NCBI RefSeq assembly: GCF_020177055.1
Contig: NZ_JAIQXT010000002.1
Location: 558,001 to 622,000, forward strand
Reading direction: 5' to 3'
Source of the DNA: Sphingomonas sp. R647
GTDB taxonomy: Bacteria; Pseudomonadota; Alphaproteobacteria; Sphingomonadales; Sphingomonadaceae
DNA: 64,000 bases
The notes under the pieces were generated by a model, which saw only the letters and a list, made by a program, of their open reading frames with translations, was not told the DNA's origin and did not search any database. Every line of letters starts with the position of its first letter. The stretch's first letter is position 1. Below, piece by piece: positions 1 through 64,000 of this stretch. The position numbers were made by a program, and so were the translations under genes.

Positions 1-600
1 GATGAACTCGCCGACCTCCAGATCGCATTGCTGCGCCAGCATATGGGTCAGCAGCGCATAGCTCGCGATGTTGAACGGGACGCCCAGGAAGATGTCGGCG
101 CTGCGCTGATACAGCTGAAGCGACAGCTTGCCGTTCGCGACATGGCACTGGAACAGGCAGTGGCACGGGGCGAGCGCCATCGCGTGCAGCTCGCCCGGAT
201 TCCACGCCGACACGATCATTCGGCGCGACGCGGGGCTAGTCTTGAGCGTCTCGATCAGCTCCTTGATCTGGTCGATATGGCGGCCATCCGGCGCCTCCCA
301 GTCGCGCCATTGCTTGCCATAGACCGGGCCGAGATCGCCCGCCTCATTCGCCCATTCGTTCCAGATGCTGACCCGGCGATCCTGCAGCCACTTCACATTG
401 GTGTCGCCGCGCAGGAACCACAGCAATTCGATGAAGATCGACCGGATATGCAGCTTCTTGGTCGTCAGCAGCGGGAAGCCCTCGCTGAGGTCGAAGCGCA
501 TCTGGTGGCCGAACACGCTGCGCGTGCCGACACCGGTCCGGTCGTTCTGCACCGCGCCATCGCGCAGCGCGCGTTCCATCAGGTCGAGATATTGCCGCAT
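1..600 (-). CDS. thyA: Thymidylate synthase, C-terminus cut by window edge
   Basis: Makes dTMP from dUMP using methylenetetrahydrofolate in the cytoplasm. The complement of 600 to 1 reads as 200 codons starting [12 protein letters not shown], with the ThyA N-terminal arginine region ([19 protein letters not shown]), the [13 protein letters not shown] segment, and the active-site cysteine in [14 protein letters not shown]. The [16 protein letters not shown] helix follows and the frame runs off the left edge, so roughly the last quarter of a normal 260-residue ThyA is missing. The start ATG at 600 sits where the family normally begins. It is divergent from the JAB-domain gene at 670, leaving 69 bp for both promoters. 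Confidence 0.95.
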
Positions 601-669
601 GCGGCGAGCCTAGCCGAGCGTCCCGGAGCCGCCAAGCGCGGTCGCACCATTTTGGTGTTAAGTCTCACC

Positions 670-1125
670 ATGCCGGACCGAGTTGCGCTCGACCCGGCAG
701 CGGCGGCGCGCGACGCTCTGCCCATGGCTGGCGCGTCGTCCGTTATCTCCCCGGAATACCCCCCCGACGCGCTGGCCAGCCGACTTGCCGCAGACATCGC
801 CGACGAGCGGCGCGAGGTCGCTACCTTCGCCTTTTGCGATTCGCGCGGGACATTGCTTGGTACGCGGCGGATCCTGTCGCCCTGCACCATCTCCGTCGAT
901 CTGCCGCTACGCCGAATCGTCGCCGACGCGGTGCTGCTCGACGCGGTGCGGGTGGTGATGGCGCACAATCACCCGATGGGCGAGGCCTGGCCCAGCCGCG
1001 CCGACCGCGACGTCACCGCGCGCCTCGCCCGCGCGCTCGCGGCGGTGGATACGCGGCTGATCGATCATGTCGTGGTGGGGCGCGACGGTGCGACGTGGAG
1101 CTTCCGCGCCGCCGGTTTGCTTTGA
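670..1125 (+). CDS. Stand-alone JAB/RadC-like metal-binding domain protein
   Basis: A 151-residue protein carrying the JAMM/RadC metal motif AHNHPMGEAWPSRADRD (His-x-His, then Ser and Asp), as in the C-terminal half of RadC (UPF0758). Full RadC proteins are about 220 residues and begin with a helix-hairpin-helix region. That region is absent here: the same frame upstream of 670 only reads the antisense of thyA. The metal ligands look intact, so it may be an active JAB hydrolase; RadC function itself is unsettled. ATG 670 is the first start outside thyA; ATG 724 is an alternative. The stop is followed at once by a composite palindromic repeat. Confidence 0.75.
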   Translation: MPDRVALDPAAAARDALPMAGASSVISPEYPPDALASRLAADIADERREVATFAFCDSRGTLLGTRRILSPCTISVDLPLRRIVADAVLLDAVRVVMAHNHPMGEAWPSRADRDVTARLARALAAVDTRLIDHVVVGRDGATWSFRAAGLL

Positions 1126-1130
1126 ATTTG

Positions 1131-1231
1131 GTTCAGCTGCGCTGAACGCGGCACCGGCCCGCTCCCCCACCCGGCCACCCATAGAATACACTGTCGTTGG
1201 GTGGCCGGGTGGAGGAGCGGGCCGGTGCCGC
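1131..1231. repeat. Composite palindromic repeat, copy 1
   Basis: A small hairpin GTTCAGC-TGC-GCTGAAC (1131-1147) is followed by a large inverted repeat. Its arms are 1148-1181 and 1198-1231 (34 bp each, one mismatch) around a 16-nt loop. The arms are rich in CCCCCACCCGG and GGCCACCCA. A second copy lies at 22058-22183 in the opposite orientation, with a closely related loop, and a lone small hairpin lies at 38981-38997. It starts directly after a stop codon and separates convergent genes, so it may also act as a transcription barrier. Confidence 0.85.
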
Positions 1232-1244
1232 AAACAAAAAGCCC

Positions 1245-2006
1245 CTATTCATCGCCCATCGGCTTGCCGCTCGCCTTGCCGCTCGGGCGGTTGGGGCAGG
1301 CGCGGATTGCAGACGGTTCGGGGCGCGGCCCCTGCGCCTTGAACATCGCCAGATAGCCGCCAGCCGAGGGCATGTCGCGAATCGCGACCTGAGTGTAGCC
1401 TACCGCAGCGAACTCGCATTTCAGCAGCGCGCGGGGCGTGCCGTGATTCTCGGTCGCGCGATCCGCATCGACCACCACCACCAGCCCGTCGCGGCGCAGC
1501 GACGGACGCATCCGCCACAGAAATTCATAGGGCGATTCGATCTCGTGATACATGTGCACCATGAACACGCGGTCGAAGCTGTTGTCGGGCAGCTTCGGAT
1601 CCTCCGGCTCGCCCAGCCGCACGCTGACATTGTCGAGCCGGTCGCGCGCCACACGCTGCGCCAGCGCGTCGCGGACCTCCGGAACGATGTCCTGCGCCAG
1701 CACCCGGCCCTTGGCACCGACCCGCGCGGCGAGGCGCACGGTGTAGTAACCCTCGCCCGCGCCGATATCGGCAACGGTGGTGCCGGGGCGGATTTCGGCG
1801 AGGTTCATCACCGTATCGGCTTCGTTCAGCCGGTCGCGCGCCTCTTCGGTGGACCAGCGCGACGACACGATCGGCGCGACCGGACGGTCGGCGGCGGGAA
1901 AGGCCAGCTCTTCGCTCGGCTCCGGCTCGGGGCGCGGGCGCGTCTCGTCACACCCGGCGATCAGCAGCGCCGGGGTCAGGAACAACGCAGCGCCGGCCAG
2001 TCTCAA
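1245..2006 (-). CDS. Class I SAM methyltransferase with lipoprotein signal
   Basis: 253 residues. The N-terminus is a hydrophobic signal ending in a lipobox (LLIAGC, Cys about residue 19), followed by a Pro/Glu-rich linker. The body is a Rossmann methyltransferase: motif I VADIGAGEGYYTVRLA, then LAQDI, and VFMVHMYHEI. The substrate is unknown. Secreted or membrane-anchored class I methyltransferases are odd because SAM is cytoplasmic, though annotated sphingomonad and caulobacter homologues share this architecture as far as I recall. Its ATG overlaps the prfB stop by four bases (ATGA), so it is probably translated by coupling to prfB. Function beyond the fold is inference. Confidence 0.8.
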   Translation of the reverse strand: MRLAGAALFLTPALLIAGCDETRPRPEPEPSEELAFPAADRPVAPIVSSRWSTEEARDRLNEADTVMNLAEIRPGTTVADIGAGEGYYTVRLAARVGAKGRVLAQDIVPEVRDALAQRVARDRLDNVSVRLGEPEDPKLPDNSFDRVFMVHMYHEIESPYEFLWRMRPSLRRDGLVVVVDADRATENHGTPRALLKCEFAAVGYTQVAIRDMPSAGGYLAMFKAQGPRPEPSAIRACPNRPSGKASGKPMGDE

Positions 2007-3130
2007 TCGACGTCCTCCACCTCGACCGTTTCGCCGGTCACGCGCTGTGATAGCGCAGCTGCCATGAACGGGTCGAGAGCCCCGTCGAGTACATCCGACG
2101 GCGCGGTGGACGTCACCCCCGTGCGCAGGTCCTTCACCAGCTGATAGGGCTGTAGGACGTAGCTGCGGATCTGGTGGCCCCAGCCGATTTCGGTCTTTGC
2201 CGAATAGGTGCCGAGCGCGGCCTCCTCGCGCTTGGCGAGTTCAGCCTCGTACATGCGCGCCTTCAGCATCCCCATCGCGGTCGCGCGGTTCTTGTGCTGC
2301 GACCGGTCCTGCTGGCTGGCGACGATGATGCCCGATGGAACGTGGGTGATGCGCACCGCCGAATCGGTGGTATTGACGTGCTGCCCGCCTGCGCCCGACG
2401 CGCGATAGGTGTCGATCTTCAGGTCGCTTTCGTTGATCTCGATCTCGATCGAATCGTCGATCACCGGATAGACCCATACCGACGAGAAGCTGGTGTGCCG
2501 CCGCGCCGAGCTGTCATAGGGCGAAATGCGGACGAGGCGATGCACGCCGCTCTCGGTCTTGGCATAGCCATAGGCGTTCTCGCCCTTGATCAGCAACGTC
2601 GCCGACTTGATGCCCGCCTGTTCGCCGGCGTGATAGTCGACCAGCTCGACCTTGAACCCATGGCGCTCCGCCCAGCGCGAATACATCCGCTGCAGCATTT
2701 CGGCCCAGTCCTGGCTCTCGGTGCCGCCTGCGCCCGAATGCACTTCGAGATAGGTGTCGTTGGCGTCGGCTTCGCCCGACAGCAGCGCCTTGACCTTGTC
2801 CTGCTCGGCACGTTCGGCGAGCGCGGCGAGGCCCTGCGTGCCTTCGACCGCCATTTCCTCGTCGCCCTCGGCCTCGGCCATCTCGATCAGCTCGGCGGTT
2901 TCGGCCAGTTCGCGCTCGATCGCGCGGGTTGCGGTGATCGATTCGTCCAGACGGCGGCGCTCGCGCATCACCTCCTGCGCCTCGCGGGGCTTGTCCCACA
3001 GGGTCGGATCCTCGACGCGCGCATTCAGCTCGTCGAGCCTGCGCAGCGCCTTGTCCCAGTCGATGAAGCGGCGCAGCAGTGCGAGCGCGGCGTTGATCTT
3101 GTCGGCATATGCCTGCGCTTCGGCGCGCAT
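2003..3130 (-). CDS. prfB: Peptide chain release factor 2
   Basis: 375 residues. Recognises UGA and UAA stop codons and triggers peptidyl-tRNA hydrolysis. The GGQ loop is clear (RASGAGGQHVNTTDSAVRI). The anticodon-like tripeptide SPF of E. coli is SPY here (RISPYDSSARRHTSFSS), which I recall as usual in Alphaproteobacteria. The frame is continuous from MRAEAQAYADKINAAL, so there is no programmed +1 frameshift as in E. coli. ATG 3130 is chosen because an AAAGG ribosome site lies just upstream and the longer open frame to 3244 only crosses a palindrome. Downstream of mrcA on the same strand and coupled to the methyltransferase gene. Confidence 0.96.
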   Translation of the reverse strand: MRAEAQAYADKINAALALLRRFIDWDKALRRLDELNARVEDPTLWDKPREAQEVMRERRRLDESITATRAIERELAETAELIEMAEAEGDEEMAVEGTQGLAALAERAEQDKVKALLSGEADANDTYLEVHSGAGGTESQDWAEMLQRMYSRWAERHGFKVELVDYHAGEQAGIKSATLLIKGENAYGYAKTESGVHRLVRISPYDSSARRHTSFSSVWVYPVIDDSIEIEINESDLKIDTYRASGAGGQHVNTTDSAVRITHVPSGIIVASQQDRSQHKNRATAMGMLKARMYEAELAKREEAALGTYSAKTEIGWGHQIRSYVLQPYQLVKDLRTGVTSTAPSDVLDGALDPFMAAALSQRVTGETVEVEDVD

Positions 3131-3155
3131 GATGAAGTAACCTTTCAAATACGTC

Positions 3156-3220
3156 CGTCGCCCCGGCGCAGGCCGGGGCCGCCCAACACGCGCGCGGCCC
3201 CGGCCTGCGCCGGGGCGACG
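3156..3220. repeat. Perfect 27-bp inverted repeat
   Basis: Arms 3156-3182 and 3194-3220 are perfect reverse complements, 27 bp each, around an 11-nt loop. The arm core is GGCCCCGGCCTGCGCCGGGG. It fills the gap between mrcA (ending at 3231) and the prfB start at 3130. There is no T-run. It resembles a REP-type intergenic palindrome rather than a classic terminator, but could attenuate read-through from mrcA into prfB. Confidence 0.85.
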
Positions 3221-3230
3221 ATGCGCGGGC

Positions 3231-5732
3231 CTAGTAGATTCCACCCTCGCGTTGCAAGAAGTCGCTATCGCGCTGCTCGCGCTGCACGGCTTTCTTCTTC
3301 ACCTCGGCCTTGGGCGCTTCCTCGTCGCGGCGGCTGCGGCGGCGTGGTTCGCTTTCGGGCTTGAACGCTTCCCAGATCACCGCGCCCTTGGGGTCGGTGC
3401 CCGGCCAGGGGCCGAACACGCGCTTGCCGGTGGTGCGGTCGATGCGGACCATGCGGACGCCGGCAGGGGCGGTGAACGGCAGGACATCCTCCTTCTCCAG
3501 CGCCTTTTGCGCAAACGCCTTGAAGATCGGCGCGGCGATCGTGCCGCCCTGGGCATAGCCGCCCAGATTCACCGGCGTGTCATAGCCCATATACATGCCG
3601 GCGATCATCTGCGGCGTGCCGCCGATGAACCACACGTCGCGCGGGCCGGACGACGTGCCGGTCTTGCCCATGATCGGACGGTTCAGGTCGCGCAGCACCG
3701 TGGCGGTGCCACGCTGGATCACGCCTTCGGTGATGTGGACCATCTGATACGCGCTCATCGCATCGAGCACCTGACGCGCGCGGTTGACCGGGCGCGGCAT
3801 CGGCTTGCCATCCCAATTGGGCATGTTGCAGCGGTCGCACGGGCGCCAGTTCTCCGGCCACACCACCTTGCCATGGCGGTTCTGGACGAAGTCGATCAGC
3901 GTCGGATTGAGCGCGCGGCCGTGATTGACCAAAATCGAATAGGCGTTGACCATCCGCATCACCGTCGTCTCGCCCGCGCCGAGCGCGTAGGACAGATAGG
4001 GCGGATATTTCTGCTGGCTGACGCCCATGCGCTGCATCAGGTCGACGACCTTGTCCATGCCGGTCTGGTTCGCCGCCTGCACGGTCATCAGGTTGCGCGA
4101 CTGTTCGATGCCCCAGCGCATCGTGCGCGGTCCCGCCCCGCGGGTATTACCGAAGTTGCGGAAGCACTTCTCGCCCAGCGCCGCGCCCTGCCACACGCAG
4201 AACGGTCCATCGACGATGATCGAGGCCGGGGTCATCCCGTTTTCGAGCGCGGCGGCATAGACGATCGGCTTGATCGTCGAACCGGGCTGACGCTGCGCCT
4301 GGGTCGCGCGATTGAATGCCTGAACCGTCGCGTCGAATCCGCCCTGCATCGCCAGGATGCGGCCCGATCGCGGGTCTTCGACCACCATGCCGCCCGAAAT
4401 CTTGGGGATCGAGCGCAGGGCGAACACGCCGCCCTCGGGCGCGACCGCGATCACGTCGCCGGGCTTCAGCGCGGCGAAGGCGGTGCCGCCCTTGCCGCGC
4501 ACCGGCGTCTGCGCCGCGCCGCGCGGCAACACGCCGGTCGTGCCGTTGCTGAACCCGATCTCGGCGCTGCCCGCGCTCTTGGAAATGACGATCGCCGCGC
4601 GCCAGTCCTCGTAATCGAGGTCGATATTCTCGTTGAGCAGGGCACTGCGCCAGCCATCGCCCTCGAACGGCTTTTCGCGCATCGGCCCGGCCCAGCCGCG
4701 CCCGCGATCATAGCGGATCAGGCCGTCGCGCAGTGCTTTCTGCGCCGCCTTTTGCAGCTCGGGGTCGAACGAGGTGCGGACCCACAGCCCGCCAGCATAG
4801 ACGCTATACGGCCCCGCTTCTTCATTCTCGCCGAACTTGTCGATCAGCTGACGGCGCACTTCCTCGATGAAATAGCCGCCGAGCGGGTCCGACTTGGGCG
4901 TCTTGCGCGGGACCGCGCCCAGCGGTGCGGCGATGGCGGCGCTATGCTGCGCGGCGTCGATATAGCCGTTTTCGAGCATCTGCCCGAGCACCCAGTTGCG
5001 CCGCTCGATCGCGCGCGCCTCGTGCCGCTCGGGCATATAGTTGCTCGGACCCTTGGGCAGGATCGCGAGATAGGCGAATTGCGGGATAGTCAGCTCGCCG
5101 ACGCTCTTGTCGAAATAGGCATTGGCCGCCGCCTCGACTCCGAACGCGTTGCGACCAAGCGCGATCTGATTAAGGTAGAGTTCGAGGATCTGTTCCTTGG
5201 ACAGCGAGTTCTCGATGCGGAACGCCAGGATCGCCTCGCGCGCCTTGCGGACATAGCTGACCTCGTTGGTCAGCAACAGGTTCTTTGCCACCTGTTGCGT
5301 GATCGTCGATGTCCCGCGCGGCGTTTCGCCGCTGGTCAGCCCCTGCCACGCCGCGCGCACCAGCCCCGGATAATCGACACCGCTATGCTGGAAAAAGGTC
5401 TTGTCCTCGGCGGAGAGGAACGCGCCGACCATCAGCTTGGGATATTCCTCGAACGACAATTCGACGCGGCGGTCGCGGGCATAGCTGCGCAGCGGCGTCC
5501 CGTCGCCGGCACGGATATTGGTCGGCAGCGGCGGCTCATAGCTGCGCAGCTTGTCGACCGACGGCAGGTCACGCAGGAACAGCGCCCACAGCGCGATCGT
5601 GCCAAGGCCTGCGAGCAGCGCGAGCCACGCCAGCACCTTGAACCACCATTTGCGGCGGATCCGCGCGAAGCGATCGCCTGCGTCCTCACGCGTGAACTTG
5701 AGCACGAAATTGGGTTGGGTCTGGTCCGCCAT
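3231..5732 (-). CDS. mrcA: Class A penicillin-binding protein 1A
   Basis: 833 residues, bifunctional peptidoglycan glycosyltransferase and DD-transpeptidase of the inner membrane. One TM helix at about 31-53. GT51 motifs EDKTFFQHSGVD (about 109-120) and GTSTITQQVAKN (about 140-151). An OB-like insert follows, then the transpeptidase with GSTIK (active Ser about 485), SRN, and GKTGTSS (Lys about 690). A CxxC pair (C632, C635 in RPCDRCN) sits between SxN and KTG; I recall similar Cys pairs in other alphaproteobacterial PBP1A proteins. The tail is Arg/Glu/Lys-rich. Head of the leftward run to prfB, and close to a cell-wall amidase gene, so this is a wall-synthesis neighbourhood. Confidence 0.97.
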   Translation of the reverse strand: MADQTQPNFVLKFTREDAGDRFARIRRKWWFKVLAWLALLAGLGTIALWALFLRDLPSVDKLRSYEPPLPTNIRAGDGTPLRSYARDRRVELSFEEYPKLMVGAFLSAEDKTFFQHSGVDYPGLVRAAWQGLTSGETPRGTSTITQQVAKNLLLTNEVSYVRKAREAILAFRIENSLSKEQILELYLNQIALGRNAFGVEAAANAYFDKSVGELTIPQFAYLAILPKGPSNYMPERHEARAIERRNWVLGQMLENGYIDAAQHSAAIAAPLGAVPRKTPKSDPLGGYFIEEVRRQLIDKFGENEEAGPYSVYAGGLWVRTSFDPELQKAAQKALRDGLIRYDRGRGWAGPMREKPFEGDGWRSALLNENIDLDYEDWRAAIVISKSAGSAEIGFSNGTTGVLPRGAAQTPVRGKGGTAFAALKPGDVIAVAPEGGVFALRSIPKISGGMVVEDPRSGRILAMQGGFDATVQAFNRATQAQRQPGSTIKPIVYAAALENGMTPASIIVDGPFCVWQGAALGEKCFRNFGNTRGAGPRTMRWGIEQSRNLMTVQAANQTGMDKVVDLMQRMGVSQQKYPPYLSYALGAGETTVMRMVNAYSILVNHGRALNPTLIDFVQNRHGKVVWPENWRPCDRCNMPNWDGKPMPRPVNRARQVLDAMSAYQMVHITEGVIQRGTATVLRDLNRPIMGKTGTSSGPRDVWFIGGTPQMIAGMYMGYDTPVNLGGYAQGGTIAAPIFKAFAQKALEKEDVLPFTAPAGVRMVRIDRTTGKRVFGPWPGTDPKGAVIWEAFKPESEPRRRSRRDEEAPKAEVKKKAVQREQRDSDFLQREGGIY

Positions 5733-5816
5733 TGCGCGCGGGGTTTAGCAGGATATCGCCGCCTTGCCAGCGGGGGATGCGACGGGGTGAGGGGGCGGCG
5801 AGGTCCGTAAATCTAT

Positions 5817-5836
5817 CCTCCCCCTTGCGGGGGAGG
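5817..5836. repeat. Short G/C palindrome CCTCCCCC-TTGC-GGGGGAGG
   Basis: Perfect 8-bp arms around TTGC, between the amidase end and the mrcA start. The same 20-mer occurs at 25240-25259 and a loop variant at 25131-25150. The flanks are shared too (TAT before, ATTA after). A dispersed repeat common in style in Sphingomonas intergenic regions. Confidence 0.8.
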
Positions 5837-5843
5837 ATTATCG

Positions 5844-7094
5844 CTACCGCGCCGCCATTCGCGTGGCGAAGTGGATCGCGACCGCACGCTCGACGCTCCG
5901 CGCCACGCGCTTGCGGCCCTCGCCGGTGTTGAGCAGCGCGACGTCGCCGGCATTGGAGATATAGCCCGCCTCGAACAGGATCGATGGCATGTCGGGCGCC
6001 TTCAGCACCAGCAGCGACGCCATGCGATGCGGGTTGTCCTTGACCGGGATCAGGCCCTGCGCCTCACGGCCGAGCAGCCGGGCGAACGCCGCCGACGCGT
6101 TCATCGTCTCGCGCTGGGTCAGGTCGATCAGGATCGACGACACATCGCGATTCTGCCCGGCCAGATCGATCCCGGCAATCACATCCGACTTGTTCTCGCG
6201 CGCCGCCAGCCGTGCCGCTTCCTTGTCGGATGCGACTTCGGACAGGGTATAGACGGTCGCGCCACTCGCCCCGGCGTGCAGCGCAGCATCGCAATGGACC
6301 GAGATGAACAGCGCCGCGCCCAATGTCCGCGCGATCTCAAACCGGTCGCGGTGCAGCAGATAGCGGTCGTCCTCACGGGTCAGCGCGACCCGCACCCGGC
6401 CCGATGAAACCAGTTCGTCGCGGATCGCCTTGGCGATCTTGAGCGCCAGTTCTTTTTCCTGAATGCCGTCAGCGGAGATCGCGCCGGGGTCGTGACCGCC
6501 ATGGCCGGGATCGATCACCACCAGCGGGCGATCATCGTCCGCACCATAGATGCGCGGCATCGCAAACGGCATCGGCTTGGGCGGCACCGGCACCGACACG
6601 CTATAGCTGTGCCGGCTGGATGCACGCACGAAGCTGAACGGCGGAAGAAAGCTCAGCCGCCCTTCCGCTGCGGCGCGGGCGAAGCGCGCTTCGTCAACCG
6701 TGCGCAGCTCCAGCGTCAGCGTCGATCCGTCAGCGCCGAACTTGCCGTCGGTGACGATCGCCGGACGCGCCAGATCGAACACGACGCGCGCGCCATCACC
6801 CTGCGCGGCCTGCCGCACTGAAGCGACGGGGCCACGATTAAGGTCGGGTGCCGCACCGGGGCGCGCACCCATCAGGTCCAGCGCGATCCGGTTCGGACCC
6901 GCAAGGACGAAGCTACTGGCGCCGGCGACCCGTTCGTCGAACTGGATCACGATCCGGTTCGACTGCACGTCGATGGCACGTATGGTCCCGGCCCAACTCG
7001 GCGCGCCGTTTAAAAAGCCGGCGAGGAGGGCAAGGAAAAAAGACACCCGGGCGATATGCCGCGCCGGGCTGGGGGGGGTCCAGCCCAAAAGCAT
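5844..7094 (-). CDS. N-acetylmuramoyl-L-alanine amidase (AmiC type)
   Basis: About 416 residues, exported. Cleaves the amide between MurNAc and the peptide stem during cell separation. A signal peptide (SFFLALLAGFLNGAPSWA) is followed by an AMIN-like beta domain (TIRAIDVQSNRIVIQFDERV), then an amidase_3 domain. The zinc ligands are visible in VVIDPGHGGHDPG (His), IQEKELAL (Glu) and ALFISVHCDAAL (His), and the catalytic Glu is in ILFEAGYISN. ATG 7094 is chosen over GTG 7160 because it gives a normal signal peptide. The 474 bp upstream are shared with the divergent rne gene. Confidence 0.92.
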   Translation of the reverse strand: MLLGWTPPSPARHIARVSFFLALLAGFLNGAPSWAGTIRAIDVQSNRIVIQFDERVAGASSFVLAGPNRIALDLMGARPGAAPDLNRGPVASVRQAAQGDGARVVFDLARPAIVTDGKFGADGSTLTLELRTVDEARFARAAAEGRLSFLPPFSFVRASSRHSYSVSVPVPPKPMPFAMPRIYGADDDRPLVVIDPGHGGHDPGAISADGIQEKELALKIAKAIRDELVSSGRVRVALTREDDRYLLHRDRFEIARTLGAALFISVHCDAALHAGASGATVYTLSEVASDKEAARLAARENKSDVIAGIDLAGQNRDVSSILIDLTQRETMNASAAFARLLGREAQGLIPVKDNPHRMASLLVLKAPDMPSILFEAGYISNAGDVALLNTGEGRKRVARSVERAVAIHFATRMAAR

Positions 7095-7568
7095 GCACGT
7101 GTACTCACAAAATAAAGTCTCCCTGACGCGACCGGAATAATCACCGGCACCTTCCGGCACGGTGAAGCCATGCGGTTAATTTGGGATTCGGCATTTATTT
7201 GCCGGCAACCGGCAATGCGTTGCCGGGGCGCGGGCCGCATTTGCGGTACGCACGCGAAATGTTGCCGCGCGGCCACACCGATGCTAGGCATCGTGCCGAC
7301 CGAGCCCAACTCTGGGTCATTCGGTATCCATCGCCGGCCCCATTTGGCCCGGTAATTTCAGGTTGACGCTGCATGAGGCAATTTCCGTCCATCCCGCATC
7401 GCACCGCTCAGGCGGTCGCGCGCGAGGCGGCGGAGGCGGGCACCCACGGGTCCGGCCGTGCCAATGCAGCAGAGGCATCACCAAACCCCTGCGCCCCCAT
7501 TTTGACGGGGCGCAATCTTGTTCGCGCGCCGCGGCTGACACCCGCCTGGCGCGCCCGGAGACCATATA
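7095..7568. other. Divergent promoter/leader region between amidase and rne
   Basis: 474 bp without a gene. It holds a TTGCCGG-CAA-CCGGCAA hairpin (7199-7215) and a TGCGCCCC / GGGGCGCA hairpin (7490-7497 with 7507-7514) 55 nt before the rne start. CGGAG lies 8 nt before ATG 7569. In E. coli the rne leader is bound by RNase E to autoregulate its mRNA. A long structured leader here would fit that, but this is inference. TTGACG at 7363 looks like a -35 box, but I could not pair it with a convincing -10. Confidence 0.45.
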
Positions 7569-10244
7569 ATGACCATGCGTATGCTGATCGACGCACGCCA
7601 CCGGGAAGAGACCCGCGTGGCGGTCGTCAAAGGAAATCGAATCGAGGAGTTTGATTTCGAGAGTGCCGAGCGCAAGCAGCTCAAAGGAAATATCTATCTC
7701 GCCAAGGTAACCCGCGTCGAACCGTCGCTTCAGGCGGCGTTCGTCGAATATGGCGGCAATCGCCACGGCTTCCTCGCGTTCAGCGAAATTCACCCCGATT
7801 ACTATCAGATCCCGAAGGAAGACCGCGACGCGCTGCTGCGCGAAGAGGCCGAGCATGCCGCCGAAGAAGCAGCACTGCGTGAGGCTGACGACAGCGACGA
7901 CCATGACGACGAGGATGGCGACCTCGAGGTTCTCGAACGCCCATCCGACGAGGATGAGGACGGCGCCGAAACCGGCGAGTCCGAAGGTGAAGGTGAGGGC
8001 GAGAAGGGCGGTCGCCGCCGTCGCGGTCGCAAGGGCAGTGACGATCAGGTCGAGGCGCTGCGTCAGCGCCGCATGAATCTGCGCCGTCGCTACAAGATTC
8101 AGGACGTGATCCGCCGCCGTCAGGTGCTGCTGGTTCAGGTCGTGAAGGAAGAGCGTGGCAACAAGGGTGCGGCGCTGACCACCTATCTGTCGCTCGCTGG
8201 TCGTTACTGCGTGCTGATGCCCAACACCGCGCATGGCGGCGGGATCAGCCGCAAGATCAGCTCGGCCGCCGACCGCAAGCGCCTCAAGACGATCATGTCG
8301 GACCTCAAGCTCCCGGCGTCGATGGGCTGCATCGTCCGCACTGCGGGGCTTCAGCGCACCAAGACCGAGATCAAGCGCGACTTCGACTATCTCGCCCGGC
8401 TGTGGGACGAGATTCGCGAAAACACGCTGCAATCCTCCGCGCCCGCCTTGGTCTATGGCGACAGCGACCTGATGAAGCGCGCGATCCGCGATATCTACAA
8501 CAAGGATATCGACGAGGTGATCGTCGAGGGCGATGACGGCTATCGTCAGGCCAAGGACTTCATGAAGCTCCTGATGCCGAGCCACGCCAAGAAGGTGAAG
8601 CATTACAGCGACGCCGTGCCGCTATTCCAGCGCGCCGGGGTCGAAGAGCAATTGTCGGCGATGTACCACCCGGTGGTACAGCTCAAATCCGGCGGCTATC
8701 TCGTGATCAACCCGACCGAGGCGCTGGTGTCGATCGACATCAACTCGGGCCGCTCGACCCGCGAGCATTCGATCGAGCAGACCGCGACCGCCACCAACCT
8801 GGAAGCGGCACAGGAAATCGCGCGTCAGCTGCGGCTGCGCGACATGGCCGGCCTCGTCGTCATCGACTTTATCGACATGGACCATTCGTCCAACGTCCGG
8901 AAGGTCGAGAAGGCGATGAAGGAGGCGCTGAAGAACGATCGCGCCCGCATCCAGGTCGGCCGGATCAGCGCGTTCGGCCTCATGGAAATGAGCCGCCAGC
9001 GGCTGCGCACCGGCGTGCTCGAGGCTTCGACGCGTCAGTGCCCGCATTGCGAGGGAACGGGTCTCGTCCGCACCGCATCGTCGGCGGGCCTGTCCGCGCT
9101 GCGCCTGATCGAGGATGAGGCCGCACGCGGTCGTGGGTCGCACATCACGCTGCGCTGCAGCCAGGAAGCGGCGTTCTACGTCCTCAACAACAAGCGCGCC
9201 GACATCGCGGAGATCGAGGATCGCTACGGCGTTCGCGTCGAAATCCTGTCGGACGGTGAACTCGAAGGCGCGCGCATGTCGGTCGAGGCGAGCGGCCCGC
9301 CGCCCGCGCACGCACCGAAATTCGCTGCCGCGATCCAGGAGATCGAAGAGGACATCGTCGAGGAGATCGACGACGAGGAAGAGGAAGAAGAAGAGGAAGA
9401 GCAGGTCGAGGCCCGCGCCCCGCGTGAGCGTCGCGACCGTAGCGAGCGCACCGAGACCGAGGCTGAGGGTCGCAAGCGCCGCCGTCGCCGTCGCGGCCGT
9501 CGCGGCCGTCGCGAGGACGGCGAAGGCGCGCAGGGTGCCGAGGGCGAGCAGGAGTCGGACGCCGAGGGTGCGGACGAGGATGGCGACGCCAGCGACGCGG
9601 GTGAGGCTGTCGAGGCAGCCGCCGACGCACCGGTTGCCGACGACTCGGGTGAGGGCCGCAAGCGCCGTCGCCGTGGCCGTCGTGGCGGTCGTCGCGGCAA
9701 TGGCGCTGGCGAGGACGGTGCGGTCGAGGACGGCGCAGTCGAGGGTGGCGAAGACGCTTCGGTCGAGGCCGATGCGCCGCAGCCAGAGCCGGTCGCCGAA
9801 GAAGCGCCCGCCAAGCCCAAGCGCAGCCGCCGCAAAAAGGCCGATGCCGAGCCGGTAGCGGACGCCGCCGAGCCGGTTGCCGACGCCGCGCCGGCCGAGG
9901 CTCCGGTTGCCGAGGAAGCGCCGGCCAAGCCGAAGCGCAGCCGCCGCAAGAAGGGCGAGGACGCTCCTGCCGCCGAAGTCGCTCCGGTCGAAACACCGGT
10001 GGTGGTCGAGGCGGTCGAGGCTCCGGTTGCGGAGGAAGCTCCGGCCAAGCCCAAGCGCAGCCGTCGCAAAAAGGCGGATGAGGCAGTCGTCGCCGAGCCC
10101 GCTGAGGAAGCGGCACCTGCAGAGGCGGAAGCCGCACCTGTGGCAGCCGAAGCCGAAGCAACCGATGGTGACACCGACGAAGCCAATGCCGATAGCGGCG
10201 CGCCACGGCGCGGCGGCTGGTGGCAGCGTACCTTCGGGGCCTGA
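7569..10244 (+). CDS. rne: Ribonuclease E
   Basis: 891 residues; endoribonuclease for mRNA decay and rRNA/tRNA processing and scaffold of the degradosome. The N-terminal S1 domain is split by an acidic, then Arg-rich insertion (about 88-165). The metal-binding Asp residues are D390 (SIDINSGRST) and D433 (VVIDFIDMD). Their spacing of 43 matches E. coli D303/D346, a net shift of 87. The Zn-link is TRQCPHCEGTG (C491, C494). The tail is low complexity: Glu-rich runs, Arg-rich runs (RKRRRRRRGRRGRR, RKRRRRGRRGGRRG), three copies of PVAEEAPAKPKRSRRKK, and a GGWWQRTFG end. ATG 7569 has CGGAG upstream; ATG 7575 is possible. Followed by a strong terminator. Confidence 0.97.
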   Translation: MTMRMLIDARHREETRVAVVKGNRIEEFDFESAERKQLKGNIYLAKVTRVEPSLQAAFVEYGGNRHGFLAFSEIHPDYYQIPKEDRDALLREEAEHAAEEAALREADDSDDHDDEDGDLEVLERPSDEDEDGAETGESEGEGEGEKGGRRRRGRKGSDDQVEALRQRRMNLRRRYKIQDVIRRRQVLLVQVVKEERGNKGAALTTYLSLAGRYCVLMPNTAHGGGISRKISSAADRKRLKTIMSDLKLPASMGCIVRTAGLQRTKTEIKRDFDYLARLWDEIRENTLQSSAPALVYGDSDLMKRAIRDIYNKDIDEVIVEGDDGYRQAKDFMKLLMPSHAKKVKHYSDAVPLFQRAGVEEQLSAMYHPVVQLKSGGYLVINPTEALVSIDINSGRSTREHSIEQTATATNLEAAQEIARQLRLRDMAGLVVIDFIDMDHSSNVRKVEKAMKEALKNDRARIQVGRISAFGLMEMSRQRLRTGVLEASTRQCPHCEGTGLVRTASSAGLSALRLIEDEAARGRGSHITLRCSQEAAFYVLNNKRADIAEIEDRYGVRVEILSDGELEGARMSVEASGPPPAHAPKFAAAIQEIEEDIVEEIDDEEEEEEEEEQVEARAPRERRDRSERTETEAEGRKRRRRRRGRRGRREDGEGAQGAEGEQESDAEGADEDGDASDAGEAVEAAADAPVADDSGEGRKRRRRGRRGGRRGNGAGEDGAVEDGAVEGGEDASVEADAPQPEPVAEEAPAKPKRSRRKKADAEPVADAAEPVADAAPAEAPVAEEAPAKPKRSRRKKGEDAPAAEVAPVETPVVVEAVEAPVAEEAPAKPKRSRRKKADEAVVAEPAEEAAPAEAEAAPVAAEAEATDGDTDEANADSGAPRRGGWWQRTFGA
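9789..10073 (+). repeat. Three in-frame copies of a 51-bp coding repeat in rne
   Basis: Segments 9789-9839, 9903-9953 and 10023-10073 each encode PVAEEAPAKPKRSRRKK. Their starts are 114 and 120 bp apart, separated by Ala/Glu-rich spacers. The repeat pairs an acidic-Pro half with a basic half, suited to RNA or partner binding in the disordered tail. Copy number may vary between strains. Confidence 0.9.
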
Positions 10245-10256
10245 TCGCGAAAACAG

Positions 10257-10286
10257 GGGCGGGGGCCGATGCTCCCGCCCTTTTTT
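10257..10286 (+). terminator. Rho-independent terminator of rne
   Basis: GGGCGGG (10257-10263) pairs with CCCGCCC (10274-10280) and is followed by six T (10281-10286). It starts 13 bp after the rne stop codon. Confidence 0.92.
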
Positions 10287-10369
10287 CATCGCGGGTTCAT
10301 GGCGCCCGGTCCAACGCACCCAAATCGCGCTTGGTCATGCCGACTGTTGATCGCGGGGGAAAAACCACC

Positions 10370-11728
10370 ATGATGGGCGGCATGAAGCGGCTTGTATCCC
10401 TGTTCGCGCTGCTGCTGTTGTGCGTCACCAGCCCGGCCTATGCCCAATCGATCCTGCGCGACGCGGAGAGCGAGGCGTTGCTCGCTGACATGTCGCGCGA
10501 CATCATCAAGGCGGCGAACCTGTCGCCCGCCAATGTCCGCATCGTCCTGATCAACGACCAGTCGATCAACGCCTTCGTCGCGGGCGGGCAGACGGTCTAT
10601 CTTCATTCCGGCCTGCTCGACGCCGCCACCAGCGCCAATGAGGTGCAGGGCGTGATCGCACACGAACTCGGCCATATCACCGGCGGCCACGTCCCGCTCG
10701 GCGACCGGATGGGGAAAGGCGCGACCGGTATCACGATCCTCAGCCTCTTGCTCGGCGCGGCGGCGATGGCGGCGGGCTCGGCCGACGCGGGCATGGGCCT
10801 GATGCAGCTGGGCCAGCGTGCCGCGCTCGGCAACTATCTGTCCTTCAGCCGCGCGCAGGAGGCGACGACCGACGCTGCCGGGGTCAAGTTCCTCTCCGGA
10901 GCGGGCGTCAGCGGGCGCGGCATGCTCGATTTCTTCAAGAAGCTGCAGCAGCAGGAATATCGCTGGGGCCTGAAGCGCGGCAGCGACACCAGCTATGTGA
11001 TGAGCCACCCGATGTCGGGTGATCGTATCGCGACGCTAACCGCCGACCTTCAATCCGATCCGGCGTGGAACAAGCCCAACGATCCGCAGATCGAGGCGCG
11101 GTTCAAGCGGGTGCAGGCGAAGCTGCGCGGCTATGTCGCCGAGCCCAAGGACACGCTGCGCCGCTACCCGGCGACTGACGTCACCGTCCCTGCGCGCTAC
11201 GCCCGCGCCTATGCCTATCATCTCAGCGGCTATCCCAAGGAAGCGGCGGGGGAGGCCGCGGCGCTGGTCCGTGCCGAGCCGGATAATCCCTATTTCCTGG
11301 AGCTCGAGGGGCAGATCCTGCTCGAATCCGGCAAGCCGCGCGATGCGCTGGCTCCGTTGCGCGAGGCGACGACGCGCACCAATTTTCAGCCGCTGATTGC
11401 CACCAGCTTTGGCCACGCGCTGCTCGCGACCGAGGATGCGACGCATCTCGACGAGGCAGAGAAGGTGCTGCGTCAGGCGGTGGTTCGCGACAAGGAAAAC
11501 CCGTTCGCCTGGTATCAGCTCGGCATGCTGTATGAGCGCAAGGGCGACGCCCCGCGCGCCGCGCTCGCCACCGCCGAACGGGCGAGCATGATGGGCGACT
11601 TCGGCCGCGCCATTCCCAGCGCGCAGGCGGCGATGGCGGGACTGACGCAGGGCACGCCCGACTGGATTCGCGCGCAGGATATCGTCATGGCGGGCCAGGC
11701 GATGATGCAGGACAGGAAGCGCAAGTGA
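10370..11728 (+). CDS. M48 metalloprotease with TPR repeats, BepA-like
   Basis: About 452 residues, periplasmic. A signal peptide (LVSLFALLLLCVTSPAYAQ) precedes an M48 zinc protease domain with HELGH (H98-H102) and the downstream ligand region SFSRAQEATTDAAG. TPR-like helices fill the C-terminal half (YHLSGYPKEAAGEAAAL, WYQLGMLYERKGDAPRA). This is the BepA/YfgC plan, a protease-chaperone acting on outer-membrane proteins such as LptD. ATG 10370 is chosen because of GGGGA upstream and because the open frame before it runs through the rne terminator; ATG 10373 and 10382 are close alternatives. The stop overlaps the GTG of the DsbA-like gene, linking proteolysis and disulphide chemistry in the envelope. 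Confidence 0.9.
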   Translation: MMGGMKRLVSLFALLLLCVTSPAYAQSILRDAESEALLADMSRDIIKAANLSPANVRIVLINDQSINAFVAGGQTVYLHSGLLDAATSANEVQGVIAHELGHITGGHVPLGDRMGKGATGITILSLLLGAAAMAAGSADAGMGLMQLGQRAALGNYLSFSRAQEATTDAAGVKFLSGAGVSGRGMLDFFKKLQQQEYRWGLKRGSDTSYVMSHPMSGDRIATLTADLQSDPAWNKPNDPQIEARFKRVQAKLRGYVAEPKDTLRRYPATDVTVPARYARAYAYHLSGYPKEAAGEAAALVRAEPDNPYFLELEGQILLESGKPRDALAPLREATTRTNFQPLIATSFGHALLATEDATHLDEAEKVLRQAVVRDKENPFAWYQLGMLYERKGDAPRAALATAERASMMGDFGRAIPSAQAAMAGLTQGTPDWIRAQDIVMAGQAMMQDRKRK

Positions 11729-12477
11729 TCGAAAAACTGGCGAAGAGCCCGCTGGCGCTGGCCGGCACCCTCGTGCTGTCCGGCGTGGTCGGCGGGCTGG
11801 TCGTGGTCGGGGTGCAGGCGCTGACGCCCGATGGCGCGGCGCGCGACGACAAGGCGATCGGTCAGGTCGTGCGCGATTATATCCTCGAAAACCCCGAAAT
11901 CCTGCCCGAGGCGATGAAGCGGCTGCAGGAACGCGAAAGCGGCAAGGCGGTCGCCGCCAACCGCGCCGCGATCTTCGACGCCTATGCCGGGGCGTGGGAG
12001 GGCAATCCGTCGGGCGACGTCACGCTATCGGTGTGGATGGACTATGCCTGCGGCTATTGCCGCGCCAGCCTGCCGATCGTCGCGCGGCTGGTGGCGGAGG
12101 ACCCTAAGCTCCGCGTCGTCTATCGCGAATTGCCGGTGCTGAGCGAGGGCAGCCGCGTCGCCGCGCGCTGGGGGCTCGCCGCCGCCGAGCAGGGCAAGTT
12201 CAAGCCATTCCACACCGCGCTCTATTCGGGCGGCCAGTTGAGCCAGGCGTCGATCGACGCCGCCGCCGCATCCGCCGGGCTGGACACCGCGCGCGCGCAA
12301 CAATCGATCGCCAGCGAACGCGTCGAGGCAGAGGTCGCCCGCAACCTCGACACTGCTGGCAAGCTGGGCGTCACCGGCACGCCAAGCTGGGTGGTCGGCG
12401 ATCAGGTGATTTCGGGAATGGTCCCTTATGAAGTCCTGAAACAGGCGGTCGAAGCGGCGCGGCGCCGGGGGAAATAA
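11725..12477 (+). CDS. DsbA-family thiol:disulphide oxidoreductase
   Basis: 250 residues. An N-terminal membrane anchor or uncleaved signal (ALAGTLVLSGVVGGLVVVGVQAL) is followed by a helical spacer and a DsbA-type thioredoxin fold. The active site is C109-G-Y-C112 in WMDYACGYCRASLP, with the cis-proline loop in GVTGTPSWVVG. Similar to Com1/ScsC/BdbD-type proteins. Likely introduces or isomerises disulphides in the periplasm. Starts at GTG 11725, overlapping the previous stop (GTGA), so it is co-translated with the BepA-like protease. Confidence 0.9.
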   Translation: MIEKLAKSPLALAGTLVLSGVVGGLVVVGVQALTPDGAARDDKAIGQVVRDYILENPEILPEAMKRLQERESGKAVAANRAAIFDAYAGAWEGNPSGDVTLSVWMDYACGYCRASLPIVARLVAEDPKLRVVYRELPVLSEGSRVAARWGLAAAEQGKFKPFHTALYSGGQLSQASIDAAAASAGLDTARAQQSIASERVEAEVARNLDTAGKLGVTGTPSWVVGDQVISGMVPYEVLKQAVEAARRRGK

Positions 12478-12543
12478 TCCGCCCGGCCTTGTTCGGCCTT
12501 TGTCCCGTGCCTAGATGGCGCCCTCCACATGCGGGGGCCATGC

Positions 12544-13482
12544 ATGCAGCCGATACTTTCCGTCCGCGGCGTCAGCAAGACCTATGCCTCCGGGCATCAG
12601 GCGCTCGGCGCAGTCGATCTCGAGATCAACAAGGGCGAGATTTTCGCGCTGCTCGGCCCGAATGGCGCGGGCAAGACGACGCTGATCAGCATCATCTGTG
12701 GCATCGTGACGCCGTCATCCGGCACGATCACCGTCGGCGGGCATGACGCGATTTCCGAAGCCCGCGCCGCCCGGATGATGATCGGACTGGTGCCGCAGGA
12801 ATTGTCGGTCGACATGTTCGAGACGGTGCTGGCGACCACCCGCTACAGCCGCCGCCTGTTCGGCCGCCCCGCCGACGACGCCCATGTCGAACAGGTCCTC
12901 AAAGACCTGTCGCTCTGGGACAAGCGCAACTCCAAGATCATGGAACTGTCGGGCGGAATGAAGCGTCGCGTGCTGATCGCCAAGGCGCTGGCGCATGAGC
13001 CGGAAGTGCTGTTCCTCGACGAGCCGACCGCGGGCGTCGATGTCGAACTGCGCCGCGACATGTGGAAGCTGGTCCACCGCCTGCGCGAACGCGGCACGAC
13101 GATCATCCTGACCACCCATTATATCGAGGAGGCCGAGGAAATGGCCGACCGGGTGGGGGTGATCAACAAGGGCGAACTGTTGCTGGTCGAGGACAAGGCG
13201 GTGCTGATGAAGAAGCTCGGCAAGCGCGAAATGGACATCGCGCTGGTCGAGCCGATGGACACCATTCCTCACGATTTGGCCGAATGGAATTTGGCGCTGA
13301 CCGACGAGGGGACGCGGCTGCGCTACACGTTCGATGCGCAGGCGGAGCGGACCGGCATCCCGTCGCTGCTGCGCAAGCTCGCCGATCTCAATATTGCGTT
13401 CAAGGATCTCGACACGTCCAAGTCGAGCCTTGAGGACATCTTCGTCGACCTTGTGGCGGCCAAGCGGGAGGAAGCGGCGTGA
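12544..13482 (+). CDS. ABC exporter ATP-binding protein (YadG/NodI-like)
   Basis: About 312 residues. Walker [11 protein letters not shown]-loop VPQE, signature LSGGMKRR, Walker B VLFLDEP and H-loop [14 protein letters not shown] are all intact. The C-terminal extension of about 90 residues is typical of ABC-2 exporters. The start is taken as ATG 12544 ([14 protein letters not shown]), with GGGGGCC upstream; ATG 12529 adds five residues and lacks a ribosome site. Partner of the permease that overlaps it at GTG 13479. The substrate cannot be read from sequence; YadGH and NodIJ relatives export lipids, polysaccharide or drugs. Confidence 0.92.
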
Positions 13483-14249
13483 AGGGATTCAACCATCACG
13501 GCGTGTGGGCGATCTATCGCTTCGAAATGGCGCGCGCGCTGCGCACCTTGTGGCAGAGCCTGGTCACGCCGGTGATCACCACCGCGCTCTACTTCGTCGT
13601 GTTCGGCGGCGCGATCGGGAGCCGCATGCAGGAGCTGGACGGGGTTTCGTACGGCAGCTTCATCGTACCCGGCCTGATCATGATGAACCTGTTGCAGCTG
13701 TCGATCTCGAACGCGTCGATCGGCATCTACTTCCCGAAGTTCACCGGCACCGTGTACGAACTCCTCTCCGCGCCGGTAACTGCGTGGGAAATGGTGATCG
13801 GCTATGTCGGCGCGGCGGCGACCAAGTCGATCACGATCGGCCTGATCATCCTGTTCACCGCGATGGCGTTCGTCGATGTGCCGATCGCGCATCCGTTCAT
13901 GATGCTGACGATGCTGGTGCTGACCGCAGTCACCTTCTCGATGCTCGGCTTCATCATCGGCATCTGGGCCAAGGGTTTCGAGCAATTGTCGTTCGTGCCA
14001 GCGCTGATCGTTACCCCACTGACGTTCCTCGGCGGCGCATTCTACACGATCAACATGCTGCCCGAGCCGTGGCGCACGGTCAGCCTCGCCAACCCGGTCG
14101 TCTATCTGGTCAGCGGCTTCCGCTGGGCGTTTTTCGACAAGGGCGACGTCGCGATCGGCGTGAGCCTGGGCTTCACCGCCGCGTTCCTGGCCGTCTGCCT
14201 CGCCGTGATCGGCTGGATCTTCAAGAGCGGCTGGCGTCTGAAGAACTGA
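13479..14249 (+). CDS. ABC-2 type permease (YadH/NodJ-like)
   Basis: 256 residues with about six TM segments. It has the ABC-2 region [20 protein letters not shown] and the conserved LTFLGGAFY segment before the last helices. GTG start at 13479 overlaps the ATPase stop by four bases. Its 3' end overlaps the convergent CPBP protease gene by 29 bp (14221-14249), so the two transcripts have complementary tails. Confidence 0.92.
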
Positions 14250-14976
14250 CGGGCAGGAGCATCGGCCTCAGCACCAGCACGTTGAGGTTGAGCAGCGCGT
14301 GCGCCAGCATCGCGAACCATAGCTGGCCAGTGACGAGGTAGAGCAGCGCAAGCGTTGCGCCGCTGAACACCCCGAACGCCATCCCCGGCCAGCCATAGCC
14401 GCGATGCGCCCGCGCGAACATCAGTGTCGCGATCACGATCGCGGCAAGCGCGCTACCCGACAGCCGCGCGACGATCAGCGGCAGCGCGAGGCGGAAATAG
14501 AGTTCCTCGACGATCGCGGCGATGATGGCGAGCGACCCGGCCCAGCCGATCTCTGTCCGATCGCGCGGCACCAGCGCTGCCATCGCGTGCGGGGTCAGCG
14601 CGCCGCGCCCGCTCCGCTTTCGCCACGCGGCGAGCGCCACGCCGATGAGTGCACTGCCGAGAACCGCCGCGAGGACCGCGATCTGGATGTGCGCGACATT
14701 GTCGCCCAGCCCGGCGATTCGGCGCGCGTCATCGACCAGCGGTACGAATTCGGCGGGTAGGGTGGCGAGTGCGGCGATGTCGCCCGCCACGAGAAGCACG
14801 AGTAGCGCGCTTCCCCCAAATGCGGCGGGCGCATAGGTCATCCAGCGTCGATAGCGCGCGATCCGATCAGGCGCCGCCGTCCCGCGCGCGCCGGATCGGA
14901 TGAACCAGAGATAGGCGGCGGCCAGCACCGCCAGCAACGCGGCGTCGATCAGTGAGGCGGACTCGCCCGCGCCCAT
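14221..14976 (-). CDS. CPBP-family intramembrane metalloprotease
   Basis: About 251 residues with roughly eight TM helices. The CPBP/Abi motifs are present: EELYFR (ExxxxR type, Glu pair), FARAHRG (FxxxH) and [10 protein letters not shown] (HxxxN). It is a Rce1/CAAX-like membrane protease; the bacterial substrates are mostly unknown. The start is ATG 14976, which shares one base with the glpX TGA (TGATG), implying re-initiation after glpX. A TTG three bases upstream is less likely. Confidence 0.87.
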
Positions 14977-15944
14977 CAATCGATGCGATGCTCGCCCTTG
15001 ACCCAGCGCACGGTGCCGCTGCTGGCGCGCATCACGACGCTCTCGGTCGTCATCTTGCCCTTCTTGCGCTTGACGCCGGCGAGCAGCGATCCGTCGGTCA
15101 CGCCGGTCGCGGCAAAGATGCAGTCGCCTTTGGCCAGCTCCGACAGGTCATATTGCTTGTCGAGGTCGGTGATGCCCCATTTGCGGGCGCGGGCACGCTC
15201 GTCATCGTTGCGGAACAGCAGCCGGCCCTTGAACTGGCCGCCAACGCAACGCAGCGCCGCGCACGACAGCACACCCTCCGGCGCGCCGCCCTGACCCATA
15301 TAGACGTCGATCGTCGTGTCGGGATCGGTCGTCGCGATCACCCCGGCGACGTCGCCATCGCCGATCAGCACCACGCCGCAGCCGAGCGAGCGCAGCTCCG
15401 CGATCAGCTTTTCATGGCGCGGGCGATCGAGCACACAGGCGATGATCTCGCGCGGCTCGACACCCTTGGCAGCGGCAATCGCGCAGATATTGTCGGTCAC
15501 CGATTTGTCGAGATCGATGACATTGGGCGGATAGCCCGGACCGACCGCGATCTTGTCCATATAGACGTCGGGGGCGTTGAGCAGATTGCCTTCTTCGGCA
15601 ATGGCGAGGACGGCGAGGCTGTTCGGGCCGGCCTTGGCGCAGATCGTGGTGCCCTCCAGCGGATCGAGCGCGATGTCGATCTTTGGCCCCTTGCCCGGCG
15701 CCGATCCGACCTTCTCGCCGATATACAGCATCGGCGCCTCGTCGCGCTCGCCCTCACCGATCACGACGGTGCCGTCCATGTACAGCTCGTTGAGCGAAGC
15801 GCGCATCGCCTCCACCGCGGCAGCATCGGCGGCCTTTTCGTCGCCGCGCCCGGTCAGCGTCGATGCGGCGATGGCGGCGGCTTCGGTCACGCGGACCATT
15901 TCGAGGACGAGTACGCGGTCGAGAACCTGGCTGGCGGTCTGCAT
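14976..15944 (-). CDS. glpX: Fructose-1,6-bisphosphatase class II
   Basis: 322 residues. Hydrolyses fructose-1,6-bisphosphate to fructose-6-phosphate in gluconeogenesis. GlpX signatures: VVIGEGERDEAPMLYIGE, DIALDPLEGTT (metal-binding Asp and Glu) and VYMGQGGAPEGVLSCAAL. Normal length for the family. Divergent from ppc, so two anaplerotic/gluconeogenic enzymes share one intergenic region of 173 bp. Confidence 0.96.
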   Translation of the reverse strand: MQTASQVLDRVLVLEMVRVTEAAAIAASTLTGRGDEKAADAAAVEAMRASLNELYMDGTVVIGEGERDEAPMLYIGEKVGSAPGKGPKIDIALDPLEGTTICAKAGPNSLAVLAIAEEGNLLNAPDVYMDKIAVGPGYPPNVIDLDKSVTDNICAIAAAKGVEPREIIACVLDRPRHEKLIAELRSLGCGVVLIGDGDVAGVIATTDPDTTIDVYMGQGGAPEGVLSCAALRCVGGQFKGRLLFRNDDERARARKWGITDLDKQYDLSELAKGDCIFAATGVTDGSLLAGVKRKKGKMTTESVVMRASSGTVRWVKGEHRID

Positions 15945-16060
15945 GGGGCTGGCTTGTCCTCTTCTACCTTGATTGAGGGGGGCGATAGGAGGGTGGGCGG
16001 GGCTTGTCGATGCCCGCCAACGCTGTCATCGCCAGCAAAATTCGCATCACCGCCGGAATG

Positions 16061-16074
16061 GTAACTGACGTTAC
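16061..16074. promoter_or_regulatory. Small palindrome upstream of ppc
   Basis: GTAAC-TGAC-GTTAC is a perfect 5-bp inverted repeat lying 44 bp before the ppc start and between divergent glpX and ppc. TTGACG follows at 16082. It could be an operator for one or both genes, but short palindromes arise by chance. Confidence 0.25.
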
Positions 16075-16117
16075 GGACTCGTTGACGCGATGCATCTTGC
16101 AGTGCAGCACGCGCGGC

Positions 16118-18793
16118 ATGGCTAGCGCACCTCCGATCACCAACAATCCCGATGTCCGTTTCCTTGGTCGCGTTCTGGGCGACGTGATCCGCGCCTATGG
16201 CGGCGACGCGCTGTTCCGCCGTATCGAATATATCCGGTCGGCATCGGTCGACCGGCATCGCGGGATTGCCGGGGCGGACTCGATCGATCCGGGCCTCGAC
16301 AGCCTCAGCCTCGACGAGACGCTCGATTTCGTGCGCAGCTTCATGCTTTTTTCGATGCTCGCCAATCTGGCTGAGGACCGTCAGGGCATTGCCGCCGAAC
16401 CGGGCGCGGATATCGAGCATGCCGTCGCGAAGCTCAAGGAACATGGCATCGGGCGTGAGCGGATCGCCGAGCTGCTCGCCGATGCTCTGGTCGCCCCGGT
16501 GCTGACCGCGCACCCGACCGAGGTGCGGCGCAAGTCGATGCTCGACCACCGCAACCGCATCGCCGAACTGATGCGCCTGAAGGATCAGGGCGTCACCGAA
16601 ACGCAGGACGGCGATCTGGTCGATGAGGCGATCGTGCGGCAGGTCGGACTGCTGTGGCAGACTCGCGTGCTGCGGTTCGAGCGGCTCTATGTCGCCGACG
16701 AGATCGAAAACGTGCTGTCGTATCTGCGCGACGTGTTCCTGCCGACGCTGCCCGCGCTCTATGCCCGTTGGGACCGCGCATTGGGCAGCCGCGTACCGGC
16801 GTTCCTGCGCCCGGGCAACTGGATCGGCGGCGACCGCGACGGCAACCCGTTCGTCACCGCCGATTCGATGCGCCTCACCATGGCGCGCTCGGCTGAGACG
16901 GTGCTCGCTTACTATCTCGACGCAGTCCACGCGCTCGGGGCCGAAATCTCGATCTCGGCGCATCATGCGCAGATCGATACTGGTGTGCAGGGGCTCGCCG
17001 ATGCCAGCGGCGACGATGCCGCGAGCCGCAGCGACGAGCCCTATCGCCGCGCGATTTCGGGCATTTATGCGCGCCTTGCCGCGACCTATCGCGACCTGAC
17101 CGGCAAGGCGCCGTCACGTCCAGGCGCGCTCAAGGGCGAGCGCTACGGCGATCCGGCAGCGTTCCGCGCCGACCTGTCGGCAATCGCCAAGGGGCTGGCG
17201 GCGCAGGGTGGTGAGACGCTGGCGTCGAGCGGCTCGCTCGGCCGCCTGATCCGCGCCGTCGATATCTTCGGCTTCCACCTCGCCACGCTCGACATGCGCC
17301 AGAACAGCGCGGTGCATGAGCGCGTCGTGGCCGAACTGCTCAAGGTTGCCGGGGTCGAGGCCGATTACACCGCGCTCGACGAAGACGCGCGCATCGCGCT
17401 GCTGCGACGCGAACTTGCCAGCCCGCGCCCGTTGACCAGCCGTTATACGACCTATTCGGACGAGACCGCGTCGGAACTCGCCATCGTCAATGCCGCGGCG
17501 GAGGTTCATGCCCGTTACGGCCGCGCGGCGATCAGCCAATATATCGTGTCGATGGCGCAGTCGGTGTCGGACCTGCTCGAAGTGCATGTCCTGCTCAAGG
17601 AAGCCGGCCTGTACATCCCCGGCGAACCGGCGGTTGCGCACATCATGGCGGTGCCGCTGTTCGAAACGATCGGCGATCTCGATGCCGGGCCGGACATCAT
17701 GCGCGCCTGGTTCGCGCTGCCCGAGGTCGCGGCCATCGCCGGCGCGCGCGGGCATCAGGAAGTGATGATCGGCTATTCGGATTCGAACAAGGATGGCGGT
17801 TACCTGACCTCCACTTGGGGCCTCAGCAAGGGTTCGACCGCGCTGCGCCCGGTGTTCGAAGAAGCCGGGGTCGGCATGCAGCTGTTCCATGGTCGCGGCG
17901 GCGCAGTCGGGCGCGGCGGCGGGTCATCTTTCGCCGCGATTCAGGCACAGCCGCCCGGCACGGTGCAGGGCCGCATTCGTATCACCGAACAGGGCGAGGT
18001 GATTGCCGCCAAATACGGCACCCGCGAAAGTGCGCAGACCAACCTCGAAGCGATGGCGTCGGCAACGTTGCTGGCCAGCCTGGAGCCGCAGCGCCTGTCG
18101 GACGCCGACGCCGCGCGGTTCGAAGGCGCAATGGAGCAGCTCTCGACCACCGCGTTCAAGGCGTATCGCGACCTGGTCTATGGCACCGACGGCTTTACGA
18201 CCTTTTTCCGCCAGCTGACCCCGATCGCCGAGATCGCGGGGCTCAAGATCGGCAGCCGCCCGGCCAGCCGCAAGAAGAGCGACGCGATCGAGGATCTGCG
18301 CGCGATCCCGTGGGTGTTCAGCTGGGCGCAGGCGCGGGTGATGCTGCCCGGCTGGTACGGCGTCGGCCATGCGCTTGCCGCCTTCCCCGATCGCGGTTTG
18401 CTGCGAGAGATGGCGGCGGGCTGGCCGCTGTTCGCCTCGACGCTGGCGAATATGGAAATGGTGCTGGCCAAGTCCGACATGGGCATTGCCGAGCGCTATG
18501 CCGCGCTGGTCGAGGATCGCGCGCTCGCCGATGGGATCTTCGGTGGCATCCGTGACGGCTGGCGGACGACGCACGACCAGTTGCTCGAAGTGACGCGCCA
18601 GACGCGGCTGCTCGAAAAGCACCCGGCGCTCGAAACCTCGATCAAGCTGCGGCTGCCCTATATCGAGCCGCTCAACCTGTTGCAGGTCGAACTGCTCAAG
18701 CGCCATCGCGCGGGCGAGACCGATCCCAAAATCGAACAGGGCATCCTGCTGTCGATCAACGCGATCGCGACCGCACTGCGCAATTCGGGCTAG
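16118..18793 (+). CDS. ppc: Phosphoenolpyruvate carboxylase
   Basis: 891 residues. Forms oxaloacetate from PEP and bicarbonate to refill the TCA cycle. The catalytic His is in VLTAHPTEVRRKS (H132). The conserved loops GYSDSNKDGGY, FHGRGGAVGRGGG and EQGEVIAAKYG are present. It ends ALRNSG where most family members end in NTG. ATG 16118 is chosen because it gives the family-typical N-terminus (RFLGRVLGDVIRAYGG); the open frame to 16004 adds 38 unconserved residues. It meets the thioesterase gene tail to tail with a 4-bp overlap. Confidence 0.96.
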   Translation: MASAPPITNNPDVRFLGRVLGDVIRAYGGDALFRRIEYIRSASVDRHRGIAGADSIDPGLDSLSLDETLDFVRSFMLFSMLANLAEDRQGIAAEPGADIEHAVAKLKEHGIGRERIAELLADALVAPVLTAHPTEVRRKSMLDHRNRIAELMRLKDQGVTETQDGDLVDEAIVRQVGLLWQTRVLRFERLYVADEIENVLSYLRDVFLPTLPALYARWDRALGSRVPAFLRPGNWIGGDRDGNPFVTADSMRLTMARSAETVLAYYLDAVHALGAEISISAHHAQIDTGVQGLADASGDDAASRSDEPYRRAISGIYARLAATYRDLTGKAPSRPGALKGERYGDPAAFRADLSAIAKGLAAQGGETLASSGSLGRLIRAVDIFGFHLATLDMRQNSAVHERVVAELLKVAGVEADYTALDEDARIALLRRELASPRPLTSRYTTYSDETASELAIVNAAAEVHARYGRAAISQYIVSMAQSVSDLLEVHVLLKEAGLYIPGEPAVAHIMAVPLFETIGDLDAGPDIMRAWFALPEVAAIAGARGHQEVMIGYSDSNKDGGYLTSTWGLSKGSTALRPVFEEAGVGMQLFHGRGGAVGRGGGSSFAAIQAQPPGTVQGRIRITEQGEVIAAKYGTRESAQTNLEAMASATLLASLEPQRLSDADAARFEGAMEQLSTTAFKAYRDLVYGTDGFTTFFRQLTPIAEIAGLKIGSRPASRKKSDAIEDLRAIPWVFSWAQARVMLPGWYGVGHALAAFPDRGLLREMAAGWPLFASTLANMEMVLAKSDMGIAERYAALVEDRALADGIFGGIRDGWRTTHDQLLEVTRQTRLLEKHPALETSIKLRLPYIEPLNLLQVELLKRHRAGETDPKIEQGILLSINAIATALRNSG

Positions 18794-19188
18794 GCATCGC
18801 CCATAAACGGTGCGGCGATCTCGGGCCGCACCCGGACCAGCCGTCCGGTGGCGCGGTCAATCATCGCCCAGGTCGACACCGCCTCGACCTTCACCCGCCC
18901 ATCGGCGCCGGTGAAGCGCATATGGCGGTCGAAGCGCGCGCCCTTGGGCGGCTCCGGGACCCAGGTCTCGGCGGTCACCGTCTCGCCCGCCACGACATTG
19001 CCGCGATAGTCGATCTCGTGCCGGGTCACGACCCAGACATAGGCGTCGCGATGCTCGGGCGGGGCGACGGCGGCCCAATGCGCCACCGCCACATCCTGAA
19101 TCCAGCGGACCCAGACCGCGTTGTTGACATGGCCCAGCTCGTCAATGTCTTCGGGCGCGGCGGTGATCGTGCGGGTGAAGCGCTTCAT
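18790..19188 (-). CDS. Acyl-CoA thioesterase, hotdog fold
   Basis: 132 residues with the 4HBT signature DIDELGHVNNAVWVRWIQD followed by HEIDYRG and ETWVPEPPKGARFDRHMRF. It belongs to the YbgC/FadM-like thioesterases, which cleave acyl-CoA. ATG 19188 gives the usual short lead into the fold. An alternative GTG at 19236 has AGGAGG only three bases upstream. Lies 67 bp after the ExbD gene on the same strand. Confidence 0.85.
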   Translation of the reverse strand: MKRFTRTITAAPEDIDELGHVNNAVWVRWIQDVAVAHWAAVAPPEHRDAYVWVVTRHEIDYRGNVVAGETVTAETWVPEPPKGARFDRHMRFTGADGRVKVEAVSTWAMIDRATGRLVRVRPEIAAPFMGDA

Positions 19189-19255
19189 CCGGGCGGGATA
19201 GAGGAGGATCGCGGGCCGTGGAAGCGTCGGCGGCACGATCCTCCTGCGAGGGGTC

Positions 19256-19672
19256 TTAGTCGATCTTCATCCGCTCATGCCCGACAAAGGCGAGCTTGCT
19301 GATGCCGGCCCGTTTTACCTGCGCCAGGATCTCGTCGAACCGCGCATAGCGGGCCGCTTCGTCGGTCTTGACCAGCAGCGCCGTGTCGGCGGCAACCTGC
19401 GCCTTGAGCAAAGCGGGAAGCTGCGCGTCGGAAATGCGTGTGCCGTCCCACAGCAGCGATCCGTCGGCGGTGATGTCGAGCTGATGGGGCAGGGCGGGGA
19501 GCGCTTTGGTTTCCCCCTGCGGCAAATCCACCGAAACCTTGTGCGTCGCGCTGGGGATGGTGACGATCAACATGATCAGCAGCACCAGCATGACATCGAT
19601 CAACGGGGTGATGTTAAGCGCGCTGAACGGTTCGTCTTCGGTGGCGCGGCTATAGGCAAGTGCACGGGGCAT
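19256..19672 (-). CDS. ExbD/TolR-family biopolymer transport protein, orphan
   Basis: 138 residues. One TM helix (NITPLIDVMLVLLIMLIVTIP) carries the proton-path Asp of ExbD/TolR, followed by a periplasmic domain ending KLAFVGHERM. A strong GAGAGGAGG ribosome site precedes ATG 19672. No ExbB, TolQ or TonB gene is adjacent, so its motor partner must be encoded elsewhere. Family role: energising TonB-type outer-membrane transport. Confidence 0.9.
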   Translation of the reverse strand: MPRALAYSRATEDEPFSALNITPLIDVMLVLLIMLIVTIPSATHKVSVDLPQGETKALPALPHQLDITADGSLLWDGTRISDAQLPALLKAQVAADTALLVKTDEAARYARFDEILAQVKRAGISKLAFVGHERMKID

Positions 19673-19790
19673 CGATACCTCCTCTCGTTACGAGATGATG
19701 TATCATGGCATATTCAACGCGCGTGGCAAGCTGAATTGTGGGGGGGAGTCCCGGGGCGCAGAAACGCTGCGCCCCGGCTAAATTGGCGTA

Positions 19791-20132
19791 CTACGGATTG
19801 AGCGCCGCCGCCTCGGGATCGTCGAGATCGTCTTCATCGACCTCGCCATTGTCGAACTCCGTCTGAAGCGAGTCCTCGATCGCATCGTCGTCCTCGTCGG
19901 GATCGCCGATCGCTTCATCGGCGGTCTCGTCAGCGACCATCAGGATCTCATCCTCGTCCTCATCAGCATCGACATCCGCGCCCAGGTCGGGGGTCAGATC
20001 GGTCAGCAGCGTTCCGTTGCCCGGGCCGCCGACCGTCGCCTCGAGAATCTCCGCGCGCTGGCTCTCGTCATAGCCGTCTTCGTCATAGCCGTCGTCGCCG
20101 GTTCCATGACCTTGCACCTGGTGACCACCCAT
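19791..20132 (-). CDS. Very acidic small protein, unrecognised
   Basis: 113 residues dominated by Asp and Glu, with a tandem DGYDEDGYDE and the run DADEDEDEILMVADE. No signal peptide, TM helix or Cys. GAGGAG sits directly against ATG 20138 but six bases from ATG 20132, so the second ATG is the better start. I recognise no family. It could be a disordered binding protein or Ca-binding acidic chaperone, but nothing shows that. The gap to the ExbD gene is about 120 bp. Confidence 0.65.
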   Translation of the reverse strand: MGGHQVQGHGTGDDGYDEDGYDESQRAEILEATVGGPGNGTLLTDLTPDLGADVDADEDEDEILMVADETADEAIGDPDEDDDAIEDSLQTEFDNGEVDEDDLDDPEAAALNP

Positions 20133-20209
20133 CGCCATCTCCTCTATCTTACTGGAGACGCGAACGGCGGGCGGGGTCGGCTGGTTCCGTCGCGGCGCGA
20201 CAGGCGCCT

Positions 20210-21454
20210 TCAGTTACGCCGAAACAATCTGCCGCGCTCGGTTACAAATACGATCGCCAGCGCGGTCAGGCCGAGCGTGGTAAAGCCGATATAGAGCGGC
20301 ACGGTCGTCCCATCGAACGACTGGCCGATCACCGCGCCCATCACTGCGGCACCCAGAGTCGCGATAAAGCCCTGAAGGCTCGATGCGCGCCCGGCGATCT
20401 CGCCCATATTCTCCATCGCCATTGCCGAGAAATTGGAATTGGCGAGGCCCATCGCGGCCATCATCGGCGCCTGCAACACGATGAAGATCCACAAGGTCTC
20501 CCCGTAGAACAGGATGATCGCGAGGTGGATCGCGGCGAGCAACGTCGTCACGACGATGGCAAGGTGCGACAGGAACCGCATCCCGAACCGCATCACCAGC
20601 CGCGAATTGGCAAAGGCACTCGCCGCCATCAGCCCGGCGATCGACGCGAACACGACCGTCAGCAGTTCGGGGCGCTTGAACACGTCATAGACGATCTGCT
20701 GGATCGAGCCGATGAAGGCGAAGAAACAGCCGGAAATGGCGGCCGTCGCGAACGTGTATCCCACCGCCCAACGGTCGCGAAACATGATGCGATAGCCGCG
20801 CCAGATCTCGCGCAGGTCGAGCCGGTTGACCGATGCGGGGTCCAGCGTCTCGGGCATCCGCCACAGGAACCAGGTCAGGACCAGCGCCGAGACGATCCCG
20901 ATCCCGCCAAAGATCAGCCGCCACGACCCGAAGATCATCACCATCAACTGGCCCCATGCGGGCGCCACGACAGGGACGATCATGAAGGTCATGAAGGCCA
21001 GGCTCATCACCCGCGCCATCGCGCGCCCCTGAAAACAGTCGCGCACCAGCGCGACGGTGACGACGCGCCCCGCTGCAACCGCCGCGCCGCTCGCCGCGCG
21101 CGCGACCAGCAGCAGTTCGAAACTGCTCGCGCTCGCCGCGATCAGGTTGGTGACGACATAAAATGCCAGCGCGACGCCGATCACCGGCTTGCGCCCGAAG
21201 CGGTCGGCAAGCGGGCCGTGGACCAACTGCGCGAAGGCGAAGCCGAGCATGAAGGCGGTGATCACATATTGGCGGTGGTTCGGCTCGCTCACCCCCAACT
21301 GATCGGCGATCGCGGGCAGGGCAGGCAGCATCGAATCGATGCCAAGCGCAGTCAGCGCCATGATCGACGCGATCAGTGCCACGAATTCACCCATCGGAAT
21401 GGGCGACCGGTTCTCCGGCGCGGCGGCTTGCGAAGTCTGGGTACGCACGTCCAT
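20210..21454 (-). CDS. MFS multidrug effflux transporter, Bcr/CflA type
   Basis: About 414 residues, 12 predicted TM helices. Major-facilitator motif A is GPLADRFGRKPVIGVAL. The early helix TALGIDSMLPALPAI is typical of Bcr/CflA drug:proton antiporters. ATG 21454 (MDVRTQTSQ) is taken; the open frame to 21481 adds nine residues. Divergent from the lipoprotein gene at 21558. Confidence 0.9.
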   Translation of the reverse strand: MDVRTQTSQAAAPENRSPIPMGEFVALIASIMALTALGIDSMLPALPAIADQLGVSEPNHRQYVITAFMLGFAFAQLVHGPLADRFGRKPVIGVALAFYVVTNLIAASASSFELLLVARAASGAAVAAGRVVTVALVRDCFQGRAMARVMSLAFMTFMIVPVVAPAWGQLMVMIFGSWRLIFGGIGIVSALVLTWFLWRMPETLDPASVNRLDLREIWRGYRIMFRDRWAVGYTFATAAISGCFFAFIGSIQQIVYDVFKRPELLTVVFASIAGLMAASAFANSRLVMRFGMRFLSHLAIVVTTLLAAIHLAIILFYGETLWIFIVLQAPMMAAMGLANSNFSAMAMENMGEIAGRASSLQGFIATLGAAVMGAVIGQSFDGTTVPLYIGFTTLGLTALAIVFVTERGRLFRRN

Positions 21455-21557
21455 GCGCCGCCCATGCCGCATTGCAACCAAAGCGTCACCCCCGGGATTT
21501 GACCTGTGCGCTAAAGCGCGATAGTGTATTGCTCAAATAACACGCGTGGAGTTTGTG

Positions 21558-22052
21558 ATGAAACCTATCTGGCTTGTGCTTCCGCTCGCCGCCGCGCTCG
21601 CCGCCTGTGGCGGAGAGGGTGATGGGACCAGCATTTCGATCCAGGGCGATAATGGATCGGTCACCGCCGCAGCGGACAAGGACGGCAAGGTATCGGTCAA
21701 GGCCCCCGGGTTCGAAGGCTCGATCAAGCTGCCCAAGTTCAACATCGGTGCGGAGAATTTCGAAGTCGACGGGGTCAAGCTCTATCCCGGCGCGACGGTC
21801 GCCAGCCTCAATATCGATGATCGGCAGGACGGCACTAAGTCGGGCGGCGTCAATGTCACCTTCGACGCGCCGGCCGAGGCGACCCGCGTGCGCGACTGGT
21901 TCCGTGAGCAGATGGAAGGGGCGGGCTTCACCGTCACCGGCAACCGCGACGAGCTGACCGGCAAGACCAAGTCGGGCAGCCCCTATACGCTCAAGATCGA
22001 CAGCACGGGCGACGCGAAGAGCCGCGGCACGCTGACCGTCTCCGGAAACTGA
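21558..22052 (+). CDS. Small lipoprotein of unknown function
   Basis: 164 residues. A lipobox (LAAALAAC, Cys about 17) is followed by a Gly/Ser/Asp-rich linker and a compact domain (TFDAPAEATRVRDWFREQM, then FTVTGNRDELTGKT). The second half looks like a small alpha/beta fold that would face the periplasm. I recognise it only as a sphingomonad-style hypothetical. GGAG six bases before ATG 21558 fixes the start over GTG 21546. The stop is followed at once by the composite palindrome, copy 2. Confidence 0.8.
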   Translation: MKPIWLVLPLAAALAACGGEGDGTSISIQGDNGSVTAAADKDGKVSVKAPGFEGSIKLPKFNIGAENFEVDGVKLYPGATVASLNIDDRQDGTKSGGVNVTFDAPAEATRVRDWFREQMEGAGFTVTGNRDELTGKTKSGSPYTLKIDSTGDAKSRGTLTVSGN

Positions 22053-22057
22053 AGTTT

Positions 22058-22183
22058 GATTCAGCTCCGCTGAATCGCGGCGCCAGCCCGCTCCCCCACC
22101 CGGCCACCCAACGGCACGGTATTCTATGGGTGGCCGGGTGGGGGAGCGGGCTGGTGCCGCAACCGTTTCAGCTTTGCTGAAAC
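22058..22183. repeat. Composite palindromic repeat, copy 2
   Basis: Three nested parts. A small hairpin GATTCAGC-TCC-GCTGAATC lies at 22058-22076. A large inverted repeat has arms 22077-22110 and 22127-22160 (34 bp, one mismatch) around a 16-nt loop. A second small hairpin GTTTCAGC-TTT-GCTGAAAC lies at 22165-22183. The loop matches the reverse complement of the loop of copy 1 (1182-1197) at 13 of 16 positions, so the two copies are in opposite orientation. Copy 1 lacks the right-hand small hairpin. Confidence 0.85.
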
Positions 22184-22203
22184 AGACAAGAATCCACCGA
22201 CCC

Positions 22204-22265
22204 GCCGTCCACGCGTAGGCGGACGGCGCAGCGGGAGGGGCGCACGGCACCCGCGTCCCTCCCGC
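22204..22265. repeat. Two further hairpins after the composite repeat
   Basis: GCCGTCC/GGACGGC (22204-22210 with 22221-22227) and GCGGGAGGG/CCCTCCCGC (22231-22239 with 22257-22265). With the repeat at 22058-22183 they make most of the 299-bp gap before the oxygenase gene palindromic. No gene is seen there. Confidence 0.6.
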
Positions 22266-22319
22266 GCCTTCAATCCGGGATTTCCCGCCTCTGTTCGTTC
22301 GTGACGCAAGCGACTATCT

Positions 22320-22335
22320 GAAACGGAATCGTTTC
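22320..22335. promoter_or_regulatory. Operator-like palindrome before the oxygenase gene
   Basis: GAAACG-GAAT-CGTTTC, perfect 6-bp arms, ends 16 bp before the start ATG at 22352 and overlaps the ribosome-site region (CCGGAG). A repressor bound here could block the gene. No regulator is adjacent. Confidence 0.35.
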
Positions 22336-22351
22336 CCGGAGTCGCTTTGAA

Positions 22352-23302
22352 ATGCCCGATACCATTCTCGCCCAGGTCCCGCTCGTCAGCCTTGCCGATC
22401 AGGCCGGCGACCCGCAGGGATTTGCCGCCGCATTGGGTGGCTCGTTCGAGCGGTTCGGCTTTGCGATGGTCGCCGATCACGGCATCCCGCAGGATCTGGT
22501 CGATCGCGCCTGGGCGATGACCAAGGCGTTTTTCGACCTGCCTGAGGATGTGAAGCGCGGCTATTTCGTCGCGGGTGGCGGCGGCGCGCGCGGCTATACC
22601 CCGTTCAAGACCGAGATTGCCAAGGGCGCGACCCATGTCGACCTCAAGGAGTTCTGGCATATCGGACGCGAGCTGGCGGCGGGCCATCGTTTCTCGGAGC
22701 TGATGGCGCCCAATATCTGGCCCGACCAGCCCGAGGGCTTTCGCGAGACTTTTATCGAGCTGTTCGCGGCATTCGACACGGCCGGCGACAAGCTGCTCTC
22801 GGCGATCGCCGTCCATCTTGGCCTTGCGTCTGACTGGTTCGACCATGCGGTCGCCGACGGCAATTCGGTGCTGCGCCTGCTCCACTATCCGCCGGTGACC
22901 GAGGATGCGCCGAACGTGCGCGCCGGCGCGCATGAGGACATCAACCTCATCACTTTGTTGCTCGGCGCGGAAGAGGCGGGGCTCGAACTGCTCGACAAGG
23001 ATGGCGAATGGCTGTCGGTGAAGCCGCCCGAAGGTGCGCTGGTGGTCAATGTCGGTGACATGCTGCAGCGGCTGACCAACCATGTCCTGCCCTCGACCAC
23101 CCACCGTGTGGTCAACCCGCCGGTCGAGCGGCGCGGCCATTCGCGCTATTCTATGCCCTTCTTCCTCCACCCCGCGCCCGATTTCCTGATCAAGGCGCTG
23201 CCGCAGACGGTGACCGCGCAGAACCCCGAGCGCGAGCCGCCGATCAGCGCGCACGACTATCTCGCCGAGCGGCTGGCCGAGATCGGGCTGACGAAGAAAT
23301 AG
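22352..23302 (+). CDS. Isopenicillin N synthase-like 2OG-Fe(II) oxygenase
   Basis: 316 residues. An N-terminal DIOX_N region (FERFGFAMVADHGIPQDLVDRAW) precedes a 2OG-Fe(II) core with the iron ligands His and Asp in RAGAHEDINLITLLLG and the distal His in PSTTHRVVNPP. RYSMPFFLHP supplies the Arg-x-Ser that binds the cosubstrate. The family includes IPNS, gibberellin and flavonoid oxygenases; bacterial members are mostly unassigned. No beta-lactam biosynthesis genes are nearby, so a penicillin role is not supported. Confidence 0.88.
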   Translation: MPDTILAQVPLVSLADQAGDPQGFAAALGGSFERFGFAMVADHGIPQDLVDRAWAMTKAFFDLPEDVKRGYFVAGGGGARGYTPFKTEIAKGATHVDLKEFWHIGRELAAGHRFSELMAPNIWPDQPEGFRETFIELFAAFDTAGDKLLSAIAVHLGLASDWFDHAVADGNSVLRLLHYPPVTEDAPNVRAGAHEDINLITLLLGAEEAGLELLDKDGEWLSVKPPEGALVVNVGDMLQRLTNHVLPSTTHRVVNPPVERRGHSRYSMPFFLHPAPDFLIKALPQTVTAQNPEREPPISAHDYLAERLAEIGLTKK

Positions 23303-23376
23303 GCGGCGCGCGCCCGCTTTTGGCGATCCGTGAATTGGGTGATACGCTTCGTCACCTCATATGATGGAGCGTAGTC

Positions 23377-23757
23377 ATGCGTCTGTTGCTTGCCATCTCT
23401 CTGACCGTGGCCGCCGCGCCTCTGGCCTTCGCACAAAGCGCCGATGCGATCATGCCGCACCCCGGACAATATATGGAACCGCAGGCAGCGACCTGGGAAC
23501 AGCGTCGGGCGGAGAAGACCGCGGACCAGTTCGGTCAGTGCGTGGTTCGGCAGCAGCCAGCCGCAGCGAGTGCGTTCATCGATCAGGCCCTCGCAGAGCG
23601 CGCGGTTCCCGCCAAGCCGGCAGCGCTAAAACAAGCGATTGAGGGCTGCATTTCGCGTTCAGCATTTTCACGGGCTAAGACCTATCTCGTCAAGGAACAG
23701 GATACGGCCATTTATCGCGCAGTGTTGAACAGCCGGGGTACATCCGGGTCAAACTAA
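23377..23757 (+). CDS. Small secreted protein with two cysteines
   Basis: 126 residues: signal peptide MRLLLAISLTVAAAPLAFAQ, then a helical domain with one Cys in FGQCVVRQQP and one in IEGCISRSAF, which could pair. Periplasmic. I recognise no named family. Sixty bases before homoserine dehydrogenase on the same strand, but with its own probable promoter gap upstream. Confidence 0.75.
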   Translation: MRLLLAISLTVAAAPLAFAQSADAIMPHPGQYMEPQAATWEQRRAEKTADQFGQCVVRQQPAAASAFIDQALAERAVPAKPAALKQAIEGCISRSAFSRAKTYLVKEQDTAIYRAVLNSRGTSGSN

Positions 23758-23817
23758 GGTTGTGTTTCCAAGCCCTCGATGATCCGGTAACGCGCTGCTC
23801 CTGAACTGGAGTAGTCA

Positions 23818-25110
23818 ATGACCGAACCGTTGCGCGTCGCCCTTGCCGGACTTGGAACCGTTGGCGCGGGCGTCATTCGTCTGATCGACGCCAATGCCGA
23901 TTTGATCGCGCGGCGCGCGGGGCGGCCGATCGAGATCGTCGCTGTCTCTGCGCGCGACCGGACCAAGGATCGCGGCGTCGATATCACCCGCTTCGACTGG
24001 GTCGATGACATGCGCGATCTGGCGCAGCATCCTCGCGCGGACGTCGTGGTCGAACTGATCGGTGGATCGGACGGCCCGGCGCTGGCGCTGGCGCGCGCGA
24101 CGCTGGCGGCGGGCAAGGGGCTCGTCACCGCCAACAAGGCAATGATCGCACATCATGGTCTGGAACTCGCGCATGTCGCCGAACAGGCCGACACGCCGAT
24201 GAAATTCGAGGCGGCGGTCGCGGGCGGCGTGCCTGTCATCAAGGGGCTGCGCGAGGGTGCGGCGGCGAACGTGATCGACCGCGTCTACGGCATCCTCAAC
24301 GGCACCTGTAATTTCATCCTGTCCAAGATGGAGGCCGAGGGCCGCGACTTCGCCGAAGTGCTGGCCGAGGCGCAGGCCAAGGGCTTTGCCGAAGCCGATC
24401 CCAGCTTCGACATCGACGGCGTCGACGCCGCGCACAAGCTCTCGATCCTCGCCAGCCTCGCCTTTGGCACCCAGCCGGCGTTTGGCGATGTGGCGATCGG
24501 CGGCATTCGTAACCTGCTCGCCGCCGATATCGCCGAAGCTGCGGCGCTGGGCTACCGCATCCGCCTGCTCGGCATTGCCGATCTGAACGGCGACGGACTG
24601 TTTCAGCGCGTCCACCCGCATCTCGTCCCGCTCGCGCATCCGCTGGCGCACGTCACCGGCGCGACCAACGCGGTAGTAGCCGAAGGCAATTTTGTCGGTC
24701 GCCTGTTGTTCCAGGGCGCAGGTGCAGGCGACGGTCCGACCGCAAGCGCGGTCGTCGCCGACCTGATCGACATCGCGCGGACCGAATTCGGCCCGCCCTA
24801 CGCAATGCCAGCCGCCAGCCTGGCCAAGGAACCTGCGGCACCGAGCGGCGAGCGGCGCGGGCGCGCCTATTTGCGCTTTACCGTGCCCGACAAGGTCGGT
24901 GTGCTGGCGGAGATCGCGGCAGCGATGCGCGATGCGGGCGTGTCGATCGAATCGCTCATCCAGCGCGGTGCGATGGCGGATGGCAGCGTGCTGCTGGCGA
25001 TCGTGACGCATGAGGGGCCGGAACGCTGTGTCGCGCAGGCGCTCGAGAAGCTGCGCGGGTCACAAAGCCTCGCGGGCGAGCCGATGTGGATGCATATTCT
25101 CGGCGAGTGA
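23818..25110 (+). CDS. hom: Homoserine dehydrogenase
   Basis: 430 residues. Reduces aspartate semialdehyde to homoserine for threonine and methionine. N-terminal NAD(P) fold (ALAGLGTVGAGVIRLID), catalytic region GILNGTCNFILSKME and FAEADPSFDIDGVDAAHKL, then a C-terminal ACT domain (YLRFTVPDKVGVLAEIAAAM), the usual site of threonine feedback. GGAG lies nine bases before ATG 23818. Normal monofunctional length, with no aspartokinase fusion. Confidence 0.96.
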   Translation: MTEPLRVALAGLGTVGAGVIRLIDANADLIARRAGRPIEIVAVSARDRTKDRGVDITRFDWVDDMRDLAQHPRADVVVELIGGSDGPALALARATLAAGKGLVTANKAMIAHHGLELAHVAEQADTPMKFEAAVAGGVPVIKGLREGAAANVIDRVYGILNGTCNFILSKMEAEGRDFAEVLAEAQAKGFAEADPSFDIDGVDAAHKLSILASLAFGTQPAFGDVAIGGIRNLLAADIAEAAALGYRIRLLGIADLNGDGLFQRVHPHLVPLAHPLAHVTGATNAVVAEGNFVGRLLFQGAGAGDGPTASAVVADLIDIARTEFGPPYAMPAASLAKEPAAPSGERRGRAYLRFTVPDKVGVLAEIAAAMRDAGVSIESLIQRGAMADGSVLLAIVTHEGPERCVAQALEKLRGSQSLAGEPMWMHILGE

Positions 25111-25130
25111 GAAGCGATTTCCTGACCTAT

Positions 25131-25259
25131 CCTCCCCCGCCAGGGGGAGGTGTCAGCGTAGCTGACGGAGGGGGAGGAAGCACGACGGATTGAGGCGATA
25201 GCACACAGCGGTCCTTCCCCTCCGTCGCCTGCGGCGCCACCTCCCCCTTGCGGGGGAGG
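25131..25259. repeat. Pair of CCTCCCCC palindromes with larger imperfect symmetry
   Basis: CCTCCCCC-GCCA-GGGGGAGG (25131-25150) and CCTCCCCC-TTGC-GGGGGAGG (25240-25259) bracket the gap between convergent hom and the next gene. Between them GACGGAGGGGGAGGAAG and CCTTCCCCTCCGTC form a further near-complementary pair. Same family as 5817-5836. Could act as a two-way transcription block. Confidence 0.8.
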
Positions 25260-25267
25260 ATTACTGG

Positions 25268-25615
25268 CTAGGGCGCCGGTTCGCGCTTGCGGACGACCTT
25301 GCCGTCGAAGCCGACACTGGCCGTCACGCCGACCATCCCGCCGCACTGCGTGAGGAACGGGCCCGATACGCCGCACTGGAACATCGTGTCCTCCAGCACC
25401 CGTGCCGTCTCGGCCGGCCGGTTGTCGACCGCGCGAGGGGTGACGAACGGGACGCGGTACTTTTTGTCCGCTTCCCGCATCGCGCAGATCGTCACCTCAT
25501 CGGGATCGTCGGTTTTCTGGCAGGGAATCGAAGCGCGCGTCTTTTCGCGATAGGTGCGGATCGCGGCATCGTCGGCACCGGACTGGAATGCGAGGGCAAG
25601 CAGCAACAGGGACAT
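25268..25615 (-). CDS. Small secreted protein with four cysteines
   Basis: 115 residues. A short hydrophobic N-terminus (MSLLLLALAFQSGA) could be a signal or anchor. It then carries SIPCQKTDDPDEVTICAM, with Cys spaced for a disulphide, and two more Cys in MFQCGVSGPFLTQCGG. GGAGG eight bases before ATG 25615. Looks like a conserved sphingomonad hypothetical; function unknown. Transcribed toward hom, downstream of the RlpA-like gene. Confidence 0.75.
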   Translation of the reverse strand: MSLLLLALAFQSGADDAAIRTYREKTRASIPCQKTDDPDEVTICAMREADKKYRVPFVTPRAVDNRPAETARVLEDTMFQCGVSGPFLTQCGGMVGVTASVGFDGKVVRKREPAP

Positions 25616-25671
25616 GGCATCGGACCTCCCGGTGCGACGATAGCATGGACCTTACGTACCCGAAACGGGAA

Positions 25672-26079
25672 TTACTCGGCGGTGGTAGTTTCCACCGTGT
25701 CCGCCAGCGCAATCTCGACCACTGCGCGGCCCCTGCGGACGATGCCCAGCTCGCGCGCGGCGGCTTCGGACAGGTCGAGAATGCGGCTCTTGTGGAACGG
25801 TCCGCGATCGTTGACGCGGACGATCACGCTGCGCCCGGTCGACGGATCGGTCACGCGCAGCCTCGTGCCGAAGGGCAGGCTGCGATGTGCGGCGGTCATA
25901 CCATCGGGGTTGAAGCGTTCACCGCTGGCAGTGCGGTTGCCGGCATGGGCGTCGCCATAGAAACTGGCCATGCCGCTCGCGAGCACGCTGGACGCGGGGG
26001 CAGGGGCGGCAGGCGCAGCATCCTGCGCCGCGACGGGCGCGGCGGCGATCAGCAAACTGCCAGCAATGAATCCCCGCAT
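25672..26079 (-). CDS. RlpA-like double-psi beta-barrel protein
   Basis: About 135 residues: signal peptide MRGFIAGSLLIAAAPVAAQ, an Ala/Pro-rich linker, then the RlpA domain with ASFYGDAHAGNRTASGERF, TAAHRSLPFGTRLRVT and VRVNDRGPF, whose Asp matches a catalytic residue of RlpA lytic transglycosylases. No C-terminal SPOR domain, so it would not be recruited to septal glycan in the usual way. ATG 26079 is chosen for the signal peptide over the frame open to 26133. Follows gyrB on the same strand. Confidence 0.87.
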   Translation of the reverse strand: MRGFIAGSLLIAAAPVAAQDAAPAAPAPASSVLASGMASFYGDAHAGNRTASGERFNPDGMTAAHRSLPFGTRLRVTDPSTGRSVIVRVNDRGPFHKSRILDLSEAAARELGIVRRGRAVVEIALADTVETTTAE

Positions 26080-26118
26080 GTCCCGGCCCCTCGTTCGGAC
26101 CGGCTGTGAAACAGAGAC

Positions 26119-26146
26119 GGCGCCGGACGGCAATCCGTCCAGCGCC
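26119..26146 (-). terminator. Terminator-like hairpin after gyrB
   Basis: On the minus strand GGCGCTGGACGG pairs with CCGTCCGGCGCC (one wobble) around a 4-nt loop, 21 bp after the gyrB stop. The T-run after it is weak, so termination may be partial and the RlpA-like gene may receive read-through. Confidence 0.5.
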
Positions 26147-26166
26147 GCGCTGTTTGGATTCTGCGA

Positions 26167-30371
<4,205 letters not shown>

Positions 30372-30454
30372 CGATGCTCCGGTTCTTCAACAGCCTTCGA
30401 TACGCACGCGATCTGAAAAAGTTCAGCCGCTGGTACTTGGCACAAGTTGAGCGT

Positions 30455-31519
30455 TCACGTCTCGTCGAGCGTCCCGCGCGTAACGCGATAGTGGTGGAGC
30501 GGGCCCGGCATGTTCACGAAGAGGTCTGGCTCGGTACCCGTCATCCACACCTGCCCCCGCCCGGCCAGCCGATCGAACAACGCCGCACGGCGCGAAGGAT
30601 CAAGATGGGCGGCGACCTCATCGAGCAGCAGGATCGGCGCGCGACCGATGCGCGCCGCGACCAATTCTGCATGGGCAAGGACGATGGCGAGCAGCAGCGC
30701 CTTTTGCTCGCCGGTCGAGCAGAGATGGGCAGGCTGTCGTTTGGACAGATGAATGACCGCCAGGTCCTGACGATGCGGCCCGACCAATGTGCGCCCCGCA
30801 GCTGCATCACGCGATCGGCCCGAGCGCAGGCGCGCCGCGAGGTCGCGGGCGTCGTCGCCCTCGATTGCCAGGCCCGCGCGTGCGAATGGGCCTTCCGGCT
30901 GTCCGGCAAGGGCTTCGGCAAGCTGGGCCACGGTGTCGCGGCGCGCGGTGTCGATCGCTGCGCCATGCTCGGCCATGCGCGCTTCAAGCGCGGTCAGCCA
31001 ATCGGGATCGGCGGGTTCGTCCGCGCCGAGCAGACGGTTGCGCTCGCGCATCGCGGCTTCGTAGCGCGCGCTGTGATGCGCGTGGCCGGGGGCAAGCGCG
31101 AGAGCCAGTCGGTCGAGGAAACGCCGCCGCTCGCTTGCCGGTTCGGCGAACAGGCGGTCCATCGCAGGTGTGAGCCACAGCACCGTCAACCATTCGCCGA
31201 GCGAGGTTGCAGCGGCAGTGGCGCCATTGACCCGCACGATTCGACGTTCAGGCGCTGTGGCCTGCGTGCCGGTGCCGATCTCGACCTCAGCGTCAAGTTG
31301 CGCCGCTACTCCGAACCCGCCGGCCCCGCCCTGCCGCGCCACTTCGGTCAGCGGTGCGCGGCGCAGCCCGCGGCCAGGGGCGAGCAGTGACACCGCCTCC
31401 AGCACATTGGTCTTCCCCGCGCCATTGTCCCCCGCCAGCACGACGAAGCCCGGCCCGGGGGTCAGGATCGTATCGCGATGATTGCGGAAGTCGGTCAGGA
31501 CGAGGCGGGTGAGGGCCAT
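30455..31519 (-). CDS. recF: DNA replication and repair protein RecF
   Basis: 354 residues, an SMC-like ATPase that with RecO and RecR loads RecA at gaps. Walker [10 protein letters not shown] near the N-terminus, signature-like [12 protein letters not shown], and Walker [15 protein letters not shown]. Normal length. In many bacteria recF directly follows dnaN; here about 1.85 kb with three genes separate them. Confidence 0.95.
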
Positions 31520-31572
31520 CGCTGCGCCTTAGCGGTCCCGCTCGCCGCGCGATAGCGTCCGCGCGGCAAGTG

Positions 31573-32322
31573 CTAGATGCCGACGAGGCCCTTGTCGCGC
31601 AATTCGGCCTGTGCCGCGCGGTACAGCGCCGGGTCGCCGATATTCAGCCGCGCACGAACGGCATCGAGCGGTTCGGCGAGCAACAGTTCATAATCCTCGC
31701 CCGACAGCCAGCGCGCGACCTTGCCGTGGCGATAGCCTTCGCGCACCGCCTTGGCGAAGCTGCGCGATCCGGTCACGCGCAGGCTCTTGAGCGCGGCGCC
31801 AAGCGCGATGAACGCCCAGCCCAGGCCGCCGGTCTGCGCGTAGGAGAAAGCGACGAGGCACGCTTCACCCAGCGGCTCGTCGGCCTGATAGCCGGTAATG
31901 ACGTGCCAGATGTCGTGGACGTCGCGCTCACGCCGGCCATACCATGCGTGCGGATGCTCGATCCCGCGCTCGACATCGGCATCGGCATAGCTGACATCGG
32001 CCAGCCCCTGCGCCGAATAGCCGGTGCGGTCGAGGAAGGCGCGATAGGCCGCACCGACGCTGCCCGCAGGCAGCGAATCGAGCCAAGCGCGGTCGGAGAA
32101 TTTTTCGGCGAGTTCGGTGCGGCGGTAGGCGATCCGCCCGCCTTCGGGGGTGGTGAGCAGCCTGCGGTAGTTGCGGGCGAGCGTGTCGCCGTTCAGCGCG
32201 CGCATGATGCGGAACACCTGCACCGTATCATCGCCATTGGCGAGCAGGCGGCGCAGCGCGGCCAGCGCCGTCCCCCATTCGCGCCTGCGGGGTTTGCTCC
32301 AGTCGATTGCTTGCGTCGCCAT
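31573..32322 (-). CDS. Coq4-family protein, ubiquinone biosynthesis
   Basis: 249 residues. The Coq4 hallmark HDxxH with upstream Arg/Asp is present in RRERDVHDIWHVITGYQADEPLGE. Eukaryotic Coq4 organises the ubiquinone complex and has been linked to C1 decarboxylation-hydroxylation of the ring; bacterial homologues occur in Alphaproteobacteria. ATG 32322 lies 14 bp from the nearest of the operator-like palindromes shared with the divergent XRE regulator gene, so it may be repressed by that protein. No other ubi genes lie nearby. Confidence 0.85.
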   Translation of the reverse strand: MATQAIDWSKPRRREWGTALAALRRLLANGDDTVQVFRIMRALNGDTLARNYRRLLTTPEGGRIAYRRTELAEKFSDRAWLDSLPAGSVGAAYRAFLDRTGYSAQGLADVSYADADVERGIEHPHAWYGRRERDVHDIWHVITGYQADEPLGEACLVAFSYAQTGGLGWAFIALGAALKSLRVTGSRSFAKAVREGYRHGKVARWLSGEDYELLLAEPLDAVRARLNIGDPALYRAAQAELRDKGLVGI

Positions 32323-32335
32323 AGGCCGTCCTTAC

Positions 32336-32450
32336 TGACAGAGTTGTCAATAAGCCATTACCGGTCGCAGTGCAAGCATGACAAGAGCTCTTGACAAGGG
32401 CCTCGCCGCTATGACAAGAGCTCTTGTCATATGGACAAGACCTCTGGACA
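32336..32450. promoter_or_regulatory. Cluster of four operator-like palindromes
   Basis: Between divergent coq4-like and XRE genes: TGACA-GAGT-TGTCA (32336-32349), TGACAAGAGCTCTTGACA (32379-32396, one mismatch), the perfect 20-bp ATGACAAGAGCTCTTGTCAT (32411-32430), and a degenerate half-site pair TGGACAAGA...CTCTGGACA (32432-32450). The shared half-site is TGACAAGAG. The two best sites are centred exactly 33 bp apart, about three helical turns. A TTGACA at 32391-32396 overlaps the second site. Most likely binding sites for the adjacent XRE protein, giving autorepression. Confidence 0.8.
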
Positions 32451-32456
32451 GCATTT

Positions 32457-32669
32457 GTGAATAATCGGCTCAAGATCCTGCGTGCCGAGACGGACTTGAG
32501 TCAGGGCGACCTCGCCCGGCTGCTCGGCGTCTCGCGTCAGACGATCAATGCGGTCGAGACCGACAAATATGACCCCAGCCTGCCGCTGGCGTTGCGGATG
32601 GCGAAAATCTTTGGAGTGGCAGTCGATGAAATTTTCCTCGATGACTGGATCGCACCCGAACGTGACTGA
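32457..32669 (+). CDS. XRE-family HTH regulator (YozG-like)
   Basis: 70 residues, almost entirely a Cro/CI-type helix-turn-helix: RLKILRAETDLSQGDLARLL, GVSRQTINAVETDKYDPSLP, LALRMAKIFGVAVDEIF. Proteins of this short class usually sit next to a small membrane protein gene and repress their own operon. GTG 32457 is chosen because it gives the family start (NNRLKILRAE) seven bases after the last palindrome; the frame open to TTG 32424 would run through the operator. Its 3' end overlaps the six-TM gene. Confidence 0.9.
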   Translation: MNNRLKILRAETDLSQGDLARLLGVSRQTINAVETDKYDPSLPLALRMAKIFGVAVDEIFLDDWIAPERD

Positions 32670-33318
32670 ATTCACGCGCGCGCAACGCTGGCGGCGGCAT
32701 GCCGTCGAAGCGCTGATCGGCGGCATTATCGGTGCTGGATTTGGTTTCAGTGTCGCCATGTTTGTCGACAAGACCGGGTTCGAGCGCTGGACGATTGCCG
32801 AGCTCGCGTCGCTCGGCATCGGCTTCATGCTGTTGTTCATGGGCGGTTTCGTACTGGTGATGAGCGCGTCGGAGCAGCGCTGGCGCCGACTTGTGGCGTT
32901 CCGCCAGCCGGGCAGCGAACCGCCGGACCGCGACTCGATGTTGGCAATCCGCCGTCAGGGCGTGATCATCGCGCTGTCCGGCCCGATCCTTGCCGCCCCG
33001 CCGATCCTGGCGCATCTCGGCCTGGGCGCTGATGCACGCGCGATCAGCGCGGCGGCAGTGCTCGCGGCGCTAGCGGGGCAGACCTGGCTGAACTGGCGGC
33101 TCTATCGCACGAGCGATGAGCTGATGCGGCAAGTGTCGCTGCTGGCTGGCGCGGTGTGTTTCTGGGGTGCGCAACTCGCGCTGTTCATCTGGGCGACGCT
33201 GGCGAAGCTGGGCTTGGTCGCCGATGTCGACAGCTGGACGCTGCTAACGCTGGTGATGGCACTGTATCTGGTTGTATCGACCTGGATCGGCTTTCGGCGC
33301 GGGCTGGGGCAGCTCTGA
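32626..33318 (+). CDS. Six-TM membrane protein coupled to the XRE regulator
   Basis: About 230 residues with six hydrophobic helices, for example LIGGIIGAGFGFSVAMF, ASLGIGFMLLFMGGFVLVM and LLTLVMALYLVVSTWIGF. No catalytic motif seen. ATG 32626 has GGAG eight bases upstream and overlaps the regulator by 44 bp. ATG 32641 and GTG 32662 are alternatives, and the last gives a tidier 8-bp overlap. The pairing of a tiny XRE repressor with a membrane partner recurs in many bacteria, but the job of the membrane protein is unknown. Confidence 0.75.
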   Translation: MKFSSMTGSHPNVTEFTRAQRWRRHAVEALIGGIIGAGFGFSVAMFVDKTGFERWTIAELASLGIGFMLLFMGGFVLVMSASEQRWRRLVAFRQPGSEPPDRDSMLAIRRQGVIIALSGPILAAPPILAHLGLGADARAISAAAVLAALAGQTWLNWRLYRTSDELMRQVSLLAGAVCFWGAQLALFIWATLAKLGLVADVDSWTLLTLVMALYLVVSTWIGFRRGLGQL

Positions 33319-33333
33319 TCGCAGCCGGGCGGC

Positions 33334-33360
33334 GGGAGGGCGGGGCTGTCCCGCCCTCCC
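33334..33360. terminator. Two-way hairpin between convergent genes
   Basis: GGGAGGGCGGG (33334-33344) pairs perfectly with CCCGCCCTCCC (33350-33360) around a 5-nt loop, between the six-TM gene and dnaN, whose 3' ends face each other. There is no T-run on either strand, so it may be Rho-assisted or an RNA 3'-end stabiliser. Confidence 0.6.
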
Positions 33361-33366
33361 GAACCG

Positions 33367-34470
33367 TCAGACGCGCATCGGCATCAGCACGTAGAGCGCA
33401 GGCGACTTGTCATTCTCACGAATCAGCGTCGGCGCAGCGGCGTCTGCGAGGTGGACTTCGACCAGGTCACTTTCGATCTGGCCGAGAATGTCCATCAGAT
33501 AGCGCGAGTTAAACCCGATCTCGAACGGCTGCGCGGCATATTCGCCGGGAACGTCCTCAGCCGCGGTGCCGTTGTCGGGGCTGGTCACCGAAAGGGTGAT
33601 CCGGTCGCGGTCGAGCGCCATCTTCACCGCGCGGGTCTTTTCCGTCGCGATGGTCGAGACGCGATCGACGCCCTGCATGAAGCTCTTGGGGTCGATCTTC
33701 AGGATCTTGTCGTTCCCGGTCGGGATGACGCGGCTGTAATCGGGGAAGGTGCCGTCGATCAGCTTCGAGGTCAGGATCGCGGCGCCCAGGTCGAAACGAA
33801 TCTTCGATCCCGACAGCGACACGCCGACCGATCCGTCGACCTCGTCGAGCAGCTTGCGCAGCTCGGCCACGCACTTACGCGGGACGATGACGTCGGGCAT
33901 CGCTTCGGCGCCTTCCGGACGCGGCACGGTGACACGGGCGAGGCGGTGGCCGTCGGTCGCTGCAGCCTTCAGCATGTCGTCGGCGACGTGCAGGAAGATG
34001 CCGTTGAGATAATAGCGCGTCTCTTCGGTCGAGATTGCGAATCGGGTCTTGTCGATGATCTGCTTGAGCGTTTCGGCGGGCAGCTCGAACACGGTGGGCA
34101 GTTCGCCCTCCGCAATCACCGGGAAATCGTCGCGCGGCAGCGTGCCGAGTTCGAATTTCGCGCGGCCGGCATTGATCTTGATCTTGCCGTCGGCCGCGGT
34201 CAGCTCGACCTGCGACCCTTCGGGCAGCTTGCGGGCGATGTCGAACAGCGTGTGCGCGGGCACGGTGATCGCGCCTGCCTGATCCACCGCTGCCGGGACG
34301 GTTTCGTCGATCTGCAGGTCGAGATCGGTTGCCATCAGGCGGAGCGATCCGTCCAGCGATGCCTCGATCAGCACGTTGGACAAGATGGGGATGGTATTGC
34401 GCCGCTCGACCACCGACTGGACGTGGCTGAGGCCCCGAAGGAGCGTGGCGCGTTCGATCGTCGCTTTCAT
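33367..34470 (-). CDS. dnaN: DNA polymerase III sliding clamp (beta)
   Basis: 367 residues. Homodimeric ring that tethers polymerase to DNA. The N-terminus MKATIERATLLRGLSHVQSV, the central RFAISTEETRYYLNGIFLH and the C-terminal ALYVLMPMRV match the clamp fold and length. No dnaA gene precedes it: the upstream neighbour is an outer-membrane protein gene. So this dnaN is not in the classical dnaA-dnaN pair, and whether oriC is close cannot be told from this window. Confidence 0.96.
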   Translation of the reverse strand: MKATIERATLLRGLSHVQSVVERRNTIPILSNVLIEASLDGSLRLMATDLDLQIDETVPAAVDQAGAITVPAHTLFDIARKLPEGSQVELTAADGKIKINAGRAKFELGTLPRDDFPVIAEGELPTVFELPAETLKQIIDKTRFAISTEETRYYLNGIFLHVADDMLKAAATDGHRLARVTVPRPEGAEAMPDVIVPRKCVAELRKLLDEVDGSVGVSLSGSKIRFDLGAAILTSKLIDGTFPDYSRVIPTGNDKILKIDPKSFMQGVDRVSTIATEKTRAVKMALDRDRITLSVTSPDNGTAAEDVPGEYAAQPFEIGFNSRYLMDILGQIESDLVEVHLADAAAPTLIRENDKSPALYVLMPMRV

Positions 34471-34555
34471 GTGTATTCCAAACCCCCGGGCGGACGCCCA
34501 TAATCAACTGACGGCGCCCGAATTGCCGTCGGAAGTTCGAGATATCCTTAACGTG

Positions 34556-34587
34556 AAAAAGGGCTGGAGCAAGCCGCTCCAGCCCTT
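34556..34587 (-). terminator. Terminator of the outer-membrane barrel gene
   Basis: On the minus strand AAGGGCTGGAGC pairs with GCTCCAGCCCTT around a 5-nt loop and runs into TTTTT (34560-34556). It lies 30 bp after the stop at 34618 and just before the dnaN promoter region, insulating dnaN. Confidence 0.88.
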
Positions 34588-34617
34588 CCCCTCATTCATT
34601 TGTGGACGGCAGTCCGC

Positions 34618-35274
34618 TCAGAAGCGGAAGCCGACGCCAACTGCGACCTGATGACGGTCGGTGTCGATGTCGAAATCCTCGGTGATCGCGCCGTTGCGAT
34701 ACTCGAAATTCGCGTTCGAATAGTTCGAGTAGCGATATTCGAGCTTGGCGTAGCTGTTGGTGCCGATCGCCTTCTCAACGCCTGCGCCGATGCGCCAGCC
34801 GTCCAGCTCGAAATTCTCGCGCAGTTCGGTCGTGCCGTCGGTCGCGAGCACGTTCAGGCGGGCGTTGGTGTAGCCGCCCTTGGCGTAGATAAGCGTGCTC
34901 GGCGAGGCGAGAACGCCGGCGCGCACGCCGACATAGATGTCGCGGCCGGCGCCGACTTCACCAAAGCCGAAGAAGTTGGGATCGGTCGAACGCGACTCGA
35001 CCTTGCCGGTCGAATCCGACAGCTCGGCCTCAACGCCGACCACTGCGCCGCCGACGCCGATGTCATAGCCCAGCTCGACGCCATAGAGGAAGCCGTCGAC
35101 ATTCTGGTCGTCGCCATCAATGTCGCTGTCCTCGCTGCTGCCCGGGCGCAGGATGTCATAGCCGCCAACGACGCCGGCGCGGAGGCCGGTGAAGGTCGGA
35201 TCGGTGTCCTGGGCGAAGGCCGGGGTGGCGATCATGGTGGATGCGGCCAGCGCGGCTGCAATTGCGATACGCAT
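34618..35274 (-). CDS. Outer-membrane beta-barrel protein (opacity porin type)
   Basis: 218 residues. Signal peptide MRIAIAAALAASTMIATPAFAQ, then amphipathic strands typical of an eight-stranded barrel, including LRAGVVGGYDI, YAKLEYRYSNYS and a C-terminal HQVAVGVGFRF with terminal Phe for BAM insertion. AAGGAG precedes ATG 35274 at good distance. Resembles the barrel at 38448-38912. Probably abundant; individual function unknown. Confidence 0.88.
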   Translation of the reverse strand: MRIAIAAALAASTMIATPAFAQDTDPTFTGLRAGVVGGYDILRPGSSEDSDIDGDDQNVDGFLYGVELGYDIGVGGAVVGVEAELSDSTGKVESRSTDPNFFGFGEVGAGRDIYVGVRAGVLASPSTLIYAKGGYTNARLNVLATDGTTELRENFELDGWRIGAGVEKAIGTNSYAKLEYRYSNYSNANFEYRNGAITEDFDIDTDRHQVAVGVGFRF

Positions 35275-35407
35275 TACTGAAACTCCTTAACTCAACCCGT
35301 TCACGGGTCGGGGGCTCTAATGACGCTGCGCCGCACAAGTTGCATGAACGTTGGATAAACACGGAAAACCGTTGCTTTTGTGCCACAGGGCACTCAATCA
35401 GTTGGCG

Positions 35408-36034
35408 ATGCGCAAGGGACGGGATTTCATCGCACGACATGGCGAGACGGTGTTCAACGCCGCACGCCGGTTGCAGGGCGAGCATCTGCACACGCCGCTG
35501 ACCCGCGCCGGCTTCGCGCAGGCAGACGAGATGGGGCAGGCGCTGGCGACGCTGCTCGGTCGGGCGCCTGCGCTGATGCTGTGGGCATCCGATACCGGCC
35601 GCGCGCTGCAGACGCTGGCGGTGATCGCCGAACATCTGGAACTCGACTGGCACGCCGCGCGGCATGATCCGCGGCTGACGGAGATCGGCATGGGCAGCTG
35701 GGGCGGGCGCTATTACGCCGATCTGATAGCGGGCGACCTTCCGGTCGTCGCCCCGACCGGGCTGCTCCATCCGGCGCCCGATGGCGAAACCTATCCGGAG
35801 ATTGCGGCGCGCGTTTCCGCCTGGCTTGCCGACACGCATGAAGATCCGGGCGATCGGCTGATCATCATGCATGGCATTTCCAGCCGCGTGCTGCGTGGCG
35901 TGATGACTGGGCAGGGCGGGCATGCCGAGTTTGCGGCCCCGATCTCGTCCGGCCTGCCGCAAGGATCGGTGGTGATGATCGAGGGCGGGGAAGAGACCGT
36001 GGTCCACCTGGGCAGCGGACGGGCGCCGGCATGA
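35408..36034 (+). CDS. Histidine phosphatase family protein
   Basis: 208 residues. The catalytic RHG motif is in FIARHGETVFNAARRLQG, with the second His in RLIIMHGISSRVLRGVM and the Glu region in RLTEIGMGSWGGR. It resembles phosphoglycerate mutase/CobC-like phosphatases, but the substrate is not evident. ATG 35408 starts three residues before the first strand; the frame open to 35351 adds an unconserved stretch. The stop overlaps the next ATG (ATGA). Confidence 0.88.
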   Translation: MRKGRDFIARHGETVFNAARRLQGEHLHTPLTRAGFAQADEMGQALATLLGRAPALMLWASDTGRALQTLAVIAEHLELDWHAARHDPRLTEIGMGSWGGRYYADLIAGDLPVVAPTGLLHPAPDGETYPEIAARVSAWLADTHEDPGDRLIIMHGISSRVLRGVMTGQGGHAEFAAPISSGLPQGSVVMIEGGEETVVHLGSGRAPA

Positions 36035-36495
36035 TCGCGCTCCTTCTCGCCATGTCCCTTGCTGCGCAGGAGCAGGGCCGCGAGTCGCTCGGGGTGTTCG
36101 ATAGCTGGGGCGCGTTTCGCGACGCGGGCCCCGCCCGCTGCTACGCGATCGGGCAGCCGGTGCGGGGCGGGGCGGGTGCGTTTGCCAGCATCGCCAATTG
36201 GCCCCGTTCGCAGGCGCGCAATCAGGTTCATGTGCGGCTGAGCCGCGCGCGTGATCCGCGCGCGAAGGTGACGCTGGCGATCGGCGAGCGCCGCTTCGAG
36301 CTGATCGCCGGGGCCAGCGACGCGTGGGCGCCGGATGCCCGCACCGACCGCGCCATCGTCGCGGCGATTCGATCGAGCCGTTCGATGAGTGTCGAGAGCG
36401 TCGCGCGCGGCGGCGGGGCATTCGCCGATGTCTATGCGCTCAAAGGCGCGGCGACCGCGATCGACGCGGCGGCAATGGGCTGCGCGCGGCGTTAG
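36031..36495 (+). CDS. Secreted protein resembling IalB family
   Basis: 154 residues: short signal (MIALLLAMSLAAQ), then SLGVFDSWGAFRDAGPARCYAIG, which recalls invasion-associated locus B proteins of Alphaproteobacteria, where a Trp and Cys follow the first strand. The second Cys is near the end (AAMGCARR), so a long-range disulphide is possible. Coupled by ATGA to the histidine phosphatase gene. The family call is moderate; the function is not known. Confidence 0.65.
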   Translation: MIALLLAMSLAAQEQGRESLGVFDSWGAFRDAGPARCYAIGQPVRGGAGAFASIANWPRSQARNQVHVRLSRARDPRAKVTLAIGERRFELIAGASDAWAPDARTDRAIVAAIRSSRSMSVESVARGGGAFADVYALKGAATAIDAAAMGCARR

Positions 36496-36520
36496 CCGGG
36501 CGCAGCCCCCGCTGCCATTT

Positions 36521-36922
36521 TTACTGCTGCCCGCCAGGGGTCGGGCTGGCGGCCGGTGCGGGGACGGCGGCCTGCGGCCCATCACGCACCGCGACGATTG
36601 CTGCCTGAACCTTGTCCTTCACCGCCGGATCGGTCTGAGCCAGTGTCGCGATCTCGTTGAAGCGACCGGTGTCGAGACCCGCGCCGGTAACGGCCTCCGT
36701 CATCTTTGTAGTCTTGTCCGCCGCAGGGATCGACGCGTCTTTGGTCACTGCATCAGCGGCGAGCGCTGCCCGGGCGAATTTGGTCACTTCCTCGTCAGTC
36801 ACTGGCGTCGGGGCCGCGGTCTGGGCCTGGGGTGCGGGGGCCGCCGGCGGCGTCGTCTGCGCGATGGCGGGGGTGCCGAACAGAACGCCGGCGGCTAGCG
36901 CTGCGTGGGTCAGGGTGATCAA
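36521..36922 (-). CDS. Secreted DUF4168-like protein
   Basis: About 133 residues. Signal peptide ([18 protein letters not shown]), Pro/Ala linker, then [19 protein letters not shown] and [20 protein letters not shown], the pattern of DUF4168 helices. The start is probably TTG 36922, because GGAG lies eight bases upstream and the signal peptide begins there. The frame open to 37048 has no better start. Convergent with the IalB-like gene and divergent from rlmN. Confidence 0.7.
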
Positions 36923-37082
36923 GTTACTGCTCCAATTGGTTGCATTCAAAGGCGTCAAAGGACGCGCATGCGCCAAAGTTCCCGACGGGGGACCCCGATC
37001 GCAACCCTTCCTCGGTAAGCCGTGGCTGCCCCGGGATAGGCGGGGCATGGAAATCTGCCGTCACTTCGGCTATATGCGCGCA

Positions 37083-38291
37083 ATGCAATCAGTCGCGAAT
37101 CCCCTGATGTCCATCGCCGGGCACATCGATCCCGTGCCCGTTCCGCGCAGCCTGAAGCCGCGCGCCGATGGCCGTATCGACTTGCTCGGCTTGTCCAAGG
37201 CGGAGCTGCGCATGGCGCTGGAGACGTCGCAGCTGGAGTCCAAACAGGCGAAATTGCGCGCCAAACAGCTGTGGCACTGGATCTATAATCGCGGTGTCAC
37301 CGATTTCAGCCTGATGACGGATATCTCGAAGACGATGCAGCCCTGGCTGGCGCAGCGCTTCGTCATCTCGCGACCGGCGGTGATCGAGGCGCAGGTGTCG
37401 ACCGACGGGACGCGCAAATGGCTGCTGCGGTCGGACGATGGGCAGGATTACGAGATGGTGTTTATCCCCGACGCGGATCGGGGAACCTTGTGCGTGTCGA
37501 GCCAGGTCGGCTGCACGCTCAACTGCCGTTTCTGCCACACGGGCACGATGCGGCTCGTCCGCAATCTCGAGCCCGGCGAGATCGTCGGGCAGGTGATGCT
37601 GGCGCGCGACGCGCTGGGCGAATGGCCGAGCCAGCCCGAGGGGCGTATGCTCACCAACATCGTCATGATGGGGATGGGCGAGCCACTCTATAATTTCGAC
37701 AATGTCCGCGATTCGCTGAAGATCGTGATGGACGGCGACGGCATCGCGTTGAGCAAGCGCCGCATCACCCTGTCGACCAGTGGCGTTGTGCCGATGATGG
37801 CGCGGGCGGGCGAGGAGATCGGGGTCAACCTCGCCGTCTCGCTCCACGCGGTGACCAAGGAAGTGCGCGACGAGATCGTGCCGCTCAACCGCAAGTTCGG
37901 GATCGAGGAGCTGTTGCAGGCGTGCGCCGATTACCCCGGCGCCAATAACGCCCGCCGCATCACGTTCGAATATGTGATGCTGAAGGACAAGAATGACAGC
38001 GACGCCGATGCGCGCGAACTGGTACGGCTGATCAAGCACTATAAGCTGCCCGCCAAGGTCAATCTGATCCCGTTCAACCCGTGGCCGGGTGCGCCGTACG
38101 AATGCTCGACGCCCCAGCGGATTCGCGCGTTTCAGGAGATCGTGTTCGGCGCTGGCATCTCTGCCCCGGCGCGCACCCCGCGGGGGCGCGACATCGATGC
38201 GGCGTGCGGCCAGCTCAAGACCGCGAGCGAGAAGAAGAGCCGCGCCGAGCTCGACCGGCTGGCGGATGAGAAACAGGCCGCACTGGGTTAG
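37083..38291 (+). CDS. rlmN: 23S rRNA A2503 C2-methyltransferase
   Basis: 402 residues, radical-SAM enzyme that methylates A2503 of 23S rRNA and A37 of some tRNAs. The cluster motif CTLNCRFC gives C144, C148 and C151. The C-terminal methyl-carrying Cys is C375 in [18 protein letters not shown] and [14 protein letters not shown] are family signatures. ATG 37083 is chosen by similarity of its N-terminus (IDPVPVPR) to what I recall of sphingomonad RlmN; ATG 37047, 37074 and 37107 are in frame. Confidence 0.93.
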
Positions 38292-38353
38292 CCATTCGCG
38301 CTGCTGTTGCCGATTTGCAACACGTTGATCACGTCGTGGTAAAAATGAACCGT

Positions 38354-38412
38354 GTTACTCTTGTAACTCACGGGGTGGGTCCCTAGTTACGGTGTCGCAA
38401 CATCGCGTTGCG
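38354..38412. promoter_or_regulatory. Leader palindromes before barrel gene
   Basis: GTTAC-TCTT-GTAAC (38354-38367) and CGCAAC-ATCGC-GTTGCG (38396-38412) lie in the 156-bp gap before the barrel gene at 38448, whose ribosome site is GGGGA. One may be an operator and the other an mRNA-stabilising hairpin, as in other porin leaders. No clear -35/-10 pair is assigned. Confidence 0.3.
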
Positions 38413-38447
38413 GAACCAAAAACAACATCCTGCTTGGGGAATTTTGT

Positions 38448-38912
38448 ATGCGTAAGATTGCTATTCTTGCGGCGCTTGCTGCTGCCACCGTCGCTGCGCC
38501 CGCGTTCGCTCAGGACGCTGCACCGGGCGAAGCCCGCGTCGAAGTCCGTGGCGGTATCGCCTGGGCCGAGGGCGCCGAAGAGGCATTTGCTGGCGTCGCA
38601 GTCGGCTATGACTTCGATCTGGGCGACACCGCGTTCATCGGCATCGAAGGCGCGGCCGACAAGGTCCTTGCTGAAGATACCGACGTGTTCTGGACCATCG
38701 GTGGCCGCGTTGGCGCCAAGGTTGGCGACGCTGGCCGCGCCTATGTGCTCGGCGGCTACGGCTTCGCCGACGGCGACGATGGCGCGTTCGCCGGTGCCGG
38801 CTACCAGCACAACCTGGGCGAGAAGGTCTACGCCAAGGTCGAGTATCGCCGCACCCTGGTCGAAGGTCCGGACGTGAACTTCGCGGGCGTCGGCGTCGGC
38901 CTGCGCTTCTGA
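38448..38912 (+). CDS. Small outer-membrane beta-barrel protein
   Basis: 154 residues: signal peptide MRKIAILAALAAATVAAPAFAQ, then barrel strands (FAGVAVGYDFDLG, YVLGGYGFADGDDGAF, YAKVEYRRTLVEG) ending FAGVGVGLRF with terminal Phe. Opacity/OmpA-like barrel similar to 34618-35274 but shorter. Followed by a strong terminator, so it is a single-gene unit. Function not assigned. Confidence 0.87.
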   Translation: MRKIAILAALAAATVAAPAFAQDAAPGEARVEVRGGIAWAEGAEEAFAGVAVGYDFDLGDTAFIGIEGAADKVLAEDTDVFWTIGGRVGAKVGDAGRAYVLGGYGFADGDDGAFAGAGYQHNLGEKVYAKVEYRRTLVEGPDVNFAGVGVGLRF

Positions 38913-38937
38913 TCGCTTCGATCGGAACGAGACACGG

Positions 38938-38967
38938 AAAGGGCGGCCCGCAAGGGTCGCCCTTTTT
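38938..38967 (+). terminator. Rho-independent terminator with GCAA tetraloop
   Basis: AAAGGGCGGCCC (38938-38949) pairs with GGGTCGCCCTTT (38954-38965), one G-T wobble, around GCAA, running into a T-run ending at 38967. It serves the barrel gene ending at 38912. Confidence 0.93.
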
Positions 38968-38980
38968 GTTTCAGCGTTTG

Positions 38981-38997
38981 ATTCAGCTGCGCTGAAT
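38981..38997. repeat. Remnant of composite palindromic repeat
   Basis: ATTCAGC-TGC-GCTGAAT is the same small hairpin that flanks copies 1 and 2, followed by GCGGTACCG, which resembles the first bases of the large arm. The large inverted repeat itself is missing. Confidence 0.65.
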
Positions 38998-39014
38998 TGC
39001 GGTACCGCGCGAAA

Positions 39015-39851
39015 TTAAAGGAGTTCGCCGCCGCGTGCCACGGTCGCAGTGCGGCCACCGATCCAGACATGACCGTCGGCGTCGATCCGCGCTTCGACGC
39101 GTCCGTCGCATCCGGTCATGCGGCCCTGCGCGGCGGTGTAGCTGCCCGTGGCCAGTCCTGCGCCGAACAGATATTGCGCGGTCGCGGCGTTGAGGCTGCC
39201 GGTCACCGGGTCTTCGATCAGCCGGCCATTGCCGTCGGTGAAGAAGGCGCGCAGCTCGAACGCGATCTCGCTGCCATCGGGATGGGGGCCGACCAACCCG
39301 ATATCGGTTCCCGCTGGCGCACGTGCGGGTGGGTCGACCGCGAGCACATCCGCCGCCGAGCGCAGCCGCAGCAGCTGCCATCCCGGCCCATTATTGGCGT
39401 GGACCGCATCGACGATCGCCTCCGCCGGCACATTGGCAAGCCGCGCGGCTTCGGCGCGTTCGGCGTCGCTCAACGGACCGGAGCGGGCCAGCGGCGGTGC
39501 ACGGAAGGACAGCAAGCCTCCATCGCGCGCGATCGGGACCAGCCCGACACCGCATTGCTGGACGATCCGGCTGGGGTCGCGCGGCACCCCGCCCGCCTCC
39601 AGCCAGGCATGGCAGGTGCCAAGCGTCGGATGCCCGGCAAAGGGCAGTTCGCCCGCCGGGTAGAAGATACGCACCTGATAGTCCGCCGCCGGATCGGTCG
39701 CGGGGATCAGGAAGGTCGTTTCCGAAAAGCCGAGCCAGCGGGTGAGCGCGAGCATCGCATCGGCGTCCATTGCCTGCGCGTCATGCACCACCGCGAGCGG
39801 ATTGCCGGTGTTTCCGTCCGCCCCGAATACGTCGACCAGATCGAGTTTCAT
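39015..39851 (-). CDS. PhzF-family isomerase
   Basis: 278 residues with the PhzF two-domain fold: GNPLAVV near the N-terminus, the catalytic Glu E44 in GFSETTFL, PAGELPFAGHPTLGT, and the second-half loop EDPVTGSLNAAT. PhzF itself isomerises a phenazine precursor, but most homologues act on unknown substrates and there are no phz genes here. ATG 39851 starts exactly at the first strand (MKLDLVDVFG); the longer open frame to 40181 is antisense of a neighbouring gap and gene. Confidence 0.9.
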   Translation of the reverse strand: MKLDLVDVFGADGNTGNPLAVVHDAQAMDADAMLALTRWLGFSETTFLIPATDPAADYQVRIFYPAGELPFAGHPTLGTCHAWLEAGGVPRDPSRIVQQCGVGLVPIARDGGLLSFRAPPLARSGPLSDAERAEAARLANVPAEAIVDAVHANNGPGWQLLRLRSAADVLAVDPPARAPAGTDIGLVGPHPDGSEIAFELRAFFTDGNGRLIEDPVTGSLNAATAQYLFGAGLATGSYTAAQGRMTGCDGRVEARIDADGHVWIGGRTATVARGGELL

Positions 39852-39925
39852 CGCCGCGCTCCTTGTTCCAGCCCGGCGGATTGAACTGCGACCCGCGCTG
39901 ACGCAAGGGGCGGTTTGCCGGGGCC

Positions 39926-40315
39926 TCAGACGGGTTCTGAAACGGCCTGAAGCTCGCTCTTCCACTTTGTCAGCGCGCGGATCAGCGTTGCGGAGCGATC
40001 GGTATAGTCGCCGGCGAGCAGCGCGCTGGCGCCTGCCTGATCGCCACGCTTGACCCGATCGAGTACTTCGCCGGCGCATTGGTGGAACTCGGCATGGAGG
40101 CGCCGAACGACCTGATAGGGTTTGCCCTGTCGGATGGAAGGAGCGATGTCCGGGCCGTGCAGCCAGGCGCCAAAGCGGCATAGATCGTCACGGCAAACGC
40201 TGGCTGGCTCGTCATCGCTTCGACCGGTTGAGACCGCCGTGCTGAGCTTCAGCTTCCATGCCCCATGCGCGCCAATCGCCGCCTGCACTTGTGCCAGCAG
40301 ATCCCGTCCGTCCAT
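39926..40315 (-). CDS. Stand-alone CZB zinc-sensing domain protein
   Basis: 129 residues, nearly all a chemoreceptor zinc-binding domain. Ligands by pattern: H17 in AHGAWKLKL, C46 in DDLCRFGAWLHG, and H74 and H78 in RLHAEFHQCAGEVL. CZB domains usually end chemoreceptors or join diguanylate cyclases, where they sense zinc or oxidants such as HOCl. Here no output domain is attached and no chemotaxis gene is near, so it may act on a partner protein. ATG 40315 is preferred over TTG 40324. Confidence 0.85.
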   Translation of the reverse strand: MDGRDLLAQVQAAIGAHGAWKLKLSTAVSTGRSDDEPASVCRDDLCRFGAWLHGPDIAPSIRQGKPYQVVRRLHAEFHQCAGEVLDRVKRGDQAGASALLAGDYTDRSATLIRALTKWKSELQAVSEPV

Positions 40316-40459
40316 CAATTCCAATCCCTTATCCTTGTTTATCAGGGCTATTCTAGGCGGTGCAGCGCGGGCCGGGCGGGGCGCGAGGCAAATCAGCTAC
40401 CCAAAGCGGAAGCCGCGGCCGGCCTTTGCATTTCTGCACCCGCAGCCTAGGGGCGCTGG

Positions 40460-41215
40460 ATGGACTGGCCCGCTTTGCTCTTTGCCCTGTTCGCCGGTAT
40501 CGCCGGCGGCGTGATGAATGGGCTGGCGGGCGGCGGGACGTTCGCGACGCTGCCCGCACTGATTGCGCTCGGCTTGCCCGCCAACATCGCCAACGCGACG
40601 TCCAACGTTGCGCTGCTGCCCGGCGCGGCGGCGAGCGCATGGGGGTTTCGGGACGAACTGGGGCCGGTGGCAGGGCTGTCGGTGCTGCTGCTCGCACTGA
40701 TCACCTTCTTTGCGGGGCTGGCCGGCAGCCTGTTGCTGGTGCTGACGCCGAGCGACACGTTCGATGTCGTGATCCCGTGGCTGTTGCTGTTCGCCTTTGT
40801 TGTGATGGCGTTCGGGCGGCGCGCGGCCGACTGGCTGCATGCGCGGGTTACGATCGGGCGGCGCACGCTGATCGGCGCGCAGGGGCTGCTGGGCATCTAT
40901 GGCGGCTATTTTGGCGGCGGGGTGGGGCTGATGACCACCGCGACCTATGGCTTGCTCGCCAATATCGAGCCGCGCGCGTTGTTCGCGATCCGCACGCTGA
41001 TGCTGGCTGTCGCCAACCTTGCTGCGGCGTTCGTGTTCATCGGTTTTGCGATGGTCGAATGGCGCGCGTGCCTGCCGATGCTGGCGGGTGCGATCCTGGG
41101 TGGCTTCGGCGGCGCGGCGATCGGCAAGCGGTTGTCGCCGGGCGTCGTGCGCGCGTGGACATTGCTGGTGACGGCGGCAACGACGGTGATATTCTTCGTC
41201 CGTGCCTATGGATGA
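40460..41215 (+). CDS. TSUP-family permease (TauE/SafE)
   Basis: 251 residues, about eight TM helices with the repeated Gly-rich motif at both ends of the fold (GGVMNGLAGGGTFATLPAL and GIYGGYFGGGVGLMTTA). Members export sulphite or sulphoacetate or move other small anions. Its end overlaps the cytochrome b gene. The neighbouring sulphite-oxidase-like enzyme hints at sulphur oxyanions, but that is inference. Confidence 0.9.
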   Translation: MDWPALLFALFAGIAGGVMNGLAGGGTFATLPALIALGLPANIANATSNVALLPGAAASAWGFRDELGPVAGLSVLLLALITFFAGLAGSLLLVLTPSDTFDVVIPWLLLFAFVVMAFGRRAADWLHARVTIGRRTLIGAQGLLGIYGGYFGGGVGLMTTATYGLLANIEPRALFAIRTLMLAVANLAAAFVFIGFAMVEWRACLPMLAGAILGGFGGAAIGKRLSPGVVRAWTLLVTAATTVIFFVRAYG

Positions 41216-41942
41216 TCCCGCGCCCCCGGAGGTGATTCGCCGCCACACGCTGTCGACGCGGCTGTGGCATTGGGTGACGGCGGTCAGCGTGATCATCCTG
41301 CTCGGCAGCGGGCTGATGATCCTTAATGCGCACGGCCAGCTTTATTGGGGCGAATATGGCGCGAATTACGACCGGCCATGGTTCAAGCTGATCTGGTTTT
41401 TCGACACTGCGCGGGTGCCCGGGTGGCTGACGATCCCGTCGACCTACAACCTTGCAATGGCGCGGCGCTGGCATCTGTTCTTCGCGCTGGTGCTGGCCTT
41501 TGCGTTGCTGGCGTACATGATCGTCAGCCTGATCAACCGGCATTTCCAGCGCGACCTGCGCATCGCGCGCAGCGAATTGTCGCGCGGGCATTTGATCGCC
41601 GATTTCAAGTCGCACCTCGCGCTGCGTTTCCACGACCCCGAAAACCCGCGCGCGTACAATATCTTCCAGAAGCTCAGTTACGCGGGCGTGATCTTCGTGC
41701 TGCTGCCGCTGGTGATCTTTACCGGGCTTGCCATGTCGCCGGGGATGAATGCGGCGTGGCCGTGGCTGCTCGACATCTTTGGCGGGCGGCAGAGCGCGCG
41801 GTCGATCCATTTCATCGTCACGATGCTGCTGGTGCTGTTCATCATCGTCCATCTCGCGCTGGTGATCCTGGCCGGGCCGTTGAACGAGGTGCGATCGATG
41901 GTGACCGGCAAATGGCGCGTGCCGCGCGAGGAGGACGCATGA
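41208..41942 (+). CDS. Membrane cytochrome b, partner of the molybdoenzyme
   Basis: About 244 residues with four or five TM helices. Helix His residues suited to bis-heme binding appear in TRLWHWVTAVSVIILLG, RRWHLFFALVLAF, SIHFIVTMLLVLFIIVHLAL. It is a cytochrome b561/Ni-Fe hydrogenase-type subunit. ATG 41208 overlaps the previous stop, and its own stop overlaps the molybdoenzyme start (ATGA). The role is to pass electrons between quinone and the periplasmic oxidoreductase. Confidence 0.87.
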   Translation: MDDPAPPEVIRRHTLSTRLWHWVTAVSVIILLGSGLMILNAHGQLYWGEYGANYDRPWFKLIWFFDTARVPGWLTIPSTYNLAMARRWHLFFALVLAFALLAYMIVSLINRHFQRDLRIARSELSRGHLIADFKSHLALRFHDPENPRAYNIFQKLSYAGVIFVLLPLVIFTGLAMSPGMNAAWPWLLDIFGGRQSARSIHFIVTMLLVLFIIVHLALVILAGPLNEVRSMVTGKWRVPREEDA

Positions 41943-42688
41943 CGCTGATCACCCGCCGCAATCTGATCGTCGCGGGCGCGGGCGGGCTGCTCGCCGGATG
42001 CGACAGCGTCGGCAAGAGTGAGGCCGGGCGCGACATTTTGTTCAAGGCAGAGGCGGTGCATCGCAGCCTGCAGCGCGTCATTACGAACCGCAATGCGCTC
42101 GCCCGAGAGTTCTCGCCCGAGGACATGTCGCCGCGGTTCCGCTCGAACGGCACGCGGAACCCGGGAACTCCCGCATATATGGCGCTTGCCGAGAATCGCT
42201 TCGCCGACTGGCGGCTGCGCGTTGACGGGCTGGTCGCGCGGCCGCTCAGCCTGTCGCTGGCCGACCTACGCGCGATGCCGCAGCGGGCGCAGATCACGCG
42301 CCATGATTGCGTCGAAGGGTGGAGCGCGATCGGCAAGTGGCAGGGGCCGAAGCTGTCGGCGATCCTCGACGCTGCCGGGCTGCGCGACAGTGCGCGTTAT
42401 CTGGTGTTCCACTGCGCCGACAGTTTGCGCGGTGGTGCCTATTATGAATCGGTTGATCTGATCGACGCCTTTCATCCCCAGACGATCATGGCGTGGGCGA
42501 TGAACGACCGCATCCTACCGATCGCGCATGGTGCGCCGGTGCGGCTGCGGGTCGAGCGGCAGCTTGGCTACAAGCACGCCAAATATGTCATGCGGGTCGA
42601 GGCGGTCGCGTCGCTCGACGGGATCGGGCGCGGCAAGGGCGGCTATTGGGAGGATGTCGCCGATTACGAATGGTATGCGGGGATTTAG
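41939..42688 (+). CDS. Sulphite oxidase-like molybdopterin oxidoreductase
   Basis: 249 residues. The N-terminus TRRNLIVAGAGGLLAGC combines a twin-arginine signal with a lipobox (C21), so it is probably exported folded and lipid-anchored. The Mo-ligand Cys is C124 in ITRHDCVEGWSAIGKW, as in YedY/MsrP and sulphite oxidases. LGYKHAKYVMRVE near the end matches the family. GAGGAGG precedes the ATG. With the membrane cytochrome b it forms an MsrPQ-like pair, although the b subunit is not MsrQ. The substrate is open: sulphite, S-oxides or other. Confidence 0.88.
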   Translation: MTLITRRNLIVAGAGGLLAGCDSVGKSEAGRDILFKAEAVHRSLQRVITNRNALAREFSPEDMSPRFRSNGTRNPGTPAYMALAENRFADWRLRVDGLVARPLSLSLADLRAMPQRAQITRHDCVEGWSAIGKWQGPKLSAILDAAGLRDSARYLVFHCADSLRGGAYYESVDLIDAFHPQTIMAWAMNDRILPIAHGAPVRLRVERQLGYKHAKYVMRVEAVASLDGIGRGKGGYWEDVADYEWYAGI

Positions 42689-42747
42689 CGCGGTTTTCTG
42701 TCACCTTCGCACTTGCGAAACAAAGTCCAGCCGTTAGCTTGCCGCGC

Positions 42748-43974
42748 ATGGCGCTGATCGATCATTTCTTCACCCGCGCCGTGAAGCGCGGCGAACTCAC
42801 CGTGATCCATGCGGACGGCAGTGCGCGCAGTTTTGGATCGCCCGATCCCGGCCTTGCTCCTGTCACGATCCGCTTCACCGATCCGTCGGTGGCGCGGCGC
42901 ATCCTGACCGATCCGGCGCTCGGCGCGGCAGAGTGTTTCATGGACGGGCGGCTGGTGATTGAGACTGGCGACATCCTTGCGCTGCTGCGCCTCGTCACCG
43001 CGAACAACCGGTGGGAGGACAAGACCGGCAATCTCGATATCGGTCCGGTGAAGCGTGCGTTTGATAATGTCCGCTTCCGGCTCGATCGCATCAACATGGC
43101 GCGGCGGTCGAAGCGGAATGTCGCGCATCATTACGACCTGTCGGCGAAACTCTACGACCTGTTCCTCGACGCCGACCGGCAATATTCGATGGCCTATTTC
43201 ACCGACCCGGCGAATGGGCTGGAGCAGGCGCAGGCGGACAAGAAGGCGCATATCGCGGCCAAGCTGGCGCTCAAACCCGGCATGACGGTGCTCGACATCG
43301 GCTGCGGCTGGGGCGGCATGGCGCTGTATCTCCACGAAAAGACCGGGGCCGAGGTGCTGGGCGTGACGCTGAGCGAGGAGCAGCTCAAGATCGCGCGCGA
43401 ACGTGCCGAAGCTGCGGGCGTGGCGGGCAAGGTGCGCTTCGAGCTGATCGATTATCGCCATGTCACCGGGCAGTTCGACCGGATCGTGTCGGTCGGCATG
43501 TTCGAGCATGTCGGCCCGGCGCATTACCGCACCTTCTTCGCCAAGTGCCGCGAGCTGCTGACGCCCGAGGGGGTGATGCTGCTCCACACGATCGGCCGTG
43601 CGGGCGGGCCGGGGGTGACCGACGCCTTCACCGCGAAGTATATTTTCCCCGGCGGCTATATCCCGGCGCTGTCGGAGATTCTGCGCGGGCATGAGGAGCT
43701 GCGCTTCTTCCTCACCGATGTCGAGGTGCTGCGGCTGCATTACGGCCACACGCTGCAGCATTGGTACGACCGCGCGATGGCGGCACGGCAGCAGATCGTC
43801 GCGCTCTATGACGAGCGGTTCTTCGCGATGTGGACCTATTATCTCGCCGGGTCGCTGGTGAGTTTCGAGAATGGCGGGCTGGTCAATTACCAGCTCCAGT
43901 ATAGCCGGTCCCGCACCGCGCTCCCGATCACGCGGGATTATATGGCGGCGGAAGAAGCGCGGCTGCGCGGCTGA
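42748..43974 (+). CDS. cfa: Cyclopropane-fatty-acyl-phospholipid synthase
   Basis: 408 residues. Adds a methylene from SAM across double bonds of membrane lipids. N-terminal lipid-binding domain, then the methyltransferase with VLDIGCGWGGMALYL, GVTLSEEQLKIARERA, RIVSVGMFEHVG and a C-terminal FEVLRLHYGHTL-like segment (here DVEVLRLHYGHTLQHW). ATG 42748 (MALIDHFFTRAVKRG) is taken; the upstream part of the open frame overlaps the molybdoenzyme. Adjacent tail to tail with the EF-hand gene. Confidence 0.94.
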   Translation: MALIDHFFTRAVKRGELTVIHADGSARSFGSPDPGLAPVTIRFTDPSVARRILTDPALGAAECFMDGRLVIETGDILALLRLVTANNRWEDKTGNLDIGPVKRAFDNVRFRLDRINMARRSKRNVAHHYDLSAKLYDLFLDADRQYSMAYFTDPANGLEQAQADKKAHIAAKLALKPGMTVLDIGCGWGGMALYLHEKTGAEVLGVTLSEEQLKIARERAEAAGVAGKVRFELIDYRHVTGQFDRIVSVGMFEHVGPAHYRTFFAKCRELLTPEGVMLLHTIGRAGGPGVTDAFTAKYIFPGGYIPALSEILRGHEELRFFLTDVEVLRLHYGHTLQHWYDRAMAARQQIVALYDERFFAMWTYYLAGSLVSFENGGLVNYQLQYSRSRTALPITRDYMAAEEARLRG

Positions 43975-44352
43975 TTACTGGACGCCGAGTTGCTCGATAT
44001 CCGCGCCAAGATGCGCGTCGAGTTCCGCGCGCGTCACCTTGCCGTCGCCATCCTTGTCCGCTGCTGTGAACCACGCATCGGCCCTGGCCCAGTCGGTCCG
44101 CGGCGCGCGCACTGCCGGACGCGGCTGGCTTGCCTTTTTCGACTGGCGCGATGCGGCATAGGTCGCCTCGGCGCTCGCCTCGAAATCGAAGCGCGCCCGC
44201 ACCTCATCGCGTTCGATCGAGCCGTCTTCGTTGAGGTCGAGGTCGGCGAAGCGCTCGGCGGCCCGGCGTTCGGCTTCCGCCTTGGGCAGCGGGCCGGGCG
44301 CCACATGCACTGGCTGCGCCTGAAGCATGAGCAGGGCGAGAGCGGCGATCAT
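43975..44352 (-). CDS. EF-hand calcium-binding protein
   Basis: 125 residues with a short signal-like start (MIAALALLMLQAQP) and two EF-hand loops: DLNEDGSIERDE and DKDGDGKVTRAE, both with Asp/Asn/Asp and a Glu at position 12. Probably periplasmic. Its ATG overlaps the stop of the CDP-alcohol transferase gene (ATGA), so the two are co-translated. Calcium binding is a safe family inference; the target is unknown. Confidence 0.85.
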   Translation of the reverse strand: MIAALALLMLQAQPVHVAPGPLPKAEAERRAAERFADLDLNEDGSIERDEVRARFDFEASAEATYAASRQSKKASQPRPAVRAPRTDWARADAWFTAADKDGDGKVTRAELDAHLGADIEQLGVQ

Positions 44353-45029
44353 CGCCGCCGTTCCAGTGCCGCGAGCCGCCGTCCGGTCGCGATCGTCTGG
44401 CCCAGGAACAGCAAAATCAGGATCGCGCCGATCCCGCCGACGAACAGGTCGAAGCCGGAGATGAAGCCGAACAGCCCGCGATCCGGCCCCAGCACCCACA
44501 TCATCACCGTCATGCCCATCAGCATCAGCCGCAACTCGGTCGGCCCGGCGGCGAGATAGGAGAGGCGCAGTTCGCCGACCACGCGTGCGGAGAGGAAGGT
44601 GTGGATCGACATGAGCAGATAGCCCGCCAGCGCGATCATCGCGACGTCCATCGTCACGAACGGGCTGAGCCCGATGCCCGCGACGATCAGCAGGTTCGCC
44701 ATCCCGTCGCAGCTATGGTCGATGAAATAGCCATAAGACGGCCGCTCGATCCGCCGCCAGCGCGCGAGGCTGCCGTCGAGCGAGTCGCCGAACCATTGCA
44801 CCGCATAGCCGGCCAGCGTCAGCGCAAGCCATCCGATGCCCCAGTTGCTCGCGACATAGCCTGCGAACACCATCACGGCGCCAACCATGCCGGTCAGCGT
44901 CAGCACATCCGGCGTGATCGCGGTCGGCATGTGCGCGCAAAGCCAGTTCAGGATGCGCCGTTCACCGGCTGCCAGCCAATTCTGCTGAATCCGGTCGAGC
45001 GCGGGGGGCTCCTGTCTTAGATCTGTCAT
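44349..45029 (-). CDS. CDP-alcohol phosphatidyltransferase family protein
   Basis: 226 residues, about six TM helices. The full CDP-alcohol motif DGx2ARx8Gx3Dx3D is present, from the D-G of DSLDGSLARW to the last Asp of YFIDHSCD. It makes a phosphodiester lipid from a CDP-activated donor; which head group cannot be read. Coupled to an EF-hand protein, an uncommon neighbour. Confidence 0.88.
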   Translation of the reverse strand: MTDLRQEPPALDRIQQNWLAAGERRILNWLCAHMPTAITPDVLTLTGMVGAVMVFAGYVASNWGIGWLALTLAGYAVQWFGDSLDGSLARWRRIERPSYGYFIDHSCDGMANLLIVAGIGLSPFVTMDVAMIALAGYLLMSIHTFLSARVVGELRLSYLAAGPTELRLMLMGMTVMMWVLGPDRGLFGFISGFDLFVGGIGAILILLFLGQTIATGRRLAALERRR

Positions 45030-45118
45030 AGTTCCCTATCCTCCATGCGGAGACCGGGGGCAATGCTGTGAATTGACGAGGTGGTGGAAGCGCGCGCCGG
45101 ACCGGGACGCCGTGCGGC

Positions 45119-45541
45119 TCAGGCCGGCGGGTATCTGGCGTTCATATGGGCCAGCGCGTCGCGCGCGATGTCCTCGAGCACGGCCATGTCCACATCGGCC
45201 AGCTTGTTGATGTAAAGGCAGGATTTGCCCGTCTTGTGCTTGCCCAGCCGCGCCAGCTTCTCCGCTTCGCCCGGCGTGTCGCTCAACACATAGAGCACCA
45301 GTTGTGCCTTGCGCGGCGAAAAGCCGAGGCGGCACATGTCGCCTTCGTGCCCGCTGTCATAGCGATAATGATAGCTGCCAAAGCCGATGATCGACGCGCC
45401 CCACATCCTTGGCGATTCGCCGGTGATGCGCTCCAGCATCGTGCAGACCGTCCGTGCATCCGCGCGGCGGACGGGGTTTTCGACCGCGTCGATAAAGGCG
45501 GCGACGTCGGCGGGGGTGGGCTTGGTCTTCACATCGGCCAC
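45119..45541 (-). CDS. DUF1801 domain protein
   Basis: About 140 residues with the DUF1801 pattern: FIDAVENPVRRADARTV, MWGASIIGFGSYHYRYDSGH, FSPRKAQLVLYVL and KSCLYINKLADVDMAVL. The family fold is YdhG/YjbR-like; function unsettled. GTG 45541 is chosen for GAGG seven bases upstream; GTG 45532 is possible. The open frame continues to 48184, but that part is antisense to two real genes. Confidence 0.85.
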   Translation of the reverse strand: MADVKTKPTPADVAAFIDAVENPVRRADARTVCTMLERITGESPRMWGASIIGFGSYHYRYDSGHEGDMCRLGFSPRKAQLVLYVLSDTPGEAEKLARLGKHKTGKSCLYINKLADVDMAVLEDIARDALAHMNARYPPA

Positions 45542-45589
45542 GGCATGACCTCGCTGGATTTTCGGCCAGTCTAGCCGCACAGGGCGGCG

Positions 45590-46918
45590 ATGCAATCGGC
45601 CCCGCTCACCCGCCGTTCGATCCTGGCGCAGGCCTGGCCGATCATGCTTGGCCAGACGACGGTGCCGCTGGTCGGGCTGGTCGATACCGCCGTGATCGGC
45701 TGGACCGGAGACGCCGCCGCGCTCGCCGGAGTGGCGCTGGGTACGGCGATCATCAGCTTCATTTTCTGGGCGTTCGGATTCCTGCGCATGGGGATGACCG
45801 GGCTGACCGCGCAGGCGCATGGCCGTGGTGCGCGGGAGGAGGTGGACGGGCTGCTGGTGCGTGGCGTGGCGGCGGGGCTTGGGATCGGCGTGGTGCTGGT
45901 CGCGCTGCAGATCATCCTCGTGCCGCTCGCTTTTGCCTTGCTCGCTGGGGGCGGGGCGCTGGACGATGCGGCGCGGGAGTTTGTGACGGCGCGCTTCCTG
46001 GGCGCGCCTGCCGCGCTCGGCTTCTATGCGATCAATGGCTGGCTGCTCGGCCTTGGCCGCACGCGCGAGACGCTGGCGCTTCAGATCCTGGTCAACCTCG
46101 TCAACGCTGTGCTCGACATGGTGTTCGTGTGGCAGTTTGGCATGGGCGCGCGCGGGGTTGGGCTTGGTACCGCGATCGCGGAATGGGTAGGGCTGGTCGC
46201 GGGGATCGTGCTGGTTGCGCGGATCGCCGGGCCGCGCGCCTTGCTGGGGCAGCGCGCGGGTTTCCTGCATGGCGCGGCGTGGAAGCGGCTGTTTGCGGTC
46301 AATGCCGACATCATGGTGCGCACGATCGCGCTGCTGACGCTGTTCCTGTGGCTGGCCAATGCCGGGGCGCGGCTGGGGACGGTGCAACTCGCCGCGAACC
46401 ATGTGTTGATGCAGCTGGTCAGCATCTTTGCCTTCGTCCTCGACGGCTTCGCGTTCACCGCCGAGTCGCGGGTGGGGCAGGCGGTCGGGCGCGGTTCGCG
46501 GGGCGAGCTCAAGCGCGCGATCCGGCTGACGGGAGAGTTTTCGCTCGGCTTTGGACTGCTCGCGACGCTGGCCGCGCTGGTGTTCGGCGGTGCGTTGATC
46601 GACCTGCTCACCACCAACGAAGCGGTGCGAGCGGCGGCACGGGCGGTGCTCCCGCTCGCTGCGTTGGCGGCGATCGTCGGCGTTCCCGCCTGGCTGCTCG
46701 ACGGCGTGTTCATCGGCGCGACGCGGGGGCGGGCGCTGCGCAATGCCGCGATCCTCGCGACGGCGCTGTATATCGCGACCGACCTGCTGCTGCGCCCGTT
46801 CGGTGCCACGGGACTGTGGCTGGCGCTGCTGGCGAGTTATGGTTTCCGCGCCGGATTGCTCGCCATCCATTTGCCGCGCCTGTTCGCTACGGTTGCGGAA
46901 GCGCCGCCACGGTCCTAG
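45590..46918 (+). CDS. MATE-family efflux transporter (DinF-like)
   Basis: 442 residues, 12 predicted TM helices in two MATE repeats. N-terminal PIMLGQTTVPLVGLVDTAVIG, with the conserved helix-1 polar residues, and FVLDGFAFTAESRVGQAVGR in the second half match DinF-type exporters. Drives drug or organic cation efflux by sodium or proton antiport. Divergent from the DUF1801 gene and 33 bp ahead of argG. Confidence 0.92.
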   Translation: MQSAPLTRRSILAQAWPIMLGQTTVPLVGLVDTAVIGWTGDAAALAGVALGTAIISFIFWAFGFLRMGMTGLTAQAHGRGAREEVDGLLVRGVAAGLGIGVVLVALQIILVPLAFALLAGGGALDDAAREFVTARFLGAPAALGFYAINGWLLGLGRTRETLALQILVNLVNAVLDMVFVWQFGMGARGVGLGTAIAEWVGLVAGIVLVARIAGPRALLGQRAGFLHGAAWKRLFAVNADIMVRTIALLTLFLWLANAGARLGTVQLAANHVLMQLVSIFAFVLDGFAFTAESRVGQAVGRGSRGELKRAIRLTGEFSLGFGLLATLAALVFGGALIDLLTTNEAVRAAARAVLPLAALAAIVGVPAWLLDGVFIGATRGRALRNAAILATALYIATDLLLRPFGATGLWLALLASYGFRAGLLAIHLPRLFATVAEAPPRS

Positions 46919-46951
46919 AGGCGCAGCCGTCCTTTTTCTGGAGCGTTCGAC

Positions 46952-48169
46952 ATGGCCGACAAGATCAATCGCGTGGTGCTTGCCTATTCGGGCGGTCTCG
47001 ACACCAGCGTGATCCTGAAATGGCTTCAGCAGGAATACAGTTGCGAGGTCGTGACCTTCACCGCCGATCTGGGGCAGGGCGAAGAGCTGGAGCCGGCGCG
47101 CAAGAAGGCGCTGGATGCCGGGGTGAAGCCCGAGCACATCTTCATCGACGACCTCAAGGAAGAGTTCGTCCGCGATTTCGTGTTCCCGATGATGCGCGCC
47201 AACGCGCTGTATGAGGGGCTGTACCTGCTCGGCACCTCGATCGCGCGCCCGCTGATCTCCAAGCGGCTGATCGAGATCGCCAAGGAAGTGAATGCCGATG
47301 CGGTCAGCCATGGCGCGACTGGCAAGGGCAACGATCAGGTCCGTTTCGAACTGTCGGCCTATGCGCTGAACCCGGACATCAAGGTGATCGCACCGTGGCG
47401 CGAATGGGACCTGACCAGCCGCACCAAGCTGATCGAATTCGCCGAGCAGCACCAGATCCAGGTGACCAAGGACAAGCGCGGCGAATCGCCGTTCTCGACC
47501 GACGCGAATCTGCTGCACACCAGTTCCGAGGGCAAGGTGCTCGAAGATCCGTGGGATGAGACCCCCGACTATGTCTATTCGCGCACGGTGAACCCGGAGG
47601 ACGCGCCGGACACGCCCGAATATATCACGATCGATTTCGAAAAGGGCGATGGCGTCGCGGTAAACGGTGTGGCGATGTCGCCCGCGACGCTGCTGGCGGC
47701 GCTCAATGAGCTTGGCCGCAAGCATGGTATCGGCCGGCTCGATCTGGTCGAGAACCGTTTCGTCGGTATGAAGTCGCGTGGCATGTACGAGACGCCGGGC
47801 GGCACCATCTATCACCTCGCGCATCGCGGGATTGAAAGCATCACGCTCGACCGCGGCGCCGCGCACCTCAAGGACGAATGGGCGCCGCGCTATGCCGAGA
47901 TGGTCTATAACGGCTTCTGGTTCGCGCCCGAACGCGAGATGATGCAGGCCGCGATCGACTACTCGCAGCAAAAGGTCGCCGGGACCGTGCGGCTCAAGCT
48001 GTACAAGGGCGGCGTCTATGTCGTCGGGCGCAAGTCGCCCTATTCGCTGTACAGCGAAAAGGTCGTGACGTTCGAGGACGACCAGGGCGCATATGACCAG
48101 CGCGACGCGGCGGGGTTCATCAAGCTCAACGCGCTGCGGCTGCGGTTGTTGGGGCGGCGCGGGGCCTGA
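46952..48169 (+). CDS. argG: Argininosuccinate synthase
   Basis: 405 residues. Joins citrulline and aspartate using ATP in arginine biosynthesis. N-terminal P-loop [33 protein letters not shown] and [17 protein letters not shown] are family signatures. GGAG upstream of ATG 46952. Normal length. Confidence 0.97.
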
Positions 48170-48203
48170 TGCAAAGTTAACCATCGTCGGTTAGCAAAGC
48201 CCC

Positions 48204-49883
48204 ATGGGGGCGGCGCGATCTACGGTCTGGCGCGATAATGCAGTGGCGGCGACGCTTGCGCTGCTGCTCGCTGCCGTATGGGCGTGGCGGGACTGGGCGG
48301 CGCTGTCGGTGTTGCGGCTGCCCGATACCGATGATGTGATGCGGTTGCAGCAAATTCGCGACTGGCTGGGTGGCCAGGGATTTGGCGATCTGGCGCAGTA
48401 TCGGCTTGGGGCTGCGGGGCTGGAGATGCACTGGTCGCGGTTGCCCGATCTGGTGCCCGGCGCGATCATCGCTGTGCTGACGCCTGTTGCGGGCGCGCAC
48501 GCGGCGGAGCTGGTCGCGGTGATGATGTGGCCGTTGTTGTTGTTTGCGGTCGCGTTGACGCTGGTCGCGGCGATTGCGCGGCGGGTTGCGGTGTCGGCAC
48601 CCGTTGCTGTCATTGTCGCCGCGCTGGCCTATCCGGCGAGCGCTCTGTTCCTGCCCGGGCGGATCGACCATCATGGGCTGCAGTTGGTGTTGTTGCTGGT
48701 CCTCGTCCGCGCCGTGATCGGTCCCGGCGGGTGGCGCTGCGGCGTCGCGGCGGGCGGCGCGAGCGTCGCGTCGCTGGTGGTGGGGATGGAGACTGCGCCG
48801 TTCCTGGCGCTGGGCGGCGGGGTGCTGGTTCTGCGCTGGATTGCAGACGGGGCGGGGGAGCGGCTCCGCCTGCTCGGCTATGGCGCTGCGCTGGTCGTCG
48901 GGCTGGCGCTGGCGGCGCTGCTGTTTCGGACGAGCGGGTGGAGTGTCGCGACCTGCGATGCGTTCGCCGCACCCCTGTGGCGCGCGGCGCAGGTGGCGGC
49001 GCTCGCGCCGCTCGCGCTCGCGCTGGTTGCGCGCCGCATGGCGAGCCCGCGCGCACGGCTGATCACGGCATTTGTGGTGGTCGATGTTGCGGTCGTCGCG
49101 GCGCTTGCGCTCTCACCTGCCTGCTTGTCGCCCTATGGCGGGGTCGATCCGCTGCTGGAGCGGCTGTGGCTGGGGCGGGTGGCGGAGGCGCAGCCGCTGT
49201 TCGGCGCGCCGCTGGATCATGCGATCGGTTATGTCGGGTTGGCGCTCGCGGGACTGGCCGCGACGCTATGGCAGTGGTGGCGGACGCGCGGCACGGGCTG
49301 GGCGGTGCTCGCCGGGTTCCAGCTGGCGGCGCTCGCGCTCGCGCTGGTGCAGTTGCGTGGCATCTACGCCGGGACGCTGCTCGCCGCGCCGGGATTGGCG
49401 GCGCTGATCGCTTATGCGCGGGAGCGGGGGCCGCTGGCGCTGGCGGCGGCGTGGGTTGTTTCGGCGGGGTTTCTCTATCCGGCGCTGGGCAGTCTTGCCG
49501 CGCCGCCGCCGCCCGCTGCGACGTGCGATGGCGGTGCGGTGCTGGCGCAGCTTGCTGCCCAACCGGCTGGAACGGTTGCTGGGCCGATCGACCTGGGGGC
49601 CTATGCGCTGGCGGAGACGCGCCACCGCATTCTCGCAGCACCCTATCATCGCAATGCGCAGGGTAATCTGGCGGTGTATCGGCTGGTCGACCTGCCGGTT
49701 GGCGCGGCGCGTGCCGAGGCGAAGCGGTTGCGGATCGACCTGATCGCCGATTGCGGCGGGGCGTGGGACGAGCTTGGCGCGCCGCCCGCCGGATCACTGC
49801 GCGCCGCGCTGCGGGCGGGGACCCCGCCGGACTGGCTGACCCCGGTTGCGCCGGGCGCGACGGTTTATCGGGTGGAGCGATGA
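48204..49883 (+). CDS. Large multi-TM protein, GT-C (STT3/PMT)-like
   Basis: 559 residues with about 11 to 13 TM helices and a soluble C-terminal segment of about 110 residues. The first loop has LRLPDTDDVMRLQQIRDWL and LEMHWSRLPDLVPG, and a later loop FLPGRIDHHGLQLVLLL. An Asp-rich first external loop with HWSR and a DHH motif recall GT-C glycosyltransferases such as STT3, which act on polyprenyl-linked sugars. This is a fold-level guess. First of three adjacent membrane genes; its stop overlaps the next ATG. Confidence 0.65.
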   Translation: MGAARSTVWRDNAVAATLALLLAAVWAWRDWAALSVLRLPDTDDVMRLQQIRDWLGGQGFGDLAQYRLGAAGLEMHWSRLPDLVPGAIIAVLTPVAGAHAAELVAVMMWPLLLFAVALTLVAAIARRVAVSAPVAVIVAALAYPASALFLPGRIDHHGLQLVLLLVLVRAVIGPGGWRCGVAAGGASVASLVVGMETAPFLALGGGVLVLRWIADGAGERLRLLGYGAALVVGLALAALLFRTSGWSVATCDAFAAPLWRAAQVAALAPLALALVARRMASPRARLITAFVVVDVAVVAALALSPACLSPYGGVDPLLERLWLGRVAEAQPLFGAPLDHAIGYVGLALAGLAATLWQWWRTRGTGWAVLAGFQLAALALALVQLRGIYAGTLLAAPGLAALIAYARERGPLALAAAWVVSAGFLYPALGSLAAPPPPAATCDGGAVLAQLAAQPAGTVAGPIDLGAYALAETRHRILAAPYHRNAQGNLAVYRLVDLPVGAARAEAKRLRIDLIADCGGAWDELGAPPAGSLRAALRAGTPPDWLTPVAPGATVYRVER

Positions 49884-51412
49884 GCGGGCGCTGGTGGGAA
49901 AGCCGGTGGTTCTTGGCCGCTGCGATGCTGCTTGCGGCAATCCCGTTGTTGTGGCCCGCCGTGCCGCCGCTGACCGACCTGCCCGGCCATATCGGGCGGT
50001 ACCGCGTGATGCTGGGCGATGAGGCGGCGCTGCTTGATACTTACTACGCGTTCGAGTGGCGACTGGTCGGCAATCTGGGGGTGGACCTGCTGGTTGCCGC
50101 GCTGGCGCCGCTGATCGGGCTTGAGCCTGCGGTCAAGCTGGTGGTGCTGGCAATTCCGGTGCTGACCACGGGGGCGCTGCTCTGGCTCAGTCGGGAGTTG
50201 ACCGGGCGGGAGAGTCCGTGGGCGCTGTTCGCGCTGCCGCTGGCGTACAGCTATCCGTTTCAGTTCGGGTTCGTGAATTACTGCCTCGCGATGGCGCTCG
50301 CGCTCGGCGGCTGGGCGCTGTGGCTGTGGCTGGGGCGGTTGCAGCGGATCGCGTTGCGCGCGGCGATATTCGTGCCGCTCGGACTGATCGTGTGGACGTG
50401 CCACGCGATGGGCTGGGCGATGCTGGGTCTGTTCGTCTTTGCGGGCGAATGGGCAGCGCGGGTCAAAGGCCGGTCGCTCGCGCGCGCTGCCTTCGACGCC
50501 GCCATCGCATCGCTTCCGCTCGCGCCTCCGGTGCTGGCGATGTTGCTCTGGCGCGGTGGTGGGGCACCTGCGGACACCGGGCGCTTCTTCGACCTGATCG
50601 CCAAGCTCAAGGGACTGGGCAGCGTGCTGCGCGACCGGTGGATCTGGCTCGACCTGCCGGCATTGCTGGTGATCGTGATGGCGGTCTATGCCGGTATCCG
50701 GGGGCAGGCGGGGCGGTTCGAGCCGCAAGCCGCTGCGGCTGCGGGACTGACGGTGCTGGCATTCCTTCTGCTGCCGTTCACGCTGCTCGGTTCGGCCTAT
50801 GCCGATCTGCGGCTGCTGCCCTTCGCCTTTGCCGTGGCGCTGGCGGGACTGACCCCGCGCGAGGGGGCGCCAGTCCGCATCATCGCGCTGGCGGGCCTCG
50901 CCTTTTTCCTGATCCGCACGCTCGGCACCACCGCCAGCTTCGCGCTCTACGATGCCGATTGGCGGCGGGAGCTGGCGGCGCTCGATCAGCTTCCGCGCGG
51001 CGCGCGCGTGTTCGCGCTGGTCGGTGACGGCTGCGACCAGCCCTGGGCGCACAGCCGCCGCACGCACCTTCCCGCCTTTGCCACCGCGCGCCGCGCCGCC
51101 TTTGCCAATGATCAGTGGCGGATGGAGGGCGCGCCGTTGCTGCGCGTGCCATTGCCGCTCGGCTATTTCGCACATGATCCGTCGCAGATTTCGGTCGAGG
51201 CTGCCTGTCCGCACGATCCCAACCTCCTTCCCCGCGACCGGGCGCTCGCGGCGTTCCCGCGTGACGCGTTCACCCATGTCTGGCTGATCGACGCGCCGAC
51301 CGCCCCGGCATCGTTGCACGGCCTGCGCCCCGTCTGGAAACAGGACGGTTCGGCGCTCTATGCGATCGATCGTTCGGCAAGCCGCTTGCCCGCAGGTGCT
51401 GCGCCGCAGTAA
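49880..51412 (+). CDS. Multi-TM protein, paralogue A of the cluster
   Basis: 510 residues, about 10 to 12 TM helices. Starts MSGRWWESRWFLAAAMLLAA, followed by a first loop with PLTDLPGHIGRYRVML, then FEWRLVGNLGVDLLV. The C-terminal about 130 residues are soluble with ANDQWRMEGAPLLRV and HDPSQISVEAACPHD. The next gene has the same plan and many identical motifs, so they are tandem paralogues. GT-C-like topology suggests a glycosyltransferase; no catalytic proof. ATG 49880 overlaps the previous stop (ATGA). Confidence 0.7.
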   Translation: MSGRWWESRWFLAAAMLLAAIPLLWPAVPPLTDLPGHIGRYRVMLGDEAALLDTYYAFEWRLVGNLGVDLLVAALAPLIGLEPAVKLVVLAIPVLTTGALLWLSRELTGRESPWALFALPLAYSYPFQFGFVNYCLAMALALGGWALWLWLGRLQRIALRAAIFVPLGLIVWTCHAMGWAMLGLFVFAGEWAARVKGRSLARAAFDAAIASLPLAPPVLAMLLWRGGGAPADTGRFFDLIAKLKGLGSVLRDRWIWLDLPALLVIVMAVYAGIRGQAGRFEPQAAAAAGLTVLAFLLLPFTLLGSAYADLRLLPFAFAVALAGLTPREGAPVRIIALAGLAFFLIRTLGTTASFALYDADWRRELAALDQLPRGARVFALVGDGCDQPWAHSRRTHLPAFATARRAAFANDQWRMEGAPLLRVPLPLGYFAHDPSQISVEAACPHDPNLLPRDRALAAFPRDAFTHVWLIDAPTAPASLHGLRPVWKQDGSALYAIDRSASRLPAGAAPQ

Positions 51413-51421
51413 GGCGGTCGG

Positions 51422-53128
51422 ATGCAAGGGGGAAATCCGACCGAGATGCCACGCTGGTGGCAGACGCGCTGGTTCGTGCTGTTCGCGGCACTTGCGGCGG
51501 CGATCCCGTTATTGTGGCCGGACATCCCCCCGCAGGTCGACCTGCCGGGCCATATGGCGCGGTATCGCGTTCAGCTGAGCCATGGCGAAGTGCCGTGGCT
51601 CAACGATTGGTACAAGTTCGAATGGAGCCTGATCGGCAATCTCGGGCTCGACCTGCTGATCATCCCGCTGGAGCCGATTTTCGGGCTTGAGCTGGCGGTC
51701 AAGCTGATCGTGATCACCATCCCGGTGCTGACCGTTACCGGCCTGCTCTGGATCGCGCGCGAGGTGCATGGCCGCATCCCCGCGACCGCTTTGTTCGCGC
51801 TGCCGCTCGCCTATAACTATGCGTTCCATTTCGGGTTCGCCAATTTCGCGCTGTCGATGGCGCTGGCGCTCAACGCCTTTGCGCTGTGGCTGCGGCTGGC
51901 GCGGATGGGCAAGGTGCGGTTGCGCGCGGTGCTGTTCGTGCCGATCGGCATGCTGATCTGGGTCACGCACACCTTTGGCTGGGGCACGCTCGGCGTGCTC
52001 TGTTTCGCCGCCGAGCTGATCCGCCAGCATGATATGCGCGGTCCGCGCACCGGCCCGTGGCATGAGAATTTTGTGCAAAGGTGGGTCGTGCCGTGGTTCA
52101 TGGCGGGCATCCACTGCCTGTCGCTGGTCCCCGCCGCCGTGCTGATGCTGATGTGGCGCAGCGCGGGCGATGTCAGCGGCGTCACTGGCGACTGGTTCAA
52201 CTGGCGCGCGAAGATCTGGTGGGTGCTGATGGTCCTGCGCGACCGCTGGCAGCTGTTCGACATCGCCTGCCTCGGCGTGCTGTTCCTGGTGCTGCTCAAG
52301 GGGCTGCGCGATCCCAATATCGAATATTCGCGCCACCTGGGCATTTCGGCGCTGTTCCTGATCGCGGTGTTCATCCTGTTGCCGCGCGTCGTGTTCGGAT
52401 CGGCCTATGCCGATATGCGGCTTGCCCCGTACATGATCGCGATTGCCGTGATCTCCCTGCGCCCAAAGCCGGGCATGACGATCCGGGGCGCGAGCGTGCT
52501 GGCGATGGCGGGGCTGGCCTTCTTCCTCGTTCGCATGGGAACGACGACGTATAGCAACGTTCTCTACGACAAATCCTATGACCGCGAACTCGCGGCGCTG
52601 GAGCATGTGCCAGAGGGGGCGCGGCTGCTGAGCTTCGTCGGTGAGACCTGTTACAACGAATGGACGATGACGCGGCTGCAGCACCTGCCCGGCATGGCGA
52701 TGGTGCGGAAGCTGGCCTACACCAACGACCAATGGTCGATGGCGGGCGGGCAGTTGCTCACCGTCCGTTACAAGCAGGCGCGCGGGTTCAGCCATGATCC
52801 GTCACAGATTGTCACCGACACCAAATGCCCGCGCGAATGGTGGCGGCCGGTTGCGGTCAGCCTCGCGCGCTTCCCGCGCCATGCCTATGACTATCTGTGG
52901 GTGATCAGCCCGCCGCCGTACGACAAGCGGCTTGAGGCGGGGCTGATTCCGGTGTGGCGCGATGGCAGCAGCGCGCTGTTCAAGATCGACCATGGCCAGC
53001 CGGCAGCAGAGCTGAACGCCGAAGATCTCGGCCCCTATCGCAAGCAGATCCAGAACATCCGCGAGTTTCTGGAGCGCGACAAGAAGAAGCAGATGGAAGC
53101 GTGGGAGCGCGCGAAGAAGGAGGCTTAA
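51422..53128 (+). CDS. Multi-TM protein, paralogue B of the cluster
   Basis: 568 residues. Shares with paralogue A the start (RWWQTRWFVLFAALAAAIPL), QVDLPGHMARYRVQL, FEWSLIGNLGLDLLI, FGSAYADMRLAPYMIA, TNDQWSMAGGQLLTV and HDPSQIVTDTKCPRE. Extra material includes a longer central loop and a Lys/Glu-rich coiled C-terminus (FLERDKKKQMEAWERAKK). Nine bases after paralogue A, so one operon. It is the best-conserved-looking copy; function not established. Confidence 0.7.
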   Translation: MQGGNPTEMPRWWQTRWFVLFAALAAAIPLLWPDIPPQVDLPGHMARYRVQLSHGEVPWLNDWYKFEWSLIGNLGLDLLIIPLEPIFGLELAVKLIVITIPVLTVTGLLWIAREVHGRIPATALFALPLAYNYAFHFGFANFALSMALALNAFALWLRLARMGKVRLRAVLFVPIGMLIWVTHTFGWGTLGVLCFAAELIRQHDMRGPRTGPWHENFVQRWVVPWFMAGIHCLSLVPAAVLMLMWRSAGDVSGVTGDWFNWRAKIWWVLMVLRDRWQLFDIACLGVLFLVLLKGLRDPNIEYSRHLGISALFLIAVFILLPRVVFGSAYADMRLAPYMIAIAVISLRPKPGMTIRGASVLAMAGLAFFLVRMGTTTYSNVLYDKSYDRELAALEHVPEGARLLSFVGETCYNEWTMTRLQHLPGMAMVRKLAYTNDQWSMAGGQLLTVRYKQARGFSHDPSQIVTDTKCPREWWRPVAVSLARFPRHAYDYLWVISPPPYDKRLEAGLIPVWRDGSSALFKIDHGQPAAELNAEDLGPYRKQIQNIREFLERDKKKQMEAWERAKKEA

Positions 53129-53137
53129 CCTCACGCT

Positions 53138-53199
53138 CCGTTTGCTCCGAGCTTGTCGAAGGGCGGGGCGCGGCCCTTCGACAAGCTCAGGGCAAACGG
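53138..53199. repeat. TTCGACAAGCTC palindrome
   Basis: Arms 53138-53164 and 53173-53199 (27 bp, two mismatches) around an 8-nt loop. The core is CCCTTCGACAAGCTCAGGG, a palindromic repeat familiar from many proteobacterial intergenic regions. It separates convergent transcripts of the membrane cluster and the GNAT gene. Confidence 0.85.
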
Positions 53200-53212
53200 G
53201 CATTGGGAAGCC

Positions 53213-54349
53213 TTAACCGCCCCGTCTGAACGGCGTCAGCTCGCCCAGAAATTCCTGTTCCTGCGCCACCGCGTCGCGCTCACGCGCCAGATACTCCTCG
53301 ATCGCGCGGCGAAAGCCTGGATCGGGGATGTAGTGCGCCGACCAGGTGGTGACGGGGACATAGCCGCGCGCCAGCTTGTGCTCGCCCTGCGCGCCCGCCT
53401 CGACCCGCGGTAGTCCGCGTGCGATCGCCGCCTCGATCGCCTGATAATAGCAGAGCTCGAAGTGGAGGAAGGGGACGTCCTCGACGCAGCCCCAATAGCG
53501 GCCATAGAGCGCATCGCCGCCGATCAGGTTGAGCGCCCCCGCGATCGGCCGCCCGTCGCGCTCGGCGAACATCAGCAGCAGCCGGTCTCCCATCGCTTCG
53601 CCGAGCAGCGAGAAGAAGGGGCGGGTGAGATAGGGCCGACCCCATTTGCGGCTGCCGGTATCCTGATAGAACACCCAGAACGCATCCCAATGCGCCTCGG
53701 TGATTTCCGCGCCGCTGAGATGCCGGATCGCCAGCCCCTCGACCGCGCGCTCGCGTTCCTTGCGGATCGCCTTGCGCTTGCGGGAGGACAGGTCGGCGAG
53801 GAAGGCGTCGAAATCGGCATAGTCGCGGTTGTGCCAGTGGAATTGCGTCCCCGCGCGGACCAGCCAGCCGGCCTCCTCGAACAGCGGCAACTGGGCTTCA
53901 TCGACAAATGTGACGTGCGCAGACGACAGCCGGTTGTTGTCGGTCAGCGCCTCGATCCCCGCGATCAGCGCCGGTGCCAGCGCCGGATCACGCAGCAGCA
54001 GACGGGGGCCGGGGACGGGGGTGAACGGGGCCGCGACTTGAATCTTGGGGTAATAGCGCCCGCCGGCATGCTCGAACGCGTCGGCCCAGGCGTGATCGAA
54101 CACATATTCGCCTTGGCTGTGGCTCTTGGCGTAGGCCGGGGCGATGGCGGCGGGGATGCCGTTTGCGTCGTCGATCACGATCGGCAGCGACTGCCAGCCG
54201 GTTCCGGCGCCGACCGACCCCGATGCTTCCAATGCGGCGAGGAAGGCGTGGCTTAGAAACGGATTGCTGTCGCCCGCACAGGCGTCCCACTGCGCCGCCG
54301 GGATCGACGCGACTCCTTCGGCAATGCGGGCTGAAATGGGTTCCGGCAC
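53213..54349 (-). CDS. GNAT-like protein of the PF04339 (DUF482) family
   Basis: 378 residues with FemAB/GNAT-like architecture: SRKRKAIRKERERA in the middle, HWDAFWVFYQDTGSRKWGRPYL, IAGALNLIGGDALYGRYWG and EAGAQGEHKLARGY. Pfam describes this family as linked to peptidoglycan synthesis or recognition, but the reaction is unproven. It starts at GTG 54349, nine bases after the mechanosensitive-channel stop, as the last gene of a four-gene leftward operon. Confidence 0.82.
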   Translation of the reverse strand: MPEPISARIAEGVASIPAAQWDACAGDSNPFLSHAFLAALEASGSVGAGTGWQSLPIVIDDANGIPAAIAPAYAKSHSQGEYVFDHAWADAFEHAGGRYYPKIQVAAPFTPVPGPRLLLRDPALAPALIAGIEALTDNNRLSSAHVTFVDEAQLPLFEEAGWLVRAGTQFHWHNRDYADFDAFLADLSSRKRKAIRKERERAVEGLAIRHLSGAEITEAHWDAFWVFYQDTGSRKWGRPYLTRPFFSLLGEAMGDRLLLMFAERDGRPIAGALNLIGGDALYGRYWGCVEDVPFLHFELCYYQAIEAAIARGLPRVEAGAQGEHKLARGYVPVTTWSAHYIPDPGFRRAIEEYLARERDAVAQEQEFLGELTPFRRGG

Positions 54350-54358
54350 GCGCTGTAT

Positions 54359-55714
54359 CTAGGGAGCGTCTTCGAGTCCGCCAACCGGCGCGTCGCTGCG
54401 CACGCCCGCGACGCTGCCGATCCGGTCGCCCTTGCTGCTGCGGAAATGGAGCACCTGTTGCGGGAACGGGATTTCGATGCCGTGTTCCTGGAACTTGACC
54501 CATAGCCGGTTGAGCACGTCGCTCTTCACATTGCCAACGCCGCCTTCGGGATCGCTGATCCAGGCGAGGATCTCATGCTCCAGCGCATAGTCGCCGAACG
54601 AGGTGAGCCAGACATTGGGCCGCGGCGAATCGAGCACGCGCGGGCTTTCCAGTGCGGCGTCGAGCATCAGCTTCTGCGCGAGCTTGACGTCGGATTCATA
54701 GGCGATTCCGACCGGGATGCGGACGCGGACATTGCGGTCGGAAAAAGACCAGTTTTCCACCTCCTGAGTCATCAGATTCTCGTTCGGAATCAGATGCTCC
54801 TTGCCGTCGCGCGTGATCACGCTGACTGCGCGGACGCCGATCTTGTTGACCCAGCCAAAGCTGTCGCCGACCACGATCACGTCACCCGGTTTGATCGAGC
54901 GGTCCATCAACAGGATGATCCCGGCGATCAGATTGCCGACCGTCTTTTGCAGGCCAAAGCCGACCGCGAGGCCCATCGCGCCGGAGAAGACGGCAAGGCT
55001 GGTCAGGTCGATGCCGAGCAGGTCGATCCCGAACAGGAACACGACGACGATCACCGCGATGCTGGCGAGCTTCTGAATCAGCAGCTTCTGCGTCGCGTCG
55101 AACCCGCGGGCCTCGCGGATTGAATGCGCGATCACCCGGTTGACGAGCCGCGCCCCGGCATAGAGCGCAACGGCGGTGACGAGCACCGTGACCGCGGCGA
55201 GCAGCGACAGCCGGCGCGAGCCGACATCGACGCCGATCCGGTCGAGCGTGTCGGTGATGACGTTGAACCCGCCGAGCGCATGGCTCAGGATCGCGACGAA
55301 CACGATCGCGGAGACCGCCCATGCGCTCCAGCGCGGCATGTGCAGTCCGCGCATCACGGTCATCACCGTCATCGCGGTCGCCGCGCCGAGCGCGATGCCC
55401 AGCAGCATCGCGGCCAGCGTCGTCCACGGCCAGGCATTGGCGATCATCGCCAGCAGCAGTGCCGCGCTGCCGTGGCGCACGACATTGTGCATGCGCGGGG
55501 CCAGCCCCTCGACATGATTGCCGACGCGCCGCTCCCAGAATGCGGTCAAAAGCGGCCCCAGCTTGCGCCCGGCAAGCCAGCCGATCGCCAGCGCGACGAG
55601 CGCGAGGCTCCCCGCAATTGCGCCCTCGACCAGCTGTGGCGGGGTGGGGGCGTGGATGCCGTTGGCGGTGAGCCACTGTGCCAGCGCGGGCGGGATGAGG
55701 TTGGGGAGGGTCAC
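54359..55714 (-). CDS. MscS-family mechanosensitive channel
   Basis: 451 residues with five or six TM helices. The pore helix and beta region follow the MscS pattern: LAVFSGAMGLAVGFGLQKTV, MDRSIKPGDVIVVGDSFGWV, IPNENLMTQEVENWS. The C-terminal domain (VRVRIPVGIAYESDV) matches the MscS cage. It opens on membrane tension to relieve osmotic shock. GTG 55714 overlaps the metC stop (GTGA), implying coupling. Confidence 0.92.
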   Translation of the reverse strand: MTLPNLIPPALAQWLTANGIHAPTPPQLVEGAIAGSLALVALAIGWLAGRKLGPLLTAFWERRVGNHVEGLAPRMHNVVRHGSAALLLAMIANAWPWTTLAAMLLGIALGAATAMTVMTVMRGLHMPRWSAWAVSAIVFVAILSHALGGFNVITDTLDRIGVDVGSRRLSLLAAVTVLVTAVALYAGARLVNRVIAHSIREARGFDATQKLLIQKLASIAVIVVVFLFGIDLLGIDLTSLAVFSGAMGLAVGFGLQKTVGNLIAGIILLMDRSIKPGDVIVVGDSFGWVNKIGVRAVSVITRDGKEHLIPNENLMTQEVENWSFSDRNVRVRIPVGIAYESDVKLAQKLMLDAALESPRVLDSPRPNVWLTSFGDYALEHEILAWISDPEGGVGNVKSDVLNRLWVKFQEHGIEIPFPQQVLHFRSSKGDRIGSVAGVRSDAPVGGLEDAP

Positions 55715-56904
55715 GAAGCGGCCCGGAACCGGTCGAGCCCGGCGGCGAGATCTGCGATCAGGTCGGCGGGATCCTCCAGCCCGATCTGCAACCGCACGGC
55801 CAGCCCTTCGGCCTCCCATTGGGTGACGCTGCGATGGCGCTGCGGGTCGATCGGGATCGCCAGGCTCTCGAACCCGCCCCAGCTATAACCGATGCCGAAC
55901 AGCTCAAGCCCGTCGATCAGCGCGGCGCGCGACGCCTCGGTCCCGCCCTTGAGCACGAAGGAGAACAGTCCGGTGGCGCCCTTGAAGTCGCGCACGAACA
56001 GGTCGTGGCCGGGGCAGGAGGGCAAGGCGGGGTGGAGCACCCGCGCCACTTCGGGCCGCGTTTCCAGCCAGCGCGCGATCTCCAGCGCTGCCGCATCGTG
56101 ATGCTTCAGCCGCACCGCCATGGTGCGCAGCCCGCGCGAGCCGAGCCAGGCATCGTCGGGGCTGGCGGTCTGGCCGAGCGCGAAGCTGGTGTCGCGGAGC
56201 TTGGTCCAGTGCGTCGCTGCGGCGGTCACGCTGCCCAGCATCACGTCGCTATGGCCGACGATGTATTTGGTGCAGGCTAGGATCGACAGATCGACGCCGA
56301 GTTCGATGACCGGGAACAGCAGGGGCGTCGCCCAGGTATTGTCGATGAGCGTCGTTACGCCGCGCGCCTTTGCGGCGGCGACGATCGCGGGGACGTCCTG
56401 CACTTCGAAGGTCAGGCTTCCGGGGCTTTCCATAAAGATCGCGCGGGTGCGCTCGCCGATCAGATCGGCGATACCGCCGCCGATCATTGGATCGTAGAAG
56501 CGCGTGGTGACTCCGAAGCGCGCGAGAAAGCCGGTCGCGAAGCTGCGCGTCGGGTCATAGACGCTGTCGGCCAGCAGCAGCTCGTCGCCCGGCGACAGCA
56601 CGCTGAGCAGCGCGGCGGAGACTGCGGCGACGCCGGAGGGGTAGAGGAAGGTCGCCTCTGCGCCCGGCTCGAGGCTGGTCAGCGCATCGGCAAGGCTCCA
56701 CTGGGTCGGGGTGCCGCGACGGCCGTAGAACAGCCGGTGGTGCGTGTCGCGCCCGCCGGCCGCACGCATCTCCGCGACACTGTCATAGAGGATGGTCGAG
56801 GCGCGCCACACTGGTGGGCTGACGATCCCCTGTGTCCATTCGGGCCGACGTCCCGCGCCGACGACCTTCGTGCCGTTACCCATCGTGTCGTCCGTGCCGC
56901 TCAT
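55711..56904 (-). CDS. metC: Cystathionine beta-lyase
   Basis: 397 residues, PLP enzyme of the Cys/Met metabolism family. The PLP Lys is in ILACTKYIVGHSDVMLG. GIVSPPVWRASTILYDS and RLFYGRRGTPTQWSL mark the MetC subgroup rather than MetB. It splits cystathionine into homocysteine, pyruvate and ammonia, feeding methionine. GGGAG precedes ATG 56904, which overlaps the sseA stop (ATGA). Confidence 0.92.
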   Translation of the reverse strand: MSGTDDTMGNGTKVVGAGRRPEWTQGIVSPPVWRASTILYDSVAEMRAAGGRDTHHRLFYGRRGTPTQWSLADALTSLEPGAEATFLYPSGVAAVSAALLSVLSPGDELLLADSVYDPTRSFATGFLARFGVTTRFYDPMIGGGIADLIGERTRAIFMESPGSLTFEVQDVPAIVAAAKARGVTTLIDNTWATPLLFPVIELGVDLSILACTKYIVGHSDVMLGSVTAAATHWTKLRDTSFALGQTASPDDAWLGSRGLRTMAVRLKHHDAAALEIARWLETRPEVARVLHPALPSCPGHDLFVRDFKGATGLFSFVLKGGTEASRAALIDGLELFGIGYSWGGFESLAIPIDPQRHRSVTQWEAEGLAVRLQIGLEDPADLIADLAAGLDRFRAAS

Positions 56905-57737
56905 GCAGCTCCCTTTGCCTTGGGCGTAGCGGGGTCTGCGCCCCATTCGCTCCAGCTGCCGTCATAGAGTGCGGCGCGATGTCCGAGCAGATGCAGCGCA
57001 AACGCCGGTACCGCCGCCGTGATCCCCGATCCGCAGGTGGTGATCACCGGGCGCTCGACCTCGATCCCCTCCGCCTCGAACAGCGCGCGCAGGGTGGCGA
57101 CGTGCTTCCACGTGCCGTCGGCGTTGAAGAACTCCGAATAGGGCACGTTGGCGCTGCCGGGGATATGGCCGGGTTCGACGCCGGGGCGTGGTTCGGGCTC
57201 ACTGCCGGCGAAGCGCGTGGCCGAGCGGGCGTCGACCAGCTGCTCGGCGTGGCTGTCGAGGTTGACGCGGACCTGATCGATGTTGCGGACCCCGGCGGGG
57301 TCGAGCGTTGCCGTCAGGGTGCGTGGCGCCGGAGCTACGGAGCCGGTTTCGATGGCATGCCCCTCGGCCCGCCATTTGGCGAACCCGCCGTCGAGCAGCG
57401 CGGTGGCGATGCCGAAGCTGCGGAACATCCACCATGCGCGCGCCGCCGTGTGGTGCGGGGCATTGTCGTAGAGGATGATGCGGTCGCCATCGCCCACGCC
57501 AAGCGCGCCGACCTGCGCGGCGAATTGCTCGGCCGATGGCAGCATCGTCGGCAGCGGGCTGGCGCGGTCGGCGATGGCGTTGATGTCGAAGAATGCTGCG
57601 CCGGGGATGTGCGCGCCTGCAAACTCCGCCACGGCGTCGCGCGGCTCGCCCGGCAGGAACCAGGTGGCGTCGAGGATGCGCAGGTCCGCGTCGCCGATAT
57701 GATCGGCAAGCCATTGCGTCGAAACGAGTGAGTTCAT
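56901..57737 (-). CDS. sseA: 3-mercaptopyruvate sulfurtransferase
   Basis: 278 residues, two rhodanese domains. The active Cys is C235 in VITTCGSGITA; the CG[S/T]G[V/I]T loop is typical of mercaptopyruvate rather than thiosulphate sulfurtransferases. It transfers sulphur from mercaptopyruvate to thiols or cyanide. Heads the sseA-metC-mscS-GNAT operon, so two sulphur amino-acid enzymes are co-expressed. Confidence 0.92.
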   Translation of the reverse strand: MNSLVSTQWLADHIGDADLRILDATWFLPGEPRDAVAEFAGAHIPGAAFFDINAIADRASPLPTMLPSAEQFAAQVGALGVGDGDRIILYDNAPHHTAARAWWMFRSFGIATALLDGGFAKWRAEGHAIETGSVAPAPRTLTATLDPAGVRNIDQVRVNLDSHAEQLVDARSATRFAGSEPEPRPGVEPGHIPGSANVPYSEFFNADGTWKHVATLRALFEAEGIEVERPVITTCGSGITAAVPAFALHLLGHRAALYDGSWSEWGADPATPKAKGAA

Positions 57738-57746
57738 TGTGCCAGC

Positions 57747-59291
57747 CTAGCCTTCATCCAGCCCGGCGAGAAACGCTTTCGCTTGTGCCCGCAGCGCGCG
57801 TTGCGTGTCCGCGTCCATCCGGTCCCAGTTGCGGAACGGCATGGCGAGCCGCTGGTTGCTGCCCAGCTTCTCGCGGTTGCGAACGAGAAAGTCCCAGTAG
57901 AGCGCGTTGAACGGGCAGGCTTTCGGGCCGGTGCGCGCCTTCACGTCATAGCGGCAATGCCCGCAATAATCGGACATGCGGTCGATATAGGCGCCCGATG
58001 ACGCGTAGGGTTTCGACCCCAGCAGCCCGCCGTCGCCGAACTGGCTCATCCCCAGAACATTGGGCGCCTCGACCCATTCATAGGCATCGGCATAGACTTC
58101 GAGATACCAGCGCTGGACGTCCGCCGGATCGGCACCGATCAGCAGCGCGAAATTGCCGGTCACCATCAGCCGCTGAATATGGTGGGCATAGGCGTTCTGC
58201 AGCGTCTGGCCGATCGCCTGCGCCATGCAGTGCATGTCGGTCTGGCCGGTCCAGTAGAAGGCGGGGAGGGGCCGCCGCGCATCGAGGAAGTTGCGCGAGG
58301 TATAGTCCGGGCCCTCGCGCCAATAGATGCCGCGCACATATTCGCGCCAGCCGATGATCTGGCGGATAAAGCCCTCGGCGGCGTTGAGTGGGGTGTGGCC
58401 GGCGCGGTACGACGCCTCGACCCGGCGGCACAGGTCAAGCGGATCGAGCAGCCCGCAATTGATGTAGGGCGAGAGGAGCGAGTGCCACAGGAATGGCACA
58501 TCGGTCAGCATCGCGTCCTGATAATCGCCGAATTGCGGCAGGGCGTAACGCAGGAAATGCGCGCGCTGACGCTCGGCATCGGCGGCGGTGACTGCAAAAT
58601 CGAACCCGTCGAGCGTCCCGGGATGATCGGCGAAGCGATCGGCGACGAGCGCGATCACCTCTTGCGTCAGGTCGTCTGCCGCGAACGACAGCGGGTGCGG
58701 CATGGTCAGGTCGCGCGCGGCTGGTTTGCGGTTTTCCTTGTCGAAATTCCACTGGCCGCCCTCGGGCTCGCCGCGTTCGGTCAGCAGCAGGCCGGTCTTG
58801 CGGCGCATCTCGCGGTAGAAGAATTCCATGCGCAGCTGCTTGCGGCCATCGGCCCAGGCGTCGAACTCGGCATGGCTGGCGATGAAGCGGTCGTCCTCGC
58901 GGATCTCCACCGACACATCGAACTTGTCCGCCCAATGCTCCATCGCATGGCGGACGCGCCATTCGCCGGCTTCGGTAGCGATGATGCGGGCGGGCTGGTG
59001 CCGCTCGACCGCGCGGGCGAGTTCGCCGGTCAGGCTGCCGCTGTTGTCGGGATCATCCAGGCGGACATAGTCGACCTGCCACCCGGCGTCGCGCAACGCC
59101 TGAGCATGGTGACGCATCGCGGCGAACAGGAAGGCGATTTTCTTCTTGTGATGGCGGACATAGGTCGCTTCCTCCTCGACCTCCATCATCAGGATGACGC
59201 TGGTTGCCGGGTCGGCAGTGCGCAGCGCGGACAGGCCGGGCGAGAGCTGATCGACCAATAGCGGTATCAGCGTGTCGATCCCCCGTTTCAT
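57747..59291 (-). CDS. Iron-sulphur bacterial cryptochrome/photolyase (PhrB type)
   Basis: 514 residues. The N-terminal deoxyribodipyrimidine photolyase-related fold is followed by an FAD domain. Four Cys, C355 (TDMHCMAQ), C443 and C446 ([10 protein letters not shown]) and C459 (GPKACPFN), have exactly the spacing of the [4Fe-4S] ligands of Agrobacterium PhrB (350, 438, 441, 454, from memory). [14 protein letters not shown] and [14 protein letters not shown] support the call. PhrB repairs (6-4) photoproducts with light. Ten bases after the end of sseA upstream in the strand sense, and divergent from queF. Confidence 0.92.
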
Positions 59292-59321
59292 TTCCGCAAC
59301 GCCTTTCCTACATCGCGCGCC

Positions 59322-59768
59322 ATGACACCCAAATTCCTAGGCCAGACCAGCGCACTCCCCGCATCGCCCGAAGAGGCGGTGCTCGATTATGTTCCCAACC
59401 CGCGTCCGGGAAGCGATTATCTCGTCCGGTTCGTCTCGCCGGAGTTCACATCGCTCTGTCCGATCACCGCAGCGCCGGATTTCGCGCATCTGGTGATCGA
59501 TTATGTGCCGGGCGTCACGATCGTCGAATCCAAATCGCTCAAACTCTTTCTCGGCAGCTTTCGCAACCATGGCGCGTACCACGAGGATTGCACGGTCGGG
59601 ATCGGCCAGCGGCTGTTCGACGAGATGAAGCCGAAATGGCTGCGCATCGGCGGATATTGGTATCCGCGCGGGGGCATTCCGATCGACGTATTCTGGCAGT
59701 CGGGCGAGCAGCCTGCGGGCGTGTGGATCCCCGCGCAGGATGTGCCGGGCTATCGCGGACGCGGTTGA
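59322..59768 (+). CDS. queF: 7-cyano-7-deazaguanine reductase (preQ1 synthase)
   Basis: 148 residues, the short single-domain QueF. The nucleophilic Cys is C46 in EFTSLCPIT, the catalytic Asp is D53 in APDFAH, and the substrate-binding Glu is in [14 protein letters not shown]. Reduces preQ0 to preQ1 with NADPH for queuosine in tRNA. No other que gene is near. Only 30 bp separate it from the divergent photolyase start. Confidence 0.95.
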
Positions 59769-59779
59769 ACCTTTGCGAT

Positions 59780-59803
59780 GTTGCATTGCAGCATCAATGC
59801 AAC
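59780..59803. promoter_or_regulatory. Perfect 9-bp palindrome between queF and GT4 gene
   Basis: GTTGCATTG-CAGCAT-CAATGCAAC, perfect arms, 12 bp after the queF stop and 80 bp before the GT4 start. No T-run follows, so operator or mRNA hairpin is as likely as a terminator. Confidence 0.5.
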
Positions 59804-59882
59804 CATAGTGTCATTGTAACGTTTGGAGATTGCTCGCCCGAACTTCGGGCTGACCCATGTTGCCGATGCGAAGGAATTAGGA

Positions 59883-62159
59883 ATGACGCGAGGGTCGCTG
59901 CTGCCTGACCGGGTCGATCACATTGCGCTGATCGGTAATTTCCTGCCACGCAAATGCGGCTTGGCGACCTTCACCACGGATTGTTTCGAGGCGATGCGTG
60001 CCCGCTTTCCCGAGATGCGGGTCGATGTCTATGCGATGGACGATCGGCCGGGTAGCTATGACTTCCCACCGGCGGTGACCGCGACGATCCCGCAGGACGA
60101 TCGCGCCGCCTATCTCGACACCGCGCGTGCGATCGATGCCTCGGGCGCGCAGGCGATCTGGGTCCAGCATGAATATGGGATCTATGGTGGGCCTGCTGGG
60201 GAGCATCTGATCGCGCTGCTCGATCGCAGCGGGCTTCCGGTGATCGCGACGCTGCACACCGTGCTCGAGGCGCCAAATCCGGATGAGCGGCGGGTGATGG
60301 AAGCGCTGCTGCGCCGTGCCGCGCGGGTGATTGTCATGGCCGAGAAGGGCCGAGATATCCTGCGCCGCGCGCATGGCGTCGATCCGCGCAAGGTGGTGGT
60401 GGTTCCGCATGGCGTTCCCGACCGCGCGCTGGTTGATCCCGATACGATGAAGCCGCGCTTTGGCTGGCAGGGGCGGCAGGTCATCCTGACGTTCGGCCTG
60501 CTCGCCCCGAGCAAGGGTATCGAGACGGTGGTCGAGGCGCTTCCCGCGATCGTCGCCGGGCATCCCGATGCGCTGTATGTGATCCTCGGCGCGACGCACC
60601 CCAATCTGGTGGCGCATGAGGGTGAGGCGTATCGTGATCGCCTGCACGCGCTCGCAGCGACGCTCGGGGTCGAACGGAACATCGCGTTCGTGAACGCTTT
60701 TGTCGAGCAGGATGAGTTGCTCGATTATCTGCAGGCGGCGGACATCTATGCAACGCCCTATCCCAACCCGGCGCAGATTACCTCCGGCACGCTGTCCTAT
60801 GCCGTCGCATCGGGAAAGCCGGTCGTGTCGACGCCTTATGTCCATGCGACCGAGATCCTCGCCGACAATCATGGCGTCCTGGTGCCGTTCGGCGACAGCG
60901 GCGCCTTTGCCGATGCGATCAGCGCGCTGCTCGACGACGACAAGGCGCGTGCAGCCATGGCGCGGCGCGCACATGACCGCGGCCGCACGATGATCTGGCC
61001 GCGGATTGCCGAGGCGGTGGCGGATCTGCTCGATGCGGTGCGCGACACGCGCCCGCCGCGCATCCGTGCCCTTCCCGCTGCGCGAACGACCGTGCTGCCC
61101 GGTGATTTTCGCGCGGTCGAGCGAATGAGCGATTCGACGGGCATGCTTCAGCATTCGATCTATGCGGTGCCCGACCGGCGTCATGGCTATTGCATCGATG
61201 ACAATGCCCGCGCGCTGATCCTGATGCATCGGATTGACCCGCTCGACGACAGTGACCGCGATCGGTGGACGAGCGTGTTCGCCGCGTTCGTCCAATATGC
61301 GTGGAATCCCGACCTGCGGCGCTTCCGCAACTTCATGAGCTTCGACCGGCAATGGTGCGAGGACAAGGGTTCGGAAGATTCGAACGGCCGCGCCTTGTGG
61401 TCGCTCGGAGTCAGTGCCGCCGAGGCGCGGGCGCCGAAATATCGCGACTGGGCGCGTATCCTGTTCGACCAGACCGCATCGATCGCGCTGGAGTTCGATA
61501 GTCCGCGCGCGCGTGCGTTTGCGATGCTGGGGGCTGCAGCGATGCTCGACGCGCATCCCGGCCACGCGCTGTCGCGCGCGTTGCTGGAGCGTTTTGGTGA
61601 GGAACTCATCGCGCTGCTCGACATCGCGCGCCGTCCTGAATGGGAATGGTTTGAGATCGTCCTCGCCTATGACAATGCCCGGCTGCCCGAGGCGCTGATT
61701 CGCGCTGGTGAGGCGCTTGGGCGGCCCGACTTCACCGCGTGCGGTCTGTCGACACTCGCGTGGATCGTTGAACAGCAGACTTCGCCTGATGGACGGTTCC
61801 GCGCCGTCGGGAGCGAGAGTTTTGGGCGTCCCTATGCCGCGCCACTGCCGTTCGATCAGCAGCCGCTCGAGGCGCAGGCGACGATCGATGCCTGTGCCGC
61901 GGCCTTCGACGCGACTGGCGACACGCATTGGGTGGATTGTGCGCACCGTGCCTATCGCTGGTATCTCGGCCAGAACGACCTCGATCTGCCGCTCGCCAGC
62001 ACGTCTGATGGCGGCTGTTTCGACGGGCTGACGCCCTATGGGCTCAACCGCAATCAGGGTGCTGAGTCGATTCTGGCACTGCAACTTGCCGGCTGCGCGA
62101 TTTCCGCCCTTTCGCGGCGCGCGCAAATCGTGGCAGACCCGGGAAAAGCCGTCGCATAA
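59883..62159 (+). CDS. GT4 glycosyltransferase with long C-terminal domain
   Basis: 758 residues. The first half (to about 395) is a GT-B, family 4 glycosyltransferase: IALIGNFLPRKCGLATFT, WVQHEYGIYGG, VVVVPHGVPDR, LTFGLLAPSKGIETVVEALP and SGTLSYAVASGKPVVSTPY, with the acidic ATEILADNHG. The second half has HGYCIDDNARALILMHRID, SNGRALWSLGVSA and repeated helical pairs that suggest an alpha/alpha toroid like glycoside hydrolases or epimerases. ATG 59883 follows AAGGAATTAGGA and gives the GT start; the TTG frame from 59823 is unlikely. Three bases plus a short leader separate it from the GH130 gene, so they form one unit. Confidence 0.88.
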   Translation: MTRGSLLPDRVDHIALIGNFLPRKCGLATFTTDCFEAMRARFPEMRVDVYAMDDRPGSYDFPPAVTATIPQDDRAAYLDTARAIDASGAQAIWVQHEYGIYGGPAGEHLIALLDRSGLPVIATLHTVLEAPNPDERRVMEALLRRAARVIVMAEKGRDILRRAHGVDPRKVVVVPHGVPDRALVDPDTMKPRFGWQGRQVILTFGLLAPSKGIETVVEALPAIVAGHPDALYVILGATHPNLVAHEGEAYRDRLHALAATLGVERNIAFVNAFVEQDELLDYLQAADIYATPYPNPAQITSGTLSYAVASGKPVVSTPYVHATEILADNHGVLVPFGDSGAFADAISALLDDDKARAAMARRAHDRGRTMIWPRIAEAVADLLDAVRDTRPPRIRALPAARTTVLPGDFRAVERMSDSTGMLQHSIYAVPDRRHGYCIDDNARALILMHRIDPLDDSDRDRWTSVFAAFVQYAWNPDLRRFRNFMSFDRQWCEDKGSEDSNGRALWSLGVSAAEARAPKYRDWARILFDQTASIALEFDSPRARAFAMLGAAAMLDAHPGHALSRALLERFGEELIALLDIARRPEWEWFEIVLAYDNARLPEALIRAGEALGRPDFTACGLSTLAWIVEQQTSPDGRFRAVGSESFGRPYAAPLPFDQQPLEAQATIDACAAAFDATGDTHWVDCAHRAYRWYLGQNDLDLPLASTSDGGCFDGLTPYGLNRNQGAESILALQLAGCAISALSRRAQIVADPGKAVA

Positions 62160-62194
62160 GCATGCACACGGTATTGAAGAGTCCGGGGGGACGC

Positions 62195-63475
62195 ATGCTC
62201 GACCTGTATCATCACCCGCTTCGGCTTCGCGCCGACCCGTCGCGCGTCGTGGTGCGCCCGTTCCACATCGGCTGGCAATCGACCAATGGCGCGCCCTCGC
62301 GGACCGAGCGGCTGGTACGCGCGGTGCTCGATATGTCACCGGGCGAGGCGCGCGCGCAACTTGCGACGGTGCTCAAGGATTTCGAGGCGCGCCACTGGCA
62401 GACGCGGCGCGTGTTCATGACCCGCTATGACGAGATCGAGGCGCAACTGGGTTTGGATGGCGCGACGATCGGGGACGAGAAGCGCCAACTGATCGGTGCC
62501 TATTTCTGCCACGAGTACAGCTATGCCGCCGCCGCGCTGATGAACCCCAGCGCGGTGCCGCATCACGACCAGTCGGGTATGCCCAAGGGGTCCTTGCGCA
62601 TCCTGATGAGCCTGCGCGCGGTGGGAGAGGGGCATATCTCGTCGGTGGCGTTCCGTGAGGGGATCATCACCGACCAGAATGAGATGATGCTGGCGCCCGA
62701 GCCGCCATTCGCCACCTCTGCCGACGCGCAAGGCGATGAGGAGCGCGCGCCCGAGGGGGCGGTCAAGGTGCATCGTCACCGCGATTCGACGCTGTCGGGG
62801 ACGCTGCTGTTCCCGATCACGCGTGCCCAGTCCAACGGGCTGGAGGACATGCGGCTGACGCGGTTTACGCATGACGATGGCAGCGACGAATGGCTGGGGA
62901 CCTACACCGCCTATAACGGGTCGCAGATCCAGTCCGAGATGCTGCGCACCCGCGACTGGCGCGAATTCGATCTGGTGCCGATGAGCGGTAGCGCCGCGCG
63001 CAACAAGGGCATGGGCCTCTTCCCGCGCAAGGTGAACGGCAAGTACATGATGATCGGGCGGCAGGACGGGGAGAATATCTTCCTGATCGAATCCGACCGC
63101 CTGACGCACTGGGACGAGGGGGTGAAGCTGATTACGCCCAAATTCCCGTGGGAACTGGTGCAGATGGGCAATTGCGGCCCGCCGATCGAGCTCGACGAAG
63201 GCTGGCTGATGCTGACACATGGTGTCGGCGCGATGCGCAAATATTCGATCGGCGCGGCGCTGCTCGACAAGGACGATCCGTCGAAGGTGATCGGCCGCAC
63301 CAGCGAACCGATCCTGACGGCCGCGAGCGAGGACCGCGAGGGCTATGTCCCCAACGTCGTCTATTCGTGCGGCGCGCTGCGGCACGGGGAGTCGATCTTC
63401 ATTCCCTATGGCGTCGCCGACAGCTCGGTGGCGTTCGCATTCGTGACGATCAAGTCGCTGCTGGCGGTGATGTAG
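62195..63475 (+). CDS. GH130-family glycosidase or phosphorylase
   Basis: 426 residues, five-bladed propeller by family. GH130 landmarks: SNGLEDMRLTRFTHDDGS, GLFPRKVNGKYMMIGRQD, NCGPPIELDEGWLMLTHGV and GRTSEPILTAASEDREGYVPNVVYSCG. Classical members phosphorolyse beta-1,4- or 1,2-mannosides. The usual EDPR is EDMR here and an N-terminal extension of about 170 residues precedes the core, so it is a divergent subgroup. ATG 62195 is preferred for GGGGGGA upstream; ATG 62162 is possible. Likely acts on the glycan made by the adjacent GT4. Confidence 0.85.
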   Translation: MLDLYHHPLRLRADPSRVVVRPFHIGWQSTNGAPSRTERLVRAVLDMSPGEARAQLATVLKDFEARHWQTRRVFMTRYDEIEAQLGLDGATIGDEKRQLIGAYFCHEYSYAAAALMNPSAVPHHDQSGMPKGSLRILMSLRAVGEGHISSVAFREGIITDQNEMMLAPEPPFATSADAQGDEERAPEGAVKVHRHRDSTLSGTLLFPITRAQSNGLEDMRLTRFTHDDGSDEWLGTYTAYNGSQIQSEMLRTRDWREFDLVPMSGSAARNKGMGLFPRKVNGKYMMIGRQDGENIFLIESDRLTHWDEGVKLITPKFPWELVQMGNCGPPIELDEGWLMLTHGVGAMRKYSIGAALLDKDDPSKVIGRTSEPILTAASEDREGYVPNVVYSCGALRHGESIFIPYGVADSSVAFAFVTIKSLLAVM

Positions 63476-63501
63476 CAGGCCAGCGGCGACGTATCGGGCG
63501 G

Positions 63502-64000
63502 TTATCGATCCGGTTCGATTCCTGCCCTTGTCAGCTCAAGGCGCGGCATGAGTGCGATCCGGCTGACAAACCATTCGACGTCGCTCGCATCGACCGGCCC
63601 GGCACTGGCCTCAAAGAACAGGTCCGCGTCCATCTCGCTGGTGGTCGGGCCACATGAGGTGTCGACTGCCCGCTCTTCGCAAAAGGTCAGCTCGATCTTG
63701 TTCATGCGGCCCTGTTGTCCGCTTCCGACGATCGCCGCCCGCTTCAGCAGGCGCGGGGTGTCGCCGACTCCTACGGCAGTGTGCGTGGCGCGAAAGGCGG
63801 ACAACGCAGTTCGCACCGCTTCCGCCCCGCTGTACGACAGGGCGTCCGTCCCACCGATCAACTCGCCGCCATAAGCGACCAGGCTGCTGTCGGCCCGGAA
63901 CATGCCGCGCAATACCGTTTCATCGCCCGTGCGCAGATACCGGATCAGCTTCTCGCCCCATGTATCGTCCGTGAACTCCGGGAGGCTACAGCCGGTGGCG
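63502..64000 (-). CDS. Unrecognised protein, N-terminus cut by window edge
   Basis: The complement of 64000 to 63502 stays open, about 165 residues visible, so the start lies beyond the window. It reads GCSLPEFTDDTWGEKLIRYL, then VAYGGELIGGTDALSYSGAE, FCEERAVDTSCGPTTSEMDA and ends LMPRLELTRAGIEPDR. It has no clear motif; three Cys. The first ATG inside the window (63903 region) is not needed because coding-like sequence continues upstream. Convergent with the GH130 gene. Confidence 0.6.
   Translation of the reverse strand, partial: ATGCSLPEFTDDTWGEKLIRYLRTGDETVLRGMFRADSSLVAYGGELIGGTDALSYSGAEAVRTALSAFRATHTAVGVGDTPRLLKRAAIVGSGQQGRMNKIELTFCEERAVDTSCGPTTSEMDADLFFEASAGPVDASDVEWFVSRIALMPRLELTRAGIEPDR

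Follow-up and report, generated by a model that had tools for sequence, protein, structure and literature searches.

S1–S3, three palindromes upstream of a small XRE gene in Sphingomonas sp. R647, are probably tandem operators at which a CylR2-like XRE protein represses the operon that it forms with a six-TM protein, the latter likely being the signal input, and a fourth palindrome, S4, is taken to be a separate operator of the divergent coq4 gene, possibly bound by a TetR-family protein. The window, i.e. the whole 64,000-nucleotide stretch that was analyzed, contains the following features at this locus.

31573..32322, minus strand: coq4, Coq4 family (Pfam Coq4, 9e-19), ubiquinone biosynthesis, divergent from the XRE gene.
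32331..32354, no strand: CTTACTGACAGAGTTGTCAATAAG, containing S4 (TGACAGAGTTGTCA, 32336-32349), a coq4-linked palindrome and possible TetR-family operator.
32379..32396, no strand: S1, TGACAAGAGCTCTTGACA, a putative XRE operator (PWM 32.4 bits).
32411..32430, no strand: S2, ATGACAAGAGCTCTTGTCAT, a perfect 20-bp palindrome and strong putative XRE operator (PWM 31.6 bits).
32433..32450, no strand: S3, GGACAAGACCTCTGGACA, a degenerate third putative XRE operator (PWM 14.4 bits).
32457..32669, plus strand: XRE regulator, CylR2-like, 70 aa, GTG start, with a conserved SRQT(I/V)NAVETDKYDPSLPL region.
32626..33318, plus strand: membrane protein with six TM segments, 230 aa when read from ATG 32626 (GTG 32662 is another possible start).

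The divergent intergenic region between coq4 and the XRE gene measures 134 bp. With either start, the six-TM gene begins inside the XRE coding sequence, and the two genes overlap. The gene at 30455-31519 matched SMC_N in Pfam and is presumably recF-like, and that at 33367-34470 we take to be dnaN-like. The four inverted repeats that an earlier sequence-only reading had placed in this region were all recovered at their positions, including the perfect palindrome of S2; they are real and beyond chance. The 33-bp distance that it gave between the centers of S1 and S2 was also correct (32387.5 and 32420.5), and S3 follows S2 at 21 bp, a step shared with loci L033-L035, L037-L040 and others. S1, S2 and S3 have a common layout of 5-bp arm, 8-bp center and 5-bp arm, making up an 18-bp unit. 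The arms of S3 are identical to GGACA, the tip of the IS1595-family elements described below.

In a genome scan of the kind that the sequence-only reading had suggested, with up to three mismatches allowed, the 18-bp core of S2 was matched in the 4.15-Mb R647 genome at S1 and S2 alone, and the reversed-pattern control was matched nowhere. A second pattern, TGWMAAGANNTCTTKWCA with one mismatch allowed, was run on 23 genomes, namely 22 with an XRE ortholog and one (G091) in which no ortholog was found. Between one and four sites per genome were present in 22 of the 23, all of them immediately upstream of the XRE ortholog apart from a single stray site in G073; G091 had none, and reversed controls gave no match in any of the 23 genomes. 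No wider XRE regulon was seen with this pattern in the 22 genomes, and its confinement to one locus in each makes the motif look like a dedicated autoregulatory switch.

Absence of the palindromes at orthologous loci would have refuted the sequence-only reading, but they were present there. Best PWM scores lay between 26.1 and 33.6 bits in 40 of 40 selected orthologs, R647 included, the PWM having been trained on the same first-set loci that it scored; at the nine paralog loci the best scores were 1.2–14.7 bits, the loci having been divided into orthologs and paralogs only once the motifs had been inspected. Outside the upstream regions, 7 of 138,562 positions reached 8 bits or more. A second scan of named genomes, the closest relatives among them being Sphingomonas and some being shared with the first set, kept 80 loci of 185 relatives, and 77 of these scored at least 20 bits; the exceptions were L214 and L224, which had no site, and L187, in which the site was weak. 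The centers of the operators are altered to AACACTCT in L187 (upstream of 2501), L025 and L041, and in L187 both sites carry the altered center, possibly a co-ordinated change within one array.

For comparison of array architecture, 10 identical upstream regions were removed from 120 loci to leave 110 distinct ones. Three sites at 17-bp steps were found in 56 of these and two sites 31–34 bp apart in 44, with a further site 21 bp on in 17 of the 44; the other 10 had other arrays or none. The window falls into the 33 + 21 class. The proposal that the sites lie three turns apart on one face of the helix thus fits the window and the 44 two-site arrays, but not the 56 regions with 17-bp steps. The locus would encode a dedicated, single-target repressor with an operator array defined to the base pair, and it is conserved in many Sphingomonadaceae and Erythrobacteraceae. 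A search of one open library returned nothing relevant on XRE operators of this kind in sphingomonads. Several minor features of the arrays were also seen. GANTC, the target of CcrM, lies between the S1 and S2 positions in 20 of the 44 two-site arrays, many of them from close relatives (loci with it include L033, L035, L036, L037, L041 and L042), and is absent from the window. By eye, TGTAGGAAA recurs upstream of the arrays in L005, L009, L010, L020 and L023. A module with a 33-bp two-site array (L201) lies in a contig labelled Pseudoxanthomonas wuyuanensis, which suggests either transfer of the module or contamination.

The XRE protein itself matched HTH_3 in Pfam (2.6e-14) and aligned with CylR2 (1utx) over 58 aa at 4.3e-13, which places it among the CylR2-like Cro/CI helix-turn-helix regulators of about 66–70 aa. 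Regulators of this type bind as dimers at an inverted repeat in the target promoter; conserved palindromes are present at the XRE locus. By sequence, the closest solved structure was PDB 9k3w, annotated as "Transcriptional regulator, PbsX family" (2.6e-21), on whose biology the open literature searched held nothing relevant. The recognition region reads SRQT(I/V)NAVETDKYDPSLPL in 40 of 40 orthologs and SRQ(S/A)VNAIETG(K/R)YDPSLPLAF in nine of nine paralogs, so that operator class and recognition-region class are linked at the level of sequence; in the 80 scanned loci the signature is in part built in by the scan, which relied on NAVETDKY. The 5-8-5 frame with other centers was found in four of the nine paralog loci under a strict arm pattern (L024, L029, L030 and L031), and a site of the same frame with a different center was found at a further paralog locus, L123. 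In R647 itself, paralog locus L116 (2000-2290) has TGTCATGCTACCCTGACA, after which two more units like it come at 21-bp steps, joined by TAT/TAA linkers; these precede another XRE gene, after which a membrane-like ORF is found.

Placement of the promoter was considered from the arms of the first site. Its left arm is mostly TGTAA or TGACA across 100 arrays, and its right arm is TGAC[AT] in 98 of them, which with the preceding T gives TTGACA/T. By class, the right arm reads TGACT (54), TGACA (1) or GGACT (1) in three-site arrays and TGACA (42), TGACT (1) or TTACA (1) in two-site arrays. Such asymmetry would be expected if a −35 box lay within the operator, and the TTGACA of the S1 right arm (32391-32396) is likely the −35 box of the XRE operon. 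Seventeen bases beyond this arm comes the left arm of another site, the next or the last one, so that the −10 element should be covered too; in the window, the left arm of S2 would overlap the −10 region, in which no element was recognizable by eye. Several tandem dimer sites overlapping the promoter of a repressor are also found in the three-operator arrays of lambda-like phages; unlike these, the loci studied here have no divergent lytic gene, and their units either share 1 bp, where the step is 17 bp, or have starts 31–34 bp apart. The inner arms of the XRE sites presumably resemble the 434 operator, ACAA...TTGT.

In 114 of 120 loci the XRE gene is directly followed by an ORF with three or more TM segments, the gene order of AyrR/AyrA systems; by a similar criterion, a membrane ORF follows in one of nine paralog loci (L031). 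The ORF directly downstream looks soluble in L004 and L184 (one genome), the contig ends downstream of the XRE gene in L182, L199 and L244, and L227 has no such ORF for no clear reason. Identity of the partners to the window protein ranges from 16 to 44%, apart from three close relatives at 87–88%. D164, E165 and G226 never vary among 54 aligned partner proteins, and L166, W189 and R225 hardly do. An AlphaFold model of the window partner (pLDDT 90, pTM 0.81) has six long helices, with D164/E165 at the TM4–TM5 junction and R225/G226 after TM6. No Pfam match was obtained for the window protein; seven of the 54 relatives matched DUF3169 (PF11368) at E ≤ 0.1, with 2.1e-5 as the best value, but the best relative scored 24.7 bits against a cut-off of 31.6, and membership of DUF3169 is not assigned. 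By profile, DUF3169 was found in none of 59 family genomes, and no DUF3169-labelled partner was seen beside related XRE genes in five plasmid regions. No solved fold clearly resembling the membrane model was found: Foldseek gave no match at E ≤ 0.001 and VIA-align returned scattered helical bundles with a best Z of 8.6. An absent fold match does not show a new fold.

In S. aureus, AyrR is described as a small Cro-like repressor that binds upstream of its own gene, with ayrA immediately after ayrR; AyrA (DUF3169) has six TM segments and a conserved D-E motif in the TM4–TM5 loop and is required for induction, and its R233K substitution, predicted at the membrane–cytoplasm interface, leads to constitutive derepression of the operon (PMC5727409). 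The same authors suggest that AyrR and AyrA constitute a novel two-component system, and the operator of the Cro/CI repressor of the ayr operon had been deduced from resistance mutations that lie upstream of the repressor gene (PMC5013292). Compared by these described features, the R647 pair is alike in its small repressor, downstream membrane gene, six TM segments, D-E at TM4–TM5 and an Arg after TM6; it differs in that the window partner has no DUF3169 match, only weak ones being found in the seven relatives, and in that its motif is DEL rather than an exact D-E(a/g)E. The six-TM partner resembles AyrA of the Staphylococcus AyrR–AyrA membrane-stress switch, and by analogy it would relay a membrane signal to the repressor. 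A small XRE protein with a membrane partner is also known from CylR1/CylR2 of Enterococcus faecalis (PMC3709268; the system is also treated in PMC11343131). There, CylR1 is predicted to have three TM segments, and a divergent toxin operon is under the control of the two proteins. Unlike CylR1, the 230-aa window partner has six long helices and is encoded downstream, so that it falls outside the three-TM CylR1 family, and unlike the toxin operon of CylR1/CylR2, no biosynthetic operon was seen at the XRE loci read. Nothing relevant on XRE/YozG–DUF2975 pairs was found in one open library. The repressor locus looks ordinary, and its operator array is unusually well conserved. A small XRE regulator with a membrane partner is of a known kind, and its architecture and lineage here are new.

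From the analogy with AyrA/AyrR together with the anatomy of the locus, the following mechanism may be proposed. One XRE dimer would occupy each 18-bp unit, and dimers on S1–S3 would cover the likely −35 box and the expected −10/start region, keeping the XRE/six-TM operon repressed. The six-TM protein would sense a membrane condition, and its predicted cytoplasmic face (DE between TM4 and TM5, Arg after TM6) would then capture or disable the XRE protein, leading to derepression of the operon, as proposed for AyrA/AyrR. The six-TM protein is a candidate membrane sensor, with which direct signaling of the AyrR/AyrA type from a membrane protein to a tiny repressor, without phosphorylation, becomes testable outside Firmicutes.

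S4 had been counted with the other palindromes as one kind, a classification that was rejected: its arms are separated by 4 bp rather than 8 bp, and its conserved context is different (consensus T-N-ACA-N4-TGT-N-A within TAYT...AGTAA). An S4-type palindrome precedes coq4 in 30 of 30 loci, these being the loci retrieved from 155 coq4-bearing genomes in a set of 201, and only four of the 30 have strict XRE sites, a fifth (L057) having an IS-hybrid site. Linkage to coq4 that is complete and mostly without XRE sites points to S4 as a palindrome belonging to coq4. Elsewhere in the R647 genome S4 was matched once, with two mismatches, in the gap that separates a TetR gene from a divergent hydrolase gene (PF10118). 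The TetR ortholog is present in 110 of 121 genomes, and in 30 loci fetched an S4-type palindrome was found at the start of the TetR gene in 13 by each of two criteria and in 14 by their union; 16 had none by both criteria, with a weaker copy in one of these (L093). S4-type matches numbered 11 within the 396,462 bases that the 80 XRE loci make up, counting those linked to coq4, and 56 in 385,034 bases of the combined loci, coq4 and TetR loci included. S4 is taken here as a separate operator of coq4, possibly bound by TetR; we place moderate confidence in the TetR assignment, and a small TetR regulon that includes coq4 is possible. One open library held nothing relevant on a link between TetR and coq4. 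At L053:879-2421, the TetR gene is divergent from the PF10118 metal-hydrolase gene and shares its palindrome with coq4 (window 32331-32354).

Control of coq4 by the XRE protein as well, through S4 or through S1–S3 in the shared intergenic region, would agree with the divergent, adjacent position of coq4 in the window, with its occurrence, at 12 of 18 further loci of the XRE ortholog in the genus, inside the 3.2 kb retrieved, and with the TGACA/TGTCA arms of S4, which are those of XRE-type sites. It is nonetheless unlikely and was rejected as the main reading, since S4 has its own spacer and consensus and its linkage is to coq4 rather than to XRE sites; in addition, coq4 is found at none of 29 other loci of the family search, and the second S4 match lies at a TetR gene. 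Of the unit made up of XRE, six-TM and coq4 genes in the sequence-only reading, the XRE gene, the palindromes and the membrane gene do travel together, but joint control of coq4 was not supported. That a regulator other than the adjacent XRE protein occupies S1–S3 is conceivable in view of the several XRE paralogs per genome and of the indirect assignment of binding; we regard it as very improbable, because the motif follows this XRE ortholog and its type of recognition region, with one stray site elsewhere in 22 genomes, and because paralog loci carry different operator centers.

Activation of the operon from S1–S3, or a switch with occupancy like that of phage CI/Cro, would suit tandem sites at fixed spacing, which permit graded occupancy. 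S1–S3 are not confined to the upstream side but overlap the putative −35 box and the sequence that follows it, and both AyrR and CylR2 are described as repressors (PMC5727409, PMC3709268), so that we consider this quite unlikely and favor repression. Finally, the palindromes might owe their persistence mainly to IS1595-family elements, as landing sites or scars. Such elements occupy these sites in several genomes, and their tip is matched by the arms of S3. We give this explanation hardly any credit: the tip sequence occurs in only 3 of the 80 named loci, as against the 77 with strong sites, and R647 has neither such a transposase nor the tip.

The elements in question were seen in G298, in which an IS1595-family element splits S1 and has AGAGCTCT at both ends, and in G347, in which one splits S2. 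Pfam matches of the G298 element to DDE_Tnp_IS1595 (5e-25) and Zn_ribbon_IS1595 (2.1e-9) place it in the family. Transposase and tip scans of the family and genus genomes, requiring a stop-free transposase match (314–322 aligned columns), gave 11 GGACA-tip elements, as well as a lone tip without transposase in G222. The elements are located as follows.

L114:949-3892; L115:2101-3974; L119; L120; L123; and L268-L273: GGACA-tip elements in 5-8-5 palindromes.

All were inserted in the 8-bp centers of operator-like palindromes, and identical 8-bp duplications flank nine of the ten elements read at both ends, those of G358 differing at two positions; one end was found for the G033 element. The outer arms are TGACA, TGTCA, TGTAA, AGTCA or CGTCA, with TGGAA on one side in G226 and G219. 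Ten of the 11 adjoin a CylR2-like XRE gene, either ortholog or paralog (the exception is G006), a count that is partly non-independent because G298, G347 and G033 were first found via XRE loci; of the eight elements found via the IS scans, seven adjoin an XRE gene. No XRE match was found at any of 34 loci of IS1595 relatives outside the GGACA-tip subgroup, at least two pairs of these control loci (G136, G111) each marking opposite ends of a single element. Inverted ends, 8-bp duplications and DDE plus zinc-ribbon domains are shared with IS1595/ISXO2-like elements; the GGACA-tipped subgroup differs from other IS1595 elements in sitting in XRE operator centers.

Because the tips TGTCC/GGACA resemble the TGWCA arm that they displace, each end of the element would rebuild a hybrid operator. 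The chances seem to us about even that this subgroup targets operators of CylR2-like XRE/membrane switches across their 8-bp centers, its tips rebuilding hybrid operators, in which case an element may settle without destroying the switch of its host and with its transposase beside host control. If upheld, this would be a transposon that selects regulatory operators as targets and has ends that imitate them. All 36 transposase relatives found on plasmids were below 60% identity, and one open library gave nothing relevant on a preference of IS1595 for operators or palindromes. The copy in G313 (L272) has three tips, at 723, 1912 and 3975, rather than two; two of them agree in orientation and in their 8-bp flank, as though a second element or partial copy were adjoining. 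A further IS1595 relative, at L122:1452-3332, has GGTAA/GGAGA tips and lies in another palindrome, CCTCC-TCTAAAGA-GGAGG, and palindrome targeting may therefore be wider in the IS1595 family.
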